From assembly GCF_947648125.1 (NCBI RefSeq), contig NZ_CANSMR010000010.1, positions 1 through 64,000 on the forward strand: a DNA stretch of 64,000 nt. Reading direction: 5' to 3'. This DNA comes from an uncultured Bradyrhizobium sp. (GTDB lineage Bacteria > Pseudomonadota > Alphaproteobacteria > Rhizobiales > Xanthobacteraceae). The notes below the pieces were generated by a model. It did no database searches and had not been told where the DNA came from. It saw only the letters and a list, made by a program, of their open reading frames with translations. The position numbers were made by a program, and so were the translations under genes. Shown here one piece after another: positions 1 through 64,000 of the stretch. Within the stretch, counting starts at the first letter, position 1, and every line of letters starts with the position of its first letter.

Positions 1-8
1 ACGCCGGA

Positions 9-70
9 CACCACGCTTCGCCCTTCAGGCAACTCGTGGCTGCGCCACGCGTAGCCCGAAGGGCGAAGCG

Positions 71-75
<5 letters not shown>
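9..75. repeat. Palindromic repeat abutting the tRNA-Ala 3' end
   Basis: Perfect 18-bp inverted arms (CACCACGCTTCGCCCTTC at 9-26 and its complement at 58-75) enclose a smaller GTGGC/GCCAC hairpin near 36-48. The right arm runs five bases into the encoded CCA end of the tRNA. Read in the tRNA direction it lies immediately downstream and could act as a processing or termination hairpin, though no T-run is evident. It looks like one of the dispersed palindromic repeats of this genome. Confidence 0.7.
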
Positions 76-146
<71 letters not shown>

Positions 147-240
147 TTATCCAGTTGGGATGATCCTGGGGGATCAATCCCGGCCGCGCGGCCTAGATGA
201 CTCGCGCGGCAGCACCGTTGATCATAGATCGGCGCCGATC

Positions 241-657
241 TCAAGTCTCTTCGTCGCCGCCGACGTCACCAATAATGTCGGTCACGTCCTCATCGCCCTC
301 TTCCTCGTCGGCGATGAAGGTCGAATCGTCGTCGTCATCGTCGTCGATGGTCTCATCGACCTCGATATCGTCCTCGGATTCGGGAACCACGGCCTTGACC
401 TTGCCGGTGTTCTCCTCGGCATCGGCCTCCTCGAGCGAGACCAACTCTTCGGTCTCGGCCGCCTCGGGCATCTCGGCGGCGGTCGCAGGCGAACTGACGG
501 TGGCGCCACGGCCCCGCGGCGGGGCGACAGGCGCGATCGGCACGACCTCACCGGTGTAGGGCGAAATCACCGGATTCTTGTTGAGGTCGTAGAACTTCTT
601 GCCCGTGGTCGGGCAAATGCGCTTGGTTCCGAGCTCGGACTTAGCCAACGTGGTCAT
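241..657 (-). CDS. FYDLN-acid domain protein (TIGR02300 family)
   Basis: This 138-residue protein starts MTTLAKSELGTKRICPTTGK and carries the KKFYDLNKNPVISPYTGE block (about residues 20-37) that names the FYDLN-acid family. The rest is low-complexity and very acidic, with a run of aspartates near residue 107 and a Glu/Asp-rich tail. The family is conserved in Alphaproteobacteria and has no established function. The short Cys-containing N-terminus followed by an acidic tail suggests nucleic-acid or protein binding, but that is only inference. It lies between tRNA-Ala and the divergent aroA-cmk-rpsA cluster. Confidence 0.9.
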   Translation of the reverse strand: MTTLAKSELGTKRICPTTGKKFYDLNKNPVISPYTGEVVPIAPVAPPRGRGATVSSPATAAEMPEAAETEELVSLEEADAEENTGKVKAVVPESEDDIEVDETIDDDDDDDSTFIADEEEGDEDVTDIIGDVGGDEET

Positions 658-794
658 CCCAGAATTTTGCTGAAAAACGGTGCTTCACTTGGCTAGTTGA
701 GGAGCCGCTGTCAATAGCGGTTTGCGCGCAAGTGACGGGCGCGTGACGCGGTGTTGCCTATGTGATACCTGCCGCGGCGCGAGAGGACACAATC

Positions 795-2132
795 TTGGCT
801 CATTCCGACACCCCGACCCCGCTGGAATCGCGCGTTTGCGGCCCCCTGGCCGGCAAGGTCCGCGTTCCCGGCGACAAATCGATTTCCCACCGTGCCCTGA
901 TCCTCGGGGCGCTTTCGGTCGGCGAAACCCGCATTTCCGGCCTTCTGGAGGGCGAGGACGTCCTCAATACCGCCAAATCCATGCGCGCGCTGGGCGCCAA
1001 GGTGGAGCGGACGGCGCCCTTTACCTGGTCGGTCGCCGGCGTCGGCGTCGGCGGCTTCGCCCAGCCCACGGCCCCGCTCGATTTCGGCAATTCCGGCACC
1101 GGCTGCCGGCTGGTGATGGGCGCGGTGGCCGGCTGCCCGATCGCGGCCATTTTCGACGGCGACGCCTCGCTGCGTACGCGGCCGATGCGCCGGATCCTCG
1201 ATCCCCTGGAGCTAATGGGCGCCCGGACCAGCGACATCAGGGAGGGCGGCCGGCTGCCGCTCACCTTGCACGGCGCTCGCTATCCGGTGCCGATCGTCTA
1301 CAAGACCCCGGTCGCCTCGGCCCAGATCAAGTCGGCGGTGCTGCTGGCGGGCCTGTCCGCGCCCGGCATCACCACGGTCATCGAGCAGGAGGCGAGCCGC
1401 GACCACACCGAGCTGATGCTGAAGCATTTCGGCGCCGAGATCGCCACGGAGAACGAGGGCAGCCACGGCCGCAGGATCTCGCTGAACGGCGAGCCCGAGC
1501 TGCACGGCGCGCAGGTCGTGGTGCCGGCCGATCCGTCCTCGGCCTCGTTCCCGATCGTCGCGGCGCTGATTGTCGAAGGGTCCGACGTCGTGTTCTCCGA
1601 CGTGATGACCAATCCGCTGCGGACCGGCCTGTTCACCACATTGCGCGAAATGGGCGCCTCGATCGAGGCGAGCGATGTGCGCAGCGATGCCGGCGAGCCG
1701 ATGGCGCAATTGCGCGTGCGGGCCTCGAAGCTGAAGGGCGTCGAGGTGCCGCCGGAGCGTGCGCCATCGATGATCGACGAGTATCTGGTGCTGGCGGTCG
1801 CGGCGGCGTATGCCGAGGGCACCACGATCATGCGCGGCTTGCAGGAGCTGCGCGTCAAGGAGTCCGACCGTCTCGAGGCCACCGCGGACATGCTGCGCGT
1901 CAACGGCGTCAAGGTCGAGGTTTCCGGCGATGATCTGATCGTCGAGGGTCGCGGCCACGTTCCAGGCGGCGGCCTTGTTGCCACCCATATGGATCATCGC
2001 ATCGCGATGTCGGCGCTGGTGATGGGCTGTGCTTCGGATCGGCCGGTGAAGGTCGATGACACTGCCTTCATCGCCACCAGTTTCCCGGATTTCATTCCGA
2101 TGATGCGCGCGCTCGGAGCTGACTTCGCATGA
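795..2132 (+). CDS. aroA: 3-phosphoshikimate 1-carboxyvinyltransferase (EPSP synthase)
   Basis: This cytoplasmic shikimate-pathway enzyme transfers the enolpyruvyl group of PEP to shikimate 3-phosphate. The sequence has [13 protein letters not shown] near the N-terminus, the [10 protein letters not shown] loop, [11 protein letters not shown], and VKESDRLEA near the C-terminus, all EPSP synthase landmarks. The 445-residue length is normal. I chose the TTG at 795 (product [11 protein letters not shown]...) because GAGAGGA precedes it by seven bases and family members start at this point; a GTG at 762 is the longer alternative. The stop overlaps the cmk start (ATGA), so the two are translationally coupled. 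Confidence 0.95.
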
Positions 2133-2758
2133 TCATCGCCATCGACGGACCCGCCGCCTCCGGCAAGGGCACGCTCGGCAAGCGGCTCGCCCACCACTAC
2201 GGCTACCGCCATCTCGACACCGGCGTGATCTACCGCGCGGTGGCCTATGCGATGATGGCGCAGGGCGCCGACCTCAACGACGAAGCGCTGGCGGTGGCCG
2301 TCGCGCTCGAGCTCGATCCCGAGAAATTCGGCAATCCGATCCTGAAGACCCAGAAGGTCGGCGAGGGCGCATCCGTCGTCTCGGCCTTTCCGAGGGTGCG
2401 CGAGGCGCTGGTCAGCTTCCAGCGCCAGTTCGCCGCCGATCCGCCCGGTGCGGTGTTGGATGGACGCGATATCGGCACCGTGATCTGCCCGGATGCCGAC
2501 GTGAAGATCTTCGTGGTCGCCGACCCCCGCGTGCGGGCGCGGCGGCGCACCCTGGAGGCCCGCGCCCGCGGCGAGGACGCCGACGAGGAGGCGGTGCTGG
2601 CCGACATCCTCAAGCGCGACGAGCGCGACAAGAACCGCGCCGTTGCGCCGTTGCGGCCGGCGGCGGACGCCCACACGCTGGACAATTCCAATCTCGACAT
2701 CGAGGCCGGCGTCCGTGCCGCCATCGCCATCGTCGAGGCGGCGCGCGCCCGGCGCTAG
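2129..2758 (+). CDS. cmk: (d)CMP kinase
   Basis: Cytidylate kinase phosphorylates CMP and dCMP with ATP. The 209-residue protein opens with the P-loop [10 protein letters not shown] (about residues 6-15), followed by [13 protein letters not shown], the substrate loop [17 protein letters not shown] and the lid region with RDERDKNR. It overlaps aroA by four bases and precedes rpsA, an order conserved widely in Proteobacteria (aroA-cmk-rpsA). A weak GGGCC/GGCCC hairpin at about 2775-2790 follows it but lacks a T-run, so readthrough toward rpsA is possible. Confidence 0.96.
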
Positions 2759-2819
2759 AATCGTCGGCTTCGAAGGGCCCTTTCGGCCCGAAAACCCAGC
2801 AAAATGGGGCATTTCCTGC

Positions 2820-2847
2820 TTGCCGAAAACGGCTTGCAGGGCTATAT
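2820..2847 (+). promoter_or_regulatory. Candidate housekeeping promoter for rpsA
   Basis: TTGCCG (2820-2825) and CTATAT (2842-2847) are separated by 16 bases. The same hexamers and spacing occur upstream of rimP, and a near-identical pair lies upstream of accD. Transcription would begin near 2854 and leave a leader of about 280 nt. This is inferred from sequence only. Confidence 0.5.
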
Positions 2848-3136
2848 CAGCGCCGTTCGGAGCAGCATCGACGATGTCGAGGCCGTGTCTGAGCGGGCCG
2901 GCGCCGGGTTTGAGCCCTCGCCGCATCTGGAGGAACGCCCGCTCCCAGGTCTTGAAGTCGATATTTTCGTTTCAGGCTCCCGACAATTCAAACGTACCGA
3001 ACGTGCAGTCTTGCTGCCGGCCCGCTGTTGCACCTCCTGCAATAAGCGGTCGTCAGGGCTTGCGGAACCCTGACACTTCACGCGCGGTGCGCCCATCAAC
3101 CCGAACGGCCGGCAAGATCCCGCATTTGGAGAACAA
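2848..3136 (+). promoter_or_regulatory. Long untranslated leader of rpsA
   Basis: No credible gene lies in this stretch. If the promoter at 2820-2847 is used, it is a leader of roughly 280 nt in front of ribosomal protein S1. It contains a 7-bp stem GTCAGGG/CCCTGAC at 3052-3074 and ends with a good ribosome-binding site (TTTGGAGAACAAATG). S1 autoregulates its own translation in E. coli through its leader; whether this leader does the same is unknown. Confidence 0.4.
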
Positions 3137-4846
3137 ATGGCTTCGAATACTGTGTCTTCCTATACCCCCACCCGCGACGACTTCGCGGCGATGCTTGATG
3201 AATCCTTTGCCGGCGGCAATCTGCAGGAAAGCTCGGTCATCAAGGGCAAGGTGGTTGCAATTGAGAAGGACATGGCCGTCATCGACGTCGGCCTGAAGAC
3301 CGAAGGCCGCGTTGCGCTGCGCGAATTCGCCGGCCCCGGCCGTGAAAGCGATCTGAAAGTCGGCGACGAAGTCGAGGTGTTCCTCGACCGGATCGAGAAT
3401 GCGCTCGGCGAAGCCGTGCTGTCGCGCGACAAGGCGCGCCGCGAGGAGAGCTGGGGCAAGCTCGAGAAGGCATTCCAGAACAACGAAAAGGTCAACGGCG
3501 TCATCTTCAACCAGGTCAAGGGCGGCTTCACGGTCGACCTCGACGGTGCGGTGGCCTTCCTGCCGCGCTCGCAGGTCGACATTCGTCCGATCCGCGACGT
3601 CGCGCCGCTGATGAACAACTCGCAGCCGTTCCAGATCCTCAAGATGGACCGCCGCCGCGGCAACATCGTGGTGTCGCGCCGCACGGTTCTCGAAGAGACC
3701 CGCGCCGAGCAGCGCCAGGAACTGGTGCAGAACCTCGAAGAGGGTCAGGTGATCGACGGCGTGGTCAAGAACATCACCGATTACGGTGCGTTCGTTGATC
3801 TCGGCGGCATCGACGGCCTGCTCCACGTGACCGATATCGCCTGGCGCCGCGTCAACCACCCGACCGAGGTGCTGACCATCGGCCAGACCGTGAAGGTCAA
3901 GATCATCAAGATCAACCACGAGACGCACCGCATCTCGCTGGGCATGAAGCAGCTGCTGGATGATCCGTGGCAGGGCATCGAAGCCAAGTACCCGCTGGGT
4001 GCCCGCTTCACCGGCCGCGTCACCAACATCACCGACTACGGCGCGTTCGTCGAGCTCGAGCCGGGCATCGAAGGCCTGATCCACGTCTCCGAGATGTCGT
4101 GGACCAAGAAGAACATGCACCCCGGCAAGATCGTTTCGACCTCGCAGGAAGTCGAAGTGCAGGTTCTCGAAGTGGATTCGGCCAAGCGCCGCATCTCGCT
4201 CGGTCTCAAGCAGACCATGCGCAATCCGTGGGAAGTGTTCGTCGAGAAGTTCCCGGTCGGTTCGGTGGTCGAGGGCGAGGTCAAGAACAAGACCGAGTTC
4301 GGTCTGTTCCTCGGTCTCGAGGGCGATGTCGACGGCATGGTCCACCTCTCCGACCTCGACTGGAAGCTTCCGGGCGAGCAGGTCATCGACAACTTCAAGA
4401 AGGGCGACATGGTCAAGGCCGTGGTGCTCGACGTCGATGTCGAGAAGGAGCGTATCTCGCTCGGCGTCAAGCAGCTCGAAGGCGACCCCTTCGCCGAGCC
4501 GGGCGACGTCAAGAAGGGCGCGGTCGTGACCTGCGAAGTGCTCGAAGTGAAGGAGAGCGGCATCGAGGTCCGGATTTCGGGCACCGAGTTCACCACCTTC
4601 ATCAAGCGGTCCGAGCTGGCCCGCGATCGCAACGACCAGCGCGCCGAACGCTTTGCCGTCGGCGAGAAGGTCGATGCCCGCGTCATCCAGTTCGACAAGA
4701 AGGCCCGCAAGGTGCAGGTCTCGATCAAGGCGCTGGAAGTTGCCGAAGAGAAGGAAGCCATCGCGCAGTACGGCTCCTCCGATTCGGGAGCGACGCTCGG
4801 CGACATCCTCGGCACCGCGCTGAAGAACCGCGGCACCGACAAGTAA
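3137..4846 (+). CDS. rpsA: 30S ribosomal protein S1
   Basis: S1 binds mRNA on the 30S subunit and helps initiate translation of structured messages. The 569-residue protein has six S1/OB-fold repeats at about residues 33-100, 115-180, 205-272, 290-360, 377-447 and 464-535. The central ones carry the typical ITDYGAFV(D/E)L...GLLHV signatures (repeated almost exactly in repeats 3 and 4) and end in RISLG. The length matches other alphaproteobacterial S1 proteins. TTTGGAGAAC precedes the ATG, and a strong terminator follows at 4874-4901. Confidence 0.98.
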
Positions 4847-4873
4847 GCATTCGTCTCGTTCAGGCGAACATCG

Positions 4874-4901
4874 GGGCCCCGGCGAAAGCCGGGGCCCTTT
4901 T
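4874..4901 (+). terminator. Rho-independent terminator of rpsA
   Basis: A perfect 10-bp stem, GGGCCCCGGC then loop GAAA then GCCGGGGCCC, is followed directly by TTTT. It lies 27 bases after the rpsA stop codon. Confidence 0.93.
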
Positions 4902-4916
4902 GCTTTGGGAATGCCC

Positions 4917-5002
4917 GTAGCCCGGATGAAGCGCGGCTAAATCCGGGAGCGCTACCGCCGTGGATGCCGGCCCCGGATTACGCTGCGCTTCATCCGAGCT
5001 AC
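4917..5002. repeat. Palindromic repeat, GTAGCCCGGATGAAGCG family (copy 1)
   Basis: The left arm GTAGCCCGGATGAAGCG faces a right arm CGCTTCATCCGAGCTAC, with inner ATCCGGGA/CCCCGGAT segments that can also pair. Two more copies occur at 41572-41657 and 47501-47585. It sits between the rpsA terminator and sppA. Confidence 0.88.
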
Positions 5003-5132
5003 TAATGTCGGCGATGTCGCGGGCCTTGTTTTCTTCATATTGCGTCGCAATTGATGTATTTGGCTAAGCTGATAGTGACGCTGCGACGGCAAAACGCGCG
5101 GATTGCGCGCTGACTATTTCTGGAGAGATCGG

Positions 5133-6110
5133 ATGTCGCTGGATTCAGACGTGATCGTCGACCGCCGCCGTATCAGGCGCAAGCTGACATTCTGGCGCGT
5201 CGCCGCCGCGGTCATTGCAATCGCGGCCATCGTCGGCGTGGGCGTGATCGCGTCCGGCGGACGCGGCGCCTTCTCGACGTCGAACGCGATCGCGCGGATC
5301 AATATCGACGGACTGATCCGCAGCGACCAGGAGCGCGTCGAGGCGCTGGAGCGGCTCGGCAAGTCGAGCTATGCGGCGGTTGTCGTGCACATCAATTCGC
5401 CCGGTGGCACCACCGCGGGCTCCGAGCAGCTTTACGATTCGCTGATGCAGTTGAAGGCGAAGAAGCCGCTTGTCGTCGTGGTCGAGGGATTGGCGGCCTC
5501 GGGCGGCTACATCACGGCGATCGCGTCCGACCATATCGTCGCCCAGCAGACCTCGCTGGTCGGCTCGATCGGCGTGCTCTTCCAGTTTCCCAACGTGTCC
5601 GAATTGCTCAAGACCGTCGGTGTGAAGATGGAGGAAATCAAATCCTCGCCGCTGAAGGCGGCGCCCAACGGCTTTGAGCCGACCAGCCCGGAGGCCCGCG
5701 CTGCGATCGACGGCTTGGTCAAGGATTCCTATGCATGGTTCCGTGGATTGGTGAAGGAACGGCGCGGCATGGATGACGCCCTGCTGGAGAAGGTCGCGGA
5801 TGGCCGCGTCTTCACCGGCCGGCAGGCGGTCGATCTCAAGCTGATCGATCAGCTCGGGGATGAAAAGACCGCGATCGCCTGGCTGGTCGCGGAGAAGAAG
5901 GTCAAAAGCGACCTGCCGGTGCGCAATTACAAGCTTAATCCGCGATTCAGCGACCTGACCTTCCTGCGCACCGCGGCGTCGATGACGCTCGATGCGTTTG
6001 GCCTTGGCGGCATCGCGCGGCGGATCGAGCAGGGTGGAGTGGCCCAGGCGGTCGACCGATTCGGGCTCGACGGCATGCTGGCGCTGTGGACTCCCGGAGG
6101 AACCGACTAG
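5133..6110 (+). CDS. sppA: Signal peptide peptidase SppA
   Basis: SppA is a membrane-anchored serine protease that degrades cleaved signal peptides. The 325-residue protein is the short (36K) type: a basic N-terminus, one membrane segment at about residues 20-43, then a ClpP-like fold. The nucleophile serine lies in GLAASGGYITAIASD and the general-base lysine probably in SSPLKAAPNGFEP; HINSPGG is the oxyanion strand. I chose the ATG at 5133 because TGGAGAG precedes it by five bases. It reads in the same direction as ihfB but with a 174-base gap. Confidence 0.93.
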   Translation: MSLDSDVIVDRRRIRRKLTFWRVAAAVIAIAAIVGVGVIASGGRGAFSTSNAIARINIDGLIRSDQERVEALERLGKSSYAAVVVHINSPGGTTAGSEQLYDSLMQLKAKKPLVVVVEGLAASGGYITAIASDHIVAQQTSLVGSIGVLFQFPNVSELLKTVGVKMEEIKSSPLKAAPNGFEPTSPEARAAIDGLVKDSYAWFRGLVKERRGMDDALLEKVADGRVFTGRQAVDLKLIDQLGDEKTAIAWLVAEKKVKSDLPVRNYKLNPRFSDLTFLRTAASMTLDAFGLGGIARRIEQGGVAQAVDRFGLDGMLALWTPGGTD

Positions 6111-6284
6111 TCGAGAGCGAAAGGCGTGCCGATCAGGGTATTCCCGCTCTGCGGGAATCGCCGCATGCCCCAATTGGGTTATTTGTCACGCGATTTCACG
6201 GCGTCCTAAATCGATTTAGCGTCTTGACAGTGCACGGCATTTTCACGGAAATGGGTTTCCGCAAGAGCCCGGATCCCATTTTCG

Positions 6285-6614
6285 ATGATCAAATCCGAAC
6301 TTGTTCAGCGTATCGCCGAGCACAACCCGCACCTCTATCAGCGGGACGTCGAGAACATTGTGAATGCGATTCTCGATGAAATCGTCGCGGCGCTGGCGCG
6401 TGGCGACCGCGTCGAGCTGCGTGGTTTTGGCGCATTCTCGGTGAAGCATCGCCCGGCTCGTGCCGGCCGCAATCCGCGTACCGGCGAGCATGTGCCGGTC
6501 GACCAGAAGAGCGTGCCGTTCTTCAAGACCGGCAAGGAAATGCGCGAGCGCCTCAATCGCGACGAGGCTGAGGCGGGAGCCTCCAAGATCGACGCGTCCA
6601 AAGCTGACGCCTAG
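6285..6614 (+). CDS. ihfB: Integration host factor, beta subunit
   Basis: IHF is a heterodimer that bends DNA sharply at specific sites in transcription, replication and recombination. This 109-residue subunit has the HU/IHF signature [18 protein letters not shown] on the beta arm, including the Arg-Asn-Pro tip (RNPRTG) that intercalates into DNA. It begins [18 protein letters not shown], which fits IhfB rather than HU. The C-terminal tail of about 15 residues (Glu/Ala/Lys rich) is longer than in E. coli. The partner ihfA is not in this window. Confidence 0.96.
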
Positions 6615-6683
6615 CCCGACGTCCGGCGTTGCCGTGCTGCGGGCGATGTGCCCGCACTTTCTCCATCGCGGCGAGAGATGGTC

Positions 6684-7070
6684 ATGCGAAAGTTCTTCAC
6701 GGCAGTGGTCGTCATTCCGCTCGGACTGATCTTCATCATCTTCGCCGTCGCCAACCGTCACTGGGTGACGGTGTCGTTCGATCCCTTCAACTCTGTGACG
6801 CCGACGGTTGCGGTCACACTGCCGCTGTTCGTCGTCATCATCGCTTCCGCCATTCTCGGCGTGATCGCCGGCGGCATCGGAACCTGGTTCAAGCAAGGGC
6901 GCTGGCGCCGCGCCGCCCGGCAGCACGAGGCCGACGCCCGCCACGTCCGCGCCGAGCTCGCCGACCTCAGGGCGGCTGCCTCCCGGGACGACGCGCAGCG
7001 TCGTTCGGCCCCGGTCCTATCAGGGTTTTACGGGCCCAATGGGCGAGACAAGCAGGGTGCGACGTTGTAG
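6684..7070 (+). CDS. LapA-like (DUF1049) inner-membrane protein
   Basis: This 128-residue protein has two hydrophobic segments (about residues 4-24 and 43-66) separated by the short periplasmic stretch NRHWVTVSFDPF, which is the DUF1049/LapA signature. A basic, alanine-rich cytoplasmic tail follows and is probably helical. E. coli LapA works with LapB in lipopolysaccharide assembly; whether that role applies here is inference. The ATG at 6684 has GAGAG upstream, with an alternative ATG two codons earlier. It lies between ihfB and trpF, as in many related genomes. Confidence 0.85.
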   Translation: MRKFFTAVVVIPLGLIFIIFAVANRHWVTVSFDPFNSVTPTVAVTLPLFVVIIASAILGVIAGGIGTWFKQGRWRRAARQHEADARHVRAELADLRAAASRDDAQRRSAPVLSGFYGPNGRDKQGATL

Positions 7071-7144
7071 AACCCGCCCCGTCGGACCGGGTTCAGCCCT
7101 GTTCCGGACGCCCGAAAACCCGTTCTGAGACCCGTTTCGAGACC

Positions 7145-7812
7145 ATGCCCCTGCTCGTCAAAATCTGCGGCCTGTCCACGCGCGAGACGCTCGACGTCGC
7201 GCTTGAGGGCGGCGCGGACATGGTGGGGTTCGTGTTCTTCCCGCCGTCACCGCGCCATATCAGCCTCGAGACCGCGCGCGAGCTCGGCAGCCGCGCCAAG
7301 GGCCGCGCCGTGAAGGTCGCGCTGACCGTCGATGCCGACGACGCGACCTTGGAAAACATCGTCGAGACGCTGCGGCCGGATATCCTGCAATTACACGGCA
7401 AGGAAACCACCGCGCGGCTGCGCGACATCAAGCAGAAGTTCGGCCTGCCGCTGATGAAGGCGCTGCCGGTCGAGACCGCTGCCGACCTCGCCCCGCTGCC
7501 GGGCTATGCCGGCGTTGCCGACCGCATCCTGTTCGATGCCCGCGCGCCGAAGGATGCCACGCGACCGGGAGGTCTTGGCGCGCCGTTCGATTGGCACCTG
7601 CTGGAAAATCTCGATCTCGCGCTGCCCTACATGGTCTCCGGCGGGCTCAATGCCGACAACGTCGCTGAAGCTGTCCGCGTCACCCGCGCCGGCGGGGTCG
7701 ACGTGTCGTCGGGCGTCGAGCGCACGCCGGGCGTCAAGGATCCCGAGCTGATCCGCGCCTTCATCCGCGCCGCACGCACAACCCAAAGAACGACCCAAGA
7801 ACTGATGGTTCG

Positions 7813-7816
<4 letters not shown>
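7145..7816 (+). CDS. trpF: Phosphoribosylanthranilate isomerase
   Basis: TrpF isomerises phosphoribosylanthranilate to CdRP in tryptophan synthesis, using a TIM barrel. The 223-residue protein begins [20 protein letters not shown], with the catalytic cysteine in KICG, and has the phosphate-binding [10 protein letters not shown] and DVSSGVE loops near the C-terminus; the catalytic aspartate is probably in LTVDADD. It overlaps trpB by four bases (ATGA), so trpFBA is a translationally coupled operon, separate from trpE/trpGDC as is usual in rhizobia. Confidence 0.96.
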
Positions 7817-9026
<1,210 letters not shown>

Positions 9027-9030
<4 letters not shown>

Positions 9031-9863
9031 CCACCCGTATCGACGCACGTTTCGCCGAGCTGAAGCAGCAGGGCCGCTCCGCCTTCGTCACCTTCGTGAT
9101 GGCCGGCGACCCCGACGCCAAGACCTCGCTCGACATCCTCAAGGCGCTGCCGAAGGCCGGCGCCGACGTCATCGAGATCGGCATGCCCTTCACCGATCCG
9201 ATGGCCGACGGCCCGTCGATCCAGGCCGCCGGCCTGCGCGCGCTCAAGGGCGGCATGACGCTGCGCAAGACGCTGGCGATGGTCGGCGACTTCCGCAAGG
9301 ACGACGACACGACGCCGATCGTGCTGATGGGCTACTACAATCCGATCTACATCTACGGCGTCGAGAGCTTCCTCGCCGACGCCAAGACGGCCGGCGTCGA
9401 CGGGTTGATCATCGTCGACCTGCCGCCGGAGGAAGATACCGAGCTCTGCATCCCCGCGCTGAAGGCCGGTTTGAATTTCATTCGCCTCGCGACGCCGACC
9501 ACCGACGACAAGCGCCTGCCGGCGGTGCTCGCGAACACCTCGGGCTTTGTCTATTACGTCTCGATCACCGGCATCACCGGCGCTGCGACGGCGGATTCGA
9601 GCGCGGTTGCAGAAGCGGTCGCCCGCATCAAGCGGCATACCAAGCTGCCGGTCTGCGTCGGCTTCGGCATCCGCACCCCGGAGACAGCGCGCGCGATCGC
9701 CGAGAACGCCAATGGCGCCGTGGTCGGCACCGCGATCGTCGATGTGGTGCGCGCCAATCTCGATGCCGAGGGCCGCGCGACGCCGAAGACCGTGAACGCG
9801 GTGGCGGACCTGGTGTCCGCGCTGGCGCAGGGGGTCCGGGGCGCCAAACAGGCCGCTGAATAA
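9027..9863 (+). CDS. trpA: Tryptophan synthase alpha chain
   Basis: TrpA cleaves indole-3-glycerol phosphate and channels indole to TrpB. The 278-residue TIM-barrel protein has the catalytic glutamate and aspartate in [19 protein letters not shown] and [25 protein letters not shown], and the phosphate loop [11 protein letters not shown]. The start is a GTG at 9027 overlapping the trpB stop. The downstream gap to accD holds a promoter candidate, so accD-folC probably forms a separate unit with some readthrough. Confidence 0.97.
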
Positions 9864-9899
9864 GCCACATTTTGCGGCAACAAGGCCGCAGACGGCGGC

Positions 9900-9927
9900 T
9901 TGCCGGGTTCGCCCGGCCCGCCATATA
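9900..9927 (+). promoter_or_regulatory. Candidate promoter of accD-folC
   Basis: TTGCCG (9900-9905) and CATATA (9922-9927) are 16 bases apart, the same geometry as the rpsA and rimP candidates. The start would be near 9934, about 34 bases before the accD ATG. Confidence 0.5.
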
Positions 9928-9967
9928 TCCAGCTGGTGCGGGACCAACCCGCATTTCGGAGCGAACC

Positions 9968-10909
9968 ATGAACTGGCTCACCAACGTCGTCCGGCCGAAG
10001 ATCCGCAACATCCTGCGGCGCGAGACACCGGAAAACCTCTGGATCAAGTGCCCGGATTCCGGGCAGCTGGTGTTCTACAAGGACGTCGAGGCCAACCAGT
10101 TCGTGATCCCCGGCTCCAACTACCACATGCGCATGGGCGCGGTGGCGCGGTTGAAGTCGATCTTCGACAACGAGACCTGGTTCGACGTCGCGCTGCCTGA
10201 CGTCGTCGCCGACCCGCTGAAATTCCGCGACGAGCGCAAATATGTCGACAAGATCAGGGATGCGCGGGCCAAGACCGGCCTGAACGAAGCGGTCAAGGTC
10301 GGCTACGGCAAGCTGGAAGGTACCGGCGTCGTGGTTGCGGTGCAGGATTTCGATTTCATGGGCGGTTCGCTCGGCATGGCTGCCGGTGAAGCGATCGTGC
10401 GGGGGCTCGAGCTCGCGGTCGAGAAGAAGTCGCCCTTCATCGTGTTCGCCGCATCCGGGGGCGCGCGGATGCAGGAAGGCATCCTGTCGCTGATGCAGAT
10501 GCCGCGCACCACGGTCGGCGTGCAGATGCTGCGCGAGGCGAAGCAGCCCTATATCGTCGTGCTGACCAATCCGACCACCGGCGGCGTGACAGCCTCCTAT
10601 GCGATGCTCGGCGACGTCCAGATCGCCGAACCCGGCGCGCTGATCGGCTTTGCCGGCGCGCGCGTGATCGAGCAGACCATCCGCGAGAAGCTGCCGGAAG
10701 GTTTTCAGCGCGCCGAATATCTGCGCGAGCACGGCATGGTCGACATGGTCGTGCACCGCCATGAGATGAAGGCAACGCTGGCGCGGCTGTGCCGCCTGCT
10801 GACCAGGGCGCCGGCGCTTGAGACCGCGTCCAAGCCCACGGTCGCGGTCACCGAGCCGGCCCAGATCGTCACGGCCCCGGAGACGGTGCCGGCCGCGCCG
10901 CACGCGTGA
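9968..10909 (+). CDS. accD: Acetyl-CoA carboxylase, carboxyltransferase beta subunit
   Basis: AccD with AccA transfers carboxyl from biotin to acetyl-CoA, the first step of fatty acid synthesis. The 313-residue protein has the crotonase-like carboxyltransferase core with [29 protein letters not shown] and [17 protein letters not shown]. The N-terminal zinc ribbon is degenerate: of the four expected cysteines at positions 28, 31, 47 and 50 only C28 remains, the others being Ser, Ile and Ser (KCPDSGQ ... [12 protein letters not shown]). The start has CGGAG upstream. The stop overlaps the folC GTG, an accD-folC order common in bacteria. Confidence 0.97.
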
Positions 10910-12249
10910 CCGCAAGCGGCGCCCCATCGCAACCCTCGTTCGAGGCGTTGATCGCGCGGATATCGGCGCTGCATCCGAAGCGCATCGATCTCAGCCTCGA
11001 TCGCATGCGCGGCCTGATGGAGCGGCTCGATCATCCCGAGCGCAAGCTGCCGCCGGTGATCCATGTCGCCGGCACCAATGGCAAGGGCTCGACGATCGCC
11101 TATCTGCGCGCGCTTCTCGAAGCCGCCGGCCTCCGCGTGCACGTCTTCACCTCGCCCTATCTGGTGCGGCTCAACGAATGCTACCGGCTGGGTGCCGCTG
11201 GCGGCGGCAAGCTTGTCGGTGACGACGAGCTGCGCGCGACGTTCGAGCATTGCGAGCGCATCAACGCCGGCAATCCCATCACCATCTTCGAGATGGAGAC
11301 GGCAGTGGCGTTCTGCCTGTTCGCGAAGCATCCGGCCGACGTTGCGCTGCTCGAGGTCGGCCTCGGCGGCCGGCTGGATTCCACCAATGTGGTCGAGACG
11401 CCGCTGGCCTCGGTGATTACGCCGGTCAGCATGGACCACATGGAGTTCCTCGGCGATACCTTGACTTTGATCGCCGGCGAGAAGGCCGCGATCATCAAGC
11501 GCAAGGTGCCGGTGGTCTGCGCCGAGCAGGCGCCGGATGCGATGGCCGTGATCGAGGCGGAGGCGAACCGCATGCGCGCGCCGCTGCATGCAGCCGGCCA
11601 GCAATGGCATGTCGGCGTCGAGCGTGGCCGGCTGGTCTATCAGGACGAGCGCGGCTTGATGGATCTCGCCGCGCCAAAGCTGTTCGGCCGGCACCAGTTC
11701 GACAATGCGGGCCTCGCGATCGCGACGCTGCGTGCGATCGACACGTTCAAGCTCAACATCGCGGCCTACGAGGCCGGCATCGTCAATGCCGAATGGCCGG
11801 CGCGGATGCAGCGGCTGGTCTCAGGCAGCCTCGTCTGCCAGGGACCGCAGGGCTCCGAGGTCTGGCTCGACGGCGGGCACAATGCCGAGGGCGGCCGCGT
11901 AGCGGCGGCGGCGCTCGGCGATCTCGAGGAGCGGGTGTCGCGGCCGCTCGTTGTGATCGCCGGCATGATGGCCAACAAGGATGCCAATGCATTCCTCGCC
12001 AATTTCGCCGGGCTGACGCGCCACATCATCGCGGTCCCGGTGCCCGGCCGCGACAACGGCATGGCGCCCGACAAGCTCGCCGATGCCGCGCGTGCGCTCG
12101 GCATGCGGGTCGAGATCGCATCCGGCGTCGACGCTGCGTTGCAACGGCTTGCCACGCTGGCCTACGAGGTGCCGCCACGCATCCTGATCACCGGCTCGCT
12201 GTACCTGGCTGGTCCTGTGCTTGCGGCCAACGGCACGCCTCCTGCATAA
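10906..12249 (+). CDS. folC: Bifunctional folylpolyglutamate / dihydrofolate synthase
   Basis: FolC adds glutamate to dihydropteroate and to folates. The 447-residue Mur-ligase-type protein has the P-loop [15 protein letters not shown], the [15 protein letters not shown] substrate region, [27 protein letters not shown] and the C-terminal [12 protein letters not shown]. The start is a GTG at 10906 overlapping the accD stop (GTGA), indicating coupling. The length is typical. Confidence 0.95.
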
Positions 12250-12297
12250 GTGGTCCCGCGTCCCGGATGCGGTGCGCATGTGGGAGGACGAGACACC

Positions 12298-13038
12298 ATG
12301 CGTTTTGCTGCGATCGCCGACATCCACGGCAACCATCTCGCACTTGAAGCGGTGCTGTCGGATATCCGGGCGCAGGGCATTTCCGACATCGTCGATCTCG
12401 GCGACATGGTGAGCGGGCCGCTCGATGCCCGGCCGACCGTCGACATGTTGATGGAGCTCGATGCGGTCCATCTGCTTGGCAATCACGACCGCTATCTGAT
12501 CGACCGCCCGCACGAGAAAATGGGCTCCTGGGAACGGTTGACCTATACCCAGCTCGAGCCGCGGCATCTCGACTGGCTGCGCACGTTGCCGGCGAATGCG
12601 ATCCATCGCGACGCGGTTTTCCTGTGTCACGCGACACCGCAGGACGACGAGACTTATTGGCTCGAGACGGTATTGCCGGGCGGCGAAGTCTGCATGTCGA
12701 CGCTGGAATCGATCGAGGCGAGGGCGGCCGGCGTGACGCAATCGCTGATCCTGTGCGCGCACACCCATACCGCGCGAGCCGTGCGGCTTCGCGATGGGCG
12801 GCTGATCGTCAATCCCGGCAGCGTCGGCTCGCCCGGCTATCGCGCCGGCAAGCCGCATCCGCATGTCGTCGAGGCCGGTTCGCCCGATGCGCGCTACGCG
12901 ATCCTTGAACGGGTCGGTGACGGCTGGGACGTGACCTTCCGCCACATCCCGTACGATCACGCGGCGATGGTCGCGCTGGCACGGCGCAATGGCCAGGCCG
13001 AGCTCGCGTCAGCGCTGGTGATCGGATGGATCAGGTAA
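12298..13038 (+). CDS. Calcineurin-type metallophosphoesterase (YfcE/MJ0936-like)
   Basis: This 246-residue protein carries all metal-ligand motifs of the phosphodiesterase superfamily: DIHGN (residues about 8-12), GDMVSGP, GNHDRYL, CHATPQDDE and CAHTHTARA, ending in the NPGSVGSPGY typical of the YfcE/MJ0936 group. The substrate is unknown; relatives act on phosphodiesters in vitro. The ATG at 12298 has GGGAGGACGAG upstream, so the longer GTG start at 12250 is unlikely. It follows folC by 48 bases and converges on trxA through a shared terminator. Confidence 0.88.
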   Translation: MRFAAIADIHGNHLALEAVLSDIRAQGISDIVDLGDMVSGPLDARPTVDMLMELDAVHLLGNHDRYLIDRPHEKMGSWERLTYTQLEPRHLDWLRTLPANAIHRDAVFLCHATPQDDETYWLETVLPGGEVCMSTLESIEARAAGVTQSLILCAHTHTARAVRLRDGRLIVNPGSVGSPGYRAGKPHPHVVEAGSPDARYAILERVGDGWDVTFRHIPYDHAAMVALARRNGQAELASALVIGWIR

Positions 13039-13041
13039 ACA

Positions 13042-13067
13042 AAACGGCCGGCTTTCGCCGGCCGTTT
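13042..13067. terminator. Bidirectional terminator between metallophosphoesterase and trxA
   Basis: A 9-bp GC stem (ACGGCCGGC, loop TTTC, GCCGGCCGT) is flanked by an A-run on the left and TTT on the right, so it can terminate both converging genes. Confidence 0.88.
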
Positions 13068-13093
13068 GCACAAATCAGCTAATTCGAAACAGA

Positions 13094-13414
13094 TCAGACC
13101 GCAGCGGTGATCCACTGCTGCAGCTTGGCCTTCGGCGCGGCGCCGACCTGACGGGACGCCATCTCGCCGCCCTTGAAGATCATCAGGGTCGGGATCGACA
13201 TCACGCCGTACTTCGACGCGGTCTTCGGGCTCTCGTCGACGTTGAGCTTCACGATCTTGACCTTGTCGCCCATCGCGCCGGAAATCTCATCGAGAGCGGG
13301 CGCAATCATGCGGCAGGGTCCGCACCATTCGGCCCAGAAGTCGACGACCACCGGCCCGGTCGCCTTGAGCACTTCGGCTTCGAAATCGGCGTCAGAAACC
13401 TTGCCAACGGCCAT
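13094..13414 (-). CDS. trxA: Thioredoxin
   Basis: Cytoplasmic disulfide reductase of 106 residues, with the active site WAEWCGPCRM, the KLNVDESP strand, the cis-proline in MSIPTLMIFKGGE and the usual G-rich end. The start chosen is the ATG giving MAVGKVSDADFEAEV; upstream in-frame codons lie in the leader. It sits just downstream of addA, but a promoter candidate of its own is visible in the 115-base gap. Confidence 0.97.
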   Translation of the reverse strand: MAVGKVSDADFEAEVLKATGPVVVDFWAEWCGPCRMIAPALDEISGAMGDKVKIVKLNVDESPKTASKYGVMSIPTLMIFKGGEMASRQVGAAPKAKLQQWITAAV

Positions 13415-13478
13415 GTGAGTACCTCGTTCGGTTGAGACAAAAGGGCGGTTGAGAATCGCGCCCGGGAAGCATGGGTCA

Positions 13479-13507
13479 AACCTATGAACGCCCCCTTGCC
13501 GGGTCAA
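13479..13507 (-). promoter_or_regulatory. Candidate trxA promoter
   Basis: On the minus strand TTGACC (13507-13502) and TAGGTT (13484-13479) are 17 bases apart, about 65 bases upstream of the trxA start. This would allow trxA expression independent of addBA. Confidence 0.4.
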
Positions 13508-13529
13508 GCTCGGTCACATTGACATGATC

Positions 13530-16500
13530 TTATGCCAGCCCGGCGTCCAGCGCGGGGGCGGAAATCTCCATGATTTCAGGCGTTTCGGTCCAAAGCAGCG
13601 CCGCCCGGACGGGCAGTTGGGGATAAAGCTTCGCCAGCACCGCGCGATAGAGCGCGAGCTGCCGCACATAGCCCCGTGGTGCCTCGGCCGCGGTCTTCGG
13701 CGGGGCGTGGTTGGTCTTGAAATCGACGATCAGAACATGGTCCGGCGTCACCACCAGCCGGTCGATCTGGCCCGAGACCAGCGCCTTCGGCTGGCCCGGC
13801 CGCTCCAGCCGCCCGACGATCGAGACCTCGGCGCGGCTGCCGGGCGCGAACACCGCAGCAAAACGCGGATCGGCAATCAAGTCCAGCACCTGATCTGCGA
13901 GCGCGGCCTGCTCCTGCTCGCTCCAGCCGTCGGCATTGCGCGCGAGGTAGCCAAGCGCGGCGGCGCGCCGCCGCTCGGTGGCGACATCGGGCAGCGATTG
14001 CAACAGCCGATGCACCAACGTGCCGCGTTGCAGGGCGCGGGCGCGCAGCAGCACCGATTCGCCGGTTCGTATCGGATGGCTGTCGCCTTCAGCCGGATCG
14101 GACGGGCGCAACACGCCCGCGGCGGAGGCTTCAGGCGCGGCTGCGGTCCGCAGCCAGGACGGCAGCGCGATCGGCGCCACGGCCGTTGATGCAGCAGCGC
14201 CGGTGAGATCGGCGACGTCATCCGGCCGCGAATAGCGCATCACCTTGCCGGCTGGCGTCTCGAGCTCTTCGAGCTTGAGCCCGGAATTGGCGAGCCCCTT
14301 GGTGATCAGGTCGTACCAGGAGGATTTCCGCACCGTGTTCATGTTGCCGGGCATGCAGCCGCCGACGATCAGCCGGTCGGCCGCCCGGGTCATCGCGACA
14401 TAGAGCAGGCGGCGATATTCGTCCTCGGTGTCGCCGAGCATCGCCTTGCGCGCGTCGGCGACATTGGGGGGATCCTCGGCCTTCTTGCCGGCCCACACCA
14501 CGACGCCGGGCGCGTTCGGCGCGGCGTTGCCCTGCGGCAGATGGATCAGCCGCAGCCGCTGCGTGTCCGACGGCGAGGTCGTGGTATCGACCAGGAACAC
14601 CACCGATGCCTCGAGGCCCTTGGCGCCGTGCACGGTCATCACGCGCACCTCGTCGCGCGAAATCTCCATGTCGCGCTTCACCTCGGTATCGGCGGCGCGC
14701 AGCCAGGCGACGAAGCCCTGCAGCGAGGCCGGCGCCTTGCGCTCATAGCCCAGCGCGAGCTCGAGGAATTCATCGAGCGCGTCGTTGGCCTCGTGGCCGA
14801 GCCGGCGCAGGATGCGCGCCCGTCCGCCGTCGCCGCCGAGCAGCCAGGCGTAGAACGCGAACGGCGTCTCCTGGGTGAAGCGGCGCTCGCAGTGTTCGAG
14901 ACGGCGCAGCGCGGCCGCGAACCGCTCATCGGTCGGCGCCTGCGCGGCCAGCGCCTCGCGCAATGAGCCGCGGCGCTGGTACGCCAGCTTGAACAGATCG
15001 TCATCGTCGAGGCCGAACAGCGGGCTCTTCAGCGCCACCGCGAGCGCGAGATCGTCCTGCGGCAGCAGCAGCGCGTCGGCGAGGTTCATCAGGTCGATGA
15101 TCGCGATGTGCTCGGTCAGCTTCAATCGATCGGCGCCGGCGACCGGAATGTTGGCGTGCTTCAGTGCCTGGATCACCGCGTCGAAGGCGTTGCCGCGCCG
15201 CCGCACCAGGATCAGCATGTCGCCGTAACGCAATGGCCGCCGCCCGCCGGCGCTGCCGGTCATGGTGCCGCTCGTGACGAGGCGCTTGATCTCGGCCTGG
15301 ATGCGCCGCGCGAGCTTCACCTCGGGGCTGGTCACCGAGACGCCGTCGAACGGTGCGCGCCAGCCCTCGATGTCCTGGCGGTCGTCGGCAACCGCGAGAT
15401 CCCAGAGCTCGATCAGGCTGGGGCCGGCGTCAGCCATCGCATTGTGGATCGGATAGCCGTTCTCGACCGCATGGATGCTGCGGAAGATCTCCTGCTCGCG
15501 GAACACATGGTCGACCGAATGCAGGATCACCGGTCCCGAGCGGAACGAATAGGTGAACGACACCGGATCGAATTTCAGCCCGGCTTCCTCGAATCGTCGT
15601 TTCAGCTCGCGCCGGCGCAGGTCGAACTCGCGAGGTGCGGCGCCCTGGAACGAGAAGATCGACTGCTTCTCGTCCCCGACCGCGAACACGGTGCGCACCA
15701 GGCCATCGCGCGCGCCGGCGCCGGAGGTGAATTCCGAGATGATGTGGGCGACGATGTCCCATTGCCGCGGACTGGTGTCCTGCGCCTCGTCGATCAGCAC
15801 GTGATCGACGCCGCGGTCGAGCTTGTAATGCACCCAGCCCGAGGAGACGCGGTCGAGCATCGCCAGCGTCTTGTCGATCAAATCGTCATAATCGAGCAGG
15901 CCGCGTTCCAGCTTCTCGCGCCGGTAGTGGGCAGCCGCCGCGGTCGCGATGTGGATCAGCGCCTCGGTGCGGTCGCGCGCGACCACGGCGCGGCGGCGCT
16001 CGATCAGCGGACCGAGCCGGTCGATCTCGGCCTCGAACCTGTTGCCCGCGACCAAATTCTTCTTGATGAAATTGTTGGTGATGACAGACGCGCGCGGCGC
16101 GCGATCGTCGGTCAGGAAGACGCCGAGATATTCGTCGACCTGGGCTGCCCCGGTAAAAGTCAGCGCGTTCCGCAGCCGCTCGGCCTGCTTCTGGTCCGCC
16201 TTGCTGCTGGTGTCGAGGAGCGTTGCCATCTCCTTCCAGCCCGACCGCGGCAGGTTCGGGCCGTCGACAATCTCGCGCTCGACATCCTCGATGCGAATAT
16301 CGGAAGCGACGCCGAGCGCGGCCGACATCTGCGCGGCTGCGGCTGCGGCATTGCCGGCGGCATCGGTCCAGGCCATGAAATGGTCGCGGCTGAGGCACGC
16401 CTCGCGGACCACCTCCTTGAAGGTGACGTCGGCGGCGTTTGCCATCGCCGTCCGCAGCGCGCGGCCGATGGGACTGTCGGGAATCCGCGACGCCTCGAGG

Positions 16501-17006
16501 AACACCGCGAGATTGGCGCGTTCCATCATTTCGTTCTGGTCGCGGTCGTCGAGCACGGCGAAGCGCGCCGGCACGTTGGCCTCGAACGGGAACTGTTGCA
16601 ACAGACGGGTGCACAGCGCGTGGATGGTCTGCACCTTCAAGCCGCCGGGCGTCTCCAGCGCGCAGGCAAACAGCTTGCGCGCTTCGCGCCGCAGTGTCGC
16701 GCTGGGATGCGCGATGCCGGCCTCGCGGATCGCGATATCGAGCGCGGCATCGTCCAGCGTCACCCAATGGCCGAGCGTCGTGAACACGCGTTCGGCCATG
16801 TTGGCCGCGGCGGCCTTGGTGAAGGTGATGCAGAGGATCTTCTCAGGCGGCACGCCCGACAGCAAAAGGCGGATCACGCGCTGGACCAGCACGTGGGTCT
16901 TGCCGGAACCGGCATTGGCCGACACGAAGGTCGACGCTTTCGGATCGGACGCGCGCGCCTGCGCGTCGCGCACCGCTGGCGGGATCGGACGGGGTGCCTT
17001 CACCAT
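13530..17006 (-). CDS. addA: Double-strand break repair helicase-nuclease subunit AddA
   Basis: AddA is the UvrD-type helicase and nuclease subunit of the AddAB complex, which resects DNA ends for RecA loading. The 1158-residue protein has Walker A in SANAGSGKTHVLVQR, the Walker B-type VLIDEAQDTSPRQWD, the motif III/IV region FAVGDEKQSIFSFQGA, VMTVHGAKGLEA (motif V) and RLLYVAMTRAADRL (motif VI). A C-terminal PD-(D/E)XK nuclease shows LIVDFKTNHAPP. The start (MVKAPRPIPP) overlaps the addB stop as ATGGTGA. The 1169-residue reading from 17039 is less likely. Confidence 0.96.
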   Translation of the reverse strand: MVKAPRPIPPAVRDAQARASDPKASTFVSANAGSGKTHVLVQRVIRLLLSGVPPEKILCITFTKAAAANMAERVFTTLGHWVTLDDAALDIAIREAGIAHPSATLRREARKLFACALETPGGLKVQTIHALCTRLLQQFPFEANVPARFAVLDDRDQNEMMERANLAVFLEASRIPDSPIGRALRTAMANAADVTFKEVVREACLSRDHFMAWTDAAGNAAAAAAQMSAALGVASDIRIEDVEREIVDGPNLPRSGWKEMATLLDTSSKADQKQAERLRNALTFTGAAQVDEYLGVFLTDDRAPRASVITNNFIKKNLVAGNRFEAEIDRLGPLIERRRAVVARDRTEALIHIATAAAAHYRREKLERGLLDYDDLIDKTLAMLDRVSSGWVHYKLDRGVDHVLIDEAQDTSPRQWDIVAHIISEFTSGAGARDGLVRTVFAVGDEKQSIFSFQGAAPREFDLRRRELKRRFEEAGLKFDPVSFTYSFRSGPVILHSVDHVFREQEIFRSIHAVENGYPIHNAMADAGPSLIELWDLAVADDRQDIEGWRAPFDGVSVTSPEVKLARRIQAEIKRLVTSGTMTGSAGGRRPLRYGDMLILVRRRGNAFDAVIQALKHANIPVAGADRLKLTEHIAIIDLMNLADALLLPQDDLALAVALKSPLFGLDDDDLFKLAYQRRGSLREALAAQAPTDERFAAALRRLEHCERRFTQETPFAFYAWLLGGDGGRARILRRLGHEANDALDEFLELALGYERKAPASLQGFVAWLRAADTEVKRDMEISRDEVRVMTVHGAKGLEASVVFLVDTTTSPSDTQRLRLIHLPQGNAAPNAPGVVVWAGKKAEDPPNVADARKAMLGDTEDEYRRLLYVAMTRAADRLIVGGCMPGNMNTVRKSSWYDLITKGLANSGLKLEELETPAGKVMRYSRPDDVADLTGAAASTAVAPIALPSWLRTAAAPEASAAGVLRPSDPAEGDSHPIRTGESVLLRARALQRGTLVHRLLQSLPDVATERRRAAALGYLARNADGWSEQEQAALADQVLDLIADPRFAAVFAPGSRAEVSIVGRLERPGQPKALVSGQIDRLVVTPDHVLIVDFKTNHAPPKTAAEAPRGYVRQLALYRAVLAKLYPQLPVRAALLWTETPEIMEISAPALDAGLA

Positions 17007-20000
17007 TCCTCGATCCCCAGGCCGCCGGCGGCGGACCATTCCTTGATGCGCGCGAGGTCGTCATAGGCGCCGTAGCGGTTGGCCCACATCGAAAGGTTCA
17101 GCGAGGTGTAGGCCTGCTGCTCGTCGTCGAATGCGCGGATCAAGGCTTCCAGCTTGCGCCGCGCGCTGTCGGCGGCTTCATCGGGCGGCTGCGGCGTGTC
17201 GTTGGTCTTGATCTTCAACTCCAGCGAACGCTGCTCGCCCGGCGGGTTATTGCCGCTCAGCCTGACATAGACGAGGTCGCCGACCGAGGAGTCCGCCGGA
17301 ATGTCAGCAAAGCCGCCCTCACGCAGGATCGCAGCTTCCAGCGTCAGCTGCGGTGACAGGCCCATGCGCACCTGCTTGCCGGTCGGCGGCTGGCCGGTCT
17401 TGTAATCGAGGATCGCAAAGCTGCCGTCGTCGCGGCGCTCGATGCGGTCGGCGCGCGCGGAGAGCGTGAACGTCCTCGTAGCGTCAAGCGGAATGCCGAT
17501 CTCGCCGCGGATCTCGGCCTTGATCGCGTCGATACTGCCGCGCCGCGCCTGCTCCCATTCGGAAAACCACGCCGCGATACGCTGGAAGCGTGGCCACCAC
17601 AGCGCGCGCGCTTCGGGCCGCTCCATCAGTGGCGCAAAATGCTTGGCCCCGATGTCGCGCAGCGCGCTCTTGATGTCGTCAGGCAGCGCGTCGGCATAAA
17701 CCTGTGTGAACTCGCCGAGCGATTCGTGGATTGCGGAGCCGCGATCCGCCGCCGACAGCGGCATGTCGACGGGATCGAGCGGATCGAGCTTCAGGATGTA
17801 GCGCGCATAGATCGTGTAGGGATCGCGCAGCCAGTCCTCGATCGCGGTGACCGACATTTTCAGCGGCCGCGCCTCGCGCGGTGGCCGCGGCTCCGGCTGT
17901 TCGATCGGCTGGACCGTGTCGGGCCGGTCGAGCTCGGCGGCATATTGCACGTAAGCTTCGCCGGCCGATGTCGCCGCCTTCCAGCGCGCTTCGCCCGCCA
18001 CCGCTTCGAGCCGGTGCAGGAAGCGCGAGGCGACCGCGGGCGCGCCGCCGACCTTGGCCGCATGGGTGAGGATCACCTCGTCATGGCCGAGCAGCTGGGC
18101 AAAGTCGTGCGCCGACAGGCCGATGCGCCGTTCGGGGAGATCGAGCCCGAGCTCATGTCGCATCGGCCGGCTCAGCCACGGATCGATCCGCGGCGCCGGC
18201 GGCCAGACGCCTTCGACCAGGCCGCCGAGGATGACGCGATCGGACTCGGTCAGACGCGCCTCGAGCTGACCGAAGATGTTGAGCTGTGCGCGCGCCGATT
18301 CCGGCCGCCGCACCATGCGGTCGGCGAACGCGGTCTGGAACACCTCGGGATAATCGACAAGCGGCGTCGCCAGCCCGCTCGGCTGCTGCTTGGCGAGTAG
18401 CTCGTCGAAGGCGGACGCGAGCGACGCGCCGGCGCGCTCCTCGAACACGACGGCGACACCGTTCTGGTCGGCCGACAGGGCGATCAGGGCCTCGCGATGA
18501 CGCGCTGCCAGCTCGGCGAAGTCATAGGGCTTTGACGACGCCATGCCTTCCAGCGGCGTCAGCGCCGCCTGAAGTTTCGCGATCAAGGCCTGTGCCTTGT
18601 CGAGATCGTTGTCGCGCAGCTGGGCGCGTTGCTCCTGTCGATGCAGCGAGGAAGTCTCGCCACTGTTGAGTTTCACAAGCTCGGCGCGGAAGCGCGCAAA
18701 GTCACGTGCAAGGCCGCCGGTTCCCGCCTGCGGCCGCGTGCCGCGGAGCAGCGCGATCTCCAGCACTTCGATCGCGCGCTTCAGCACGCCATGGGCGCCG
18801 CCGAGCCGGAACAGCGGATGCTTGAGCAGCGCGAGCAAGGTCGGCGGCTCCAGCCCCTTGGCCGCGGCCTCCGCGGTGAGGCGGGCGAACACGCCGGCCG
18901 GCGTTTCCATCAGCGCATCGCCGCCGGAATCGTCGAACTCCAGCTTCCAGCGGGTCAGCGAGGCCATCACGCGGCGTGCCAGCGCGCGATCCGGCGTCAC
19001 CAGCGCGGCCGATTTGCCGAGATGCCGCGCCTCGCGCATCGCGACCGCAATCGCCAGCGCCTCCATTTCCGGATTGGGCGCCTCGACCACGGTGAGATGG
19101 GTCATCCCGGCGGAAATCCGCGCCACGATCTCGGGCCGCTCCAGCCGGTCGTGCCACTGCGCGGTTGCGGTCGAGGGGCGCATCGTCTCCGACACCAGCA
19201 CCTCGCGGCCGAGCGGCGCAGGCTCGGCCAGGCTCTCGACGTCGCGGCGCTTGATGCCGAAGCTGTCGAGCAAAGCGTGCATCGCGAATTGCGGGTGGTT
19301 CGACGAGGGCGGCGTCGTGAACCTGCCGTCGTCGCTGCGTTCGCCGCCGATCGTGTCCCAGGACTCTTCGTCGAGATCGGTGTCGAGCCCGGGCAGCACC
19401 ACCGCGCCGTTCGCAAGCTTCGCCACCGCGTGGAGGAATTTTGCGGTGGCGGGCATCGAACCGGTCGAACCGGCCGCGATCACCGGGCCCGTGGGATGCG
19501 CGGTGAGCCGTGCCGCTTCCGCCTCGATCAGCTGGTCGCGGCGTGCCGCGGGTTCGATCCGGCCGATCTCCTTGAGGTAGTTCGGCCAGGCGTCGCGCGC
19601 GATGCACAGGAAGTCGAGCGAATGCTGCCAGTATTTGTCGAGCTGGTCCGGCACCAGGCGGTCGAGCGCGCGCCAGTCGACGCCGCGCGTCACCATGTCG
19701 TCCATCAGCCGCGCCAGGTCGCCGGCGAGCTGCAGCGTCGAAGCCGGGCCGCCGACCACCAGCGGCGCCGACACCGGCGTCTTCGCCCAGGCCGCGACCA
19801 GATGCGCCAGCGTCAGCCGACGCTCGAGCTCGCCGAGTCTCGGCGGAATCTCCAGCGGCGCGACGCCGCCGACGTCGTCGCCCTGGTCGGCGAAGGCGAG
19901 CTCGTCCTCATCGATCTCGCCGAGCGCGACGATGCGCGGCAGCACCGCGGCGTCGGAATCGAGCACATCGAGGAAGATCTCGCGCGCCAGCCGTCCGGCG

Positions 20001-20146
20001 CGGCGGGTCGGCAGATAGAGCGTGGCGCCAGCGAGCTTTGCGGGATCGTTGCGTGCCTCGAATCCCGCGACCAGCCGGCCATCGACCAGCGCCGAAATCA
20101 CGGTGCGCAGGAACGGCGCGGAGACGGGAACGCTGAAAACGCGCAT
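17000..20146 (-). CDS. addB: Double-strand break repair protein AddB
   Basis: Partner of AddA. The 1048-residue protein matches the alphaproteobacterial AddB type: an inactive helicase-like body (LYLPTRRAGRLARE, LVTPDRALARRV, GLVEGVWPPAPRIDPWLSRPMR) and a C-terminal RecB-type nuclease with SFAILDYKTGQPPTGKQV. I chose the ATG giving MRVFSVPVSAPFLRT because the family usually starts there; the longer reading to 20203 adds a non-conserved extension. addB overlaps addA. Upstream the cassette at 20230-23175 separates it from the murU-like gene. Confidence 0.93.
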   Translation of the reverse strand: MRVFSVPVSAPFLRTVISALVDGRLVAGFEARNDPAKLAGATLYLPTRRAGRLAREIFLDVLDSDAAVLPRIVALGEIDEDELAFADQGDDVGGVAPLEIPPRLGELERRLTLAHLVAAWAKTPVSAPLVVGGPASTLQLAGDLARLMDDMVTRGVDWRALDRLVPDQLDKYWQHSLDFLCIARDAWPNYLKEIGRIEPAARRDQLIEAEAARLTAHPTGPVIAAGSTGSMPATAKFLHAVAKLANGAVVLPGLDTDLDEESWDTIGGERSDDGRFTTPPSSNHPQFAMHALLDSFGIKRRDVESLAEPAPLGREVLVSETMRPSTATAQWHDRLERPEIVARISAGMTHLTVVEAPNPEMEALAIAVAMREARHLGKSAALVTPDRALARRVMASLTRWKLEFDDSGGDALMETPAGVFARLTAEAAAKGLEPPTLLALLKHPLFRLGGAHGVLKRAIEVLEIALLRGTRPQAGTGGLARDFARFRAELVKLNSGETSSLHRQEQRAQLRDNDLDKAQALIAKLQAALTPLEGMASSKPYDFAELAARHREALIALSADQNGVAVVFEERAGASLASAFDELLAKQQPSGLATPLVDYPEVFQTAFADRMVRRPESARAQLNIFGQLEARLTESDRVILGGLVEGVWPPAPRIDPWLSRPMRHELGLDLPERRIGLSAHDFAQLLGHDEVILTHAAKVGGAPAVASRFLHRLEAVAGEARWKAATSAGEAYVQYAAELDRPDTVQPIEQPEPRPPREARPLKMSVTAIEDWLRDPYTIYARYILKLDPLDPVDMPLSAADRGSAIHESLGEFTQVYADALPDDIKSALRDIGAKHFAPLMERPEARALWWPRFQRIAAWFSEWEQARRGSIDAIKAEIRGEIGIPLDATRTFTLSARADRIERRDDGSFAILDYKTGQPPTGKQVRMGLSPQLTLEAAILREGGFADIPADSSVGDLVYVRLSGNNPPGEQRSLELKIKTNDTPQPPDEAADSARRKLEALIRAFDDEQQAYTSLNLSMWANRYGAYDDLARIKEWSAAGGLGIEEW

Positions 20147-20229
20147 GGGCTGCCTGGTTCGAATCAGGCGCCAATATAGGGAGCGGCGGCTGTCGTTAGC
20201 CACCCCTCTCGCTCAACCGTGTCAGCTGA

Positions 20230-21147
20230 TTATCGCAGGCGGCTGGTGCTGCGATCGACGGCATCCAGGAACCAGCGTAGCGCCGGATCTTCAGCCGCGC
20301 GGACTGTATGGATCAGGTCGATCGCGAAGGCAGGGATGTCGATCGGCGGCATCACGACGGCAATTTCGGCGAGATGCGTGAAGCGGCGGGCGACGCGTTC
20401 GGCCATCGTGGCGATCAGATCGGTGCCGGCCACCGCGAAGGGAACGGCCACCACATGTGCCAGCGTCACGGCCACCCGCCGCTTCAGCCGATGGCGCGCC
20501 AGCAGCGCGTCGATCACGCTCGGCAGCCCGTCGCCGCCGGCAGCGGAGAACAGCGCATGCGGCAGGCTCGCGTAATCCTCCAGGCTGAGCGCCTGCGATC
20601 GGCCCGCGCGCGCGCCGTCGCGGATGCAGACGAAGCGTTCCTCGAACAGCCGGTGTCGGACACAGCGTGGCGAGTCCGGCAGATGGCCGCCGATCAGTGC
20701 ATCGAGTTCGGCGCGCTCGAGCTTGGCCAGGGCCGCCGTCGAGTCAGTTAGCGGACGCACGGCAAGGTCGATGCCCGGCGCCTCCATACGCAACAAGCGG
20801 CTCAATTCCGGCACCAGAACGAGGTCGCCATAGTCGGTCGCAGCGATGGTGAAGCGCCGTCGCGCGGTGGCCGGATCGAAGCTCCGATCGGGCGCCAGCG
20901 CGCCCCTGATTTGCCGCAACGCCTCTCCGATCGGCCCGGCCAGGGCCAATGCCTTTTCGGTCGGCTGCATGCCCGCGCCGGCGCGCAGGAACAGTTCGTC
21001 CGCAAACAGCGCGCGCAGCCTGCGCAACGCGCTGCTCATCGAGGGCTGGGCGAGGCCAATGCGCTCGGCCGCGCGGGTGACGTGGCGCTCTTCCATCAGC
21101 ACCTCGAAGGCGACCAGCAGGTTGAGATCGACAGCGGATAAATTCAT
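20230..21147 (-). CDS. LysR-family transcriptional regulator
   Basis: This 305-residue protein begins MNLSAVDLNLLVAFEVLMEE and has the winged-helix RHVTRAAERIGLAQPSMSSAL (about residues 21-41), followed by an effector-binding domain of two alpha/beta lobes. The VDLNLLVAFE start and long linker are typical of the NodD/NahR-like LysR subgroup. A start 18 bases upstream (MSIIAV...) is possible. It is divergent from a transporter-DUF2891 pair, so it most likely controls that pair in response to a transported ligand. The ligand is not evident. Confidence 0.92.
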   Translation of the reverse strand: MNLSAVDLNLLVAFEVLMEERHVTRAAERIGLAQPSMSSALRRLRALFADELFLRAGAGMQPTEKALALAGPIGEALRQIRGALAPDRSFDPATARRRFTIAATDYGDLVLVPELSRLLRMEAPGIDLAVRPLTDSTAALAKLERAELDALIGGHLPDSPRCVRHRLFEERFVCIRDGARAGRSQALSLEDYASLPHALFSAAGGDGLPSVIDALLARHRLKRRVAVTLAHVVAVPFAVAGTDLIATMAERVARRFTHLAEIAVVMPPIDIPAFAIDLIHTVRAAEDPALRWFLDAVDRSTSRLR

Positions 21148-21238
21148 CACAGCAATAATGCTCATAAGAATAATCGATTTCAACAATGATTTGCACAAGC
21201 CTACGGTCCCGACCGATACGACGACGAGGCGGAAGAAC
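21148..21238. promoter_or_regulatory. Divergent promoter/operator region, LysR and transporter
   Basis: An AT-rich stretch in otherwise GC-rich DNA separates the LysR start from the proposed transporter start. It contains a direct repeat AATAAT...AATAAT (21154-21174) and the palindrome AATCGATT (21172-21179), which fit the AT-rich, dyad character of LysR boxes. If the transporter started at the ATG at 21158 this regulatory space would vanish, which argues for a later start. Confidence 0.4.
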
Positions 21239-22165
21239 TTGGGACGATCATTCGCGAAGTTGATGCCGCGCGGGCCGACCTTGCTGATCGTCGGCGTGCT
21301 GGCCGGGCTGGCTTTCCCGGCCCTGGCGGCCAGCGTGCGCCCGCTGATGGCGACGGCGATCTTCGTTCTCGTCCTCGGCACTTTTCTCCAGGTCGACGGG
21401 GCGGCGTTCCGGCGCGCGCTGGGGCGTCCGCTGGTCTCGCTGCTATTGCCGGCGCTGGCGATGCTGGCTTGTCCGCTTGCAGTCGGCTTCGCAGCGCGCG
21501 GCGCCGGATTTCGGCCGGAGCTGATCGTTGCGCTGGTGCTGTCGGTGTGCGCGCCGCCATCGACCGGCACGGCGGCGGTCGCGCGCATGCTCGGCTTCGA
21601 CGCGACCATTCCGCTCGCCGTGACGTTGCTGTCGATGGCGCTGGCTCCGGTCACGGTTCCGCTGATCGCAGCGGGATTTGCCGGTCTTGCGCTCGATCCG
21701 CTGGCGCTCGCCACGCGGCTGGCGCTGCTGGTTGTCGGCGCCGGCGCGCTGGCGTTGCTGCTGCGCCGTCAGGCCGCTGCACAATTGGTGCGGCATTCGC
21801 GCATCATCGACGCCCTCGTGCTCGCCTCGCTGCTCGTGTTCGCGATTTCCACCATGGCGGGGGTGCGTGCACAGATCGAAGCGCAGCCGGCCACCGCGCT
21901 GACTTTGGTGGGCCTTGCCTTCGCCTGCAATCTCGCGCTGCAGGCGCTTGGCGCGCTGCTCACGCCGGGTCCGCTGGCCGAGCGGCTGACCACGGGCCTC
22001 ATTCTGAGCAACCGCAACGTCGGATTGGTCTGGTCGGCGATGGGCGCGGCGGTGTCGCCGATGACGGCGCTGTTCTTCGCCGCCACGCAGTTTCCGATCT
22101 ATATGATGCCGCGCCTGATCGAGCTGCTGGTTCGGCGCGAGCGAAGGGAGAAAGCCCCGTCATGA
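21239..22165 (+). CDS. BASS-family (bile acid:Na+ symporter-like) transporter
   Basis: The protein is almost entirely hydrophobic, with about nine or ten membrane segments. It has two motifs resembling the crossing helices of the BASS/SBF fold: SVCAPPSTGTAAVARMLG and the C-terminal half SNRNVGLVWSAMG. Such transporters move organic anions with sodium; the substrate here is unknown. The start is uncertain: TTG at 21239 has GAGG nine bases upstream, ATG at 21262 begins MPRGPTLL, and ATG at 21158 leaves no room for a promoter. The stop overlaps the DUF2891 start (ATGA), so the two are coupled. Confidence 0.78.
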   Translation: MGRSFAKLMPRGPTLLIVGVLAGLAFPALAASVRPLMATAIFVLVLGTFLQVDGAAFRRALGRPLVSLLLPALAMLACPLAVGFAARGAGFRPELIVALVLSVCAPPSTGTAAVARMLGFDATIPLAVTLLSMALAPVTVPLIAAGFAGLALDPLALATRLALLVVGAGALALLLRRQAAAQLVRHSRIIDALVLASLLVFAISTMAGVRAQIEAQPATALTLVGLAFACNLALQALGALLTPGPLAERLTTGLILSNRNVGLVWSAMGAAVSPMTALFFAATQFPIYMMPRLIELLVRRERREKAPS

Positions 22166-23175
22166 GCGAGACGATCCTGACCGAAGACCTCGCCGGCCGT
22201 TTCACCCGCATCGCGCTAGGCCATGTCACGCGCGAATATCCGAACAAGCCGGATCATGTGCTGGCGGGTCCGCAGGACGCACGCCCGCCGCGCGAACTGC
22301 ATCCGGTGTTCTTCGGTAGCTACGACTGGCACTCCTGCGTCCATAGCTACTGGATGCTTGCCCGGCTGCTGCGCCGCTATCCGGCATCCGAAGTAGCGGG
22401 CGATATCCGCACGCTGTTTGACGCACAGTTCGTTGCCGAGAAGGTCGCGGCCGAATGCGCCTATCTCGCGGCCCCGACGGCGCGCGGCTTCAAGCGGCCT
22501 TACGGTTGGGGCTGGCTGCTGAAGCTTGCGGCAGAGCTCGCGCTGCTCAATGAGGCGCGATGGCGCGAGCAAATCGCGCCGCTGGCCCAAATCTTCGCGC
22601 AGCGCTTCCGCGATTTCCTGCCGCTCGCCACCTATCCGGTGCGGGTCGGCACGCATTTCAACACCGGGTTCGGACTTCGCATGGCCGCCAACTATGCCGC
22701 GGTGACGCAGGACGATGCGCTCAGTGCGCTGTTACGCGAGACGGCGCGGCGCTGGTACGGCGCCGATCAGGATTGCCCCGCCTGGGGTGAGCCGAGTGGC
22801 GACGACTTCCAGTCGTCTGCGCTGATCGAAGCGGAATGCATGCGCCGGCTGCTGGCGCCCGGCGACTTCCTGCCTTGGTTCGACCGCTTCCTGCCGCGGC
22901 TCACGCAACGCGAGCCCGCAACCCTGTTCCGGCCCGCCACGGTCACCGATCGGTCGGACGGCAAGCTTGCGCATCTCGATGGACTCAATCTCAGCCGGGC
23001 ATGGTGCTGGCGCGCGCTGGCCGGCGCGTTGCCGGAGGGCGATGTGCGCCGCCCGATCCTGCTGGATGCCGCGCGGGCTCATCTCGACGCCGGCCTGCCG
23101 CATATCGCCAGCGACTATATGGGCGAACACTGGCTCGCGAGTTTTGCGGTGCTCGCCATCGACGTCGATGATTGA
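22162..23175 (+). CDS. DUF2891 family protein
   Basis: This 337-residue soluble protein matches DUF2891 by its N-terminal block: GHVTREYPNKPDHVL, then LHPVFFGSYDWHSCVHSYWML (about residues 47-67), then FKRPYGWGWLLKLAAEL. Conserved Trp, His and Arg residues and repeated helical pairs suggest an alpha/alpha toroid like those of glycan-acting enzymes, but no activity is established. It is translationally coupled to the BASS-type transporter and divergent from a LysR gene, pointing to metabolism of an imported small molecule (inference). A palindromic repeat follows. Confidence 0.85.
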   Translation: MSETILTEDLAGRFTRIALGHVTREYPNKPDHVLAGPQDARPPRELHPVFFGSYDWHSCVHSYWMLARLLRRYPASEVAGDIRTLFDAQFVAEKVAAECAYLAAPTARGFKRPYGWGWLLKLAAELALLNEARWREQIAPLAQIFAQRFRDFLPLATYPVRVGTHFNTGFGLRMAANYAAVTQDDALSALLRETARRWYGADQDCPAWGEPSGDDFQSSALIEAECMRRLLAPGDFLPWFDRFLPRLTQREPATLFRPATVTDRSDGKLAHLDGLNLSRAWCWRALAGALPEGDVRRPILLDAARAHLDAGLPHIASDYMGEHWLASFAVLAIDVDD

Positions 23176-23190
23176 CGAGTGGGTCTAGGT

Positions 23191-23344
23191 TTCACCTCTC
23201 CCTTCGGGAGAGGTCGATTTGCGTAGCAAATCGGGTGAGGGGTTACGGTCTATCGAGACAGCAAGAGCCCTCACCCGGATTGCACTGGACGATGCTTCGC
23301 ATCGCCAGGCGCAATCCGACCTCTCCCCGACGGGGAGAGGTGAA
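23191..23344. repeat. Nested palindromic repeat between DUF2891 and murU-like genes
   Basis: Outer arms TTCACCTCTCCC (23191-23202) and GGGAGAGGTGAA (23333-23344) enclose an inner pair CGGGTGAGGG/CCCTCACCCG (23232-23277) and local CCTCTCCC/GGGAGAGG hairpins. The element fills the convergent gap. A short relative with CACCTCTCCC/GGGAGAGGTG lies at 39205-39226. Confidence 0.85.
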
Positions 23345-23375
23345 CCGAAAGCGCGGCAAGCCCATTCAACCCGCC

Positions 23376-24122
23376 TTACGCGACGCTTTCCAGGAAAGCT
23401 TCTTCCGCGGCCTGAATCGCATCGGGGGTCCCGACATGCATCCAGACGCCGTCGAGGCGCAGGCCGAACAGCCGTTCCTGCTCGTTGGCGCGGTCGAACA
23501 TCTTGGTCAGCGAGAATTCGCCGGCGGGGGCGTCGGCGAACAGCGCAGGCGACATGATCGCGGCGCCGGCATAGACGAACGGCACCACCTGGTTCTCGCG
23601 CCGCTTGCGCAGCGCGCCGTCCGGCAACATCGAATAGTCGCCTCGGCCGCTATAGCCGATGCTCGAAGCGGTCGGCGCCATCAGCAGCAGAATATCCATC
23701 CGGGCGGGGTCGAAGGCTTCCGCCAGCCGCGCCAGATTGGAGCGCACGCCGTCGATCCACATCGTGTCGGCATTGAGATGGAAGAACGGCGCATCGCCGA
23801 GCAGCGGCAGCGCCTTCGCGACCGCGCCGCCGGTGCCGAGCACCTGGTCGCGCTCGTCGGAGATGATGACGCGCGGGCGGCTGCGGGTCTTGACGTGCTC
23901 GATGATCTGGTCGGGCAGGTAATGCACGTTCACGACCGCTTCGCTGACGCCGGCGCCGGCGAGCTTGTCGAGCACATGGTCGAGCAGCGGCTGACCGGCG
24001 ACGCTCACCAGCGGCTTCGGCATGGTGTTCGTCAGGGGGCGCATGCGCACGCCGAGGCCCGCAGCGAGCACCATAGCCTTGTGGGGAGTGACGGGCATTT
24101 TCCTGATATTCTCGGTCATCAT
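23376..24122 (-). CDS. murU: MurU-like nucleotidyltransferase
   Basis: A 248-residue NTP_transferase-fold protein with the nucleotide-binding signature MVLAAGLGVRMRPLT, TMPKPLVSVAGQPLLDH, VNVHYLPDQI and the metal-binding HLNADTMWIDG. It resembles MurU, which makes UDP-MurNAc from MurNAc-1-phosphate in peptidoglycan recycling. The specificity is inferred from the AmgK-like kinase domain encoded two genes upstream, since AmgK and MurU act in sequence. Several starts are possible (MMTENIRK or MPVTPHK). A related sugar-1-phosphate substrate cannot be excluded. Confidence 0.75.
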   Translation of the reverse strand: MMTENIRKMPVTPHKAMVLAAGLGVRMRPLTNTMPKPLVSVAGQPLLDHVLDKLAGAGVSEAVVNVHYLPDQIIEHVKTRSRPRVIISDERDQVLGTGGAVAKALPLLGDAPFFHLNADTMWIDGVRSNLARLAEAFDPARMDILLLMAPTASSIGYSGRGDYSMLPDGALRKRRENQVVPFVYAGAAIMSPALFADAPAGEFSLTKMFDRANEQERLFGLRLDGVWMHVGTPDAIQAAEEAFLESVA

Positions 24123-24215
24123 CTCTCGGCGCCGATCATATCACGGCGATTCGGCAAGCGCATCGATCAGACGCCATAGTCACCGGACATGACGGCCGTA
24201 AGACGGCAACGGGGC

Positions 24216-24536
24216 CTAGACGTCGGCAGCCTGCGCACCGCGTTTGGCAGTTTTCTTCTTCTTGTCGCCTTGTTTAAGGAAGTTGACGCCGATCTGGTCG
24301 CCATTGACCCATGCCAGCTCGCAGCGGCGATAGGCCAATCCTGTGGACGACAACAGCAGAAAGAACTCCTTCAGGTTCAGGCCCTCGACCGAGCCGTCGA
24401 CGGAGAGCTTGGCGCCCGTCTCCGACACGTCTTCCATGGTGCAGTCGCGCCGCCAGGTGCCGTCAATGCCCATCATGTGCGCGGCTATGCCGCGCTCAAA
24501 CGTGACACGATCGCCCTTGCGTCGTTCCGTCCCCAT
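24216..24536 (-). CDS. PilZ domain protein
   Basis: A 106-residue single-domain protein starting MGTERRKGDRVTFERGIAAH, with the RRKGDR basic turn and the DVSETGAKLSV motif (PilZ consensus D/NxSxxG) about 30 residues later. This is the cyclic-di-GMP binding module, although the RxxxR element is written here as RRKGDR and binding is not proven. The C-terminus is a Lys-rich tail (GDKKKKTAKRG). It lies between the TsaE/AmgK fusion and the murU-like gene on the same strand, a placement that invites a link between c-di-GMP and cell-wall recycling. Confidence 0.85.
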   Translation of the reverse strand: MGTERRKGDRVTFERGIAAHMMGIDGTWRRDCTMEDVSETGAKLSVDGSVEGLNLKEFFLLLSSTGLAYRRCELAWVNGDQIGVNFLKQGDKKKKTAKRGAQAADV

Positions 24537-24622
24537 TGTGTGGTCCTGCTCCCGATCGGCCGCGCCTTGGATCACATGCGGCCTTGGCAACCTTAGGAGA
24601 CCCAAGGCTAATAACCCGTAAA

Positions 24623-26146
24623 CTAAGGTACTGGGGGAGGGACGTTGGCTGTGTACCAGATGCGGAAGGTGGCCAGCGCCGGATGGGCCAGCGACCGTTC
24701 GAGGTAGGTCCAGATCCGCGGCTGGTGCTTCAGATATTGCGGCTTGCCGTCGCGGCGGTTGAGCCGCGCAAAGGTGCCGAGCAGGCGGGTGTTCCGCTGC
24801 GCCGACATGATCGCATAGAGCTCGGCGAAGCCGGCGGGATCGAAGCTCTCGTCGGTGGCGCGCCGCGCCTTGATGTAGCGGGTCAAGAGCGACAGCTCGA
24901 GTTGCTCGGGCACGTCGATCCGCGCATCCTGCAGCAGCGACACCACGTCATAGGCCGCAGGGCCGAGCAGCGCGTCCTGGAAGTCGATGATGCCGACGCG
25001 CAGGATGCCGGTGCGCTCGGCAAGCCAGATGATGTTCGGCGAATGGAAGTCGCGGATCACCCAGGTCTGCGGCGCCGCGGCGGGCTTCTGCAGAAGGCCG
25101 CGCCACATCCCGAGGAAGTCGGTGCGGAGCTCCTCGCTCGGCTGCACGCCGCGATCGGGCAAGTACCATTCCAGCATCAGCCCGATCTCGATCAGCCAGG
25201 CGTCGATATCGAACACGGGGATGTCGTAACTCTCGTCTGATGTTACCGGCAGCGTGTCGGGCAGCGCCTCGCGATGCAACGCCGCCAGCATGTCGACGGC
25301 GGCCTCGTAACGCTCGGCAATCGGCTGCGGCGGGTCGCCCTCGATCACGCCTTCGGCGCCGAGATCCTCGGTGATCAGGAAGCCGGATTCGAGATCGATG
25401 TGGCGGATCGCGGGTGCGGAGAAGCCGTGTTTGCGCAGGCCGTTTCCGATGGCGACGAAAGGCCTGACGTCCTCGGCGAGATGCACCGCTGCACTGTAGG
25501 ACCGGCCGTTGTAGATCGCGGGGCCGTCGGGGCGGCGCGGCGAGTTCATCAGGATGACGCTGCCGTCGTCGTTGCGCAGCCGCGCATAGGAGCGCGTCGA
25601 GGCATCGCCCGGCATGCGCTCGCGCCGGGCGTTGAGGAAGCCGCCGCGCTCGAGGAACTGGCGCAGCTCGTTGAGCCGCGCAACCTTCGCCGCGGCCTTG
25701 CCGTAGCCGGTGATCTCGGCCGCGCGGGCCGCCGATCCGAGCGCCGGGCGGTGGCTGAACGCGATGTCGATTCGATCCGCGGGCATGGCGTCCGGCGCGC
25801 GTTCCGGCCACTCGATCAGCGCCACGATGTCGTCGGGCAATGGCGACAGCCCGATCTCCTCGAGTTCGCTGGCATCGTTGATGCGGTAGAGGTCGGCATG
25901 AACCAGCGGAAACGACGGCAGCTCGTAAGTCTGAGCGAGCGTGAAGGTCGGGCTCGGCACTTCCAGCGTATCGTCGGTCGCGAGGTAGCGGATCAGGGCG
26001 CGGGCGGCCGCGGTCTTGCCGGCGCCGAGGTCGCCCGACAGCGTGATGACGTCGCCGGCGCCGATCAGCAGCGCGAGGTCGGCCATCAGCTCGGCCGTCG
26101 CGGTCTCGTTCGCGAGTGCCACCGAGAATGTCGCGGTCGCCGTCAT
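24623..26146 (-). CDS. tsaE: Bifunctional TsaE / AmgK-like phosphotransferase
   Basis: Two enzymes in one 507-residue chain. Residues 1 to about 150 are TsaE, the ATPase needed for the t6A37 tRNA modification, with Walker A GDLGAGKT (38-45), VPSPTFTLAQTYEL and HADLYRINDASELEEIGL. From about 170 to the end is an aminoglycoside-phosphotransferase-type kinase with the catalytic RDFHSPN (365-371) and metal-binding GIIDFQDA. This form resembles AmgK, which phosphorylates MurNAc/GlcNAc at C1 in peptidoglycan recycling. The start overlaps the divL stop (ATGA). Confidence 0.9.
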   Translation of the reverse strand: MTATATFSVALANETATAELMADLALLIGAGDVITLSGDLGAGKTAAARALIRYLATDDTLEVPSPTFTLAQTYELPSFPLVHADLYRINDASELEEIGLSPLPDDIVALIEWPERAPDAMPADRIDIAFSHRPALGSAARAAEITGYGKAAAKVARLNELRQFLERGGFLNARRERMPGDASTRSYARLRNDDGSVILMNSPRRPDGPAIYNGRSYSAAVHLAEDVRPFVAIGNGLRKHGFSAPAIRHIDLESGFLITEDLGAEGVIEGDPPQPIAERYEAAVDMLAALHREALPDTLPVTSDESYDIPVFDIDAWLIEIGLMLEWYLPDRGVQPSEELRTDFLGMWRGLLQKPAAAPQTWVIRDFHSPNIIWLAERTGILRVGIIDFQDALLGPAAYDVVSLLQDARIDVPEQLELSLLTRYIKARRATDESFDPAGFAELYAIMSAQRNTRLLGTFARLNRRDGKPQYLKHQPRIWTYLERSLAHPALATFRIWYTANVPPPVP

Positions 26147-28653
26147 TCCGCGGCGTTGCGATGTGCGGTCTGGTCGATCGGGAAGTCGCAGGTCACGGTC
26201 GTGCCGCGGCCTACGGTCGAATCGACGCGCACCCGTCCGCCATGCAGTTCGACAAAGGAGCGGACCAGCGACAGGCCGAGCCCCGCGCCGCGATGCCGCG
26301 AGCCGTGCGAATGGCTCTCGAACCAGTTGAATACCTTGTCGCGCATCTCGGCGGGAATGCCGGGACCGGCGTCGGTCACCGAAAACACCACGCTGTGCTC
26401 GGTGCGCTGCGCGCTGATCGTGACGGTGGCGTCATGCGGCGAGAAGCCGACCGCATTGGCGAGCAGATTGTAGAGCACCTGCACCACGCGCCGCTCGTCG
26501 CCGACGAAGGCGCCGATGTTGGGCTCGATATCGACCTTGAGCGTGATGCGGTCGGTCGCGAGACGGTCCTGGATACCTTCGGCGGCGGCCTCGATCGCCT
26601 GGCCGATATTGACCGGGCCGAGCTCGAGCTTCATCGCACCGGCGTCGATGGTGGCGAGATCGAGAATGTTGTTGGTCAGCGCCAGCAGTGCGTTGGTCGA
26701 TTTGGTGACGTAGTCGAGATATTCGGCCTGCTTCGGTGTCAGCGGCCCGGTCGATGGATCGCTGAGGAAATGCGCGAAGCCGATGATGGTGGTGAGCGGC
26801 GCGCGCAGCTCGTAGGAGACGTGGTGGACGAAATCCACCTTCATCTGGTCGGCGGCTTCCAGCGCCTCGTTACGCTCGCGCAGCGCCCGCTCGACATTCT
26901 CGGTGTCGGTGATGTCCTGGAAGGCCAGCAAGGTCTTGCCGTCGGGCAGCGGGATGGTCATGCAATTCAGCACGCTGCCATCCTTGCGCTCGAGCTTGAG
27001 CGCGACCTGGGCGCGGTTCTCGATCGCGGTGATCTGCTCGCGCAGCGTCCGCCAGGTCAGCGCGTCGTCGAACAGCGGCCGGCACAGCGCTTCCACCGCC
27101 TCGATATGCGGCTCGCCCTGCAGCGCATCGGCTGGCAGCTTCCACATCTTGGCGAAAGGCGGGTTGAACAGCTCGGCGCGGCCATTGCTGCCGAACACCG
27201 CGACCGCCTCGCCGAGATTGTCGAGGGTCTCGCGCTGCACCCGCGTCAGGCGGTCGTAGCGGCGCGCGAGGTCGAGGCTCTCGGTGACGTTGTCGAACAG
27301 ATAGGTGACGCCGCCCTCGAGGTTCGGCGTGGTGACGACGCTGATGGCGCGGCCGTCGGGCAGGAACCAGGTGTAGGTCTCGGATTCGACCGCGCGATAG
27401 GCCTCGTGCAGCTTGGCCTTCCAGGCGCGGAAATCCGGCTGCTCGGGCAGCTTGCGGTTGGCGCGCAGCCGGTCGAGCACGCTGGAATCGTCGGGATTGC
27501 TGTCGAGGAAAGCCTGGTCGAGGCCCCACAGCCGCCGATAGGACTCGTTGTAGAAGGTCAGCCGCCGGTCGGCATCGAACACCGCGACGCCCGAGGATAG
27601 CTGGTCGAGGGTGCGCCGGTGCGCTTCGACCATCCGCGCGATCGCCGCGCGCAAAGCCGCGGCTTCGCTGGCGTCGATCGCGATACCGGCGCTGCCGCCG
27701 GAGAGCTTGAGCGCCTGCACGTCATAGATCCGCCGCTCGCCGCTGACCACGATCGGCAGCCGTGCGGCATAATTGGCATTGTCGTTCAGCGCGCGGGTCA
27801 GTTCGGCGCGCTGGTCGCTTTCGAGCAGTTCGAGGTTGCGCTGGAGCGCATCCGACACGCTCTTGCCCTCGGTGGCGCGGACATAGGCCGCGTTGGCGTA
27901 GCGCAGATTGCCCTCGAGGCTCTTGGCCCAGATCGGCCATGGTGCGGCGGCGGCGAAATCGCGCAGCAGCTCGGTCTCCTCCTGCAGCGTCTTGTAGCGC
28001 AGGTTGGATTCGGCGAGTTCGCGGCGCAGGCCGCCGAGCTCGCGGATCCGCACGATGGCCTGACCGCCGATCGCGCGGCCCATCGCCTCGATGGCGCGGC
28101 CGGCCGAGGTCGAGAGGTTGAGCAGGAACGCCTCGCCCTTCTCGCGCAACGCGTCGACCGCGTGGTCCATCTGCAGCGCCGGCTCGGGCGGCAGCCAGGT
28201 TCCGAAGGCGAGGATGCGTTGCGGCGCGCTTTCCTGCGACATCACCAGCGAGACGTCGCCCGAGATCTGCGGCCGGTTGTCGCCCGCGGCCCAGGAGATC
28301 AGGACCTGCGGTTCGACGAACAGCAGCGCGCGCAGCCGGTCCGATTGCGCCTGCAGGTCCGTGATCTCGGACTGCAGCTGCTCCTCGTTCCGCGTGGCGC
28401 GCAGGCGGGTGCGCATCAACAGGATCGCGGCGACGACGGAGAAGCCGACCAGCGCGAACGACGTCGCGAGGACCGCGACCTCCTGGTGATTGAAGCCGAA
28501 ATGATCCGACATCGCCTGGGTCACCAGGCTTTCAGCGGCAAAGGACGTCCGGGCCGGCAGCAATGCGGTGATGGCGAGCCCAAGCATGCCGTCGCGCGCC
28601 AGTGAGGTGCATGACAGCAGGGTTCGACGCATTGCCGCGACTACGCCCGACAT
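26143..28653 (-). CDS. divL: DivL-like PAS sensor pseudo-histidine kinase (Tyr at the H-box)
   Basis: An 836-residue membrane sensor: an N-terminal signal-like segment and a membrane helix (about residues 58-78), a linker, several PAS-like domains (one with FDADRRLTFYNESYRRLWGL, another with FGSNGRAELFNPPFAKMW), then DHp and ATPase domains. The H-box reads VHHVSYELRAPL: the phospho-acceptor histidine is Tyr614 (codon TAC at 26814-26812). The N-box NLLANAVGF, G1 DAGPGIP and G2 GAGLGLSLV are present. Tyr at this site is the hallmark of Caulobacter DivL, a regulator of CckA and DivK. The ATG at 28653 has GGGG six bases upstream. Confidence 0.8.
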   Translation of the reverse strand: MSGVVAAMRRTLLSCTSLARDGMLGLAITALLPARTSFAAESLVTQAMSDHFGFNHQEVAVLATSFALVGFSVVAAILLMRTRLRATRNEEQLQSEITDLQAQSDRLRALLFVEPQVLISWAAGDNRPQISGDVSLVMSQESAPQRILAFGTWLPPEPALQMDHAVDALREKGEAFLLNLSTSAGRAIEAMGRAIGGQAIVRIRELGGLRRELAESNLRYKTLQEETELLRDFAAAAPWPIWAKSLEGNLRYANAAYVRATEGKSVSDALQRNLELLESDQRAELTRALNDNANYAARLPIVVSGERRIYDVQALKLSGGSAGIAIDASEAAALRAAIARMVEAHRRTLDQLSSGVAVFDADRRLTFYNESYRRLWGLDQAFLDSNPDDSSVLDRLRANRKLPEQPDFRAWKAKLHEAYRAVESETYTWFLPDGRAISVVTTPNLEGGVTYLFDNVTESLDLARRYDRLTRVQRETLDNLGEAVAVFGSNGRAELFNPPFAKMWKLPADALQGEPHIEAVEALCRPLFDDALTWRTLREQITAIENRAQVALKLERKDGSVLNCMTIPLPDGKTLLAFQDITDTENVERALRERNEALEAADQMKVDFVHHVSYELRAPLTTIIGFAHFLSDPSTGPLTPKQAEYLDYVTKSTNALLALTNNILDLATIDAGAMKLELGPVNIGQAIEAAAEGIQDRLATDRITLKVDIEPNIGAFVGDERRVVQVLYNLLANAVGFSPHDATVTISAQRTEHSVVFSVTDAGPGIPAEMRDKVFNWFESHSHGSRHRGAGLGLSLVRSFVELHGGRVRVDSTVGRGTTVTCDFPIDQTAHRNAAE

Positions 28654-28681
28654 ATGTTGCCCCAGAACGCACAAACCTTAA

Positions 28682-28753
28682 GGCATGATCCGGAAAACAG
28701 GAGACCGGTATTCCCTCACGGCAAACGTACGACGTTTGTCCGGGGATCATGCC
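28682..28753. repeat. Palindromic repeat upstream of divL
   Basis: Arms GGCATGATCC (28682-28691) and GGATCATGCC (28744-28753) flank a second perfect 7-3-7 palindrome, CAAACGT-ACG-ACGTTTG (28722-28738). The outer arms resemble the GGCATGATCTGGAAAA repeat at 63903-63950. The rest of the 28654-28980 gap between divL and dut shows no gene; it must hold the divL promoter. Confidence 0.75.
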
Positions 28754-28980
28754 CGAGCAGGACCCGACAGCCCGACGAAGACCCCCCGTCGCGCTCGAAT
28801 CAATCCAGAATAGTCCCAACCGGACTCGGCGAGTAAGAGTCCAGACCGTGAACGCAGAATCCGCTGTGAAAAAATGCGGCCGGCGATGTGGATTTTATGC
28901 GAATTGACTCCGTATTCGCGGGAGAGCGCATGCCGAAGCGTGATCTGCCGGAGACGGCCGCACACTTCTCCGGTCGCGTT

Positions 28981-29439
28981 CTAGCGTCCGGTCGAGCCGA
29001 AGCCGCCGCTGCCGCGATCGGTCGGCGACAGCACGTCGACCGGAACCAGCTCGGCCCGGGTGACCGGCGCGATCACCATTTGCGCGATGCGCTCGCCGCG
29101 CCGGATCGAGAACACCTGCTCGCCGTGATTGATCAGGAGCACATTGATCTCGCCGCGATAGTCGGCGTCGATCGTGCCGGGCGAGTTCAGCACCGTGATG
29201 CCGTATTTGGCGGCAAGGCCGGAACGCGGCCGCACCTGGGCCTCATAGCCCGGCGGCAGCGCGATCGTCAGCCCGGTCGGAACCATTTCATAGCGGCCCG
29301 GCAGCAGCAGCAGCGGCGCCGACCGCGGCACCGCGGCCAGCAGGTCGAGCCCGGCCGCGTCAGCGGTCTGGTAGATCGGCAGCAAGAGATCTGCGCCATG
29401 CGGCAATTGGTGGACTTCAACCTTGATGGTGGCGCTCAC
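28981..29439 (-). CDS. dut: dUTP diphosphatase
   Basis: dUTPase hydrolyses dUTP to dUMP, keeping uracil out of DNA. The 152-residue subunit has the five trimeric-dUTPase motifs in order: [29 protein letters not shown] (with the catalytic aspartate and tyrosine), [11 protein letters not shown] and the C-terminal arm [10 protein letters not shown] that closes over the active site. The start is GTG, overlapping the coaBC stop (GTGA), so the genes form a coupled coaBC-dut operon as in many bacteria. Confidence 0.97.
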
Positions 29440-30860
29440 GATGCGGTTCCTACGGCTCTTGCGATCCGCGACACCAGCGCGGTCGCGACGTCTTCCTTGG
29501 TCATGACGGGCCAGGAGTCGACGGTGACGTCCTTGCCCTCGCGCGAGAGCAGATGGACGGTGTTGCGGTCGCCACCCATCACGCCGGTCGCCGGCGAGAC
29601 GTCGTTGGCGACGATCCAGTCGCAGCCCTTGCGCGCGAACTTCGCCTTGGCGTTCTCGATCAGATGCTCGGTCTCGGCGGCAAAGCCGATCACCAGCGGC
29701 GGCCGCTTCTCCTTCAGCTTAGAGATCGTCGCGAGGATGTCGGGGTTCTCGACGAGCTGCAGCGGCGGCATCCCGGCCGCCGTCTTTTTCAGCTTCTGGC
29801 TGCCTTCCGTGGCGACCCGCCAGTCGGCGACCGCAGCCGCAAAGATCGCGACGTCGACGGGCAGCGCCGCCTCGACCCGGTGCAGCATGTCGCGCGCCGA
29901 CTCCACGCGCATGACGGAGATGCCCTGGGGATCGCCGAGCTCGACCGGGCCGGTCACTAGCACGACCTCGGCGCCGGCGGCGCGCGCGGCGGCGGCTATG
30001 GCAAAGCCCTGTTTGCCGGACGAGCGGTTGGCGATGTAGCGAACCGGATCGATCGCCTCATGGGTCGGGCCGGCGGTGATCAGCACGCGCTTGCCGGCCA
30101 GCGGGCGCGGCTGCGGCGGGCGCAGCATGCGGTCGGCGGCCGCGGCGATCTCGGTCGGCTCGGCCATCCGCCCGACGCCGGCCTCGCTGGCTTCGGCCAT
30201 TTCGCCGGCATTGGGGCCGACAGTGTGGACGCCGTCACGGCGGAGCTGCAGCACGTTGCGGCGGGTGGCCGGGTTGTTCCACATCAGCGGATTCATCGCC
30301 GGGGCCAGCAGGATCGGCCGGTTGGCCGCAAGCAGCGTGGCGGTGGCGAGATCGTCGGCATGGCCCTGCGCCATCTTGGCCATCAGGTCGGCGGTCGCCG
30401 GCGCCACCACGATCAGATCACAGTCCCGCGCCAGGCGGATATGGCCGGCGTCGAACTCGCTCTCGGCGTCGAACAGGTCGGTGTAGGCGCGCTCATGCGA
30501 CAGGGCGCTGGCGGCAAGCGGGGTGACGAACTGCTGGGCCGCCTTGGTCAGCACGCATCGGACCTGGATGTGCCGCTCCTTGAGCCGCCGGATCAAATCC
30601 AGCGCCTTGTAGGCCGCAATCCCGCCACCGATGATCAAGGTCACCCTGGGCTCGCCGGCCGCGCTGGTGACCCGTGGAGCAGGGGCTGCAACCTTCAGGG
30701 AGCCCGCGCCCGGCGCCTCCGTGGGCTCCGTACCGCCCTCTGCGAGGTCCCGGAGGATCACCCGGATCTCCTCCTCGACCGAGCGCCCGTTCCTGGCGGA
30801 GCGGAGCCGCAGATAGGCCTTCAGCGTGTCGTCGAGTTTGCGGATGGTCAGGCTGGCCAT
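29436..30860 (-). CDS. coaBC: CoaBC with an N-terminal FitA-like ribbon-helix-helix domain
   Basis: CoaBC joins cysteine to phosphopantothenate and decarboxylates the product in CoA synthesis. From about residue 70 the chain has the CoaC flavoprotein ([41 protein letters not shown]) and CoaB ([34 protein letters not shown]). The CoaC substrate-clamp position reads [14 protein letters not shown], without the ACGD cysteine of E. coli. Residues 1 to about 40 ([20 protein letters not shown], then [13 protein letters not shown]) match FitA/VapB-type ribbon-helix-helix antitoxins. A palindrome lies 17 bases upstream of the ATG. Confidence 0.95.
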
Positions 30861-30876
30861 GGCATACCCCCAAAAA

Positions 30877-30893
30877 TGATAGCGATGCTATCA
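30877..30893. promoter_or_regulatory. Candidate RHH operator upstream of coaBC
   Basis: TGATAGC-GAT-GCTATCA is a perfect 7-3-7 palindrome in the 52-base gap between ubiB and coaBC, followed by a second palindrome, TGCATGCA (30899-30906). Such short dyads next to the start are typical of autoregulating FitA/VapB-type repressors, and the coaBC product carries just such a DNA-binding domain. Binding is inferred. Confidence 0.6.
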
Positions 30894-30912
30894 CATAGTG
30901 CATGCATTGCAA

Positions 30913-32487
30913 TCAGTGGGCGCGAATCGCGAAAAGGATTGCAATCAGGGCGGCGGCGATGACCCAGAGGCCGACGGTCTGCACCCGCGCCTTGCGGGCC
31001 TCGGCGCGGGCCATTTCGTCGATCGAGTCGGACGACAGCATGTGGCCCTCCCGCGTCATGGTCTCCAGCTGCTCGAGTACTGTCACGGCGCGGCTGGCGA
31101 TCGACGGCAGGTTGGCGATGACGCGGCTGAGCTCGCCCACACCCGATATCGCGCCCTGAATCCGTCCAGCCGGGCCGAGATTGTGCGTGATCCATTCGCG
31201 CACCACCGGGTCCGCGATCTTCCAGATGTCGAGCTTGGGATCGAAGCCGCGCGCCACGCCCTCGACCACCACCATGGTCTTCTGCAGCAGGATCAGTTCG
31301 GGCCGCGTCTGCATGTCGAACAGGCCGGTGACCTCGAGCAGAAGCGTCAAGAGCTTCGCCATCGAGATTTCCTCGGCGGTGCGGTTGTGGATCGGCTCGC
31401 CGATGGCGCGGATCGCCTGCGCAAAGTTCTCCACTGAATGATGGCCCGGCACATAGCCGGCCTCGAAATGCACCTCGGCGACGCGGCGATAGTCGCGGGT
31501 GATGAAGCCGAGCAGGATCTCGGCGAGGAAGCGCCGCTCCTTCAGCCCAAGCCGCCCCATGATGCCGAAATCCACGGCAACAAGCCGGCCGGCCTCGTCG
31601 AGGAACAGATTGCCCGGATGCATGTCGGCATGGAAGAAGCCGTCGCGCAGCGCGTGGCGCAGGAAGCTCTGGATCACCTTGCGGCCGAGGTCCGGCAGGT
31701 CGACCTGGGCCTCCGCAAGGCGAGCGTGATCGTTCAGCGCGATGCCGTCGATCCATTCCATCGTCAGCACGCTATGAGCGGTGCGATCCCAATCCACGGC
31801 GGGCACGCGGAAGTCCGGATCGTCGCGCGTGTTCTCGGCCATCTCGGACAGCGCCGCCGCCTCGAGCCGCAGGTCCATCTCCATCGCGACCGAGCGCGAC
31901 ATCGTGTTGATGACCTCGATCAGCCGCAGCCGCCGCGCCTCGGCGGAATGCGCTTCGGCCTTGTGCGCGACAAAGAAGAAGTCGCTGAGGTCACGCCGGA
32001 AGCGCGCGGCGACATTGGGCCGGAGCACCTTGACCGCAACCTGATGCCGCACGCCGTCGCGCTCGACCTCGCCACGATGCACCTGTGCGATCGAGGCTGC
32101 GGCAACCGCGGGACCCAGTTGCACAAAGGCCTGCGACAGCGGCCGTTCCAGCGATTGCGTGAGGACAGCTTCGGCCTCCTCCTGCGCGAAGGGCGGCAGC
32201 CGGTCCTGCAGGGCTTCGAGATCGCGCGCCATCGCCACGCCCACGACGTCGGGCCGGGTGGCGAGGAACTGCCCGAGCTTGAGGTAGGCAGGCCCGAGCC
32301 GGGTCAGCGCGCGCGACAGCCGTGGGCCGGATTTGGCGGAGCGGCGCTCGATCAGCCGCGCCAGCTTCAGCGCAAGCTGCCCGGGCGGCGGCACCAGCGC
32401 CGGATCGACGACGCCGAACACGCCCTCGCGGGCAAACACGAAACCGGCGCGGGCAAGGCGCGAAATGTGGGTCAGTGCAGAGATCAC
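30913..32487 (-). CDS. ubiB: UbiB, ABC1/ADCK kinase-like protein of ubiquinone synthesis
   Basis: UbiB is an atypical membrane-bound kinase/ATPase needed for ubiquinone synthesis. The 524-residue protein has the diagnostic KxGQ motif in [28 protein letters not shown] (A-rich loop), VAVKVLRPN, the catalytic HADMHPGN and VDFGIMGRL, and a C-terminal membrane segment ([14 protein letters not shown]). It was once labelled 2-polyprenylphenol 6-hydroxylase, but it is not the hydroxylase. The start is a GTG overlapping the ubiE stop (GTGA). Confidence 0.95.
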
Positions 32488-33245
32488 AAACGCCAGCCCG
32501 AATGCAGCGCCACGATGCCGCCGGAGAGGCTCTGCCACTTCACGCGCGCAAAGCCGGCGGCGCCGATCATGTCGGCGAACGCGCTCGGCCGCGGGAATTT
32601 GCGGATCGACTCGACGAGATATTGATAGGACTCGGCGTCACCGGTGACGGCGCGGCCGAGCGGCGGGATCACCTTGAAGGAAAACAGGTCGTAGATCCGG
32701 TCGAGGCCAGGCACATCGACGGTAGAGAATTCGAGGCACAGGAAGCGGCTGCCGGGCTTGAGCACCCGATAGGCTTCGCGCAGCGCAAGCTCGATCTGCG
32801 GCACGTTGCGGATGCCGAACGCGATGGTGTAGGCGTCGAACGAACGGTCGGCGAAGCCCAATGCCTCGGCATTGCCCTCGACGAACGACACGCGGTCATC
32901 GAGGTGCTGCCTCGTGGCACGCTCGCGGCCTACGGCGAGCATGTCGGTATTGATATCGCAGACCGTGGCATGGAAGCCGGTGCCCGCGCTCTTGGCGGCC
33001 CGGAACGCGATGTCGCCGGTGCCGCCGGCGACGTCGAGCAGGGCGAACGGCCGGTCGCCCTTCGGCGGGTCGAGCGTGGTGATCATGACGTCCTTCCAGG
33101 CCCGGTGCAGGCCTACCGACATCAGATCGTTCATCAGGTCGTAGCGTGACGCCACGCTGTGAAACACGTCGTTCACCAGCGTCTGCTTCTCGCCCAGGGG
33201 CACGTCCCTGAAGCCGAAATGCGTGGTTTGATCCGGCCGATCCAT
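32484..33245 (-). CDS. ubiE: Ubiquinone/menaquinone C-methyltransferase
   Basis: UbiE C-methylates the quinone ring (demethylmenaquinol and the C5 position in ubiquinone synthesis) using SAM. The 253-residue protein has [17 protein letters not shown], the SAM loop [29 protein letters not shown] and SRFLCLEFS, all UbiE signatures. The ATG at 33245 is preferred; a GTG lies one codon upstream. It is coupled to ubiB and divergent from mutM. Confidence 0.97.
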
Positions 33246-33271
33246 CACTCAGAACTCTTACCTTTTTTGGT

Positions 33272-33317
33272 CGCGTTTTCTTCACGCGAACCGGTGTCCA
33301 CTTCGCTCGAAAACGCT
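33272..33317. repeat. 46-bp dispersed repeat (copy 1)
   Basis: The 46 bases are identical to 63853-63898. They include CGCGTTTTCTTCACGCG (a hairpin with CGCG ends) and CTTCGCTCGAAAACGC. It lies in the divergent gap between ubiE and mutM. Confidence 0.88.
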
Positions 33318-33385
33318 CCAGCTCGACCATAGCGCGGCGGCCGCAATGGCGCTATCACGTCACTTCCAAAAGGTGAATGCCTGCC

Positions 33386-34267
33386 ATGCCGGAATTACCC
33401 GAAGTCGAGACCGTCCGCCGCGGCCTGCAACCGGCCATGGAGGGGTCCAAAATCCTCAAGGCCGAGGCCCGCCGCAAGGATTTGCGGTTTCCGTTTCAAA
33501 AAGACTTTATCGCCCGGCTCGAGGGCCAGACCGTCACCGGGCTCGGCCGCCGTGCCAAATATCTGATGGCGGACCTGAACTCCGGCGATGTGCTGCTGAT
33601 GCATCTGGGCATGTCGGGTTCGTTCCGCGTGCTGAAGCAGGTCGGCGCGTCGGCGCCGGGGCAATTCCACCATCCGCGCAGCGAGGATCGCGCGCACGAT
33701 CATGTCGTGTTCCACATGTCGTCCGGCGCGGCCGTCGTGTTCAACGATCCGCGGCGCTTCGGCTATATGAAGATCATCGCCCGCAACGCGATCGAGGAAG
33801 AGCCGCTGCTGAAGGGGCTCGGACCCGAGCCGCTCGGCAACGAATTCGACGCGGCGATGCTGGCGCGCTCCTGCCACAACAAAAAGACCAGCCTGAAGGC
33901 CGCGCTGCTCGATCAGCGCGTGGTGGCGGGACTTGGCAACATCTATGTCTGCGAGGCGCTGTTTCGCTCGCATCTGTCGCCGCGGCGATTGGCCGCGACG
34001 CTTGCAACCAAGAAGGCCGAGCCCACCGACCATGCCAAACGGCTGGTCGACGCGATTCATTCAGTGCTCAACCAGGCGATCAAGGCCGGCGGCTCCTCGA
34101 TCAGCGACCATCGATTGACCAACGGCGATCTCGGCTATTTCCAGCATTCGTTCCAGGTGTACGACCGCGAAGGCGAGACCTGCCGCACGTCAGACTGCGC
34201 GGGCATCGTCAGGCGCTTCACCCAGAATGGCCGTTCGACCTTCTGGTGCCCGAAGTGCCAGAAGTAA
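33386..34267 (+). CDS. mutM: Formamidopyrimidine-DNA glycosylase
   Basis: MutM (Fpg) removes 8-oxoguanine and formamidopyrimidines and nicks the abasic site. The mature N-terminus [12 protein letters not shown] supplies the catalytic proline and Glu3; the start at 33386 places that proline at position 2, so the ATG at 33377 is rejected. The chain also has the intercalation loop area HLGMSGSF, the helix-two-turn-helix segment with [14 protein letters not shown], and a C-terminal zinc finger (CRTSDC ... CPKC). 293 residues, normal length. Confidence 0.97.
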
Positions 34268-34268
34268 C

Positions 34269-34832
34269 ATGTTCGAGACGCCGCGCATCGAGACGCAACG
34301 CCTGATCCTGCGGCCGCTTGCGCTGTCGGATGCCGCAGCGATCCAGCGTCACTTCAACAATTGGAACGTGATCAAGACTCTCGCCACGGTGGTGCCGTGG
34401 CCCTATCCCGACGACGGCGCGGAAAGCTTCATCAAGCGCGAGCTGGATAAGATCGCGGCCGGCGAGGAAAGCTATCAATGGGTGCTGGTGTTGCGCGACG
34501 GCGACGGCGGGGCAATCGGCAACATCAATTTTCGGCCCCGCGCCGACGGCCGCAAGGGCAATCGCGGGTTCTGGCTGGCCGAGCCTTACTGGAACCAGGG
34601 CCTCATGACGGAGGCGATCGCCGCGGTGAATGATTTCGCCTTCCTGACGCTCGGCCTCGATCACTTCCATGTCTGCAACGCGCAGTCCAACGTCGCCTCG
34701 CGCCGGGTGAAGCAGAAGACCGGAGCCGAATTCGTCGGCTTCGTCGAACTTCCGCATCACAATGGCGAGTCCCGAGCGGAGAAGTGGAAGGTCACGCGCG
34801 AAACCTGGCTGCGCGATCGCCCGACGGCGTGA
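34269..34832 (+). CDS. GNAT-family N-acetyltransferase (RimJ/RimL-like)
   Basis: A 187-residue protein beginning MFETPRIETQRLILRPLALSD, the usual start of RimJ/RimL-type acetyltransferases, with WVLVLRDGDGGAIGNINF as the beta4 core, RGFWLAEPYWNQGLMTEAI as the acetyl-CoA binding region and NVASRRVKQKTGAEFVG near the C-terminus. The substrate is unknown; ribosomal proteins, small amines or antibiotics are all possible in this class. It starts one base after the mutM stop, so it is probably cotranscribed with it. Confidence 0.9.
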   Translation: MFETPRIETQRLILRPLALSDAAAIQRHFNNWNVIKTLATVVPWPYPDDGAESFIKRELDKIAAGEESYQWVLVLRDGDGGAIGNINFRPRADGRKGNRGFWLAEPYWNQGLMTEAIAAVNDFAFLTLGLDHFHVCNAQSNVASRRVKQKTGAEFVGFVELPHHNGESRAEKWKVTRETWLRDRPTA

Positions 34833-34933
34833 CCTCAATGGCGAATGCCGTCGTGAGGGAATTCGCGACGGCTTGACCGCGGATGCGAGGCCGCAGAACA
34901 TGCGCCCATCGCTCCATCAACAACGAGAACACA

Positions 34934-36619
34934 ATGGCGATGAACGGCAATTGGCGCGATCGCGCCGCGACAAGCTTTCAGTGTGAGAAACAACCGGCCA
35001 CCAGCAGCCGCGGCATGGTGGTGAGCAATCATCCGCTGGCATCGAGCGCCGGCGCCGAGATGCTGGCGGCCGGCGGCAACGCGATCGATGCGGCGATCGC
35101 GACCCTGTTCACGCTGACCGTGGTCGAGCCGATGATGGTCGGCATCATCGGCGGCGGCATGGCGCATATCCGCCTCGCCGACGGCAGCCATCGCTTCATC
35201 GACGGCCAGAGCACGGTGCCGAAGGCGGTGCGGCCGGATACCTACACTTCGAAGCCCGGCTCGGCGCATGACGTGTTCGACACCGTCGGCAACGAGAATT
35301 TGAACGGGCCGAAGGCGGTTGCGGTGCCGGGCTCGCTGAAGGCGTGGTGCGAAACCCTGCGCCGCTTCGGCACTATGAGCCTCGCCGACGTGATGCAGCC
35401 CGCGATCAAGCATGCCGCGCGCGGCTATGCGGCAACGCCCTATCTGCATGAATGCATCACCGACGGCGCCGAGGAGATGCTGAGGGACAAGCCGATCGCG
35501 GCGATCTATCTGCCTGATGGCACCCCGCTGAAGCCGGGCGAGCGCGTGGTGCAGGCCGAGTATGCCGAGACGCTGAAATACATCGCCGACCACGGCGACA
35601 ACGCGCTCTATCAGGGACCGCTTGGCGACATCCTGGTCGACTACATGAAAAAGAATGGCGGCTTCATCGCGCAGGACGATCTCGCGACCTACAAGACCGT
35701 CGAGCGGCAGCCGATCCGCTGCGACTACCGCGGCTGGGAAATCCTCGGGCCGCCGCCGCCGGCAGCGTCGGGCGTGCACATCACGCAGATGCTGAACATC
35801 CTCGAAGGCTACGACATCGCGCGCCTCGGCTTCGGTACGACTGAGACGGTCCATTATCTCGCCGAGGTGCTGAAGATCGCCTTTGCCGATCGCGCGGCCG
35901 CGAGCGGCGATCCCGCCTATATCAACGTGCCGGTGGAGCGGCTGACCTCGAAGGCCTATGCCGACGAGCGCCGCCGCGCGATCGATCCCGAACGCGCGCA
36001 GGCCTGGAGCGCCGGCGTCACCCAGCTCGAAAGTGCGCACACCACGCACATGACCGCGGCGGATGCGATGGGCAATGTGGTCGCGACCACCCAGACCATC
36101 AACAATCTGTTCGGGGCCAAGATCCTGATCCCGGGCCTCGGCACCGTGCCGAACAATTATATGAACCTGTTCGATCCGCGGCCGGGGCACGCGCTGTCGC
36201 TCGCCGCAGGCAAGCGCGTCACCACCTCGATGTCGCCGATGATGGCGCTGCGCGACGGCAGGCTGGTCTACGCGCTCGGCCTGCCCGGCGGAAAGCGCAT
36301 CTTCCCGAGCGCGATGCAGGCGCTGATCAACCTGATCGACCACGGCATGGACCTGCAAGAGGCGGTCGAGGCGCCGCGCGTCTGGACCGAGGGCAACGCG
36401 CTGGAGGTCGAGCAGGCGATACCGGAGAGCATCCGCGCCGCGCTGTCGGAGAAAGGCCACAAGGTGCAGGTCGTGCCGACGGTCGCCGGCGGCATGAACG
36501 CGATCCAGTTCCACGTTGACGGCACGATGTCCGGCGCGGCCTGCTGGCGCGCCGACGGCACCCCAGTCGGCATCGCCGGCGGTCTCGCCCGTGCAGGCGT
36601 GCGGTTCGCGCTGAGGTGA
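34934..36619 (+). CDS. Gamma-glutamyltransferase family protein
   Basis: An Ntn-hydrolase of 561 residues. The autocleavage and nucleophile site is Thr370 in ESAHTTHMTAAD, giving a predicted large subunit (1-369) and small subunit (370-561). AGGNAIDAAIAT, GGGMAHIRLADG, LYQGPLGDILVDYM, GPPPPAASGVHI and LGLPGGKRIFPSAMQ are family motifs. No signal peptide is visible, unlike classical periplasmic GGTs, so it may be cytoplasmic and act on gamma-glutamyl compounds or as an acylase. The ATG at 34934 (MAMNGNW) was chosen over an upstream ATG. Confidence 0.9.
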   Translation: MAMNGNWRDRAATSFQCEKQPATSSRGMVVSNHPLASSAGAEMLAAGGNAIDAAIATLFTLTVVEPMMVGIIGGGMAHIRLADGSHRFIDGQSTVPKAVRPDTYTSKPGSAHDVFDTVGNENLNGPKAVAVPGSLKAWCETLRRFGTMSLADVMQPAIKHAARGYAATPYLHECITDGAEEMLRDKPIAAIYLPDGTPLKPGERVVQAEYAETLKYIADHGDNALYQGPLGDILVDYMKKNGGFIAQDDLATYKTVERQPIRCDYRGWEILGPPPPAASGVHITQMLNILEGYDIARLGFGTTETVHYLAEVLKIAFADRAAASGDPAYINVPVERLTSKAYADERRRAIDPERAQAWSAGVTQLESAHTTHMTAADAMGNVVATTQTINNLFGAKILIPGLGTVPNNYMNLFDPRPGHALSLAAGKRVTTSMSPMMALRDGRLVYALGLPGGKRIFPSAMQALINLIDHGMDLQEAVEAPRVWTEGNALEVEQAIPESIRAALSEKGHKVQVVPTVAGGMNAIQFHVDGTMSGAACWRADGTPVGIAGGLARAGVRFALR

Positions 36620-36665
36620 CGCCGACGACGCTGTTTGACAGCTTGAATCGAGAACCATCCTCAAC

Positions 36666-36786
36666 GTCGTCCTGGCGAAAGCCAGGACCCATTACCCCAA
36701 ATCTCATAGTTGTGCGACGCCGGGGCCGCGATCCGGTTTCATCGCTGAATGCGGTGGTTATGGGTCCTGGCTTTCGCCAGGACGAC
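36666..36786. repeat. Palindromic repeat, CCTGGCGAAAGCCAGG family
   Basis: Perfect 27-bp inverted arms at 36666-36692 and 36760-36786, each containing its own hairpin (CCTGGCGAAAGCCAGG). The element fills the convergent gap after the gamma-glutamyltransferase gene. A related element with CCCTGCGAACGCAGGG lies at 41329-41450. Confidence 0.92.
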
Positions 36787-36866
36787 GTGTGTGGGAAGAG
36801 CCGTGGCTGAATCACAGGAGTCTCTGGAATGCCCTATCGCCCGCATGCGCGGGCGATGACAGCATC

Positions 36867-38240
36867 CTATTTCCTGACGCAGATCACGCGGACCACGGCG
36901 GCCTTCGCGTCCGCCGATTCGCCCGACGCGTTGACGCCATGCGCCTTCAGGAAGTTGCGCACCGTGTCGGCCGGCACCAGTGCGGCCTGCGCCGGCGGCG
37001 CGGCGTTGGCAGGGCCTGCAACGATGACCGGCTTCAGCACCACGATGCCGGCAAATTTGCCGCCGCCGTCGAGTGCCGCCGCGCCGGAGAACCCGATCGC
37101 GGGCGGCGGTGACAGCGCCTGGTCGCCGCCGCCGAGTTGCGCCACCGAGGCCTTGATGCTGCTCGCGGCCGCGCCGCCGCCCTGGTTCTGCGGATCGGCG
37201 ATGCCGGTGATGTCGAGCGCGGTCTGCGTCGCCTGGCCTGCGATGTTGAGCGGCTTCAGCCCGCGCGCGCCATAGATGCGCAGCAGAGCGAGATCGTGCT
37301 CCTTGTCCGCCGCGACCCGATCGGCATTGCCGTAGCCCGGGATCGTCAGCGCGATGCAGTCGTCGGTCGCCACGCGGTCGGTGATGACAGCGCCATCGTC
37401 GCTGACCACGACGCCGGTGGCATATTCGACGGTCTTGCGCGGCGGCGGGCCGGCCTGCACGCCGGACGGAAATGCGTTGAAGGCGCTCGACATCGCGATC
37501 ACCACCGGCTCGACCGTGGTCTGCACCGCCTGATCATAGAGGATGGTGAGGATGCGGACCTCGTCGCCCTTCAAGGTGCCGCGCAGGTAGAACTTCTTCA
37601 GCCCCTGCATGCCCGACAGCACGAAGAAATCCGGCTTCACCACGGTGTAGTCGATGGTGCGGCCGGCCGGCTCCTTCTTTTCCTGCTCGGCAAGCTTGGC
37701 AGTGGTCGGGCTCGCTTCCTTGCGACGGGTCAGCAGCACCTGGACGGTGCCGGTCGGCGAGGTCCATTTGGCGCCGGACGCATCGCTGGTGAGCTGCGGC
37801 ACCAGTTTTGTGGGAATCCCGAGCCGCGCCCCGGTGGCAGGCTCGGTGACGACCCTCCAGCCGACGCTTTCCTGCTTCCGCCGCGCGGTGTCGGCAAGCA
37901 CGCCGCGCTCCTGCGGGTTCAGCACGCCGGTCGGCTTGCCGCCGCGGTTCTTCTGGAATTCCTTGATCGCATTGACCATGCGCTCGCTGACATCGCCGGT
38001 GATCGCGCCGTTATATTCGCCGACCCAGGCGAGGTCTGATTGCAGCGCCAGCCGCTCGGCCTGCGCCATCGCATTGGCGGTGTCCTCCGGCTTCTGCAAA
38101 GCGGGGCGAACCGGCACCGTCGTCACGGTCTTCGGCTTGGTCCCGGCCGTCGACGGCGGCGTCAGCTGGGCGTTTGCGGCGCCAATACTAGCGACCAGCA
38201 TGGCCGCGACCATCAATGTTGCCGAAAGCACCAATCTCAT
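36867..38240 (-). CDS. Exported peptidoglycan-binding, trypsin-like protein (degenerate protease)
   Basis: A 457-residue secreted protein. The signal peptide MRLVLSATLMVAAMLVASIG ends near ANAQ. A PG_binding_1-type repeat follows (LQSDLAWVGEYNGAITGD ... AIKEFQKN, about residues 70-120). The C-terminal half resembles trypsin/HtrA: VVVSDDGAVITDRVATDD, KEHDLALLRIYG and IGFSGAAALDGGG. The Asp (HDLALL) and Ser (GFSGAA) positions can be matched, but the catalytic histidine of the TNNHVV block is absent (ITDRVA). It is therefore probably not an active trypsin-type protease. The ATG at 38240 starts the signal peptide. Confidence 0.82.
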   Translation of the reverse strand: MRLVLSATLMVAAMLVASIGAANAQLTPPSTAGTKPKTVTTVPVRPALQKPEDTANAMAQAERLALQSDLAWVGEYNGAITGDVSERMVNAIKEFQKNRGGKPTGVLNPQERGVLADTARRKQESVGWRVVTEPATGARLGIPTKLVPQLTSDASGAKWTSPTGTVQVLLTRRKEASPTTAKLAEQEKKEPAGRTIDYTVVKPDFFVLSGMQGLKKFYLRGTLKGDEVRILTILYDQAVQTTVEPVVIAMSSAFNAFPSGVQAGPPPRKTVEYATGVVVSDDGAVITDRVATDDCIALTIPGYGNADRVAADKEHDLALLRIYGARGLKPLNIAGQATQTALDITGIADPQNQGGGAAASSIKASVAQLGGGDQALSPPPAIGFSGAAALDGGGKFAGIVVLKPVIVAGPANAAPPAQAALVPADTVRNFLKAHGVNASGESADAKAAVVRVICVRK

Positions 38241-38351
38241 GACAAATCCGGGGGAAATGACTGATACCATTGACGTCGACGCAATTAAGCACATCTGCTT
38301 GGTCGGCAACAACCGCGCTCCGGTTCAGGGAACAGCGCGCAGGACATCAAG

Positions 38352-39152
38352 ATGCTGAGTGCCGACGAACTTGAACGCTATGCCCGCCACATCGTGCTGC
38401 GCGAGGTGGGCGGCCCCGGCCAGAATGCGCTGAAAAAGGCTTCGGTGCTCGTGATCGGCGCCGGCGGTCTTGGCGCGCCGGTGCTGATGTATCTGGCTGC
38501 CGCCGGCGTCGGCCGGCTCGGCGTGATCGATGACGATATCGTCTCGCTCTCCAATCTGCAGCGCCAGATCATCCACACGACGTCGGATATCGGCAAGCGC
38601 AAGGTCGACAGCGCGGCGGCGCAGATTGGTGCGCTCAACCCGCATGTGGCGTTCGAGGCGCATCCGATGCGCCTCACGGCGGACAATGCGATGGCGGTGA
38701 TCGGAAATTACGATCTTGTGCTCGACGGCTCCGATAATTTCGAAACCCGCTATCTCGTCGCCGACGCCTGCTTCCTTGCGAAGCGGCCGCTGATCACGGC
38801 GGCGCTGGGGCAGTTCGACGGCTCGCTGACCACGATCCGCGCCCACGAGAAGAATGCGGACGGCGTGTTCAACCCGACCTATCGCTGCCTGTTCCCGGAG
38901 GCGCCGCCGCCGGGCACGGTGCCGGCCTGCGCCGAGGCCGGCGTGATGGGGGCGCTGGCCGGCCTCATGGGATCGATGATGGCGCTGGAGGCGATCCGCG
39001 AGATCGTCGGCTTCGGCGAGGGCCTGGTCGGCCGTCTCCTGATGGTGGATGCGCGCGCGATGCGGTTCGAAACCCTGCGCTACGCACGTGATCCGCAGAA
39101 CCCGCTCAACGGTGATACACCCGGCATCACCGATCTGAGCGGGCATCGGTAG
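38352..39152 (+). CDS. moeB: MoeB/ThiF-family adenylyltransferase
   Basis: An E1-like enzyme of 266 residues that adenylates a small sulfur carrier (MoaD or ThiS). It shows ERYARHIVLREVGGPGQ, the ATP-binding GAGGLGAPVLMYLAAAGVG, DDDIVSLSNLQRQIIH and DGSDNFETRYLVAD, with the conserved cysteine in VPACAEAGVMG. Two features differ from E. coli MoeB: PCYRC is TYRC here, and no CxxC is seen near the C-terminus, so the structural zinc site seems lost. It is divergent from the degenerate protease and converges on an aldo/keto reductase. MoaD versus ThiS specificity is not settled. Confidence 0.88.
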   Translation: MLSADELERYARHIVLREVGGPGQNALKKASVLVIGAGGLGAPVLMYLAAAGVGRLGVIDDDIVSLSNLQRQIIHTTSDIGKRKVDSAAAQIGALNPHVAFEAHPMRLTADNAMAVIGNYDLVLDGSDNFETRYLVADACFLAKRPLITAALGQFDGSLTTIRAHEKNADGVFNPTYRCLFPEAPPPGTVPACAEAGVMGALAGLMGSMMALEAIREIVGFGEGLVGRLLMVDARAMRFETLRYARDPQNPLNGDTPGITDLSGHR

Positions 39153-39204
39153 TTTGTTGAAGCCTGATGAGATTGGGTTGAATCGGCTTGCCGCGATTTC
39201 GGTC

Positions 39205-39226
39205 CACCTCTCCCAAGGGAGAGGTG
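39205..39226. repeat. Palindrome between moeB and aldo/keto reductase
   Basis: CACCTCTCCC-AA-GGGAGAGGTG is a perfect 10-bp stem. Outside it, GAGATTGGGTTGAATCGG (39170-39187) and the region near 39241-39268 form a longer imperfect dyad. It is related to the arms of the element at 23191-23344 and could terminate both convergent genes. Confidence 0.8.
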
Positions 39227-39268
39227 AACTTTGGATGCCGCTCCAACTCAACCTAATCTCTTCATGCT

Positions 39269-40276
39269 CTAAGACGCGGTCGCGGGTTTCTCGCTGTCCA
39301 TATGCCGGAGGTGCTCCTCCGGATAGCGGCCGCCGGCGGCCGCGCCGGGCGGAAATGCTTCGGCCAGTGCGGCGAGATGCGTCGCGGTCAATCTCACATC
39401 GAGCGCGCCGAGCGCCTCGGTCAGCCGTTCGCGCCGCCGCGCGCCGACCAGCGGCACGATATCCTTGCCTTGCGCCGCGACCCAGGCGATCGCGACCTGC
39501 GCCGGAGAGGCGCCGATCTCGGCGGCGATGCCGCGCAGCCGATCGGCGAGCGCAAGGTTGGTGTCGATGTTGGCGGCCTGGAAGCGCGGGCTCAGCAGGC
39601 GGAAGTCCTTCGCGCCGCCGTGGTCCTTCGACCAGTGTCCGCTGATCAGCCCGCGTGCCAGCACGCCATAGGCTGATATGCCGATGCCGAGCTCGCGGCA
39701 GGTCTTCAGGATGTCGGTCTCGATGCCGCGCGAGATCAGCGAATACTCGATCTGCAGATCGGCGATCGGATGCACCTTGTGGGCGCGGCGGATGGTGTCG
39801 GAACCGACCTCCGACAGGCCGATATGTCTGATCCAGCCGGCCTTGATCATGTCGGCCATCGCGCCGACCGTCTCCTCGATCGGCACATTGGGATCGAGCC
39901 GCGCCGGGCGGTAGATGTCGATGTGATCGACGCCGAGCCGCTGCAGCGAATAGGCGACGAAATTCTTCACGGCAACCGGACGGCAGTCATAGCCGAGGAA
40001 GCCGTAGTTGCGATCGCGTAGCGCGCCGAACTTGACGCTGATCACGAGATTGTCGCGGCTGCGGCTCTTCAGGGCCTCGCCGATCAGCATCTCGTTGTGG
40101 CCCATGCCGTAGAAGTCGCCGGTGTCGAGCAGCGTGATGCCGGCATCGAGCGCGGCATGGATGGTGGCGATGCTCTCGCTGCGGTCGGTCGGGCCGTAGA
40201 AGTCGGACATGCCCATGCAGCCGAGGCCGATCAGCGAAACCGCCGGGCCGGTGGAACCGAGTTTGCGTGCGTCCAT
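39269..40276 (-). CDS. Aldo/keto reductase
   Basis: A 335-residue TIM-barrel oxidoreductase of the AKR superfamily, YajO/Tas-like. It begins [20 protein letters not shown] and has [18 protein letters not shown] (catalytic Asp and Tyr), [11 protein letters not shown] (Lys), [16 protein letters not shown], and NADPH-binding [18 protein letters not shown]. The position of the catalytic histidine reads [11 protein letters not shown] instead of the usual YYQHRVDP, so His is replaced by Ala. Substrate unknown. It is divergent from a LysR gene 121 bases away, which probably regulates it. Confidence 0.92.
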
Positions 40277-40378
40277 GGTCGTGTTCCCAAGATGTTGCGG
40301 CGGATGATCCGCCGCCAGATGACGCGGCTGATATGGGCCGATCCGGCTTTCGGGATAAGCTGGACAATCCAGAATGGG

Positions 40379-40398
40379 TTGTTCACTATATCGAACAA
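40379..40398. promoter_or_regulatory. Inverted repeat in the LysR / aldo-keto reductase gap
   Basis: TTGTTC-N8-GAACAA spans 40379-40398, ending at the LysR start codon. An incomplete copy, GGACAATCC, lies about 15 bases upstream. A dyad here is a plausible autoregulatory LysR site, but its overlap with the start codon is unusual. Confidence 0.35.
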
Positions 40399-41309
40399 TG
40401 CAGGATTTCGACCTTCGCGACCTCGATGCCTTCGTGGCGGTGGCGCGCACGCGCAACTTCCGGCGTGCGGCGCTCGAGCAGCGCGTCTCGGTATCGAGCC
40501 TCAGCCAGCGCCTGCGCGACATGGAGGAGCGGCTCGGCGTCCGTCTGATGAACCGCACCACCCGCAGCGTCGCGCTGACCGAAGCCGGCGAACTGCTGCT
40601 CGCCCGCGTCGCGCCGGCGATGGTCAACGTCGCCGACGCGATCACCGAGGTGCGCGGCCTGCGCGCCGAGCCGTCGGGGCGGCTGCGCATCAACGCGCCG
40701 CCGCCCGCGGTCGATCTGGTGCTGGCGCCGATGATCGCGCCGTTCCTCGCCAGATATCCGCAAGTCGAGCTCGACGTCGTCGCCGAGAGTGCGTTCGTCG
40801 ACGTCGTCGCGCAGGGCTTCGACGCCGGCGTGCGCTATGGCGAGCACCTGGCGCAGGATATGATTGCCGTCCAGCTCGGCGCGCCGCAGCGGTACGCGGT
40901 GGTGGCGTCACGCGACTATGTCGCGAAGCATGGCCGGCCGATGCATCCGAAGGATCTGCTGGCGCATGCCTGCATCCGCAGCCGCTTCAGCAACGGCGTG
41001 ATGTTCGACTGGGAGTTCGAGAAGAGCGGCCGCGTGGTGAAGATTTCGCCGCCGGCCAAGCTGACCGCGACCTATCTCGGCCTCGCGCTGCGCGCGGTCC
41101 ATGACGGCGTCGGTTACTGGGCGACGTTCGAGGGCTATGTCCGCTACGGCATCAAATCCGGCGCGTTGGTCAGCGTGCTCGACGACTGGTGCCCGCCGTT
41201 CGATGGGCCGTTCCTGTACTACCCGAGCCGGCGCCAGCCGCCCCCGGCGCTCGCCGCGTTCGTGTCGTTCGTCGCCGACTGGCGCAAGCAGGCACGGCGG
41301 AAGAAATAG
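40398..41309 (+). CDS. LysR-family transcriptional regulator
   Basis: A 303-residue regulator starting [20 protein letters not shown]. It has the winged-helix segment [20 protein letters not shown] and the [17 protein letters not shown] linker typical of the DsdC/AaeR-like group that often controls oxidoreductases, then the ligand-binding domain ([29 protein letters not shown]). It is divergent from the aldo/keto reductase, the classic arrangement of a LysR gene and its target. Two palindromic repeats follow it. Confidence 0.93.
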
Positions 41310-41328
41310 GGCGAGCCGTCACCACATC

Positions 41329-41450
41329 GTCATCCCTGCGAACGCAGGGACCCATAACCACAAATGTCTATTTGTGCGCGATGTCGGAACGACGAATCCC
41401 TTCAACAACAACCGCCGCGGCGTATGGGTCCCTGCTTTCGCAGGGACGAC
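41329..41450. repeat. Palindromic repeat, CCCTGCGAACGCAGGG family
   Basis: The left arm near 41329-41355 (GTCATCCCTGCGAACGCAGG and on) faces the right arm at 41424-41450 (ending CGCAGGGACGAC). Each arm is itself a hairpin. It has the same plan as the element at 36666-36786. Confidence 0.9.
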
Positions 41451-41571
41451 ACCGAATGTTGGTCTTAGAGCCCGATGGTTTCATCCGGGCTACATTTGCT
41501 CCACGTCAAGCTACGCGGCTGGCCGCACCGGCTACTTTGCATGGGGTTGTTTTCGATATTTTGGCGGTGTC

Positions 41572-41657
41572 GTAGCCCGGATGAAGCGAAGCGTAATCCG
41601 GGGCGGTCTTGACGCGGCGATGCTGTCCCGGATTTCGCTGCGCTCCATCCGGGCTAC
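41572..41657. repeat. Palindromic repeat, GTAGCCCGGATGAAGCG family (copy 2)
   Basis: GTAGCCCGGATGAAGCGAAG on the left and CGCTCCATCCGGGCTAC on the right, with inner ATCCGGGG/CCCGGAT. A solitary half-arm (CATCCGGGCTAC) occurs at about 41484-41495. It ends seven bases before the stop of the hydroxyacid dehydrogenase gene. Confidence 0.9.
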
Positions 41658-41664
41658 GGAGATC

Positions 41665-42669
41665 CTACAGCATGCTCGGCAGCACGCGATCCGGCGGCTT
41701 GTGGGCGTCGAGGAAGGTTCGGATGTTGATGATCACCTTCTCGCCCATCTCGACGCGGCCTTCGATGGTGGCCGAGCCCATATGCGGCAGCAGCGTCACC
41801 TTGCCGGCCCGGGCGAGCCGCACCAGCTTCGGGTTCACCGCGGGCTCGTGCTCATAGACGTCGAGGGCTGCGCCGCCGATATCGCCGGCTTCGATCAGCT
41901 TGATCAGCGTGTCCTCGTCGATCACCTCGCCGCGCGCGGTGTTGACGACATAGGCCTCTTTGCGGATCAGCTTGAGCCGCCGCGCCGAGAGCAGATGATA
42001 GGTCGCCGGCGTGTGCGGGCAGTTCACCGAGATGATGTCCATCCGCGCCAGCATCTGGTCGAGGCTTTCCCAATAGGTCGCCCCGAGCTCTTCGGCGATC
42101 ATAGGCGCCACTGGGCGGCGGTTGTGATAGTGGATCTGCAGGCCGAAGGCGCGGGCACGGCGCGCGACGGCCTGGCCGATGCGGCCCATCCCGACGATGC
42201 CGAGCCTCTTGCCACCGATGCGGTGGCCGAGCATCCAGGTCGGCGACCAGCCCGCCCAGTGCTGTTTGCCTTCGGTCAGGATCGAGGCGCCCTCGATCAG
42301 GCGCCGCGGCACGGCCAGGATCAGCGCCATGGTCATGTCGGCGGTGTCCTCGGTCAGCACCTTCGGGGTGTTGGTCACCGTGATGCCGCGGGCATGCGCG
42401 GCGGTGACGTCGATATTGTCGACGCCGTTGCCGAAATTGGCGATCAGCTTCAGCTTGCAGTCGGGCTGATTGATCACGTCCTCGCGGATCATGTCGGTCA
42501 CGGTCGGCACCAGCACGTCGGCGGTCCTCGCCGCGTCGGCGATCTGTTCCGGCGTCATCGGCGTGTCGTCGAGATTCAGTCTGGCATCGAACAGCTCGCG
42601 CATCCGGGTCTCGATCGAGTCCGGCAGCTTGCGGGTGACGACGACGAGAGGCTTTTTCTTCACCGACAT
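41665..42669 (-). CDS. D-2-hydroxyacid dehydrogenase (glyoxylate/hydroxypyruvate reductase type)
   Basis: A 334-residue NAD(P)-dependent dehydrogenase. It has the Rossmann fingerprint LGIVGMGRIGQAVARRARA, FGNGVDNIDV, the catalytic arginine in NTARGEVIDEDTL, the glutamate in YEHEPAVN and the histidine in LLPHMGSATIEGR. The ANFGNGVDNIDV start and GMGRIGQAVA resemble D-glycerate dehydrogenase/glyoxylate reductase (GyaR), reducing glyoxylate or hydroxypyruvate. The exact substrate is inferred. It converges on the LysR gene across two palindromic repeats. Confidence 0.92.
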   Translation of the reverse strand: MSVKKKPLVVVTRKLPDSIETRMRELFDARLNLDDTPMTPEQIADAARTADVLVPTVTDMIREDVINQPDCKLKLIANFGNGVDNIDVTAAHARGITVTNTPKVLTEDTADMTMALILAVPRRLIEGASILTEGKQHWAGWSPTWMLGHRIGGKRLGIVGMGRIGQAVARRARAFGLQIHYHNRRPVAPMIAEELGATYWESLDQMLARMDIISVNCPHTPATYHLLSARRLKLIRKEAYVVNTARGEVIDEDTLIKLIEAGDIGGAALDVYEHEPAVNPKLVRLARAGKVTLLPHMGSATIEGRVEMGEKVIINIRTFLDAHKPPDRVLPSML

Positions 42670-43021
42670 GTCCTGCTTTCATGAGGCGCGCGGCCCGTCA
42701 AAAACCGAGCCGTTGAGGCCTCATTAACCCGGTTGTTCGACACTGCTGATAGCCGCGCTGTCCCGGCGTTTCCTTCGCGTTTCCTAGGGTTCCCCGATAC
42801 TTGCCCCGGCTTTCGTCAGGGGAAATTCGGGTGTTCTGGCTCTCAGGCGTTCCGTCCTCTCTAGCAGAAGGCCGGGCCAAGACAAGAACCCCTCGGATCG
42901 ATGCGGGTAGGGACCGAATAGCGCCGGCGCACCGGCCTTCGGGCATGGGCTTAGGCTTGGGTTTGAATTTGGGTTGCAGCTCGCCGAATGCGGGTTGGGC
43001 ATCTCGGCAGGAGACGAGTTG
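42670..43021. other. Intergenic region between dehydrogenase and SH3 protein genes
   Basis: 352 bases between divergent genes. No credible coding sequence or RNA gene is seen. It should contain promoters for both neighbours, but no clear hexamer pair stands out. Confidence 0.5.
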
Positions 43022-43546
43022 ATGGTCTGGCGTTTGGGTTCATTGGTGGCTCTGGTCGGGAGCATGCTGAGTGCGTCGGTCGTCCCCGGACATTCCGCCA
43101 AGGATTTGAGCCCCACCACCAGCGGCCTGCCGATTCCGCGCTATGTCAGCCTGAAATCCGATCATGTGAACGTCCGGGCCGGCCCGACCAAGGACAATGA
43201 CGTCGCCTGGGTCTACACGCGGTCGGGGCTGCCGGTCGAAATCACCGCCGAGTTCGAGAACTGGCGCCGGGTGCGCGATTCCGAAGGCGCCGAAGGCTGG
43301 GTCTATCACTCCCTGCTATCCGGCCGCCGCACCGCGGTCGTCACGATGAAGAACAAGGACGACCTAGCCTCGCTGTACGATCGTCCCGACGCCACCAGCG
43401 CCATCGCGGCGCGCCTGCAGGCCGGCGTCGTCGCGCAGGTCAAGAAATGCGCCAATAACTGGTGCCGGGTCACCGGCAACGGGTTCGACGGCTGGATCGA
43501 GCAGCAGCGCCTCTGGGGCGTCTACGCCGACGAGAAGGTGGACTGA
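43022..43546 (+). CDS. Exported bacterial SH3 domain protein
   Basis: A 174-residue protein with an N-terminal signal segment (MVWRLGSLVALVGSMLSA). Two SH3-like modules of the DUF1058/SH3_4 type follow: the first with YVSLKSDHVNVRAGPTKDND and WRRVRDSEGAEGWVYHSLL, the second with LYDRPDATSAIAARLQAG and CRVTGNGFDGWIEQQRLWG. Such modules bind peptidoglycan or proteins in the periplasm. I chose the ATG at 43022 because GGAGACGAG lies just upstream; an earlier ATG at 42974 would bury the signal peptide. It converges on irr. Confidence 0.87.
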   Translation: MVWRLGSLVALVGSMLSASVVPGHSAKDLSPTTSGLPIPRYVSLKSDHVNVRAGPTKDNDVAWVYTRSGLPVEITAEFENWRRVRDSEGAEGWVYHSLLSGRRTAVVTMKNKDDLASLYDRPDATSAIAARLQAGVVAQVKKCANNWCRVTGNGFDGWIEQQRLWGVYADEKVD

Positions 43547-43567
43547 GTTTCCTCGTCACAAACGACA

Positions 43568-43590
43568 ATGGCCGGGACGAGCCCGGCCAT
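43568..43590. terminator. Hairpin between SH3 gene and irr
   Basis: ATGGCCGGG-ACGAG-CCCGGCCAT forms a 9-bp stem in the convergent gap. There is no T-run, so it may be a repeat remnant (it resembles the GGCCGGG arms at 61801-61888) acting as an mRNA 3' end stabiliser rather than a true terminator. Confidence 0.55.
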
Positions 43591-43618
43591 CACAACTCAA
43601 ATCGACGTCAAGGCCGGA

Positions 43619-44110
43619 TCAGCGCTTCTTGCGCAGCCGCACGACCATGTCGACGCGGGAAATCTCGTAGCCATCAGGCACGTTGGGCATCTTCGACAGC
43701 ACGAGGTTCGGGTCCGGAATGTCGACCAGCTCGTGATTGTGCTCGAGATAGAAGTGGTGATGGGTCGACACGTTGGTGTCGAAATAGGTCTTGGTGCCGT
43801 CGACGCTGACCTGGCGCAGCAGGCCGGCATCGGTCAGCTGGTTGAGCGTGTTGTAGACGGTCGCCAGCGACACCGGAACCTTGGCCAGCGTGGCTTCCTC
43901 GTACAGCATTTCAGCGGTCAGGTGGCGGGCACCCTTGCCGAACAGCAGCCAGCCCAGCGCCATGCGCTGCCGGGTCGGCCGGAGACCGGCAGACTGCAGC
44001 ATCTCGTTGACGTCATGCCACGGGCAGCCGGTCAGGGCAGGGTGATGCCCAGCGCCCCGGGCAGCCGGGTGCACGGCATCATCGTTCACAGCCGGTACTT
44101 CGTCGTTCAT
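43619..44110 (-). CDS. irr: Iron response regulator Irr (Fur family)
   Basis: Irr represses or activates iron and heme genes when heme is scarce and is degraded on heme binding. The 163-residue protein has the heme regulatory motif GCPWHD with its cysteine at position 29, as in Bradyrhizobium japonicum Irr, then LRPTRQRMALGWLLF, the winged-helix VPVSLATVYNTLNQLT, and the histidine cluster THHHFYLEHNHE that forms the second heme/metal site. The start MNDEVPAVNDD gives the normal length; an upstream ATG (MHRVDM) is less likely. It is divergent from fabA. Confidence 0.97.
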   Translation of the reverse strand: MNDEVPAVNDDAVHPAARGAGHHPALTGCPWHDVNEMLQSAGLRPTRQRMALGWLLFGKGARHLTAEMLYEEATLAKVPVSLATVYNTLNQLTDAGLLRQVSVDGTKTYFDTNVSTHHHFYLEHNHELVDIPDPNLVLSKMPNVPDGYEISRVDMVVRLRKKR

Positions 44111-44439
44111 ATCCACTCTATGCACCCAACTCAGGCAATATTCCTCTTAAATATAAAAAGGATGCCCATCAGATGCAAGTTTTTCGCAACTAGAACGAAT
44201 CCAAGCTGCGGTAGAAACCTAAGGAGAAACGGCAATTTATCATCGGAATGCCGCTTTGCCGCCCAGTTAGCCCTATGTTAGAGAGCGCGCGGACCACATA
44301 TGCGCTTTCGGCAGAGATAACAGGTCGGTAGCGTACCCAGGTAGCGCCAAGATGCGGGACGGGATATTCCGGTTCCCGTGGGTAGATTAAGGTCCGACCA
44401 AGCAAAGCGCTTCATCGGGACATCAGAGGTGGATAGAGG
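44111..44439. promoter_or_regulatory. Divergent irr / fabA regulatory region
   Basis: About 330 bases without a gene. Next to irr it is AT-rich, and on the minus strand it holds spaced hexamers TTGCGA (44189-44184), TGCATC (44177-44172) and GGCATC (44166-44161). Their resemblance to the direct-repeat Fur site described upstream of B. japonicum irr is from memory and unaligned. The fabA side has no clear promoter motif. Confidence 0.4.
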
Positions 44440-44961
44440 ATGCTGGATCGGCGCGGCGGTTACGAATACGAGGATTTGCTGGCTTGCGGGCGGGGCGAGC
44501 TTTTTGGTCCCGGCAATGCCCAGTTGCCGCTGCCCCCGATGCTCATGTTCGATCGCATCAGTGAGATCTCGCAAACCGGCGGCGAGTTCGGCAAGGGGCT
44601 GGTGCGCGCCGAGCTCGAAGTGAAACCGGATCTCTGGTTCTTCGGCTGCCATTTCAAGAACGATCCGGTGATGCCGGGCTGCCTCGGCCTCGATGCGATG
44701 TGGCAAATGGTCGGCTTTTACCTTGGCTGGATCGGTGGCGAAGGTCGTGGCCGCGCGCTCGGCCTCGGCGAGCTGAAGTTCTCCGGACAGGTGCTGCCGC
44801 ACGCGCGCAAGGTTGTGTACAACATCGATATCAAGCGCGTGATGCGGTCAAAGCTCGTGCTTGGAATTGCCGACGGGTGGCTTTCCATGGACGACGAGAT
44901 TATCTATCGCGCCAAGGACTTGAAGGTCGGATTGTTCAAGCAGGGCACGGCGCCATCTTGA
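44440..44961 (+). CDS. fabA: 3-hydroxydecanoyl-ACP dehydratase/isomerase
   Basis: FabA dehydrates beta-hydroxyacyl-ACP and isomerises trans-2- to cis-3-decenoyl-ACP, starting anaerobic unsaturated fatty acid synthesis. The 173-residue hot-dog protein has [27 protein letters not shown], the catalytic histidine in [19 protein letters not shown] (the aspartate is also there) and [15 protein letters not shown]. It begins the fabA-fabB-fabV operon and is divergent from irr, an arrangement conserved in rhizobia. Confidence 0.97.
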
Positions 44962-45004
44962 GCAGGATCATCATGCGGCAACATAAAGGCAGGGCGAGGC
45001 GAAC

Positions 45005-46228
45005 ATGAGGCGGGTTGTCATCACGGGGATGGGGATTGTCTCGTCCATCGGTAACAACACCCAGGAAGTGCTTGCGAGCCTCTACGAGGCGAAGTCGGGC
45101 ATTTCGCGTGCGGAGAAGGCTGCTGAGCTCGGCTTCCGTTCGCAGGTGCACGGTGCGCCGACACTCAATCCCGCCGAGGTGATCGATCGCCGCGCGATGC
45201 GGTTCCTTGCCGAAGGTGCTGCGTGGAATCACGTCGCCATGGAGCAGGCGATCCGCGACTCCGGCCTCGAGGAGAACGAAGTCTCCAACATCCGCACCGG
45301 CATCATCATGGGATCCGGCGGACCGTCGACGCGCACGCTGGTGGAGGCCGCCGACATCGCGCGCGCCAAGGGCCCGAAGCGCGTTGGTCCGTTCGCCGTG
45401 CCGAAGGGAATGTCCTCGACCGCGTCGGCGACGCTCGCGACCTGGTTCAAGATCAAGGGCGTGAACTACTCGATCTCTTCGGCATGCGCGACGTCGAACC
45501 ATTGCATCGGCAATGCCTACGAGACGATCCAGATCGGCAAGCAGGACATCATCTTCGCCGGCGGCTGCGAGGAACTCGACTGGACGCTGTCGGTGCTGTT
45601 CGACGCCATGGGCGCCATGTCGTCGAAGTATAACGACACGCCGGCGACCGCCTCGCGTCCCTATGACATCAGCCGCGACGGCTTCGTGATCGCCGGCGGC
45701 GCAGGGGTCGTGGTGCTCGAAGAGCTCGAGCATGCCAAGGCGCGCGGCGCCAGAATCTACGGTGAGGTTGTCGGCTACGGCGCAACCTCCGACGGATACG
45801 ACATGGTGGCCCCGTCGGGCGAAGGCGCCGAGCGCTGCATGCGCATGGCGATGTCGACGGTGGACACGCCGGTCGATTACATCAATCCGCACGCCACCTC
45901 GACGCCGGCCGGCGATCCGCCGGAGATCGAGGCGATCCGCAAGGTGTTCGGCACCGGCGACAAGTGCCCGCCGATCTCGGCGACCAAGGCGCTGACCGGC
46001 CACTCGCTCGGCGCCACCGGCGTGCAGGAGGCGATCTACTCGCTGCTGATGCTGAACAACGGCTTCATCTGCGAGAGCGCCCATATCACCGAGCTCGATC
46101 CGGTCTTCGCCGACATGCCGATCGTGCGCAAGCGCATCGACAACGCCAAGCTCACGACCGTGCTGTCGAACTCGTTCGGCTTCGGCGGCACCAATGCCAC
46201 GCTGGTATTCAGGCGGCTCGATGCCTGA
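45005..46228 (+). CDS. fabB: Beta-ketoacyl-ACP synthase I
   Basis: FabB elongates cis-3-decenoyl-ACP and other acyl-ACPs and partners FabA. The 407-residue thiolase-fold protein has the catalytic cysteine in [16 protein letters not shown] and the two catalytic histidines in [11 protein letters not shown] and [15 protein letters not shown], with [14 protein letters not shown] at the end. It starts 43 bases after fabA and is followed 78 bases later by fabV. Confidence 0.97.
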
Positions 46229-46306
46229 TTTCGCCTCTCCTCGCTTGCTGAGGGAGGTCCGCAGGCAGCGAATGGGGATATTGCAACGATCCGGAATGGG
46301 GTGGGA

Positions 46307-47479
46307 ATGATTATTGAACCGCGCGTGCGAGGCTTCATCTGCACGACGGCACATCCCGTCGGCTGCGCCACGAATGTCCGCGAGCAGATCGCTTACGTTC
46401 TCAAGCAGGGCCCGGTCACTGACTGCCCGAAGCGCGTCGCCGTGCTCGGCTGCTCGACGGGCTACGGCCTCGCGAGCCGCATCGTTGCGACCTTCGCCGG
46501 CGGCGCGGACACGATCGGCGTGTCGCTAGAGCGCGAGCCTTCGGAGAAAAGAAGCGCCAGCGCCGGCTGGTACAACAACCGCGCTTTCGAAATCGAGGCT
46601 GAGAAGATCGGACGCTCGCCGCTCACGCTGGAGGGCGATGCCTTCTCCGATGAGATGAAGAAGGACTTCATCGAGCGCGTGCGCGAAAAATTCGGGCAGC
46701 TCGACATGCTGGTCTACAGCATGGCGGCGCCGGTCCGCACCGATCCGGACACGGGCAAGACCTATCGCTCGGTCATCAAGCCACTCGGCGCGCCGGTCGA
46801 GATCAAGACGCTCGACACCGAGACGGGCGAGGTGTTCCAGACCACGCTCGAGCCGGCAAACGAGGAGCAAACCGCGGCCACGGTTGCGGTGATGGGTGGT
46901 GACGACTGGAAGCGTTGGATCGACCAGCTGGCTGACGCCGGCGTGCTGGCGCCGGGCTTCCGGACGCTCAACTACACCTATATCGGCAGCGAACTGACCT
47001 GGCCGATCTACTGGAACGGCACGCTCGGCCGCGCCAAGGTCGATCTCGACAGCAAGGCGGAAGCGATCCGGGGCCGGCTCGGTGCGGACGCCGCCCGCGT
47101 CGTCGCGCTGAAGGCCGTGGTCACCCAGGCGAGCTCGGCCATCCCGGTGGTGCCGCTCTACGGCACGGTGCTGTTCAAGGTGATGAAGCAGCTCGGGCTC
47201 CATGAGGGCTGCATCGAGCAGATCGACCGCCTGTTCCGCGCGAAGCTCGGCAAGGATGTCGCGCTCGACGATACGCAACGCATTCGCGTCGACGATTGGG
47301 AGCTGTCGCCCGACGTGCAGACGGAAGTGTCGCGGCGCTGGCCGTTGCTCACCACCGAGACGCTCGGCGAACTCGCCGACCTCCAGGAATACAAGAGCCA
47401 GTTCCTGCGCCTGTTCGGCTTCGGCATCGACGGCGTCGACTACACGCAGGACGTCGATCCGCGCGTCGTCCCGGGTTAG
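46307..47479 (+). CDS. fabV: Enoyl-ACP reductase, FabV type
   Basis: FabV reduces trans-2-enoyl-ACP with NADH in the last step of fatty acid elongation. It is larger than FabI and belongs to a separate branch of the short-chain dehydrogenases. The 390-residue protein has VLGCSTGYGLASRIV for NADH binding and the diagnostic Y-x8-K pair as Tyr235 and Lys244 (PIYWNGTLGRAK). The opening MIIEPRVRGFICTTAHP is typical. FabV enzymes are generally resistant to triclosan. The ATG at 46307 has GGGGTGGGA upstream. It holds the place fabI often has after fabAB in rhizobia. Confidence 0.95.
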   Translation: MIIEPRVRGFICTTAHPVGCATNVREQIAYVLKQGPVTDCPKRVAVLGCSTGYGLASRIVATFAGGADTIGVSLEREPSEKRSASAGWYNNRAFEIEAEKIGRSPLTLEGDAFSDEMKKDFIERVREKFGQLDMLVYSMAAPVRTDPDTGKTYRSVIKPLGAPVEIKTLDTETGEVFQTTLEPANEEQTAATVAVMGGDDWKRWIDQLADAGVLAPGFRTLNYTYIGSELTWPIYWNGTLGRAKVDLDSKAEAIRGRLGADAARVVALKAVVTQASSAIPVVPLYGTVLFKVMKQLGLHEGCIEQIDRLFRAKLGKDVALDDTQRIRVDDWELSPDVQTEVSRRWPLLTTETLGELADLQEYKSQFLRLFGFGIDGVDYTQDVDPRVVPG

Positions 47480-47500
47480 GCCAGCCTCATCCACTATTCC

Positions 47501-47585
47501 GTAGCCCGGATGAAGCGAAGCGAAATCCGGGGCCTTCCTCCGCCGAGGGACTCTCCCGGATTTCGCTTCGCTCCATCCGGGCTAC
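47501..47585. repeat. Palindromic repeat, GTAGCCCGGATGAAGCG family (copy 3)
   Basis: GTAGCCCGGATGAAGCGAAG (left) pairs with CTTCGCTCCATCCGGGCTAC (right) with one mismatched base; the inner segments CGAAATCCGGG and CCCGGATTTCG also pair. It occupies the convergent gap between fabV and the GST gene. Confidence 0.92.
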
Positions 47586-47594
47586 ATCGCTGCG

Positions 47595-48191
47595 CTATCC
47601 CGCTGCGATCTTCTCTGCGCGCTGGAATGCGGGCCGCGCCACGCAGCGGTCGATATAGGCCTCGAATGACGGCCGCGGCGGCACCATCTTGAACACGCGC
47701 ACCGCAAAGTTCAGTCCCGCGCCGATCGCGATGTCCGCGGCGGAGAACTGATCGCCGAGGATCCACGGCCCCTTCTGCAGCTCGGCATCGAGCACGTCGA
47801 ACACCTGCGCCGCGCTGCCCCATGCCGCGGTGCTGGTCGGCACCTCCAGCTTGGTGAAGAGCTGGATCAGCGCCGGCTCGATGCAGCTCGGCGAGAAGAA
47901 CAGCCACTGCAGATAGCGTGCGCGCTTCGGATCGTTGGTGGCCGGCGCGAGCTTGGTCCCCGGATAGCGGTCGGCGATGTAGGCACAGATTGCGGCGGCC
48001 TCGGCGAGCCGGGCGTCGCCGTCGGTCAACGCCGGCACCTTGCCCATCGGGTTGATCTTGAGGAACTCGGGCGATTTTTGCGCGCCCGTGCTGATGTCGG
48101 TGAGCACCCGTTCGTAGGCCAGGCCGGATTCTTCCAGGAGCCAGATGGCGGAGAACGAGCGCGAGCGCGGCGACCAGTACAGTTTGATCAT
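47595..48191 (-). CDS. Glutathione S-transferase family protein
   Basis: A 198-residue GST: N-terminal thioredoxin-like domain with YWSPRSRSFSAIWLLEE, the cis-proline and gamma-Glu binding NPMGKVPALTDGDARLAE(A), and a helical C-terminal domain with GPWILGDQFSAADIAIG. The usual conserved active Ser/Tyr could be Ser7 (SPRS). It conjugates glutathione to electrophiles or acts in stress response; the substrate is unknown. It converges on fabV across a palindromic repeat. Confidence 0.92.
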   Translation of the reverse strand: MIKLYWSPRSRSFSAIWLLEESGLAYERVLTDISTGAQKSPEFLKINPMGKVPALTDGDARLAEAAAICAYIADRYPGTKLAPATNDPKRARYLQWLFFSPSCIEPALIQLFTKLEVPTSTAAWGSAAQVFDVLDAELQKGPWILGDQFSAADIAIGAGLNFAVRVFKMVPPRPSFEAYIDRCVARPAFQRAEKIAAG

Positions 48192-48328
48192 GGTGCTTCA
48201 GCCCTTCTGCGACGTGGACGAACGGGCCCGTTCATCGCGCGTCCAGCTCAAATTGGCAACGTATGACGGCCGGACGAGCGCTCCAACCTCATATCGATAT
48301 GCTGGTCAACTCGATGATCTGCGGCAAA

Positions 48329-48787
48329 TCAGCCGCGAGCTCTCTTCCACCGGTAATACTTCATCATCAACCCGTTCAGCGGGTTGATCTTCTCCTCTTC
48401 GTACAAGAAGCCCTCACGTTCATACCAGCGCCAGGCCTTTTCGTTTCCGCGCGCGCATTTCAGCCATATCTCGTCGGGAATCTGCTCGCGTGTGAAGGCA
48501 AGCAGGTGGCGCCCGATGCTCCTGCCCTGATAGTCGGGGGCGACGAAGAGCTGATCGAGGTAATGGTCGGAGATGCGCAGCGCCAACATGCCGGCGAGCG
48601 TACCGTTGTCGTCGGCGACGAACAGACTCCAGCCTTGCGCGATCTCGTGGCGCACGCGCTCGCGCAGATTGGAGAGCAGGGCGTCATTGGCCTCGGCGAG
48701 GCCGGTCGTGACCCAGCTCTCCATCCAGACCCGGGCGATCTCGTTATACTCGTCCGGCCGGGCGGTGCGGATCACCAGTGGCGTCAT
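48329..48787 (-). CDS. GNAT-family N-acetyltransferase
   Basis: A 152-residue acetyltransferase: IRTARPDEYNEIARVWMESW at the N-terminus, SLFVADDNGTLAGMLAL as beta2-beta4, the acetyl-CoA pyrophosphate loop in LFVAPDYQGRSIGRHLL (Q/RxxGxG form QGRSIG), and NEKAWRWYEREGFLYEEE near the end. The substrate is unknown. It reads on the same strand as the GST gene, 137 bases upstream of it; no dedicated regulator is visible. Confidence 0.9.
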   Translation of the reverse strand: MTPLVIRTARPDEYNEIARVWMESWVTTGLAEANDALLSNLRERVRHEIAQGWSLFVADDNGTLAGMLALRISDHYLDQLFVAPDYQGRSIGRHLLAFTREQIPDEIWLKCARGNEKAWRWYEREGFLYEEEKINPLNGLMMKYYRWKRARG

Positions 48788-48914
48788 CGTCGATGTCTCG
48801 GACTGCGATGCGTCTCGCGTGGAATCGCGGCGTCTGTCGTGGCCCTCAGCTTACAGGATGATGACGCGGCCGGCGAGTTTCGTCATCCGGCTCATTCGCC
48901 GAGCGCGCCGCACC

Positions 48915-48945
48915 AAACAAAAAGGGCGGCCTTTCGGCCGCCCTT
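48915..48945 (-). terminator. Rho-independent terminator of the pnp operon
   Basis: On the minus strand a 10-bp stem, AAGGGCGGCC, loop GAAA, GGCCGCCCTT, is followed by TTTGTTT, 22 bases after the pnp stop. Confidence 0.93.
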
Positions 48946-48967
48946 CGTGGTTTCATTCCAAACAGGC

Positions 48968-51124
<2,157 letters not shown>

Positions 51125-51402
51125 TTCGGTTTTCTTTCATGGTTTCACGAAAGCACGGCGCCCTGAAACACAAAGACCATGCCAAGACGGCGAGACACTG
51201 ATGCGCTGCTGCGGTCAGCATCCGGCGATCCTGCCATGGTCCCTGGATTTCGGATGGCGTCCATCCTTTCGGTCATCTGGGCATCTTGCCCGGTCCAGCG
51301 GCCGGATTGCTGCTGGACGCTAGTGCATGGCGCGATGGCCATGCTGTTGCGCATGATCATCTTTCGACAATTCGAAAGTCCGAGTTTACGGACGACCATA
51401 CG
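51125..51402 (-). promoter_or_regulatory. rpsO-pnp intergenic region and pnp leader
   Basis: No gene is seen here. In enterobacteria the pnp leader is cut by RNase III and PNPase represses itself through it; a leader of this length allows similar control. A 6-bp dyad CTTTCG/CGAAAG lies at 51361-51378 next to the rpsO terminator. The promoter cannot be placed with confidence. Confidence 0.4.
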
Positions 51403-51428
51403 AAAACGCGCGCGAACCTCGCGCGCGT
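51403..51428 (-). terminator. Rho-independent terminator of rpsO
   Basis: On the minus strand ACGCGCGCGA, loop GGT, TCGCGCGCGT, then TTT. The stem begins 11 bases after the rpsO stop. It separates rpsO from pnp and can yield an rpsO-ended transcript. Confidence 0.88.
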
Positions 51429-51438
51429 GCTTCTCAAA

Positions 51439-51708
51439 TCAACGACGGATGTTGTGCTTCTCGAGCAGCGCCTTGTAGCGCGCCTCGTCCTTGCGCTTGA
51501 TGTAGTCAAGCAGGGAGCGACGCGTCGACACGAGCTTCAGGAGGCCGCGGCGTGAATGGTTGTCCTTCACATGGCTCTTGAAGTGCTCGGTGAGGTTATT
51601 GATGCGTTCCGACAGGATCGCGACCTGAACCTCGGGCGAGCCGGTGTCGCCGGCTTTGTTGGCATTCGTCTTGATGACTTCCGCTTTGCGTTCGGCGGTA
51701 ATCGACAT
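51439..51708 (-). CDS. rpsO: 30S ribosomal protein S15
   Basis: S15 binds the central domain of 16S rRNA and nucleates 30S platform assembly. The 89-residue protein matches the family along its whole length: [39 protein letters not shown] and [16 protein letters not shown]. It starts two bases after the truB stop, and a strong hairpin terminator follows. Confidence 0.98.
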
Positions 51709-51710
51709 CG

Positions 51711-52820
51711 TCAGTTACTTTCATTGTTGCGAGCCGGACTGGCAGTCAGTCCGTTCAGGTTGAACACGCGCTTGGGGATGAGTTCGCCATTGCCAATCTC
51801 GGCAAGCGCGAGAAGCCGGCCTGCCACCGTGACATAGACTGTGCCGCTGGTATTGGGCGCATCCCGTCCGCGCAACAAAACGGCCTGGCCCCTGTGGAGC
51901 CTTGCCGCATCAGCCCGTGTGACGGCCAGTGCCGGGATGTCGTCCAGCGCGGTCTCAACGGGCAAAAGCGCGTCGGCGAGGCTGCCCTCGCCAGACGCGG
52001 CTCTATTGCATAAAGCCTCCAACTGTTCCAGCGGAATCATGTCCCGCTCGGTAAACGGACCGACCAGGGTCCGCCGCAGGGCGCAGATATGGCCGAAACA
52101 GCCCAGAATCCGGCCCATATCGCGGGCTAGAGCCCGGACATAGGTTCCCTTGCCGCACTCGGCCTCGAACACGGATTGTCCGTTATCTCCGTGTTCGACA
52201 AGGGTTAATTCGTGAATCTCGACCGGGCGGGGCTTCAGTTCCACGGTCTCGCCGTCGCGTGCCAGATCATAGGCCCGCTCACCCTGCACCTTGATGGCCG
52301 AATATTGCGGCGGGATCTGCTCGATCACCCCGGTGAAGCGCGGCAGCAGCTGGCGGATCGAATCGGCGGTCGGCCGGCTCTCGCTGGTCCTGACCGGCCG
52401 TCCTTCGGTGTCGTCGGTGTCGCGTTCCTCGCCCCAGCTGACCGTGAAGCGGTAGCGCTTGCGGCCGTCCATCACGAACGGCACCGTCTTGGTGGCTTCG
52501 CCCAGCGCGATCGGCAGGCCGCCGGAGGCGAGCGGATCGAGCGTGCCGGCATGGCCGGCACGCTTGGCCTGGAACAGGCGCTTGAGCACGGCGACGGCCT
52601 GCGTCGAGGTCATCCCGATCGGCTTGTCGAGCACCACCCAGCCGTGGACGTCGCGCTTGTCGCGGCGCGGCTGCTGGTTCTGCTTGCCGTGCTTCTGGCG
52701 CGGGTCGTTGTTGGTGCGGCGCGCATCGTCGGTGCGCGGCCCGGCAAAGGCATCCCGCTCAGCGTCGCGCGCGTCGGCATCCTTCGCGTCGATCACGCTG
52801 TTGGTGGTCATCACAGTCAT
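51711..52820 (-). CDS. truB: tRNA pseudouridine(55) synthase
   Basis: TruB makes pseudouridine 55 in the T-loop of tRNAs. After a hydrophilic, charged N-terminal extension of about 55 residues (rich in Asp, Arg, Lys), the core has [17 protein letters not shown], the catalytic aspartate in [35 protein letters not shown] and [13 protein letters not shown], with a C-terminal PUA-like end. The extension is longer than in E. coli. The ATG at 52820 shares a base with the rbfA stop (TGATG); a GTG one codon upstream is the alternative. Confidence 0.95.
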
Positions 52821-53230
52821 CACTCGTCGTCCGAATCGGGTGCAAGGTCTCGCTGCACCGCAGGTGTCCGCAGTAGTTTCTCGATGCGCTCCGCCTCGTC
52901 GAACCGCTCATCGACGCGGAAGCGAATGTCGGGTGCAAATTTCAGGTTGACGCGATGCGCGATCTCGCCGCGAAGGAACTTCTTGTTGCGCTCGAGTGCA
53001 GCGATCACCGCGTCGGTGTCGCGACCGCCGAGCGGCATCACGTAGACCGTGGCGAGCTTCAGGTCAGGCGACATGCGCACCTCGGGAACGGTGATGATGT
53101 GGCCTTCCAGATCGGGATCGTGAACCTCACCCTGCGACAGAATCTCGGCAACTGCATGGCGAACTGTTTCGCCGACGCGCAGCTGACGTTGCGATCCGCC
53201 GGGGCTGGAACTCTTCTTTTGACGGGGCAT
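52820..53230 (-). CDS. rbfA: Ribosome-binding factor A
   Basis: RbfA binds the 30S subunit for late 16S rRNA maturation and cold adaptation. The 136-residue protein has [20 protein letters not shown], the KH-like [38 protein letters not shown] and [14 protein letters not shown] near the end, the usual RbfA landmarks. The stop shares a base with the truB start. Confidence 0.97.
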
Positions 53231-53389
53231 GACCTTCTTCCAAAACCGTCGCGCCCGCAGGCCGTGGCCGCGGGCATCAATGTCCTAGCTTTGCTTTCAA
53301 TCAGACGATGCGCTGGTGGCCGGACTAAAGTCCGGCCACGTCGTCGCATTTTCAGTTAAATGGACCCAGACGCTCAGTAAGATTTGGAC

Positions 53390-56089
53390 TTACAGAGAGC
53401 GCTGGATCGTCTCGATGCGGTAACATTCGATCACGTCGCCGACACGCATGTCGCCGTAATTCTCGAATGCCATGCCACACTCCTGGCCGGCGACCACTTC
53501 CTTCACTTCATCCTTGAAGCGCTTCAGCGTCGACAGCTTGCCTTCGTGCACCACGACGTTGTCGCGGATCAGGCGAACATTGGCGCCGCGTTCCACGGTG
53601 CCGTCGGTGACGCGGCAACCCGCGACCTTGCCGACCTTGGAAATGTTGAACACTTCCAGGATCTGCGCGTTGCCCAGCATGGTTTCGCGCAGCGTGGGCG
53701 CGAGCAGGCCGGACATCGCCTTTTTGATGTCATCCACGAGGTCGTAGATGATGTTGTAGTAGCGGATCTCGATGCCGTTGCGCTTGGCTGCGGCCGCCGC
53801 TTCCTTGTTGGCGCGGACCGAGAAGCCGATGATCGCGGCGTTGAAGCCTTCCGCCAGCGTGACGTCGGACTCCGAGATGCCGCCGACGCCGGCGTGCAGG
53901 ATGCGGGCGGCGACTTCGTCGGTGCCGAGCTTCTCGAGCGAGCCCAGGATCGCTTCCAGCGAGCCCTGCACGTCGGCCTTGACGATCAGCGGGAACTCCT
54001 TGCGGCCCGCGGTCTTGAGCTGCGACATCATCTGTTCGAGCGAGCCGCGCATGCCGGAGATCGAGGCAGCCGCGTTCTCGCGCTTCTGGTGCGCGCGGTA
54101 GCTCGTGACCTGGCGGGCGCGGGCTTCGTTCTCGACGACGGCGAGACGGTCGCCGGCTTCCGGCGGACCGTTGAAGCCGAGCACCTCGACCGGCACGGAC
54201 GGGCCGGCCTCGTCGAGATTCTCGCCCTGGTCGGAGATCAAGGCGCGGACGCGGCCCATTTCGGCGCCGGCTACGATGATGTCGCCGATCCGCAGCGTGC
54301 CGCGCTGCACCAGCACGGTCGCGACCGGACCGCGGCCGCGATCGAGCTTGGCTTCGATCACGGTGCCTTCGGCCGGACGCTGCGAATTGGTCTTCAGGTC
54401 GAGGATTTCGGCCTGCAGCGCGATCATCTCGAGCAGCCGGTCGAGATTGGTCTTGTTCTTGGCCGAGACCTCGACGTCGACGACGTCGCCGCCGAGCGAT
54501 TCGACCTGCACCTCGTACTGCAGCAATTCGGTGCGCACGCGCTCCGGCCGTGCATCGGGCTTGTCGATCTTGTTGATCGCCACGATCATCGGCACCTTGG
54601 CCGCCTTGGCGTGGTTGATCGCCTCGATCGTCTGCGGCATCACGCCGTCATCGGCCGCGACCACCAGCACGACGATGTCGGTGACCTTGGCGCCGCGGGC
54701 GCGCATCGCGGTGAACGCGGCGTGGCCGGGCGTGTCGATGAAGGTGATCTTCTTGCCGCTTTCCGGCGAAGACACCTGATAGGCGCCGATGTGCTGGGTG
54801 ATACCGCCGGCTTCGCCCGACACCACGTTGGCGTGGCGCAGCGCGTCGAGCAGCGAGGTCTTGCCGTGGTCGACGTGGCCCATGACCGTGACCACGGGCG
54901 AACGCGGCTCGGTGTCGGTGGAATCGTCGACAACGTCGAACAGGCCTTCCTCAACGTCGGACGCGGCGACGCGCTTGACGCTGTGGCCGAGTTCTTCGGC
55001 GATCAGTTGTGCGGTGTCGGCGTCGATCACGTCGGTGATCTTGTGCATCGCGCCCTGCTTCATCAGCATGCGGATGACATCGACCGCGCGCTCCGACATG
55101 CGGTTCGCGAGTTCCTGGATCGTGATCGCTTCCGGAATGATGACTTCGCGGACCAGCTTTTCCTTCTGCTCGTTCGACGCATGTCCCTTCAGGCGCTGGG
55201 TGCGGCGGCGGAACGAGGCGATCGAACGCTCGCGCACTTCGTCGACGTTGAGCGCGGTGGTCACGGTCAGGCGGCCGCGCTGCTTCTGCGCGCCGGGCTT
55301 GTGGGTGGTCTTCGGCGCGGCGGCGGGACGAACGATGCCGCCGGGGCGGCGCACCAGACGCGGACCTTCGTCTTCGTCAGCTTCGGCGGCAACGGCCGGC
55401 GGCTTCGTCGGCACAGCGGCCGTCGTGCGCGCGGTTGTCGTGGTCGTCGGGCGGCCTGCGGGCGCGCGGGCGGCCGGAGCAGATGCGGGCGCGGCTGTGG
55501 CAGGCTTGGCCGGTGCAGCGGCAGGCGCCGCGCCGGGCTTGGCTTCGCCCTCGCCGAAGCGGCGCTTGGCTTCGACCTCGGCCTTGCGCTTGGCCTCTTC
55601 CTCGTGGCGGTGACGCTCCTCTTCAGCCTTGCGGCGGGCCTCGGCGGCCTCACGCTCGACCTTCTCGGCAGCCTCGCGGGTGGCGCGGCGCTTGGCTTCC
55701 TCTTCGGCCTGGCGGCGCTCCTCGATGTCGCGCTGACGGGCGTCGGCGAGCGCGCTGGCACGCGCGGAACGCTCGTCTTCGGTCAAGGTCGGCAGCACCA
55801 CGCCGGAGCGGGTGTTGCGTTGCTGGCCGGGCGGCGGGCCCGAGGGGCGGCCCTGCGGCGGCCTGGGGGCGGGCGCCACCGGCTTTGCAACCACGGGTTC
55901 CGGCGCATGCGCCTCGCCGGGACCATCGCCACCGACGCGACGCTTGCCGCGCTTCTCGACCACGACCTGCTTGGTCCGGCCGTGGCTGAAGCTCTGGCGC
56001 ACGGTGCCCGTCTCGACGCGCGGCTTCAGCGACAACGTCTTGCTCGGGACACTCAGAGTCTTGTCGCCAGGGGTCTTGGTATCAACCAT
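53390..56089 (-). CDS. infB: Translation initiation factor IF-2
   Basis: IF-2 brings fMet-tRNA to the 30S subunit and promotes subunit joining. The 899-residue protein has a long charged N-terminal region, with helical Glu/Arg/Ala stretches at about 110-185 and Ala/Pro linkers, then an IF2_N segment and the G domain with [17 protein letters not shown] (G1), [14 protein letters not shown] (G3) and [11 protein letters not shown] (G4). Domains II-IV end with [20 protein letters not shown]. The length is normal for rhizobia. It follows ylxR after 107 bases. Confidence 0.98.
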
Positions 56090-56196
56090 TCAGCAGTCCT
56101 AATCTCGTTTCGCTGTGCGTATGCCGCACAAATCCTTCAACTGTCGTCGTTTGCTGAGCATGATCCGGTCGGAAAGACGGCATCCGCCTTCCTGGA

Positions 56197-56883
56197 TCAG
56201 GCTCTGGAATTTCTGGCCGCTTCGGCGGTCTTGTCGTCGTCGGCCATCCGGTATCGGACCAGCAACTGGCAGCGCGACAGGAACGTCTTGCTCGCCGGGC
56301 CCGCGAGCAGCGCAGCATGTATCACATTTGACCGCCCAAGTGCCAAATCCAATTCTTCCGACGTCAAAACATTGACGACGGCGATTACTGGCGATTCACC
56401 ACGTTTTTCGCCCCTTTGCCTGACGATCGCGTCCAATTTGCGGATTCCGTCCGCTGCGCCGTCCGAAGCGTGGATCAGGGCTGCAGTTTCGTTCCGGTTG
56501 AGTGCGTCCTCGACCTTGCCGAAGCCTGCAACCACCTGACCGGCCTTGGCAGCCATCGCCAGGGCCTCGGTGACGCTGCGGATCAGGAGGGTGTCGGTGT
56601 CGGCGGGAAGGGTCGGCGCGACGCGGACATCGCGCTTGAATCCCTTGCTAAATTGGTGACGACGGACTGCTTCCGCAACGCTGCGCCGCGATGCGGAAAC
56701 CCACATTCCGCGGCCCGGCAGCTTGCGCTTGAGATCCGGGATCACCTCGCCGGTGGGCGCGACGACGAACCGGATCAGCTCGTCGATCGGATGCACCTCG
56801 CGGCTGACCGCGCACATCCGCGTGGTCGCGGACTTCTGCGTCCGCGGCCCATCGTCGAGATCGGGGTCAGCCTGAGCGAGCAT
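56197..56883 (-). CDS. YlxR/DUF448 RNA-binding protein with L7Ae-like domain
   Basis: A 228-residue two-domain protein. Residues about 20-95 form a YlxR (DUF448) domain: TRMCAVSREVHPIDELIRFV, then GRGMWVSASRRSVAEAVRR. Residues about 100-185 look like an L7Ae/L30e RNA-binding module (LIRSVTEALAMAAKAGQVVAG ... ALIHASDGAADG). YlxR lies between nusA and infB in most bacteria and probably works in transcription or translation; the exact role is unproved. The gap to nusA is 15 bases. Confidence 0.93.
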   Translation of the reverse strand: MLAQADPDLDDGPRTQKSATTRMCAVSREVHPIDELIRFVVAPTGEVIPDLKRKLPGRGMWVSASRRSVAEAVRRHQFSKGFKRDVRVAPTLPADTDTLLIRSVTEALAMAAKAGQVVAGFGKVEDALNRNETAALIHASDGAADGIRKLDAIVRQRGEKRGESPVIAVVNVLTSEELDLALGRSNVIHAALLAGPASKTFLSRCQLLVRYRMADDDKTAEAARNSRA

Positions 56884-56898
56884 CCGTGGGGCATCTCC

Positions 56899-58512
56899 TT
56901 ACGACGCCGTTTCTGCTTCGGCGGCCTCGGCCTCCTCAGCAGGCTTGGCAAGATCGGCCTCGGTGATCCAGCCGGCCTTCAGACGGGCCTGCATGATCAT
57001 GGCCTCGGCCTCGTCGCGCGAGACCTCGATGCCATCGAGGAACCCGGCATGCTTGGTCGGCTCGCCGCCTTCCTTGCGCTCGGTCCAGCCGACCAGATCG
57101 TCGGTGGCGCAGCCGGCCAGATCCTCGACGGTCTTGACGTCGTTCTCACCGAGCTTCACCAGCATCTTGCCGGTGATGCCGGGCACGTCCTTCATGGCGT
57201 CCTCGACGCCGAGTTCCTTGCGCTTGGCCTCGAGTTCAGCCTCGAGCTGCTCCAGATATTCGCGGGCGCGGGTCTGCAGCTCGGTGGCGGTCTCCTCGTC
57301 GAAACCTTCGATACCGGCGAGTTCCTTGACATCGACCAGTGCGAGTTCCTCGACCGAGGTGAAGCCCTCGGAGGCGAGCAGCTGGCCGACCACCTCGTCG
57401 ACATTGAGCGCTTCCATGAAAACGCGGGTCGAATTCTCGAAGTCGGCCTGGCGGCGCTCCGATTCTTCCTGCTCGGTCAGGATGTCGATGTCCCAGCCGG
57501 TCAGCTGCGAGGCGAGGCGGACGTTCTGGCCGCGGCGGCCGATCGCCAGCGACAGCTGGTTGTTGGTGTCGGGAACCACGACCTCGATGCGCTCGCGGTC
57601 TTCGTCGATCACGACCTTGGCGACTTCAGCCGGCGCCAGCGCGTTGACCACGAAGGTCGCGATGTCGGGCGACCACGGAATGATGTCGATCTTCTCACCC
57701 TGCAGCTCGTTCACCACCGCCTGCACGCGCGAGCCGCGCATGCCGACGCAGGCGCCGACCGGGTCGACCGAGGAATCGCGCGAGATCACGCCGATCTTGG
57801 CGCGCGAGCCGGGATCGCGGGCGACCGCCTTGATCTCGACGATGCCGTCGTAGATCTCGGGCACTTCCTGCGCGAACAGCTTCGCCATGAACTGCGGATG
57901 GGTGCGCGACAGGAAGATCTGCGGACCGCGGGTCTCGCGGCGGACGTCGAAGATATAGGCGCGGACGCGGTCGCCGTTGCGGAACACTTCGCGTGGCAGC
58001 ATCTCGTCGCGGCGCACGATCGCTTCGCCACGGCCGAGGTCGACGATCACGCTGCCGTATTCGACGCGCTTGACGATGCCGTTGACGATGTCGCCGATGC
58101 GGTCCTTGAATTCCTGGTACTGCCGGTCGCGCTCGGCCTCGCGCACCTTCTGCACGATCACCTGCTTGGCGGACTGCGCGGCGATGCGGCCATATTCCAG
58201 CGGCGGCAGCGTGTCGGCGATGGTGTCGCCGACCTGGGCGCCCGGATTGGCGCGCTGCGCATCGAGCAGCGAAATCTGGTTCGACGAGTTCTCGACGACA
58301 TCGACCACCAGCATGTGGCGGGTCAGCCGCAGCTCGCCCTTCTTGGCGTCGATCTCGGCATGGACGTCGGTCTCGCTGCCGTAGCGGGCGCGCGCCGCCT
58401 TGGCGATGGCGTCTTCCATCGCCGCGATCACGATGGAGCGGTCGATCGACTTTTCGCGCGCAACTGCGTCTGCGATCTGCAGCAGTTCGAGTTTGTTGGC
58501 GCTGACTGCCAT
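56899..58512 (-). CDS. nusA: Transcription termination/antitermination factor NusA
   Basis: NusA binds RNA polymerase and affects pausing, termination and antitermination. The 537-residue protein has the N-terminal RNAP-binding domain (DAVAREKSIDRSIVIAAMED), an S1 domain (IVNGIVKRVEYGSVIVDLG), KH1 and KH2 with SVDPVGACVGMRGSRVQAVV and SLAIGRRGQNVRLASQLTGW, then two acidic C-terminal helix-hairpin repeats (ELAGIEGFDEETATELQ and DLAGCATDDLVGWTER). It follows rimP by three bases. Confidence 0.98.
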   Translation of the reverse strand: MAVSANKLELLQIADAVAREKSIDRSIVIAAMEDAIAKAARARYGSETDVHAEIDAKKGELRLTRHMLVVDVVENSSNQISLLDAQRANPGAQVGDTIADTLPPLEYGRIAAQSAKQVIVQKVREAERDRQYQEFKDRIGDIVNGIVKRVEYGSVIVDLGRGEAIVRRDEMLPREVFRNGDRVRAYIFDVRRETRGPQIFLSRTHPQFMAKLFAQEVPEIYDGIVEIKAVARDPGSRAKIGVISRDSSVDPVGACVGMRGSRVQAVVNELQGEKIDIIPWSPDIATFVVNALAPAEVAKVVIDEDRERIEVVVPDTNNQLSLAIGRRGQNVRLASQLTGWDIDILTEQEESERRQADFENSTRVFMEALNVDEVVGQLLASEGFTSVEELALVDVKELAGIEGFDEETATELQTRAREYLEQLEAELEAKRKELGVEDAMKDVPGITGKMLVKLGENDVKTVEDLAGCATDDLVGWTERKEGGEPTKHAGFLDGIEVSRDEAEAMIMQARLKAGWITEADLAKPAEEAEAAEAETAS

Positions 58513-58515
58513 GGC

Positions 58516-59292
58516 TTAGTCTCCTTCGAATGGATCGATCTCGCCACGGCGCGCGCGTTCGGCGGCCAGGCGGTGCTTTTTGGTGTTGGTCGGCGCCGGC
58601 TTGGTGCCGGGCTTGTGAGCAGGCTTGGGTTTCGGCTTCTGGCTCTTGGCGGGATCGCTCTTTCTGGCGTGGGCCGGCTGCGGCGGCGCGAGGCCGAGCT
58701 CGCGGCGCAGCTCGCGCTCGGCGGCCTTGCCGCGGCGCATCGATTCCTCGATCAGCTCGTCGGTCAGCACCAGCCGTGCGTCCGAAATGTCCTCCATCAC
58801 CAGGAGAACCTCGGCGTCCTCGGTGGGACGCGGATCGTCGCGCTTGATGCGCACCGCATTGCCTTCGACGCCCGCGAGCAGGCCGCGGAACCGCTTGCGG
58901 CCCTGATGCGCCACCGCCATCTCGATCTTCACGAGATGTCCGGTGTAGCGCTCGAAGTCGGAGCGGCGCACCAGCGGCCGGTCGATCCCGGGCGAGGAGA
59001 TTTCCAGCCGGTAGGCGCGCTCGATCGGGTCGGCGACATCGAGCACCGGCGACAGCGCGCGCGAGATCGCCTCGCAATCCTCGAGCTGCATCGAGCCGTC
59101 GGGGCGCTCCGCCATGATCTGCACGGTGCAGCCGGCGTCGCCCGAGACCTTGATGCGCACCAGGCGATAGCCCATGCCCTGCAGCACCGGGACTGCAACC
59201 GCGGCGACGCGCGCCGCGACCCCGGGCTCGACGACGAGCCGCGGCTCGGCGAGCAGTTCGGTGTCCACGGACGTGGCGGTCGGATCGGTCAT
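58516..59292 (-). CDS. rimP: Ribosome maturation factor RimP
   Basis: RimP binds the 30S subunit and helps its maturation. The 258-residue protein has the N-terminal alpha/beta domain ([20 protein letters not shown]), [34 protein letters not shown] and the SH3-like C-terminal domain. It ends in a basic tail of about 70 residues rich in Lys, Pro and Ala ([17 protein letters not shown]), longer than E. coli RimP. The ATG at 59292 (MTDPTATS) is preferred over one four codons upstream. Confidence 0.95.
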
Positions 59293-59386
59293 ATCGAGTG
59301 TCAAAGGCTGTCTAAGGTCTAAGGGTTGTCTGAGGTCTGCTGTGTTGTTCAGGTGGCCTTAAGGGGCCGCTAACGCTACCTAAACT

Positions 59387-59449
59387 GGACCCGGCCTCGC
59401 TGGGTCCCGTCAGGTAATAAAAAAGAGCGGGTCCCGAGGGGCCCACTCT
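59387..59449 (-). terminator. Terminator-like hairpins in the rimP-nusA-infB leader (attenuator candidate)
   Basis: On the minus strand the first hairpin is AGAGTGGG paired with CCCGCTCT (59449-59424, one G-U pair), followed by TTTTTA, a credible intrinsic terminator. It lies between the predicted promoter (59514-59487) and rimP (59292). Just downstream GGACCC/GGGTCC (59407-59387) forms a second hairpin. Both share GGGACCC segments, so alternative pairing is possible. Confidence 0.55.
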
Positions 59450-59486
59450 CCTACGCGATCGTATGAGATACCATAAGTTGCGGTGG

Positions 59487-59514
59487 ATATAGCCCTTTTG
59501 CCCAGGTCCGGCAA
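59487..59514 (-). promoter_or_regulatory. Candidate promoter of the rimP-nusA-infB operon
   Basis: On the minus strand TTGCCG (59514-59509) and CTATAT (59492-59487) are 16 bases apart, identical hexamers and spacing to the rpsA candidate. The start would be near 59480, a leader of about 190 nt. The rest of the gap from 59305 to 59639 has no gene. Confidence 0.5.
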
Positions 59515-59639
59515 GGCCTCCCGGCCCGGCGGAGGGCGATTTTGCGGGCTCCGGGGTGCAGGTTTGACCTAACCCTCCGTTTACGAACGGGGCCATAGAT
59601 TGCCGAAAATCGGCAGAAGTCGCCGGTTGGACAAGGCTC

Positions 59640-60710
59640 ATGACGACAGCCCCTGCGCTGATCCCGGAACTCGATGACATCGTTCGCCGCGGCGACCCCA
59701 AGCGCCGCGCCGAAGCCGCGCGGCGGCTCGGCGAGCTGTTCCTGCAGGGTGCCGCGAGCTTTCGCCCTGACCATATCGACCTGTTCGACGGGGTGCTGAC
59801 CAGTCTGGTCCCGCATGCCGAGCTTGCTGCACGGATCGATCTCGCCGAACGGCTTGCGCCGCTCGCCAACGCGCCGCGGCATCTGGTCGGGCAACTCGCC
59901 CGCGAGGACGAGGTCGCGATCGCGGGACCCGTGCTGCGCCAGTCGCCGGTGATCGACGAAAAGGTGCTGGTCGAGATCGCCAATGCCAAGGGCCAGGGCC
60001 ATCTGCTGGCGATGGCCGAGCGGTCCAAGCTCTCGACCGCGCTGACCGATGTCATCGTCCGTCGCGGCGATCGTGATGTCATCCGATCCGCGGCCGGCAA
60101 TGCCGGCGCGGCGTTCTCGGACGCGTCTTTCACGACGCTGGTGCGGCGCGCCGGTCAGGATGGCGTGCTGACGCTGCGGATCGGCCGCCGTGACGATCTT
60201 CCGCCCGTGCATCTGAAGAGCCTGCTGGCCGGTTCGATCGACGTGATCCGCCGCCGGTTGCAGGTCGTCGCCAAGCCGGAACGGCAGGCCGAGATCAAGT
60301 TGGCACTGAACGAGATCGAAGGCGTCGTCGCGCAGGTCGAGGGTCGCGACTTCGCAGCCGCGCAGCGCGCGATCCTGGCGCTGCAACGCGCCGGCGAATT
60401 GAACGAGGCCGCGGTGGCAGGCTTCGCCAAGGCCTTCAAATACGAGGAATGCGTGGCGGCGCTCGCGGCGATGACCGGCGTGAAGATCGTGACGCTCGAT
60501 CGCCTGATCGCCGGCGATCGCTACGATCCGATCCTGATCGCCAGCAAGACGATCGGCTTCGAATGGCCTACCGTGCGCGTCCTGATCCTGATGCGGCTCG
60601 GGCCGAACCGCGTGCCGTCGCCGGCCGATATCGAAGGTGCGCGCGTGAATTTCGTGCGCCTGATGCCGTCGACCGCGCAGCGCGTCGTGGATTTCTGGAA
60701 GTCGCGCTAG
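59640..60710 (+). CDS. DUF2336 family protein
   Basis: A 356-residue soluble, mostly helical protein, with repeated short helical units like HEAT repeats: RRGDPKRRAEAARRLGELFL, LAARIDLAERLAPLANAPRH and VLVEIANAKGQGHLLAMAER. This matches the DUF2336 family, which is common in Alphaproteobacteria and has no assigned function; some members are near signalling or motility genes. Here it stands divergent from rimP and followed by a palindromic repeat, so the context gives little. The ATG at 59640 is the first plausible start. Confidence 0.85.
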   Translation: MTTAPALIPELDDIVRRGDPKRRAEAARRLGELFLQGAASFRPDHIDLFDGVLTSLVPHAELAARIDLAERLAPLANAPRHLVGQLAREDEVAIAGPVLRQSPVIDEKVLVEIANAKGQGHLLAMAERSKLSTALTDVIVRRGDRDVIRSAAGNAGAAFSDASFTTLVRRAGQDGVLTLRIGRRDDLPPVHLKSLLAGSIDVIRRRLQVVAKPERQAEIKLALNEIEGVVAQVEGRDFAAAQRAILALQRAGELNEAAVAGFAKAFKYEECVAALAAMTGVKIVTLDRLIAGDRYDPILIASKTIGFEWPTVRVLILMRLGPNRVPSPADIEGARVNFVRLMPSTAQRVVDFWKSR

Positions 60711-60732
60711 GCACACCGACAAGCTCTCGATT

Positions 60733-60871
60733 CCGTCATCCCCGCGCAAAGGCTTCGCCTTTGTCGCTGGAGGAGCGCCACAGGCGCGTCTCGAAGGATG
60801 CACGGCCACGCTGTTGCAGCCGGGCCGTCGTGCTTCGAGACGGCCGCTTTGCGGCCTCCTCAGCATGACGG
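60733..60871. repeat. Palindromic repeat between DUF2336 and PhyH-like genes
   Basis: The ends CCGTCAT (60733-60739) and ATGACGG (60865-60871) are inverted, with a second pair of arms around GTCTCGAAGGATGCACGGCC and GGCCGTCGTGCTTCGAGAC (about 60788-60850). GCAAAGGCTTCGCCTTTG and CCGCTTTGCGG are local hairpins. This type of mosaic repeat is familiar in Bradyrhizobium genomes. Confidence 0.85.
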
Positions 60872-60956
60872 ATCATAATGCATGCTTCCCAAACCCAGAA
60901 TCGTGCCGCTATGCTCACATGCAAGGCGCGACACAGCGCCAAACGGGGAGATCGCC

Positions 60957-61796
60957 ATGCTGACGGACGCCGATATCCAATCGCACGCCGAGCGGATCCG
61001 CGACGACGGATACACCGTGATCGAGCGCGCCGCCTCGCCGGACCTGGTCGAGGGATTGAAGGATGCGGTGCAAAGAATCGAGAGCGAGCACAATCTCGCA
61101 CCTGCCAGGACATCGTTCGAGGGTTTCAAGACGCTGCGCATCAACAACCTCCTGACCTATGACGATCTGTTCTGGGAGGTGCCGCTGCATGAGAACGTGC
61201 TGCCGGTGGTCGAGCGCGTGCTGGACAGGGAATGCCTGCTGTCGTCGTTCTGCTCGCTGGTGCTCGGCCCCGGCCAGGAGGCGCAGCCGATCCATGAAGA
61301 CACCCAGTTGATCCCGCTGCCGCGGCCGCACATCCCGATCACGATCAATGCGATCTGGGCGCTGTCCGATTTCCGCGACGACAACGGCGCGACGCGGATC
61401 ATTCCGCGCAGCCACACATTCGATTCGTCGCCGGAATACGGCAAGGATTACGACGCCGTCACCGCGACCATGCCGGCCGGCAGCGTGATGCTGTTCGACA
61501 GCGCGCTGTGGCATGGCGGCGGCGCCAACACCAGCGACGCCAGGCGCTTTGCGTTTTCATGCGCCTATTGCTGGGGCTGGATGCGGCAGCAGGAGAATCT
61601 GCAGCTCGGCATTCCCCGCGAGACCGCGGTCCGCTTTCCGCGCCGCCTGCAGGAATTGTGCGGCTACAGCGTCTACAAGGGCCAGTTCGGCCACATCGAC
61701 AATCACGATCCGATCGAGCTGCTCGGTCGCGAACGCGGCAAGCGCATGGTCTGGGAAGCGACCGACGTCAGGAAGGCGCGGATGGCCAATCAGTAG
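60957..61796 (+). CDS. Phytanoyl-CoA dioxygenase family protein
   Basis: A 279-residue non-heme iron oxygenase of the PhyH type, using 2-oxoglutarate. It has RDDGYTVIERAASPDLVEGL near the N-terminus, iron ligands in QPIHEDTQLIP (HxD) and the distal histidine in SALWHGGGANTS, followed by the Arg-containing segment DARRFAFSCAYCWGW that could bind 2-oxoglutarate. The substrate is unknown. The ATG at 60957 has GGGGAGATCGCC upstream, so the longer reading from 60882 is rejected. It converges on trmB. Confidence 0.88.
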   Translation: MLTDADIQSHAERIRDDGYTVIERAASPDLVEGLKDAVQRIESEHNLAPARTSFEGFKTLRINNLLTYDDLFWEVPLHENVLPVVERVLDRECLLSSFCSLVLGPGQEAQPIHEDTQLIPLPRPHIPITINAIWALSDFRDDNGATRIIPRSHTFDSSPEYGKDYDAVTATMPAGSVMLFDSALWHGGGANTSDARRFAFSCAYCWGWMRQQENLQLGIPRETAVRFPRRLQELCGYSVYKGQFGHIDNHDPIELLGRERGKRMVWEATDVRKARMANQ

Positions 61797-61800
61797 CCAC

Positions 61801-61888
61801 GTCATGCCCGGGCTCGTCCCGGGCATCCACGTCTTTAACGTCGCGTAGAAAGAAAGACGTGGATGGCCGGGTCAAGCCCGGCCATGAC
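61801..61888. repeat. Palindromic repeat between PhyH-like gene and trmB
   Basis: GTCATGCCCGGGCTCGTCCC (left end) and GTCAAGCCCGGCCATGAC (right end) are imperfect inverted arms, with ATCCACGTCTTT/AAAGACGTGGAT as perfect inner arms. It fills the convergent gap. The GGCCGGG arm resembles the hairpin at 43568-43590. Confidence 0.88.
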
Positions 61889-61894
61889 AAGATG

Positions 61895-62632
61895 TTAGAG
61901 TCTTCGAAATCGCAAATACGCCGCCTTGCGCCCTTCGCGCTCGGCCTTGGCGCCGTAGCGCGTCATGGTGTAGTCCGGCCACGGCTGCTGCCAATCGATC
62001 GCGCGCTCGGCGAGCCAGGCGAAGTCGGGCGAGCGCATCAGATGCGCGAGCGTCCAGGCGCAGTAATCGTCGATGTCGCTGACGAAGCGGAATTCGCCGC
62101 CCGGCGGCAGCAGCCGGGTCATCGCCGCGACCGTTGCATCCTGCACGAAGCGCCGCTTCCAGTGCCGCCGCTTCGGCCAGGGATCGGGATGAATCAGGTC
62201 GATGCGCGCCAGCGAGCGCGCTGGCGCCCAGGCCAGCAGCTCGGCGGCGTCGCCGGCGAACAGGCGGATGTTGCCGATATTCAACGCCTCGATCTGGGTC
62301 AGGATCTTGGCCATCCCGTTGACATAGGGCTCGCAGCCGATGAAGCCGGTCGCCGGAAATGCCTGCGCTTCCGCGATCAAATGCTCGCCGCCGCCGAAGC
62401 CGATCTCGAGCCTGACATTCGCGATGCCGTCATCGAACAGTTCGGTCAGCGCCTCGGGCGCGGGCGCCGCGATGTCGAGCGAAAGATGCGGCAGCAGATT
62501 GTCGATCAGGTCGGCCTGGTGCGCACGCAGTCTGTGGCCCTTGCGTCGCCCGAAGAACGAGCCGCGCGAATGGGCCACCGCGCCATCGTCGGAAGAATCG
62601 CGATCGTCGCTGTCGTTCGGAGCCGGGGTCAT
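61895..62632 (-). CDS. trmB: tRNA (guanine(46)-N7)-methyltransferase
   Basis: TrmB methylates N7 of G46 in the tRNA variable loop, using SAM. The 245-residue protein has FFGRRKGHRLRAHQADLID, the SAM-binding LEIGFGGGEHLIAEA, GCEPYVNGMAKIL, the catalytic IHPDPWPKRRHWKRRF and the C-terminal LTRYGAKA-like MTRYGAKAEREG. It starts within the M20 peptidase stop (ATGA). Confidence 0.96.
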   Translation of the reverse strand: MTPAPNDSDDRDSSDDGAVAHSRGSFFGRRKGHRLRAHQADLIDNLLPHLSLDIAAPAPEALTELFDDGIANVRLEIGFGGGEHLIAEAQAFPATGFIGCEPYVNGMAKILTQIEALNIGNIRLFAGDAAELLAWAPARSLARIDLIHPDPWPKRRHWKRRFVQDATVAAMTRLLPPGGEFRFVSDIDDYCAWTLAHLMRSPDFAWLAERAIDWQQPWPDYTMTRYGAKAEREGRKAAYLRFRRL

Positions 62633-63753
62633 CGCAGCGTCTGATAGAGACGGTAGAGCAGCCGCGCGCGCGGCTCGATCGACGAGATGTAGAGCTGCTC
62701 GTAATGGGTATGCGCGCCCTTGCCATCGACGCCGAGGCCATCGAGCGTTGCGGTATGCGGTGCGGTGAAATTGCCGTCGGAGCCGCCGCCGGTGAACACA
62801 TCAATCAGCTCGAAGCCGAGTTCGCCTGCAAGCTCCCTGGCGTGTTCGTAGAGTGCGGCGCCGGCATTGCTCTTCTCATAGGGCGGACGGTTCAATTCGC
62901 CGGTCACCTTCACGGTGACGCCGTCGGTGCGCGAGGTGATTCCGAGGATCTTCGGCACCAGCTCGTCGGCGTCGGCCATGGTCGGCACGCGCATGTCGAC
63001 TTCGGCATAGGCCTCTTCGGCGATCACGTTCGGCTTGGTGCCGCCGCGCACCACGCCGACATTGACGGTGACGCCGCGCTTGAGATCGTTCATCGCCTCG
63101 AGCGCCAGGATCACATGGCCGAGTTCCCGGATCGCGCTGCGCCCGTCCTCGGGGCGCGTGCCGGCATGTGCCGGCGCGCCCTTGATGTGCACGTCGAAGC
63201 GCGCGACGCCCTTGCGCCCGGTGACGATCTTGCCGCCGTCGCGCGCCGGCTCGGTCACCAATACGTATTTGGCCTTGCGGCCTTCGGCCTCGATCAGCGC
63301 CCGCGAGGTCGGGCTGCCGATCTCCTCGTCCGATACGTAGAGCTGGGTGACGCCGAGCGGCGGGCGCACGTCGTCGGCGCAGATCTGCCGGAATGCGTGA
63401 TAGGCGAGATAGGCGCCGCCCTTCATGTCGTAGATGCCCGGGCCGAATGCGCTGTCGCCTTCGATCTTGAATGGTAACCGTTCGATGAATCCCATCGGAT
63501 GAACTGTGTCGAGATGGCTCAACACCAGAATGCCCGGCGCGTCCTGCCCCCAGGACGAGCGCGTCACCAGGTGATCGCCACAGCCGTCGCGTCCCGCAAC
63601 GCGGTCGACGGTGGCCGGCAGGTCGCGATATTCAGACGCGACGAGATCAGCCAGCTTGTTGACCTGATCCGGCCGCTCCGTCGGAGATTCGATTTCGACC
63701 CAACGGCGAATGCCATCGAGGATAGCAGCGGTTTCGAACGGATTGCTGGACAT
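62629..63753 (-). CDS. M20 family metallopeptidase (glutamate carboxypeptidase-like)
   Basis: A 374-residue di-zinc hydrolase of the CPG2-like M20 family. Metal ligands are visible in VLSHLDTVHPMG (HxD), GIYDMKGGAYLAYH (Asp) and DEEIGSPTSR (the catalytic Glu and bridging Glu), with the dimerisation lid between. GGGSDGNFTAPHT near the C-terminus holds the last ligands. It probably removes C-terminal residues, or acyl groups, from small peptides; the substrate is unknown. It overlaps trmB by four bases. Promoter sequences must lie in the repeat-rich gap beyond 63753. Confidence 0.92.
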   Translation of the reverse strand: MSSNPFETAAILDGIRRWVEIESPTERPDQVNKLADLVASEYRDLPATVDRVAGRDGCGDHLVTRSSWGQDAPGILVLSHLDTVHPMGFIERLPFKIEGDSAFGPGIYDMKGGAYLAYHAFRQICADDVRPPLGVTQLYVSDEEIGSPTSRALIEAEGRKAKYVLVTEPARDGGKIVTGRKGVARFDVHIKGAPAHAGTRPEDGRSAIRELGHVILALEAMNDLKRGVTVNVGVVRGGTKPNVIAEEAYAEVDMRVPTMADADELVPKILGITSRTDGVTVKVTGELNRPPYEKSNAGAALYEHARELAGELGFELIDVFTGGGSDGNFTAPHTATLDGLGVDGKGAHTHYEQLYISSIEPRARLLYRLYQTLR

Positions 63754-63797
63754 GCTGTTGTCGTCGCCTGTGAATTCGCTTTGTCATTCAGCGCACG

Positions 63798-63950
63798 CTA
63801 GAGCCGTTTCCGTTCCGATGAATCGGAACGGGGCTCTAGATTCTTGTTTTGACGCGTTTTCTTCACGCGAACCGGTGTCCACTTCGCTCGAAAACGCTTT
63901 AGGGCATGATCTGGAAAAGTGTGACGCGGTTTTCCGGAAAGATCACGCTC
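63798..63950. repeat. Mosaic of three palindromic repeat units
   Basis: First unit: CTAGAGCCGTTTCCGTTCCGAT and its inverted partner ending GGCTCTAG (63798-63839). Second: the 46-bp repeat identical to 33272-33317 (63853-63898). Third: GGCATGATCTGGAAAA and TTTTCCGGAAAGATCACGCTC (63903-63950), similar to the arms upstream of divL. No gene is seen from 63754 to the window end. Confidence 0.85.
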
Positions 63951-64000
63951 TATCAAGGAGCTAAAGCGCGACGACGGTTCGATCGGAACTCGTCACGCCT

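Follow-up and report, generated by a model that had tools for sequence, protein, structure and literature searches.

An antitoxin-type ribbon-helix-helix domain fused to CoaBC as a probable autogenous repressor of coaBC-dut in Bradyrhizobium and its relatives

The window, by which we mean the entire stretch of 64,000 nucleotides of Bradyrhizobium DNA analyzed here, encodes a version of CoaBC that carries at its N-terminus a ribbon-helix-helix (RHH) domain of the FitA type, and the gene is preceded by palindromic sites that recur in front of most of its fused relatives. Because a DNA-binding domain and matching sites before its own gene occur together, CoaBC probably controls its own production. 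Taken as a whole, the sequence comparisons make it very likely that this is a domesticated FitA-type antitoxin domain, which lost its toxin and kept its operator, and that CoaBC would serve as an autogenous repressor of coaBC-dut.

The gene in question, coaBC (29436..30860, minus strand, as are all the features below), encodes a protein of 474 residues recognized by both PF22513 and TIGR00521. The latter matches residues 72-466 with 391.5 bits against a cut-off of 219.7, which identifies the protein as a CoaBC equivalog with both domains present, namely the CoaC flavoprotein domain (PF02441; residues 72-239, 30144..30647) and the CoaB domain (PF04127 DFP; residues 254-438, 29547..30101). This CoaC-CoaB core is complete, is mostly confident in the AlphaFold model, and matches the CoaBC of M. 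smegmatis (PDB: 6tgv) at 6.9e-72; the window protein shares the same core and differs from the mycobacterial one in having about 65 extra N-terminal residues. The RHH domain occupies residues 1-40 (30741..30860) and is followed by a linker (residues 41-66, 30663..30740) which is predicted to be disordered, with pLDDT below 50 at residues 43-67. On the downstream side dut (28981..29439) overlaps the coaBC stop codon by 4 bp, and ubiB (30913..32538) is the upstream neighbor. Beyond dut lies a gene for an 843-residue histidine-kinase-like protein (26143-28674), for which the 25 matches shown all fall under the model cut-offs. CoaBC is generally regarded as an essential enzyme, and most genomes searched contain a single match to it; one genome (G150) gave no CoaBC match at 1e-30 despite a stated completeness of 99%.

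The first-pass annotation, made from the sequence alone, had read the N-terminal ~40 residues as an RHH domain of the FitA/VapB type, and a profile search bears this out. PF22513 (FitA-like_RHH) matches the first 47 residues at 7.4e-17 with 61.5 bits, and residues 2-39 of the whole protein at 2.4e-15 with 56.7 bits, in both cases against a cut-off of 27, which places the domain within the family. The FitA protein of Neisseria (PDB: 2h1o, 2bsq), matched at an E-value of about 0.007, is a sensible solved relative, and a PDB match to a designed helical repeat (5cwj) was taken as chance. Of 227 first-look candidates in the window's genome 150 were scored, and none apart from CoaBC matched PF22513. 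The domain is strongly conserved: an alignment of 43 fused proteins, including that of the window, has T5, R7, R20, R26, S27, E29, E31, R33 and L36 among its invariant columns, and in a set of 115 fused proteins R7, R20, A22, S27, E29, E31, R33 and L36 show zero variation, with T5 retained in 113. A crude, ungapped estimate over 55 pairs from the window's genus set gave median dN/dS values of 0.14 for the RHH domain and 0.107 for CoaC. The AlphaFold model contains the two helices of the domain, with blocks of residues 11-40 at pLDDT 70-80; in place of the N-terminal strand this monomer has a low-confidence helix, although a ribbon would be expected to form only upon dimerization. Both sequence and model lack the toxin-neutralizing C-terminal segment of an antitoxin, the place of which is taken by the linker and then CoaC. 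As the first-pass annotation had also claimed, there is no toxin gene beside the fused gene, its neighbors being dut and ubiB, and it therefore lacks the adjacent toxin that characterizes a type II antitoxin.

Two candidate operators lie in front of the gene. The proximal one (box 2, TGATAGCATCGCTATCA, 30877..30893) is the perfect 7-3-7 palindrome TGATAGCGATGCTATCA that had been noticed at the outset; its form is as described, while its distance from the ATG is 16 bases and not the 17 originally given. It is made up of a pair of octamers at a distance of 9 bp; the first fits the motif TGMNNKCA exactly, and the second (CGCTATCA) has one mismatch. The distal site (box 1, TGATTGCAATGCATGCA, 30899..30915), missed in the first reading, is located 22 bp from box 2; both of its octamers fit TGMNNKCA, it departs from the consensus of the family (see below) at two positions, and its first three bases are the stop codon of ubiB. 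The box 2 palindrome is the sole exact match to itself in the window and in the whole genome (8.57 Mb, 71 contigs), and at up to three mismatches the window has four matches against 1.3 expected. Two other near-matches in the genome, considered as members of a wider regulon (L171, L002), fall within open reading frames; the remaining 2-mismatch matches are about as frequent as those of a reversed-pattern control (11 against 14), and no regulon beyond coaBC is claimed. A scan for consensus sigma-70 promoters around the boxes found none.

The association of the boxes with the fusion was examined in the window's family, coded f1, in which 195 of the 198 genomes searched have a CoaBC match. The 148 loci read, of which the search itself supplied 30 and 118 were retrieved separately, comprise 115 fused and 33 unfused versions, a ratio that does not represent the true one of the family because G162, G055 and the low-scoring rows were left out. 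Same-strand dut matches accompany 113 of the 115 fused genes, and same-strand ubiB matches are found at 95 of the 115 fused versus 31 of the 33 unfused loci. With a box consensus (TGATNGCANTGCNATCA) taken from the first 30 of these loci, a site with at most two mismatches is present within 300 bp upstream of 107 of the 115 fused genes, and one with at most three in 114, against 8 of 2300 dinucleotide shuffles at two mismatches over the same distance; within 150 bp the corresponding figures at two mismatches are 104 of 115 and 9 of 2300. When the 30 loci that supplied the consensus are left out, 78 of the other 85 fused loci have the box. Eight of the 115 have sites of three to four mismatches only. 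By contrast, the 29 unfused loci that lack a FitA-like gene have no such box, even when the search extends to 900 bp upstream; one of these (L144) has a 3-mismatch site. The best box ends between -10 and -274 relative to the start, mostly within 65 bp of the start codon. Five fused loci (L038, L040, L065, L066 and L095) have an apparent insert between box and start codon, with the box kept and ending at -139 to -274; two of these boxes carry three mismatches, and in L038, L040 and L065 the apparent insert contains GC-rich inverted repeats.

The basic unit of these sites is the octamer TGMNNKCA, a definition made after the sites had been seen. Its commonest variants upstream of the fused genes, counted on either strand, are TGATTGCA (179 occurrences), TGATATCA (33), TGATAGCA (24) and TGCTAGCA (14). 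The half-sites of the FitAB operator are TGCTATCA/TGATAGCA. Octamer density is 3.0 per 120 bp upstream of fused genes, whereas mononucleotide shuffles give 0.09 and the regions in front of the 29 unfused genes 0.10. Their commonest spacing is 9 bp, followed by 22, 18, 13, 23 and 31 bp, and in f24, a further family considered below, they are found in direct order too. Two boxes at up to three mismatches are present in 50 of the 115 fused loci, with the best two 22 or 23 bp apart in 46, and the other 65 have one box or none at this threshold. The phased repetition of the octamers suggests that neighboring RHH dimers line up along one face of the DNA, and we infer that each octamer would accommodate one dimer. 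There are also hints of a link between the domain and its site: among the 100 rows with S at residue 3 of the RHH domain, 88 have T at position 4 in each half-site of their best site, as do 3 of the 14 rows with N but not the single row with T. As 10 of the 14 N rows come from one genus (g28) and three N rows of g26 lack the pattern, residue 3 and half-site position 4 may at most co-vary in some lineages.

The fusion and its box extend beyond the window's family. In the order as a whole, where 191 of 199 genomes have a CoaBC match, alignments starting at residue 1 or 2 are confined, among the matches listed, to f1 and f24. A fused f24 query searched against 151 genomes of that family matched 147, and in 29 of these the alignment begins at residue 1 or 2 of the query. 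A scan of the class (190 genomes, 139 with CoaBC) gave an alignment from residue 1 in the window's own genome only; the alignment of one other genome, G731, started at residue 18 and ran through stop codons. Because the divergent RHH domain of one locus (L175) was missed in the f24 search, such alignment-based counts are lower bounds on the spread of the fusion. Among the f24 loci inspected, which comprise 36 rows, 30 of them the best-scoring ones of the search rather than a random draw, a box with up to two mismatches lies within 200 bp in 14 of 19 fused rows, representing 13 of 18 distinct loci, the other five exceeding two mismatches; in the 17 unfused rows (16 distinct loci) none was found within 250 bp. 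The palindrome is thus conserved where the RHH domain is present in both families (107 of 115 versus 0 of 29 without a FitA-like gene in f1, and 13 of 18 versus 0 of 16 in f24), in line with the original proposal. Named carriers among the best 80 of 560 RHH matches include Bradyrhizobium, Rhodopseudomonas, Afipia, Tardiphaga and metagenome bins; 77 of these 80 loci, which were chosen by RHH similarity and may overlap the coded genomes, have a box at up to two mismatches within 300 bp, as do 63 of the 66 that pass a strict CoaC motif test. In one of the 80, an Afipia metagenome bin (L259), the frame ends after 53 residues, just past the RHH domain, reflecting either an assembly error or a real split. 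On a CoaBC tree of 190 rows the box accompanies 120 of 133 fused and 0 of 57 unfused versions. Across independent fused/unfused pairs on well-supported branches, box presence agrees with fusion in 4.6 of 5 and opposes it in none, for which a sign test gives a median p of 0.0625, five pairs being too few to reach 0.05.

The likely provenance of the fused domain is suggested by unfused relatives. In f1, two unfused loci (L117 and L126) have separate FitA and PIN genes between ubiB and coaBC with an exact box in front; Pfam identifies both genes in L117 and FitA in L126, where PIN was recognized by similarity to another PIN protein. Two further unfused loci (L119 and L142) have a FitA gene followed by a much shortened apparent PIN remnant, read by eye, with an exact box in L142 and a 4-mismatch site only in L119. 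The RHH domain of L117 is the nearest to that of the window among 17 separate RHH domains compared (75% over 40 residues). In f24, FitA-like and PIN genes directly precede coaBC in 12 of the 16 distinct unfused loci read, six of the 12 having a site with up to two mismatches in the 1500 bp scanned. One locus with tandem FitA-like antitoxin genes, two in number, followed by one PIN gene directly upstream of coaBC (L176:590-1460) shares its coded genus with L173 and L174, which are fused. A similar FitA-PIN-coaBC arrangement is seen in a third family (L195), its PIN gene being recognized by eye and by similarity. The occurrence of FitA-PIN pairs, or of an antitoxin with an apparent toxin remnant, directly before coaBC in relatives supports the earlier suggestion of a domesticated antitoxin. 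Of 34 rows of FitA-like matches in the order, two were fused and four had no locus; among the 28 separate loci that are left, a site with up to two mismatches lies within 110 bp upstream in four, indicating that this operator type is common to some of them and not to all. On the CoaBC tree the fused state must change at least 10 times, and starred branches force three of these changes, so that the fusion was probably gained or lost more than once.

More generally, the junction between ubiB and coaBC looks like a landing site for toxin-antitoxin-like modules. Other genes of this kind are seen in the gap in the unfused relatives L124, L133 and L146, where the matches are to a HicB-like family (PF15919, 26.2 bits, cut-off 27), DUF4258 (59.8 bits, cut-off 25) and an addiction-antidote-like protein (17.5 bits, cut-off 27), while in L132, L143 and L145 the gap holds open frames that by eye resemble GNAT acetyltransferases. 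NtrPR of Sinorhizobium was considered as a module beside coaBC but found no support: no such module is annotated at the megaplasmid-borne coaBC of S. meliloti, and the main text of the NtrPR paper, when searched, contained none of coaBC, dfp or pantothenate. In S. meliloti Ak57 (L326, CP090106.1) the unfused coaBC lies on a megaplasmid record with a porin-family gene next upstream and no ubiB annotated nearby; in two further Rhizobiaceae records the position of coaBC bears no annotation.

These observations are best explained by a scenario in which the FitA antitoxin gene of a FitAB/VapBC-like module between ubiB and coaBC would have lost its toxin and become fused to coaBC, while keeping its operator. 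The RHH tails of assembled CoaBC subunits would then pair as dimers and bind the TGMNNKCA array, with its 9-bp steps and, in the window, its two pairs 22 bp apart, over the promoter or leader of coaBC-dut. As CoaBC accumulated, the coaBC-dut promoter would close and transcription would fall; we infer such binding and repression of coaBC by the RHH domain from the comparisons above. Any metabolite switch acting on the fused protein, including the response to CoA intermediates or flavin state suggested in the first-pass annotation, is speculative. A CoA-linked one is conceivable by analogy, since CoaBC of mycobacteria forms a dodecamer, with CoA and its thioesters acting as inhibitors of the enzyme in M. 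tuberculosis (PMC7794376). A bolder version, which we regard as possible although rather doubtful, is that CoaBC is a dodecameric, metabolite-switched repressor in which as many as six RHH dimers grip the array of octamers, with bound CoA thioesters, or FMN and pathway intermediates, setting the affinity for DNA and thus establishing a direct loop from CoA to transcription; the toxin-antitoxin module beside coaBC would have been captured more than once, and in the module-bearing relatives its operator would already govern coaBC.

The main alternatives differ in what the domain and the boxes would do. As a rule the RHH domains of antitoxins act as repressors at their own promoter, which counts against the idea that the domain binds the boxes and activates coaBC. 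The position of the boxes is informative here, in that their ends vary from -10 to -274, as activation might allow, but for most of the best ones the end is no more than 65 bp from the start codon, a position better suited to a repressor. There is a precedent for activation, or for activation and repression according to occupancy, in AmrZ, an RHH protein that is both activator and repressor (PMC3325190), but on balance this remains unlikely for CoaBC. That the domain is a relic serving the folding or oligomerization of CoaBC, with the boxes used by another regulator, is quite improbable: an RHH dimer could indeed stabilize an assembly like the mycobacterial dodecamer (PMC7794376), yet the box is missing from all 29 loci without a FitA-like gene, it also precedes some separate fitA genes, and the residues of the ribbon are kept (T5 in 113 and R7 in 115 of 115 proteins).

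The occupation of the same site in relatives by separate FitA and PIN genes would accommodate a fused domain that neutralizes a FitB/VapC-type toxin in trans, as an anti-addiction protein, but in the fusion a linker of variable length, predicted to be disordered, stands where separate FitA proteins have their C-terminal tail, and this possibility appears very slight indeed. It is scarcely credible that the palindrome acts as RNA, either as a hairpin or as a 3' element of ubiB. A stem of 7 bp with a loop of 3 nt can be drawn, and box 1 overlaps the ubiB stop; nevertheless, octamers recur with a spacing of 9 bp and boxes with one of 22/23 bp, some octamers are in direct order, the position varies, and the box is missing from 29 unfused loci most of which have ubiB upstream.

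Autogenous repression by the RHH domain has a close functional parallel in trifunctional PutA, where an N-terminal RHH domain on a flavoenzyme makes the protein the autogenous repressor of its own gene, and which switches to membrane binding with the level of proline and the redox state of its flavin (PMC5293562). The two share an RHH domain on a flavoenzyme and differ in that PutA belongs to proline catabolism whereas CoaBC is biosynthetic; the abstract and introduction of PMC5293562 do not mention a toxin-antitoxin origin for PutA. CoaBC itself is no PutA, the PRODH and P5CDH domains being absent from its Pfam/NCBIfam matches with E-values up to 1, and yet it shows both features of a PutA-like arrangement, namely an RHH domain joined to the enzyme and, upstream of the gene that encodes it, conserved sites. 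The antitoxins of FitAB and VapBC belong to the same RHH subfamily (PF22513), and the boxes before some separate fitA genes resemble those of coaBC, but the fused protein differs from FitA and VapB in having no adjoining toxin partner and no toxin-binding tail, and in being attached to CoaBC. The best reading of these comparisons is that RHH-CoaBC would work like PutA, and that it has ceased to be an antitoxin as understood for toxin-antitoxin systems.

No earlier report of coaBC with an RHH domain, an antitoxin or autorepression was found in the open-access literature, subscription papers lying largely outside the scope of that search, and transcriptional self-control of CoaBC would be new. 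With the module, the antitoxin with an apparent toxin remnant, and the fusion all found at one genomic address, the route from antitoxin to housekeeping regulator becomes testable step by step. In Bradyrhizobium, Rhodopseudomonas and other members of their group, a supposedly essential enzyme appears to be its own repressor.
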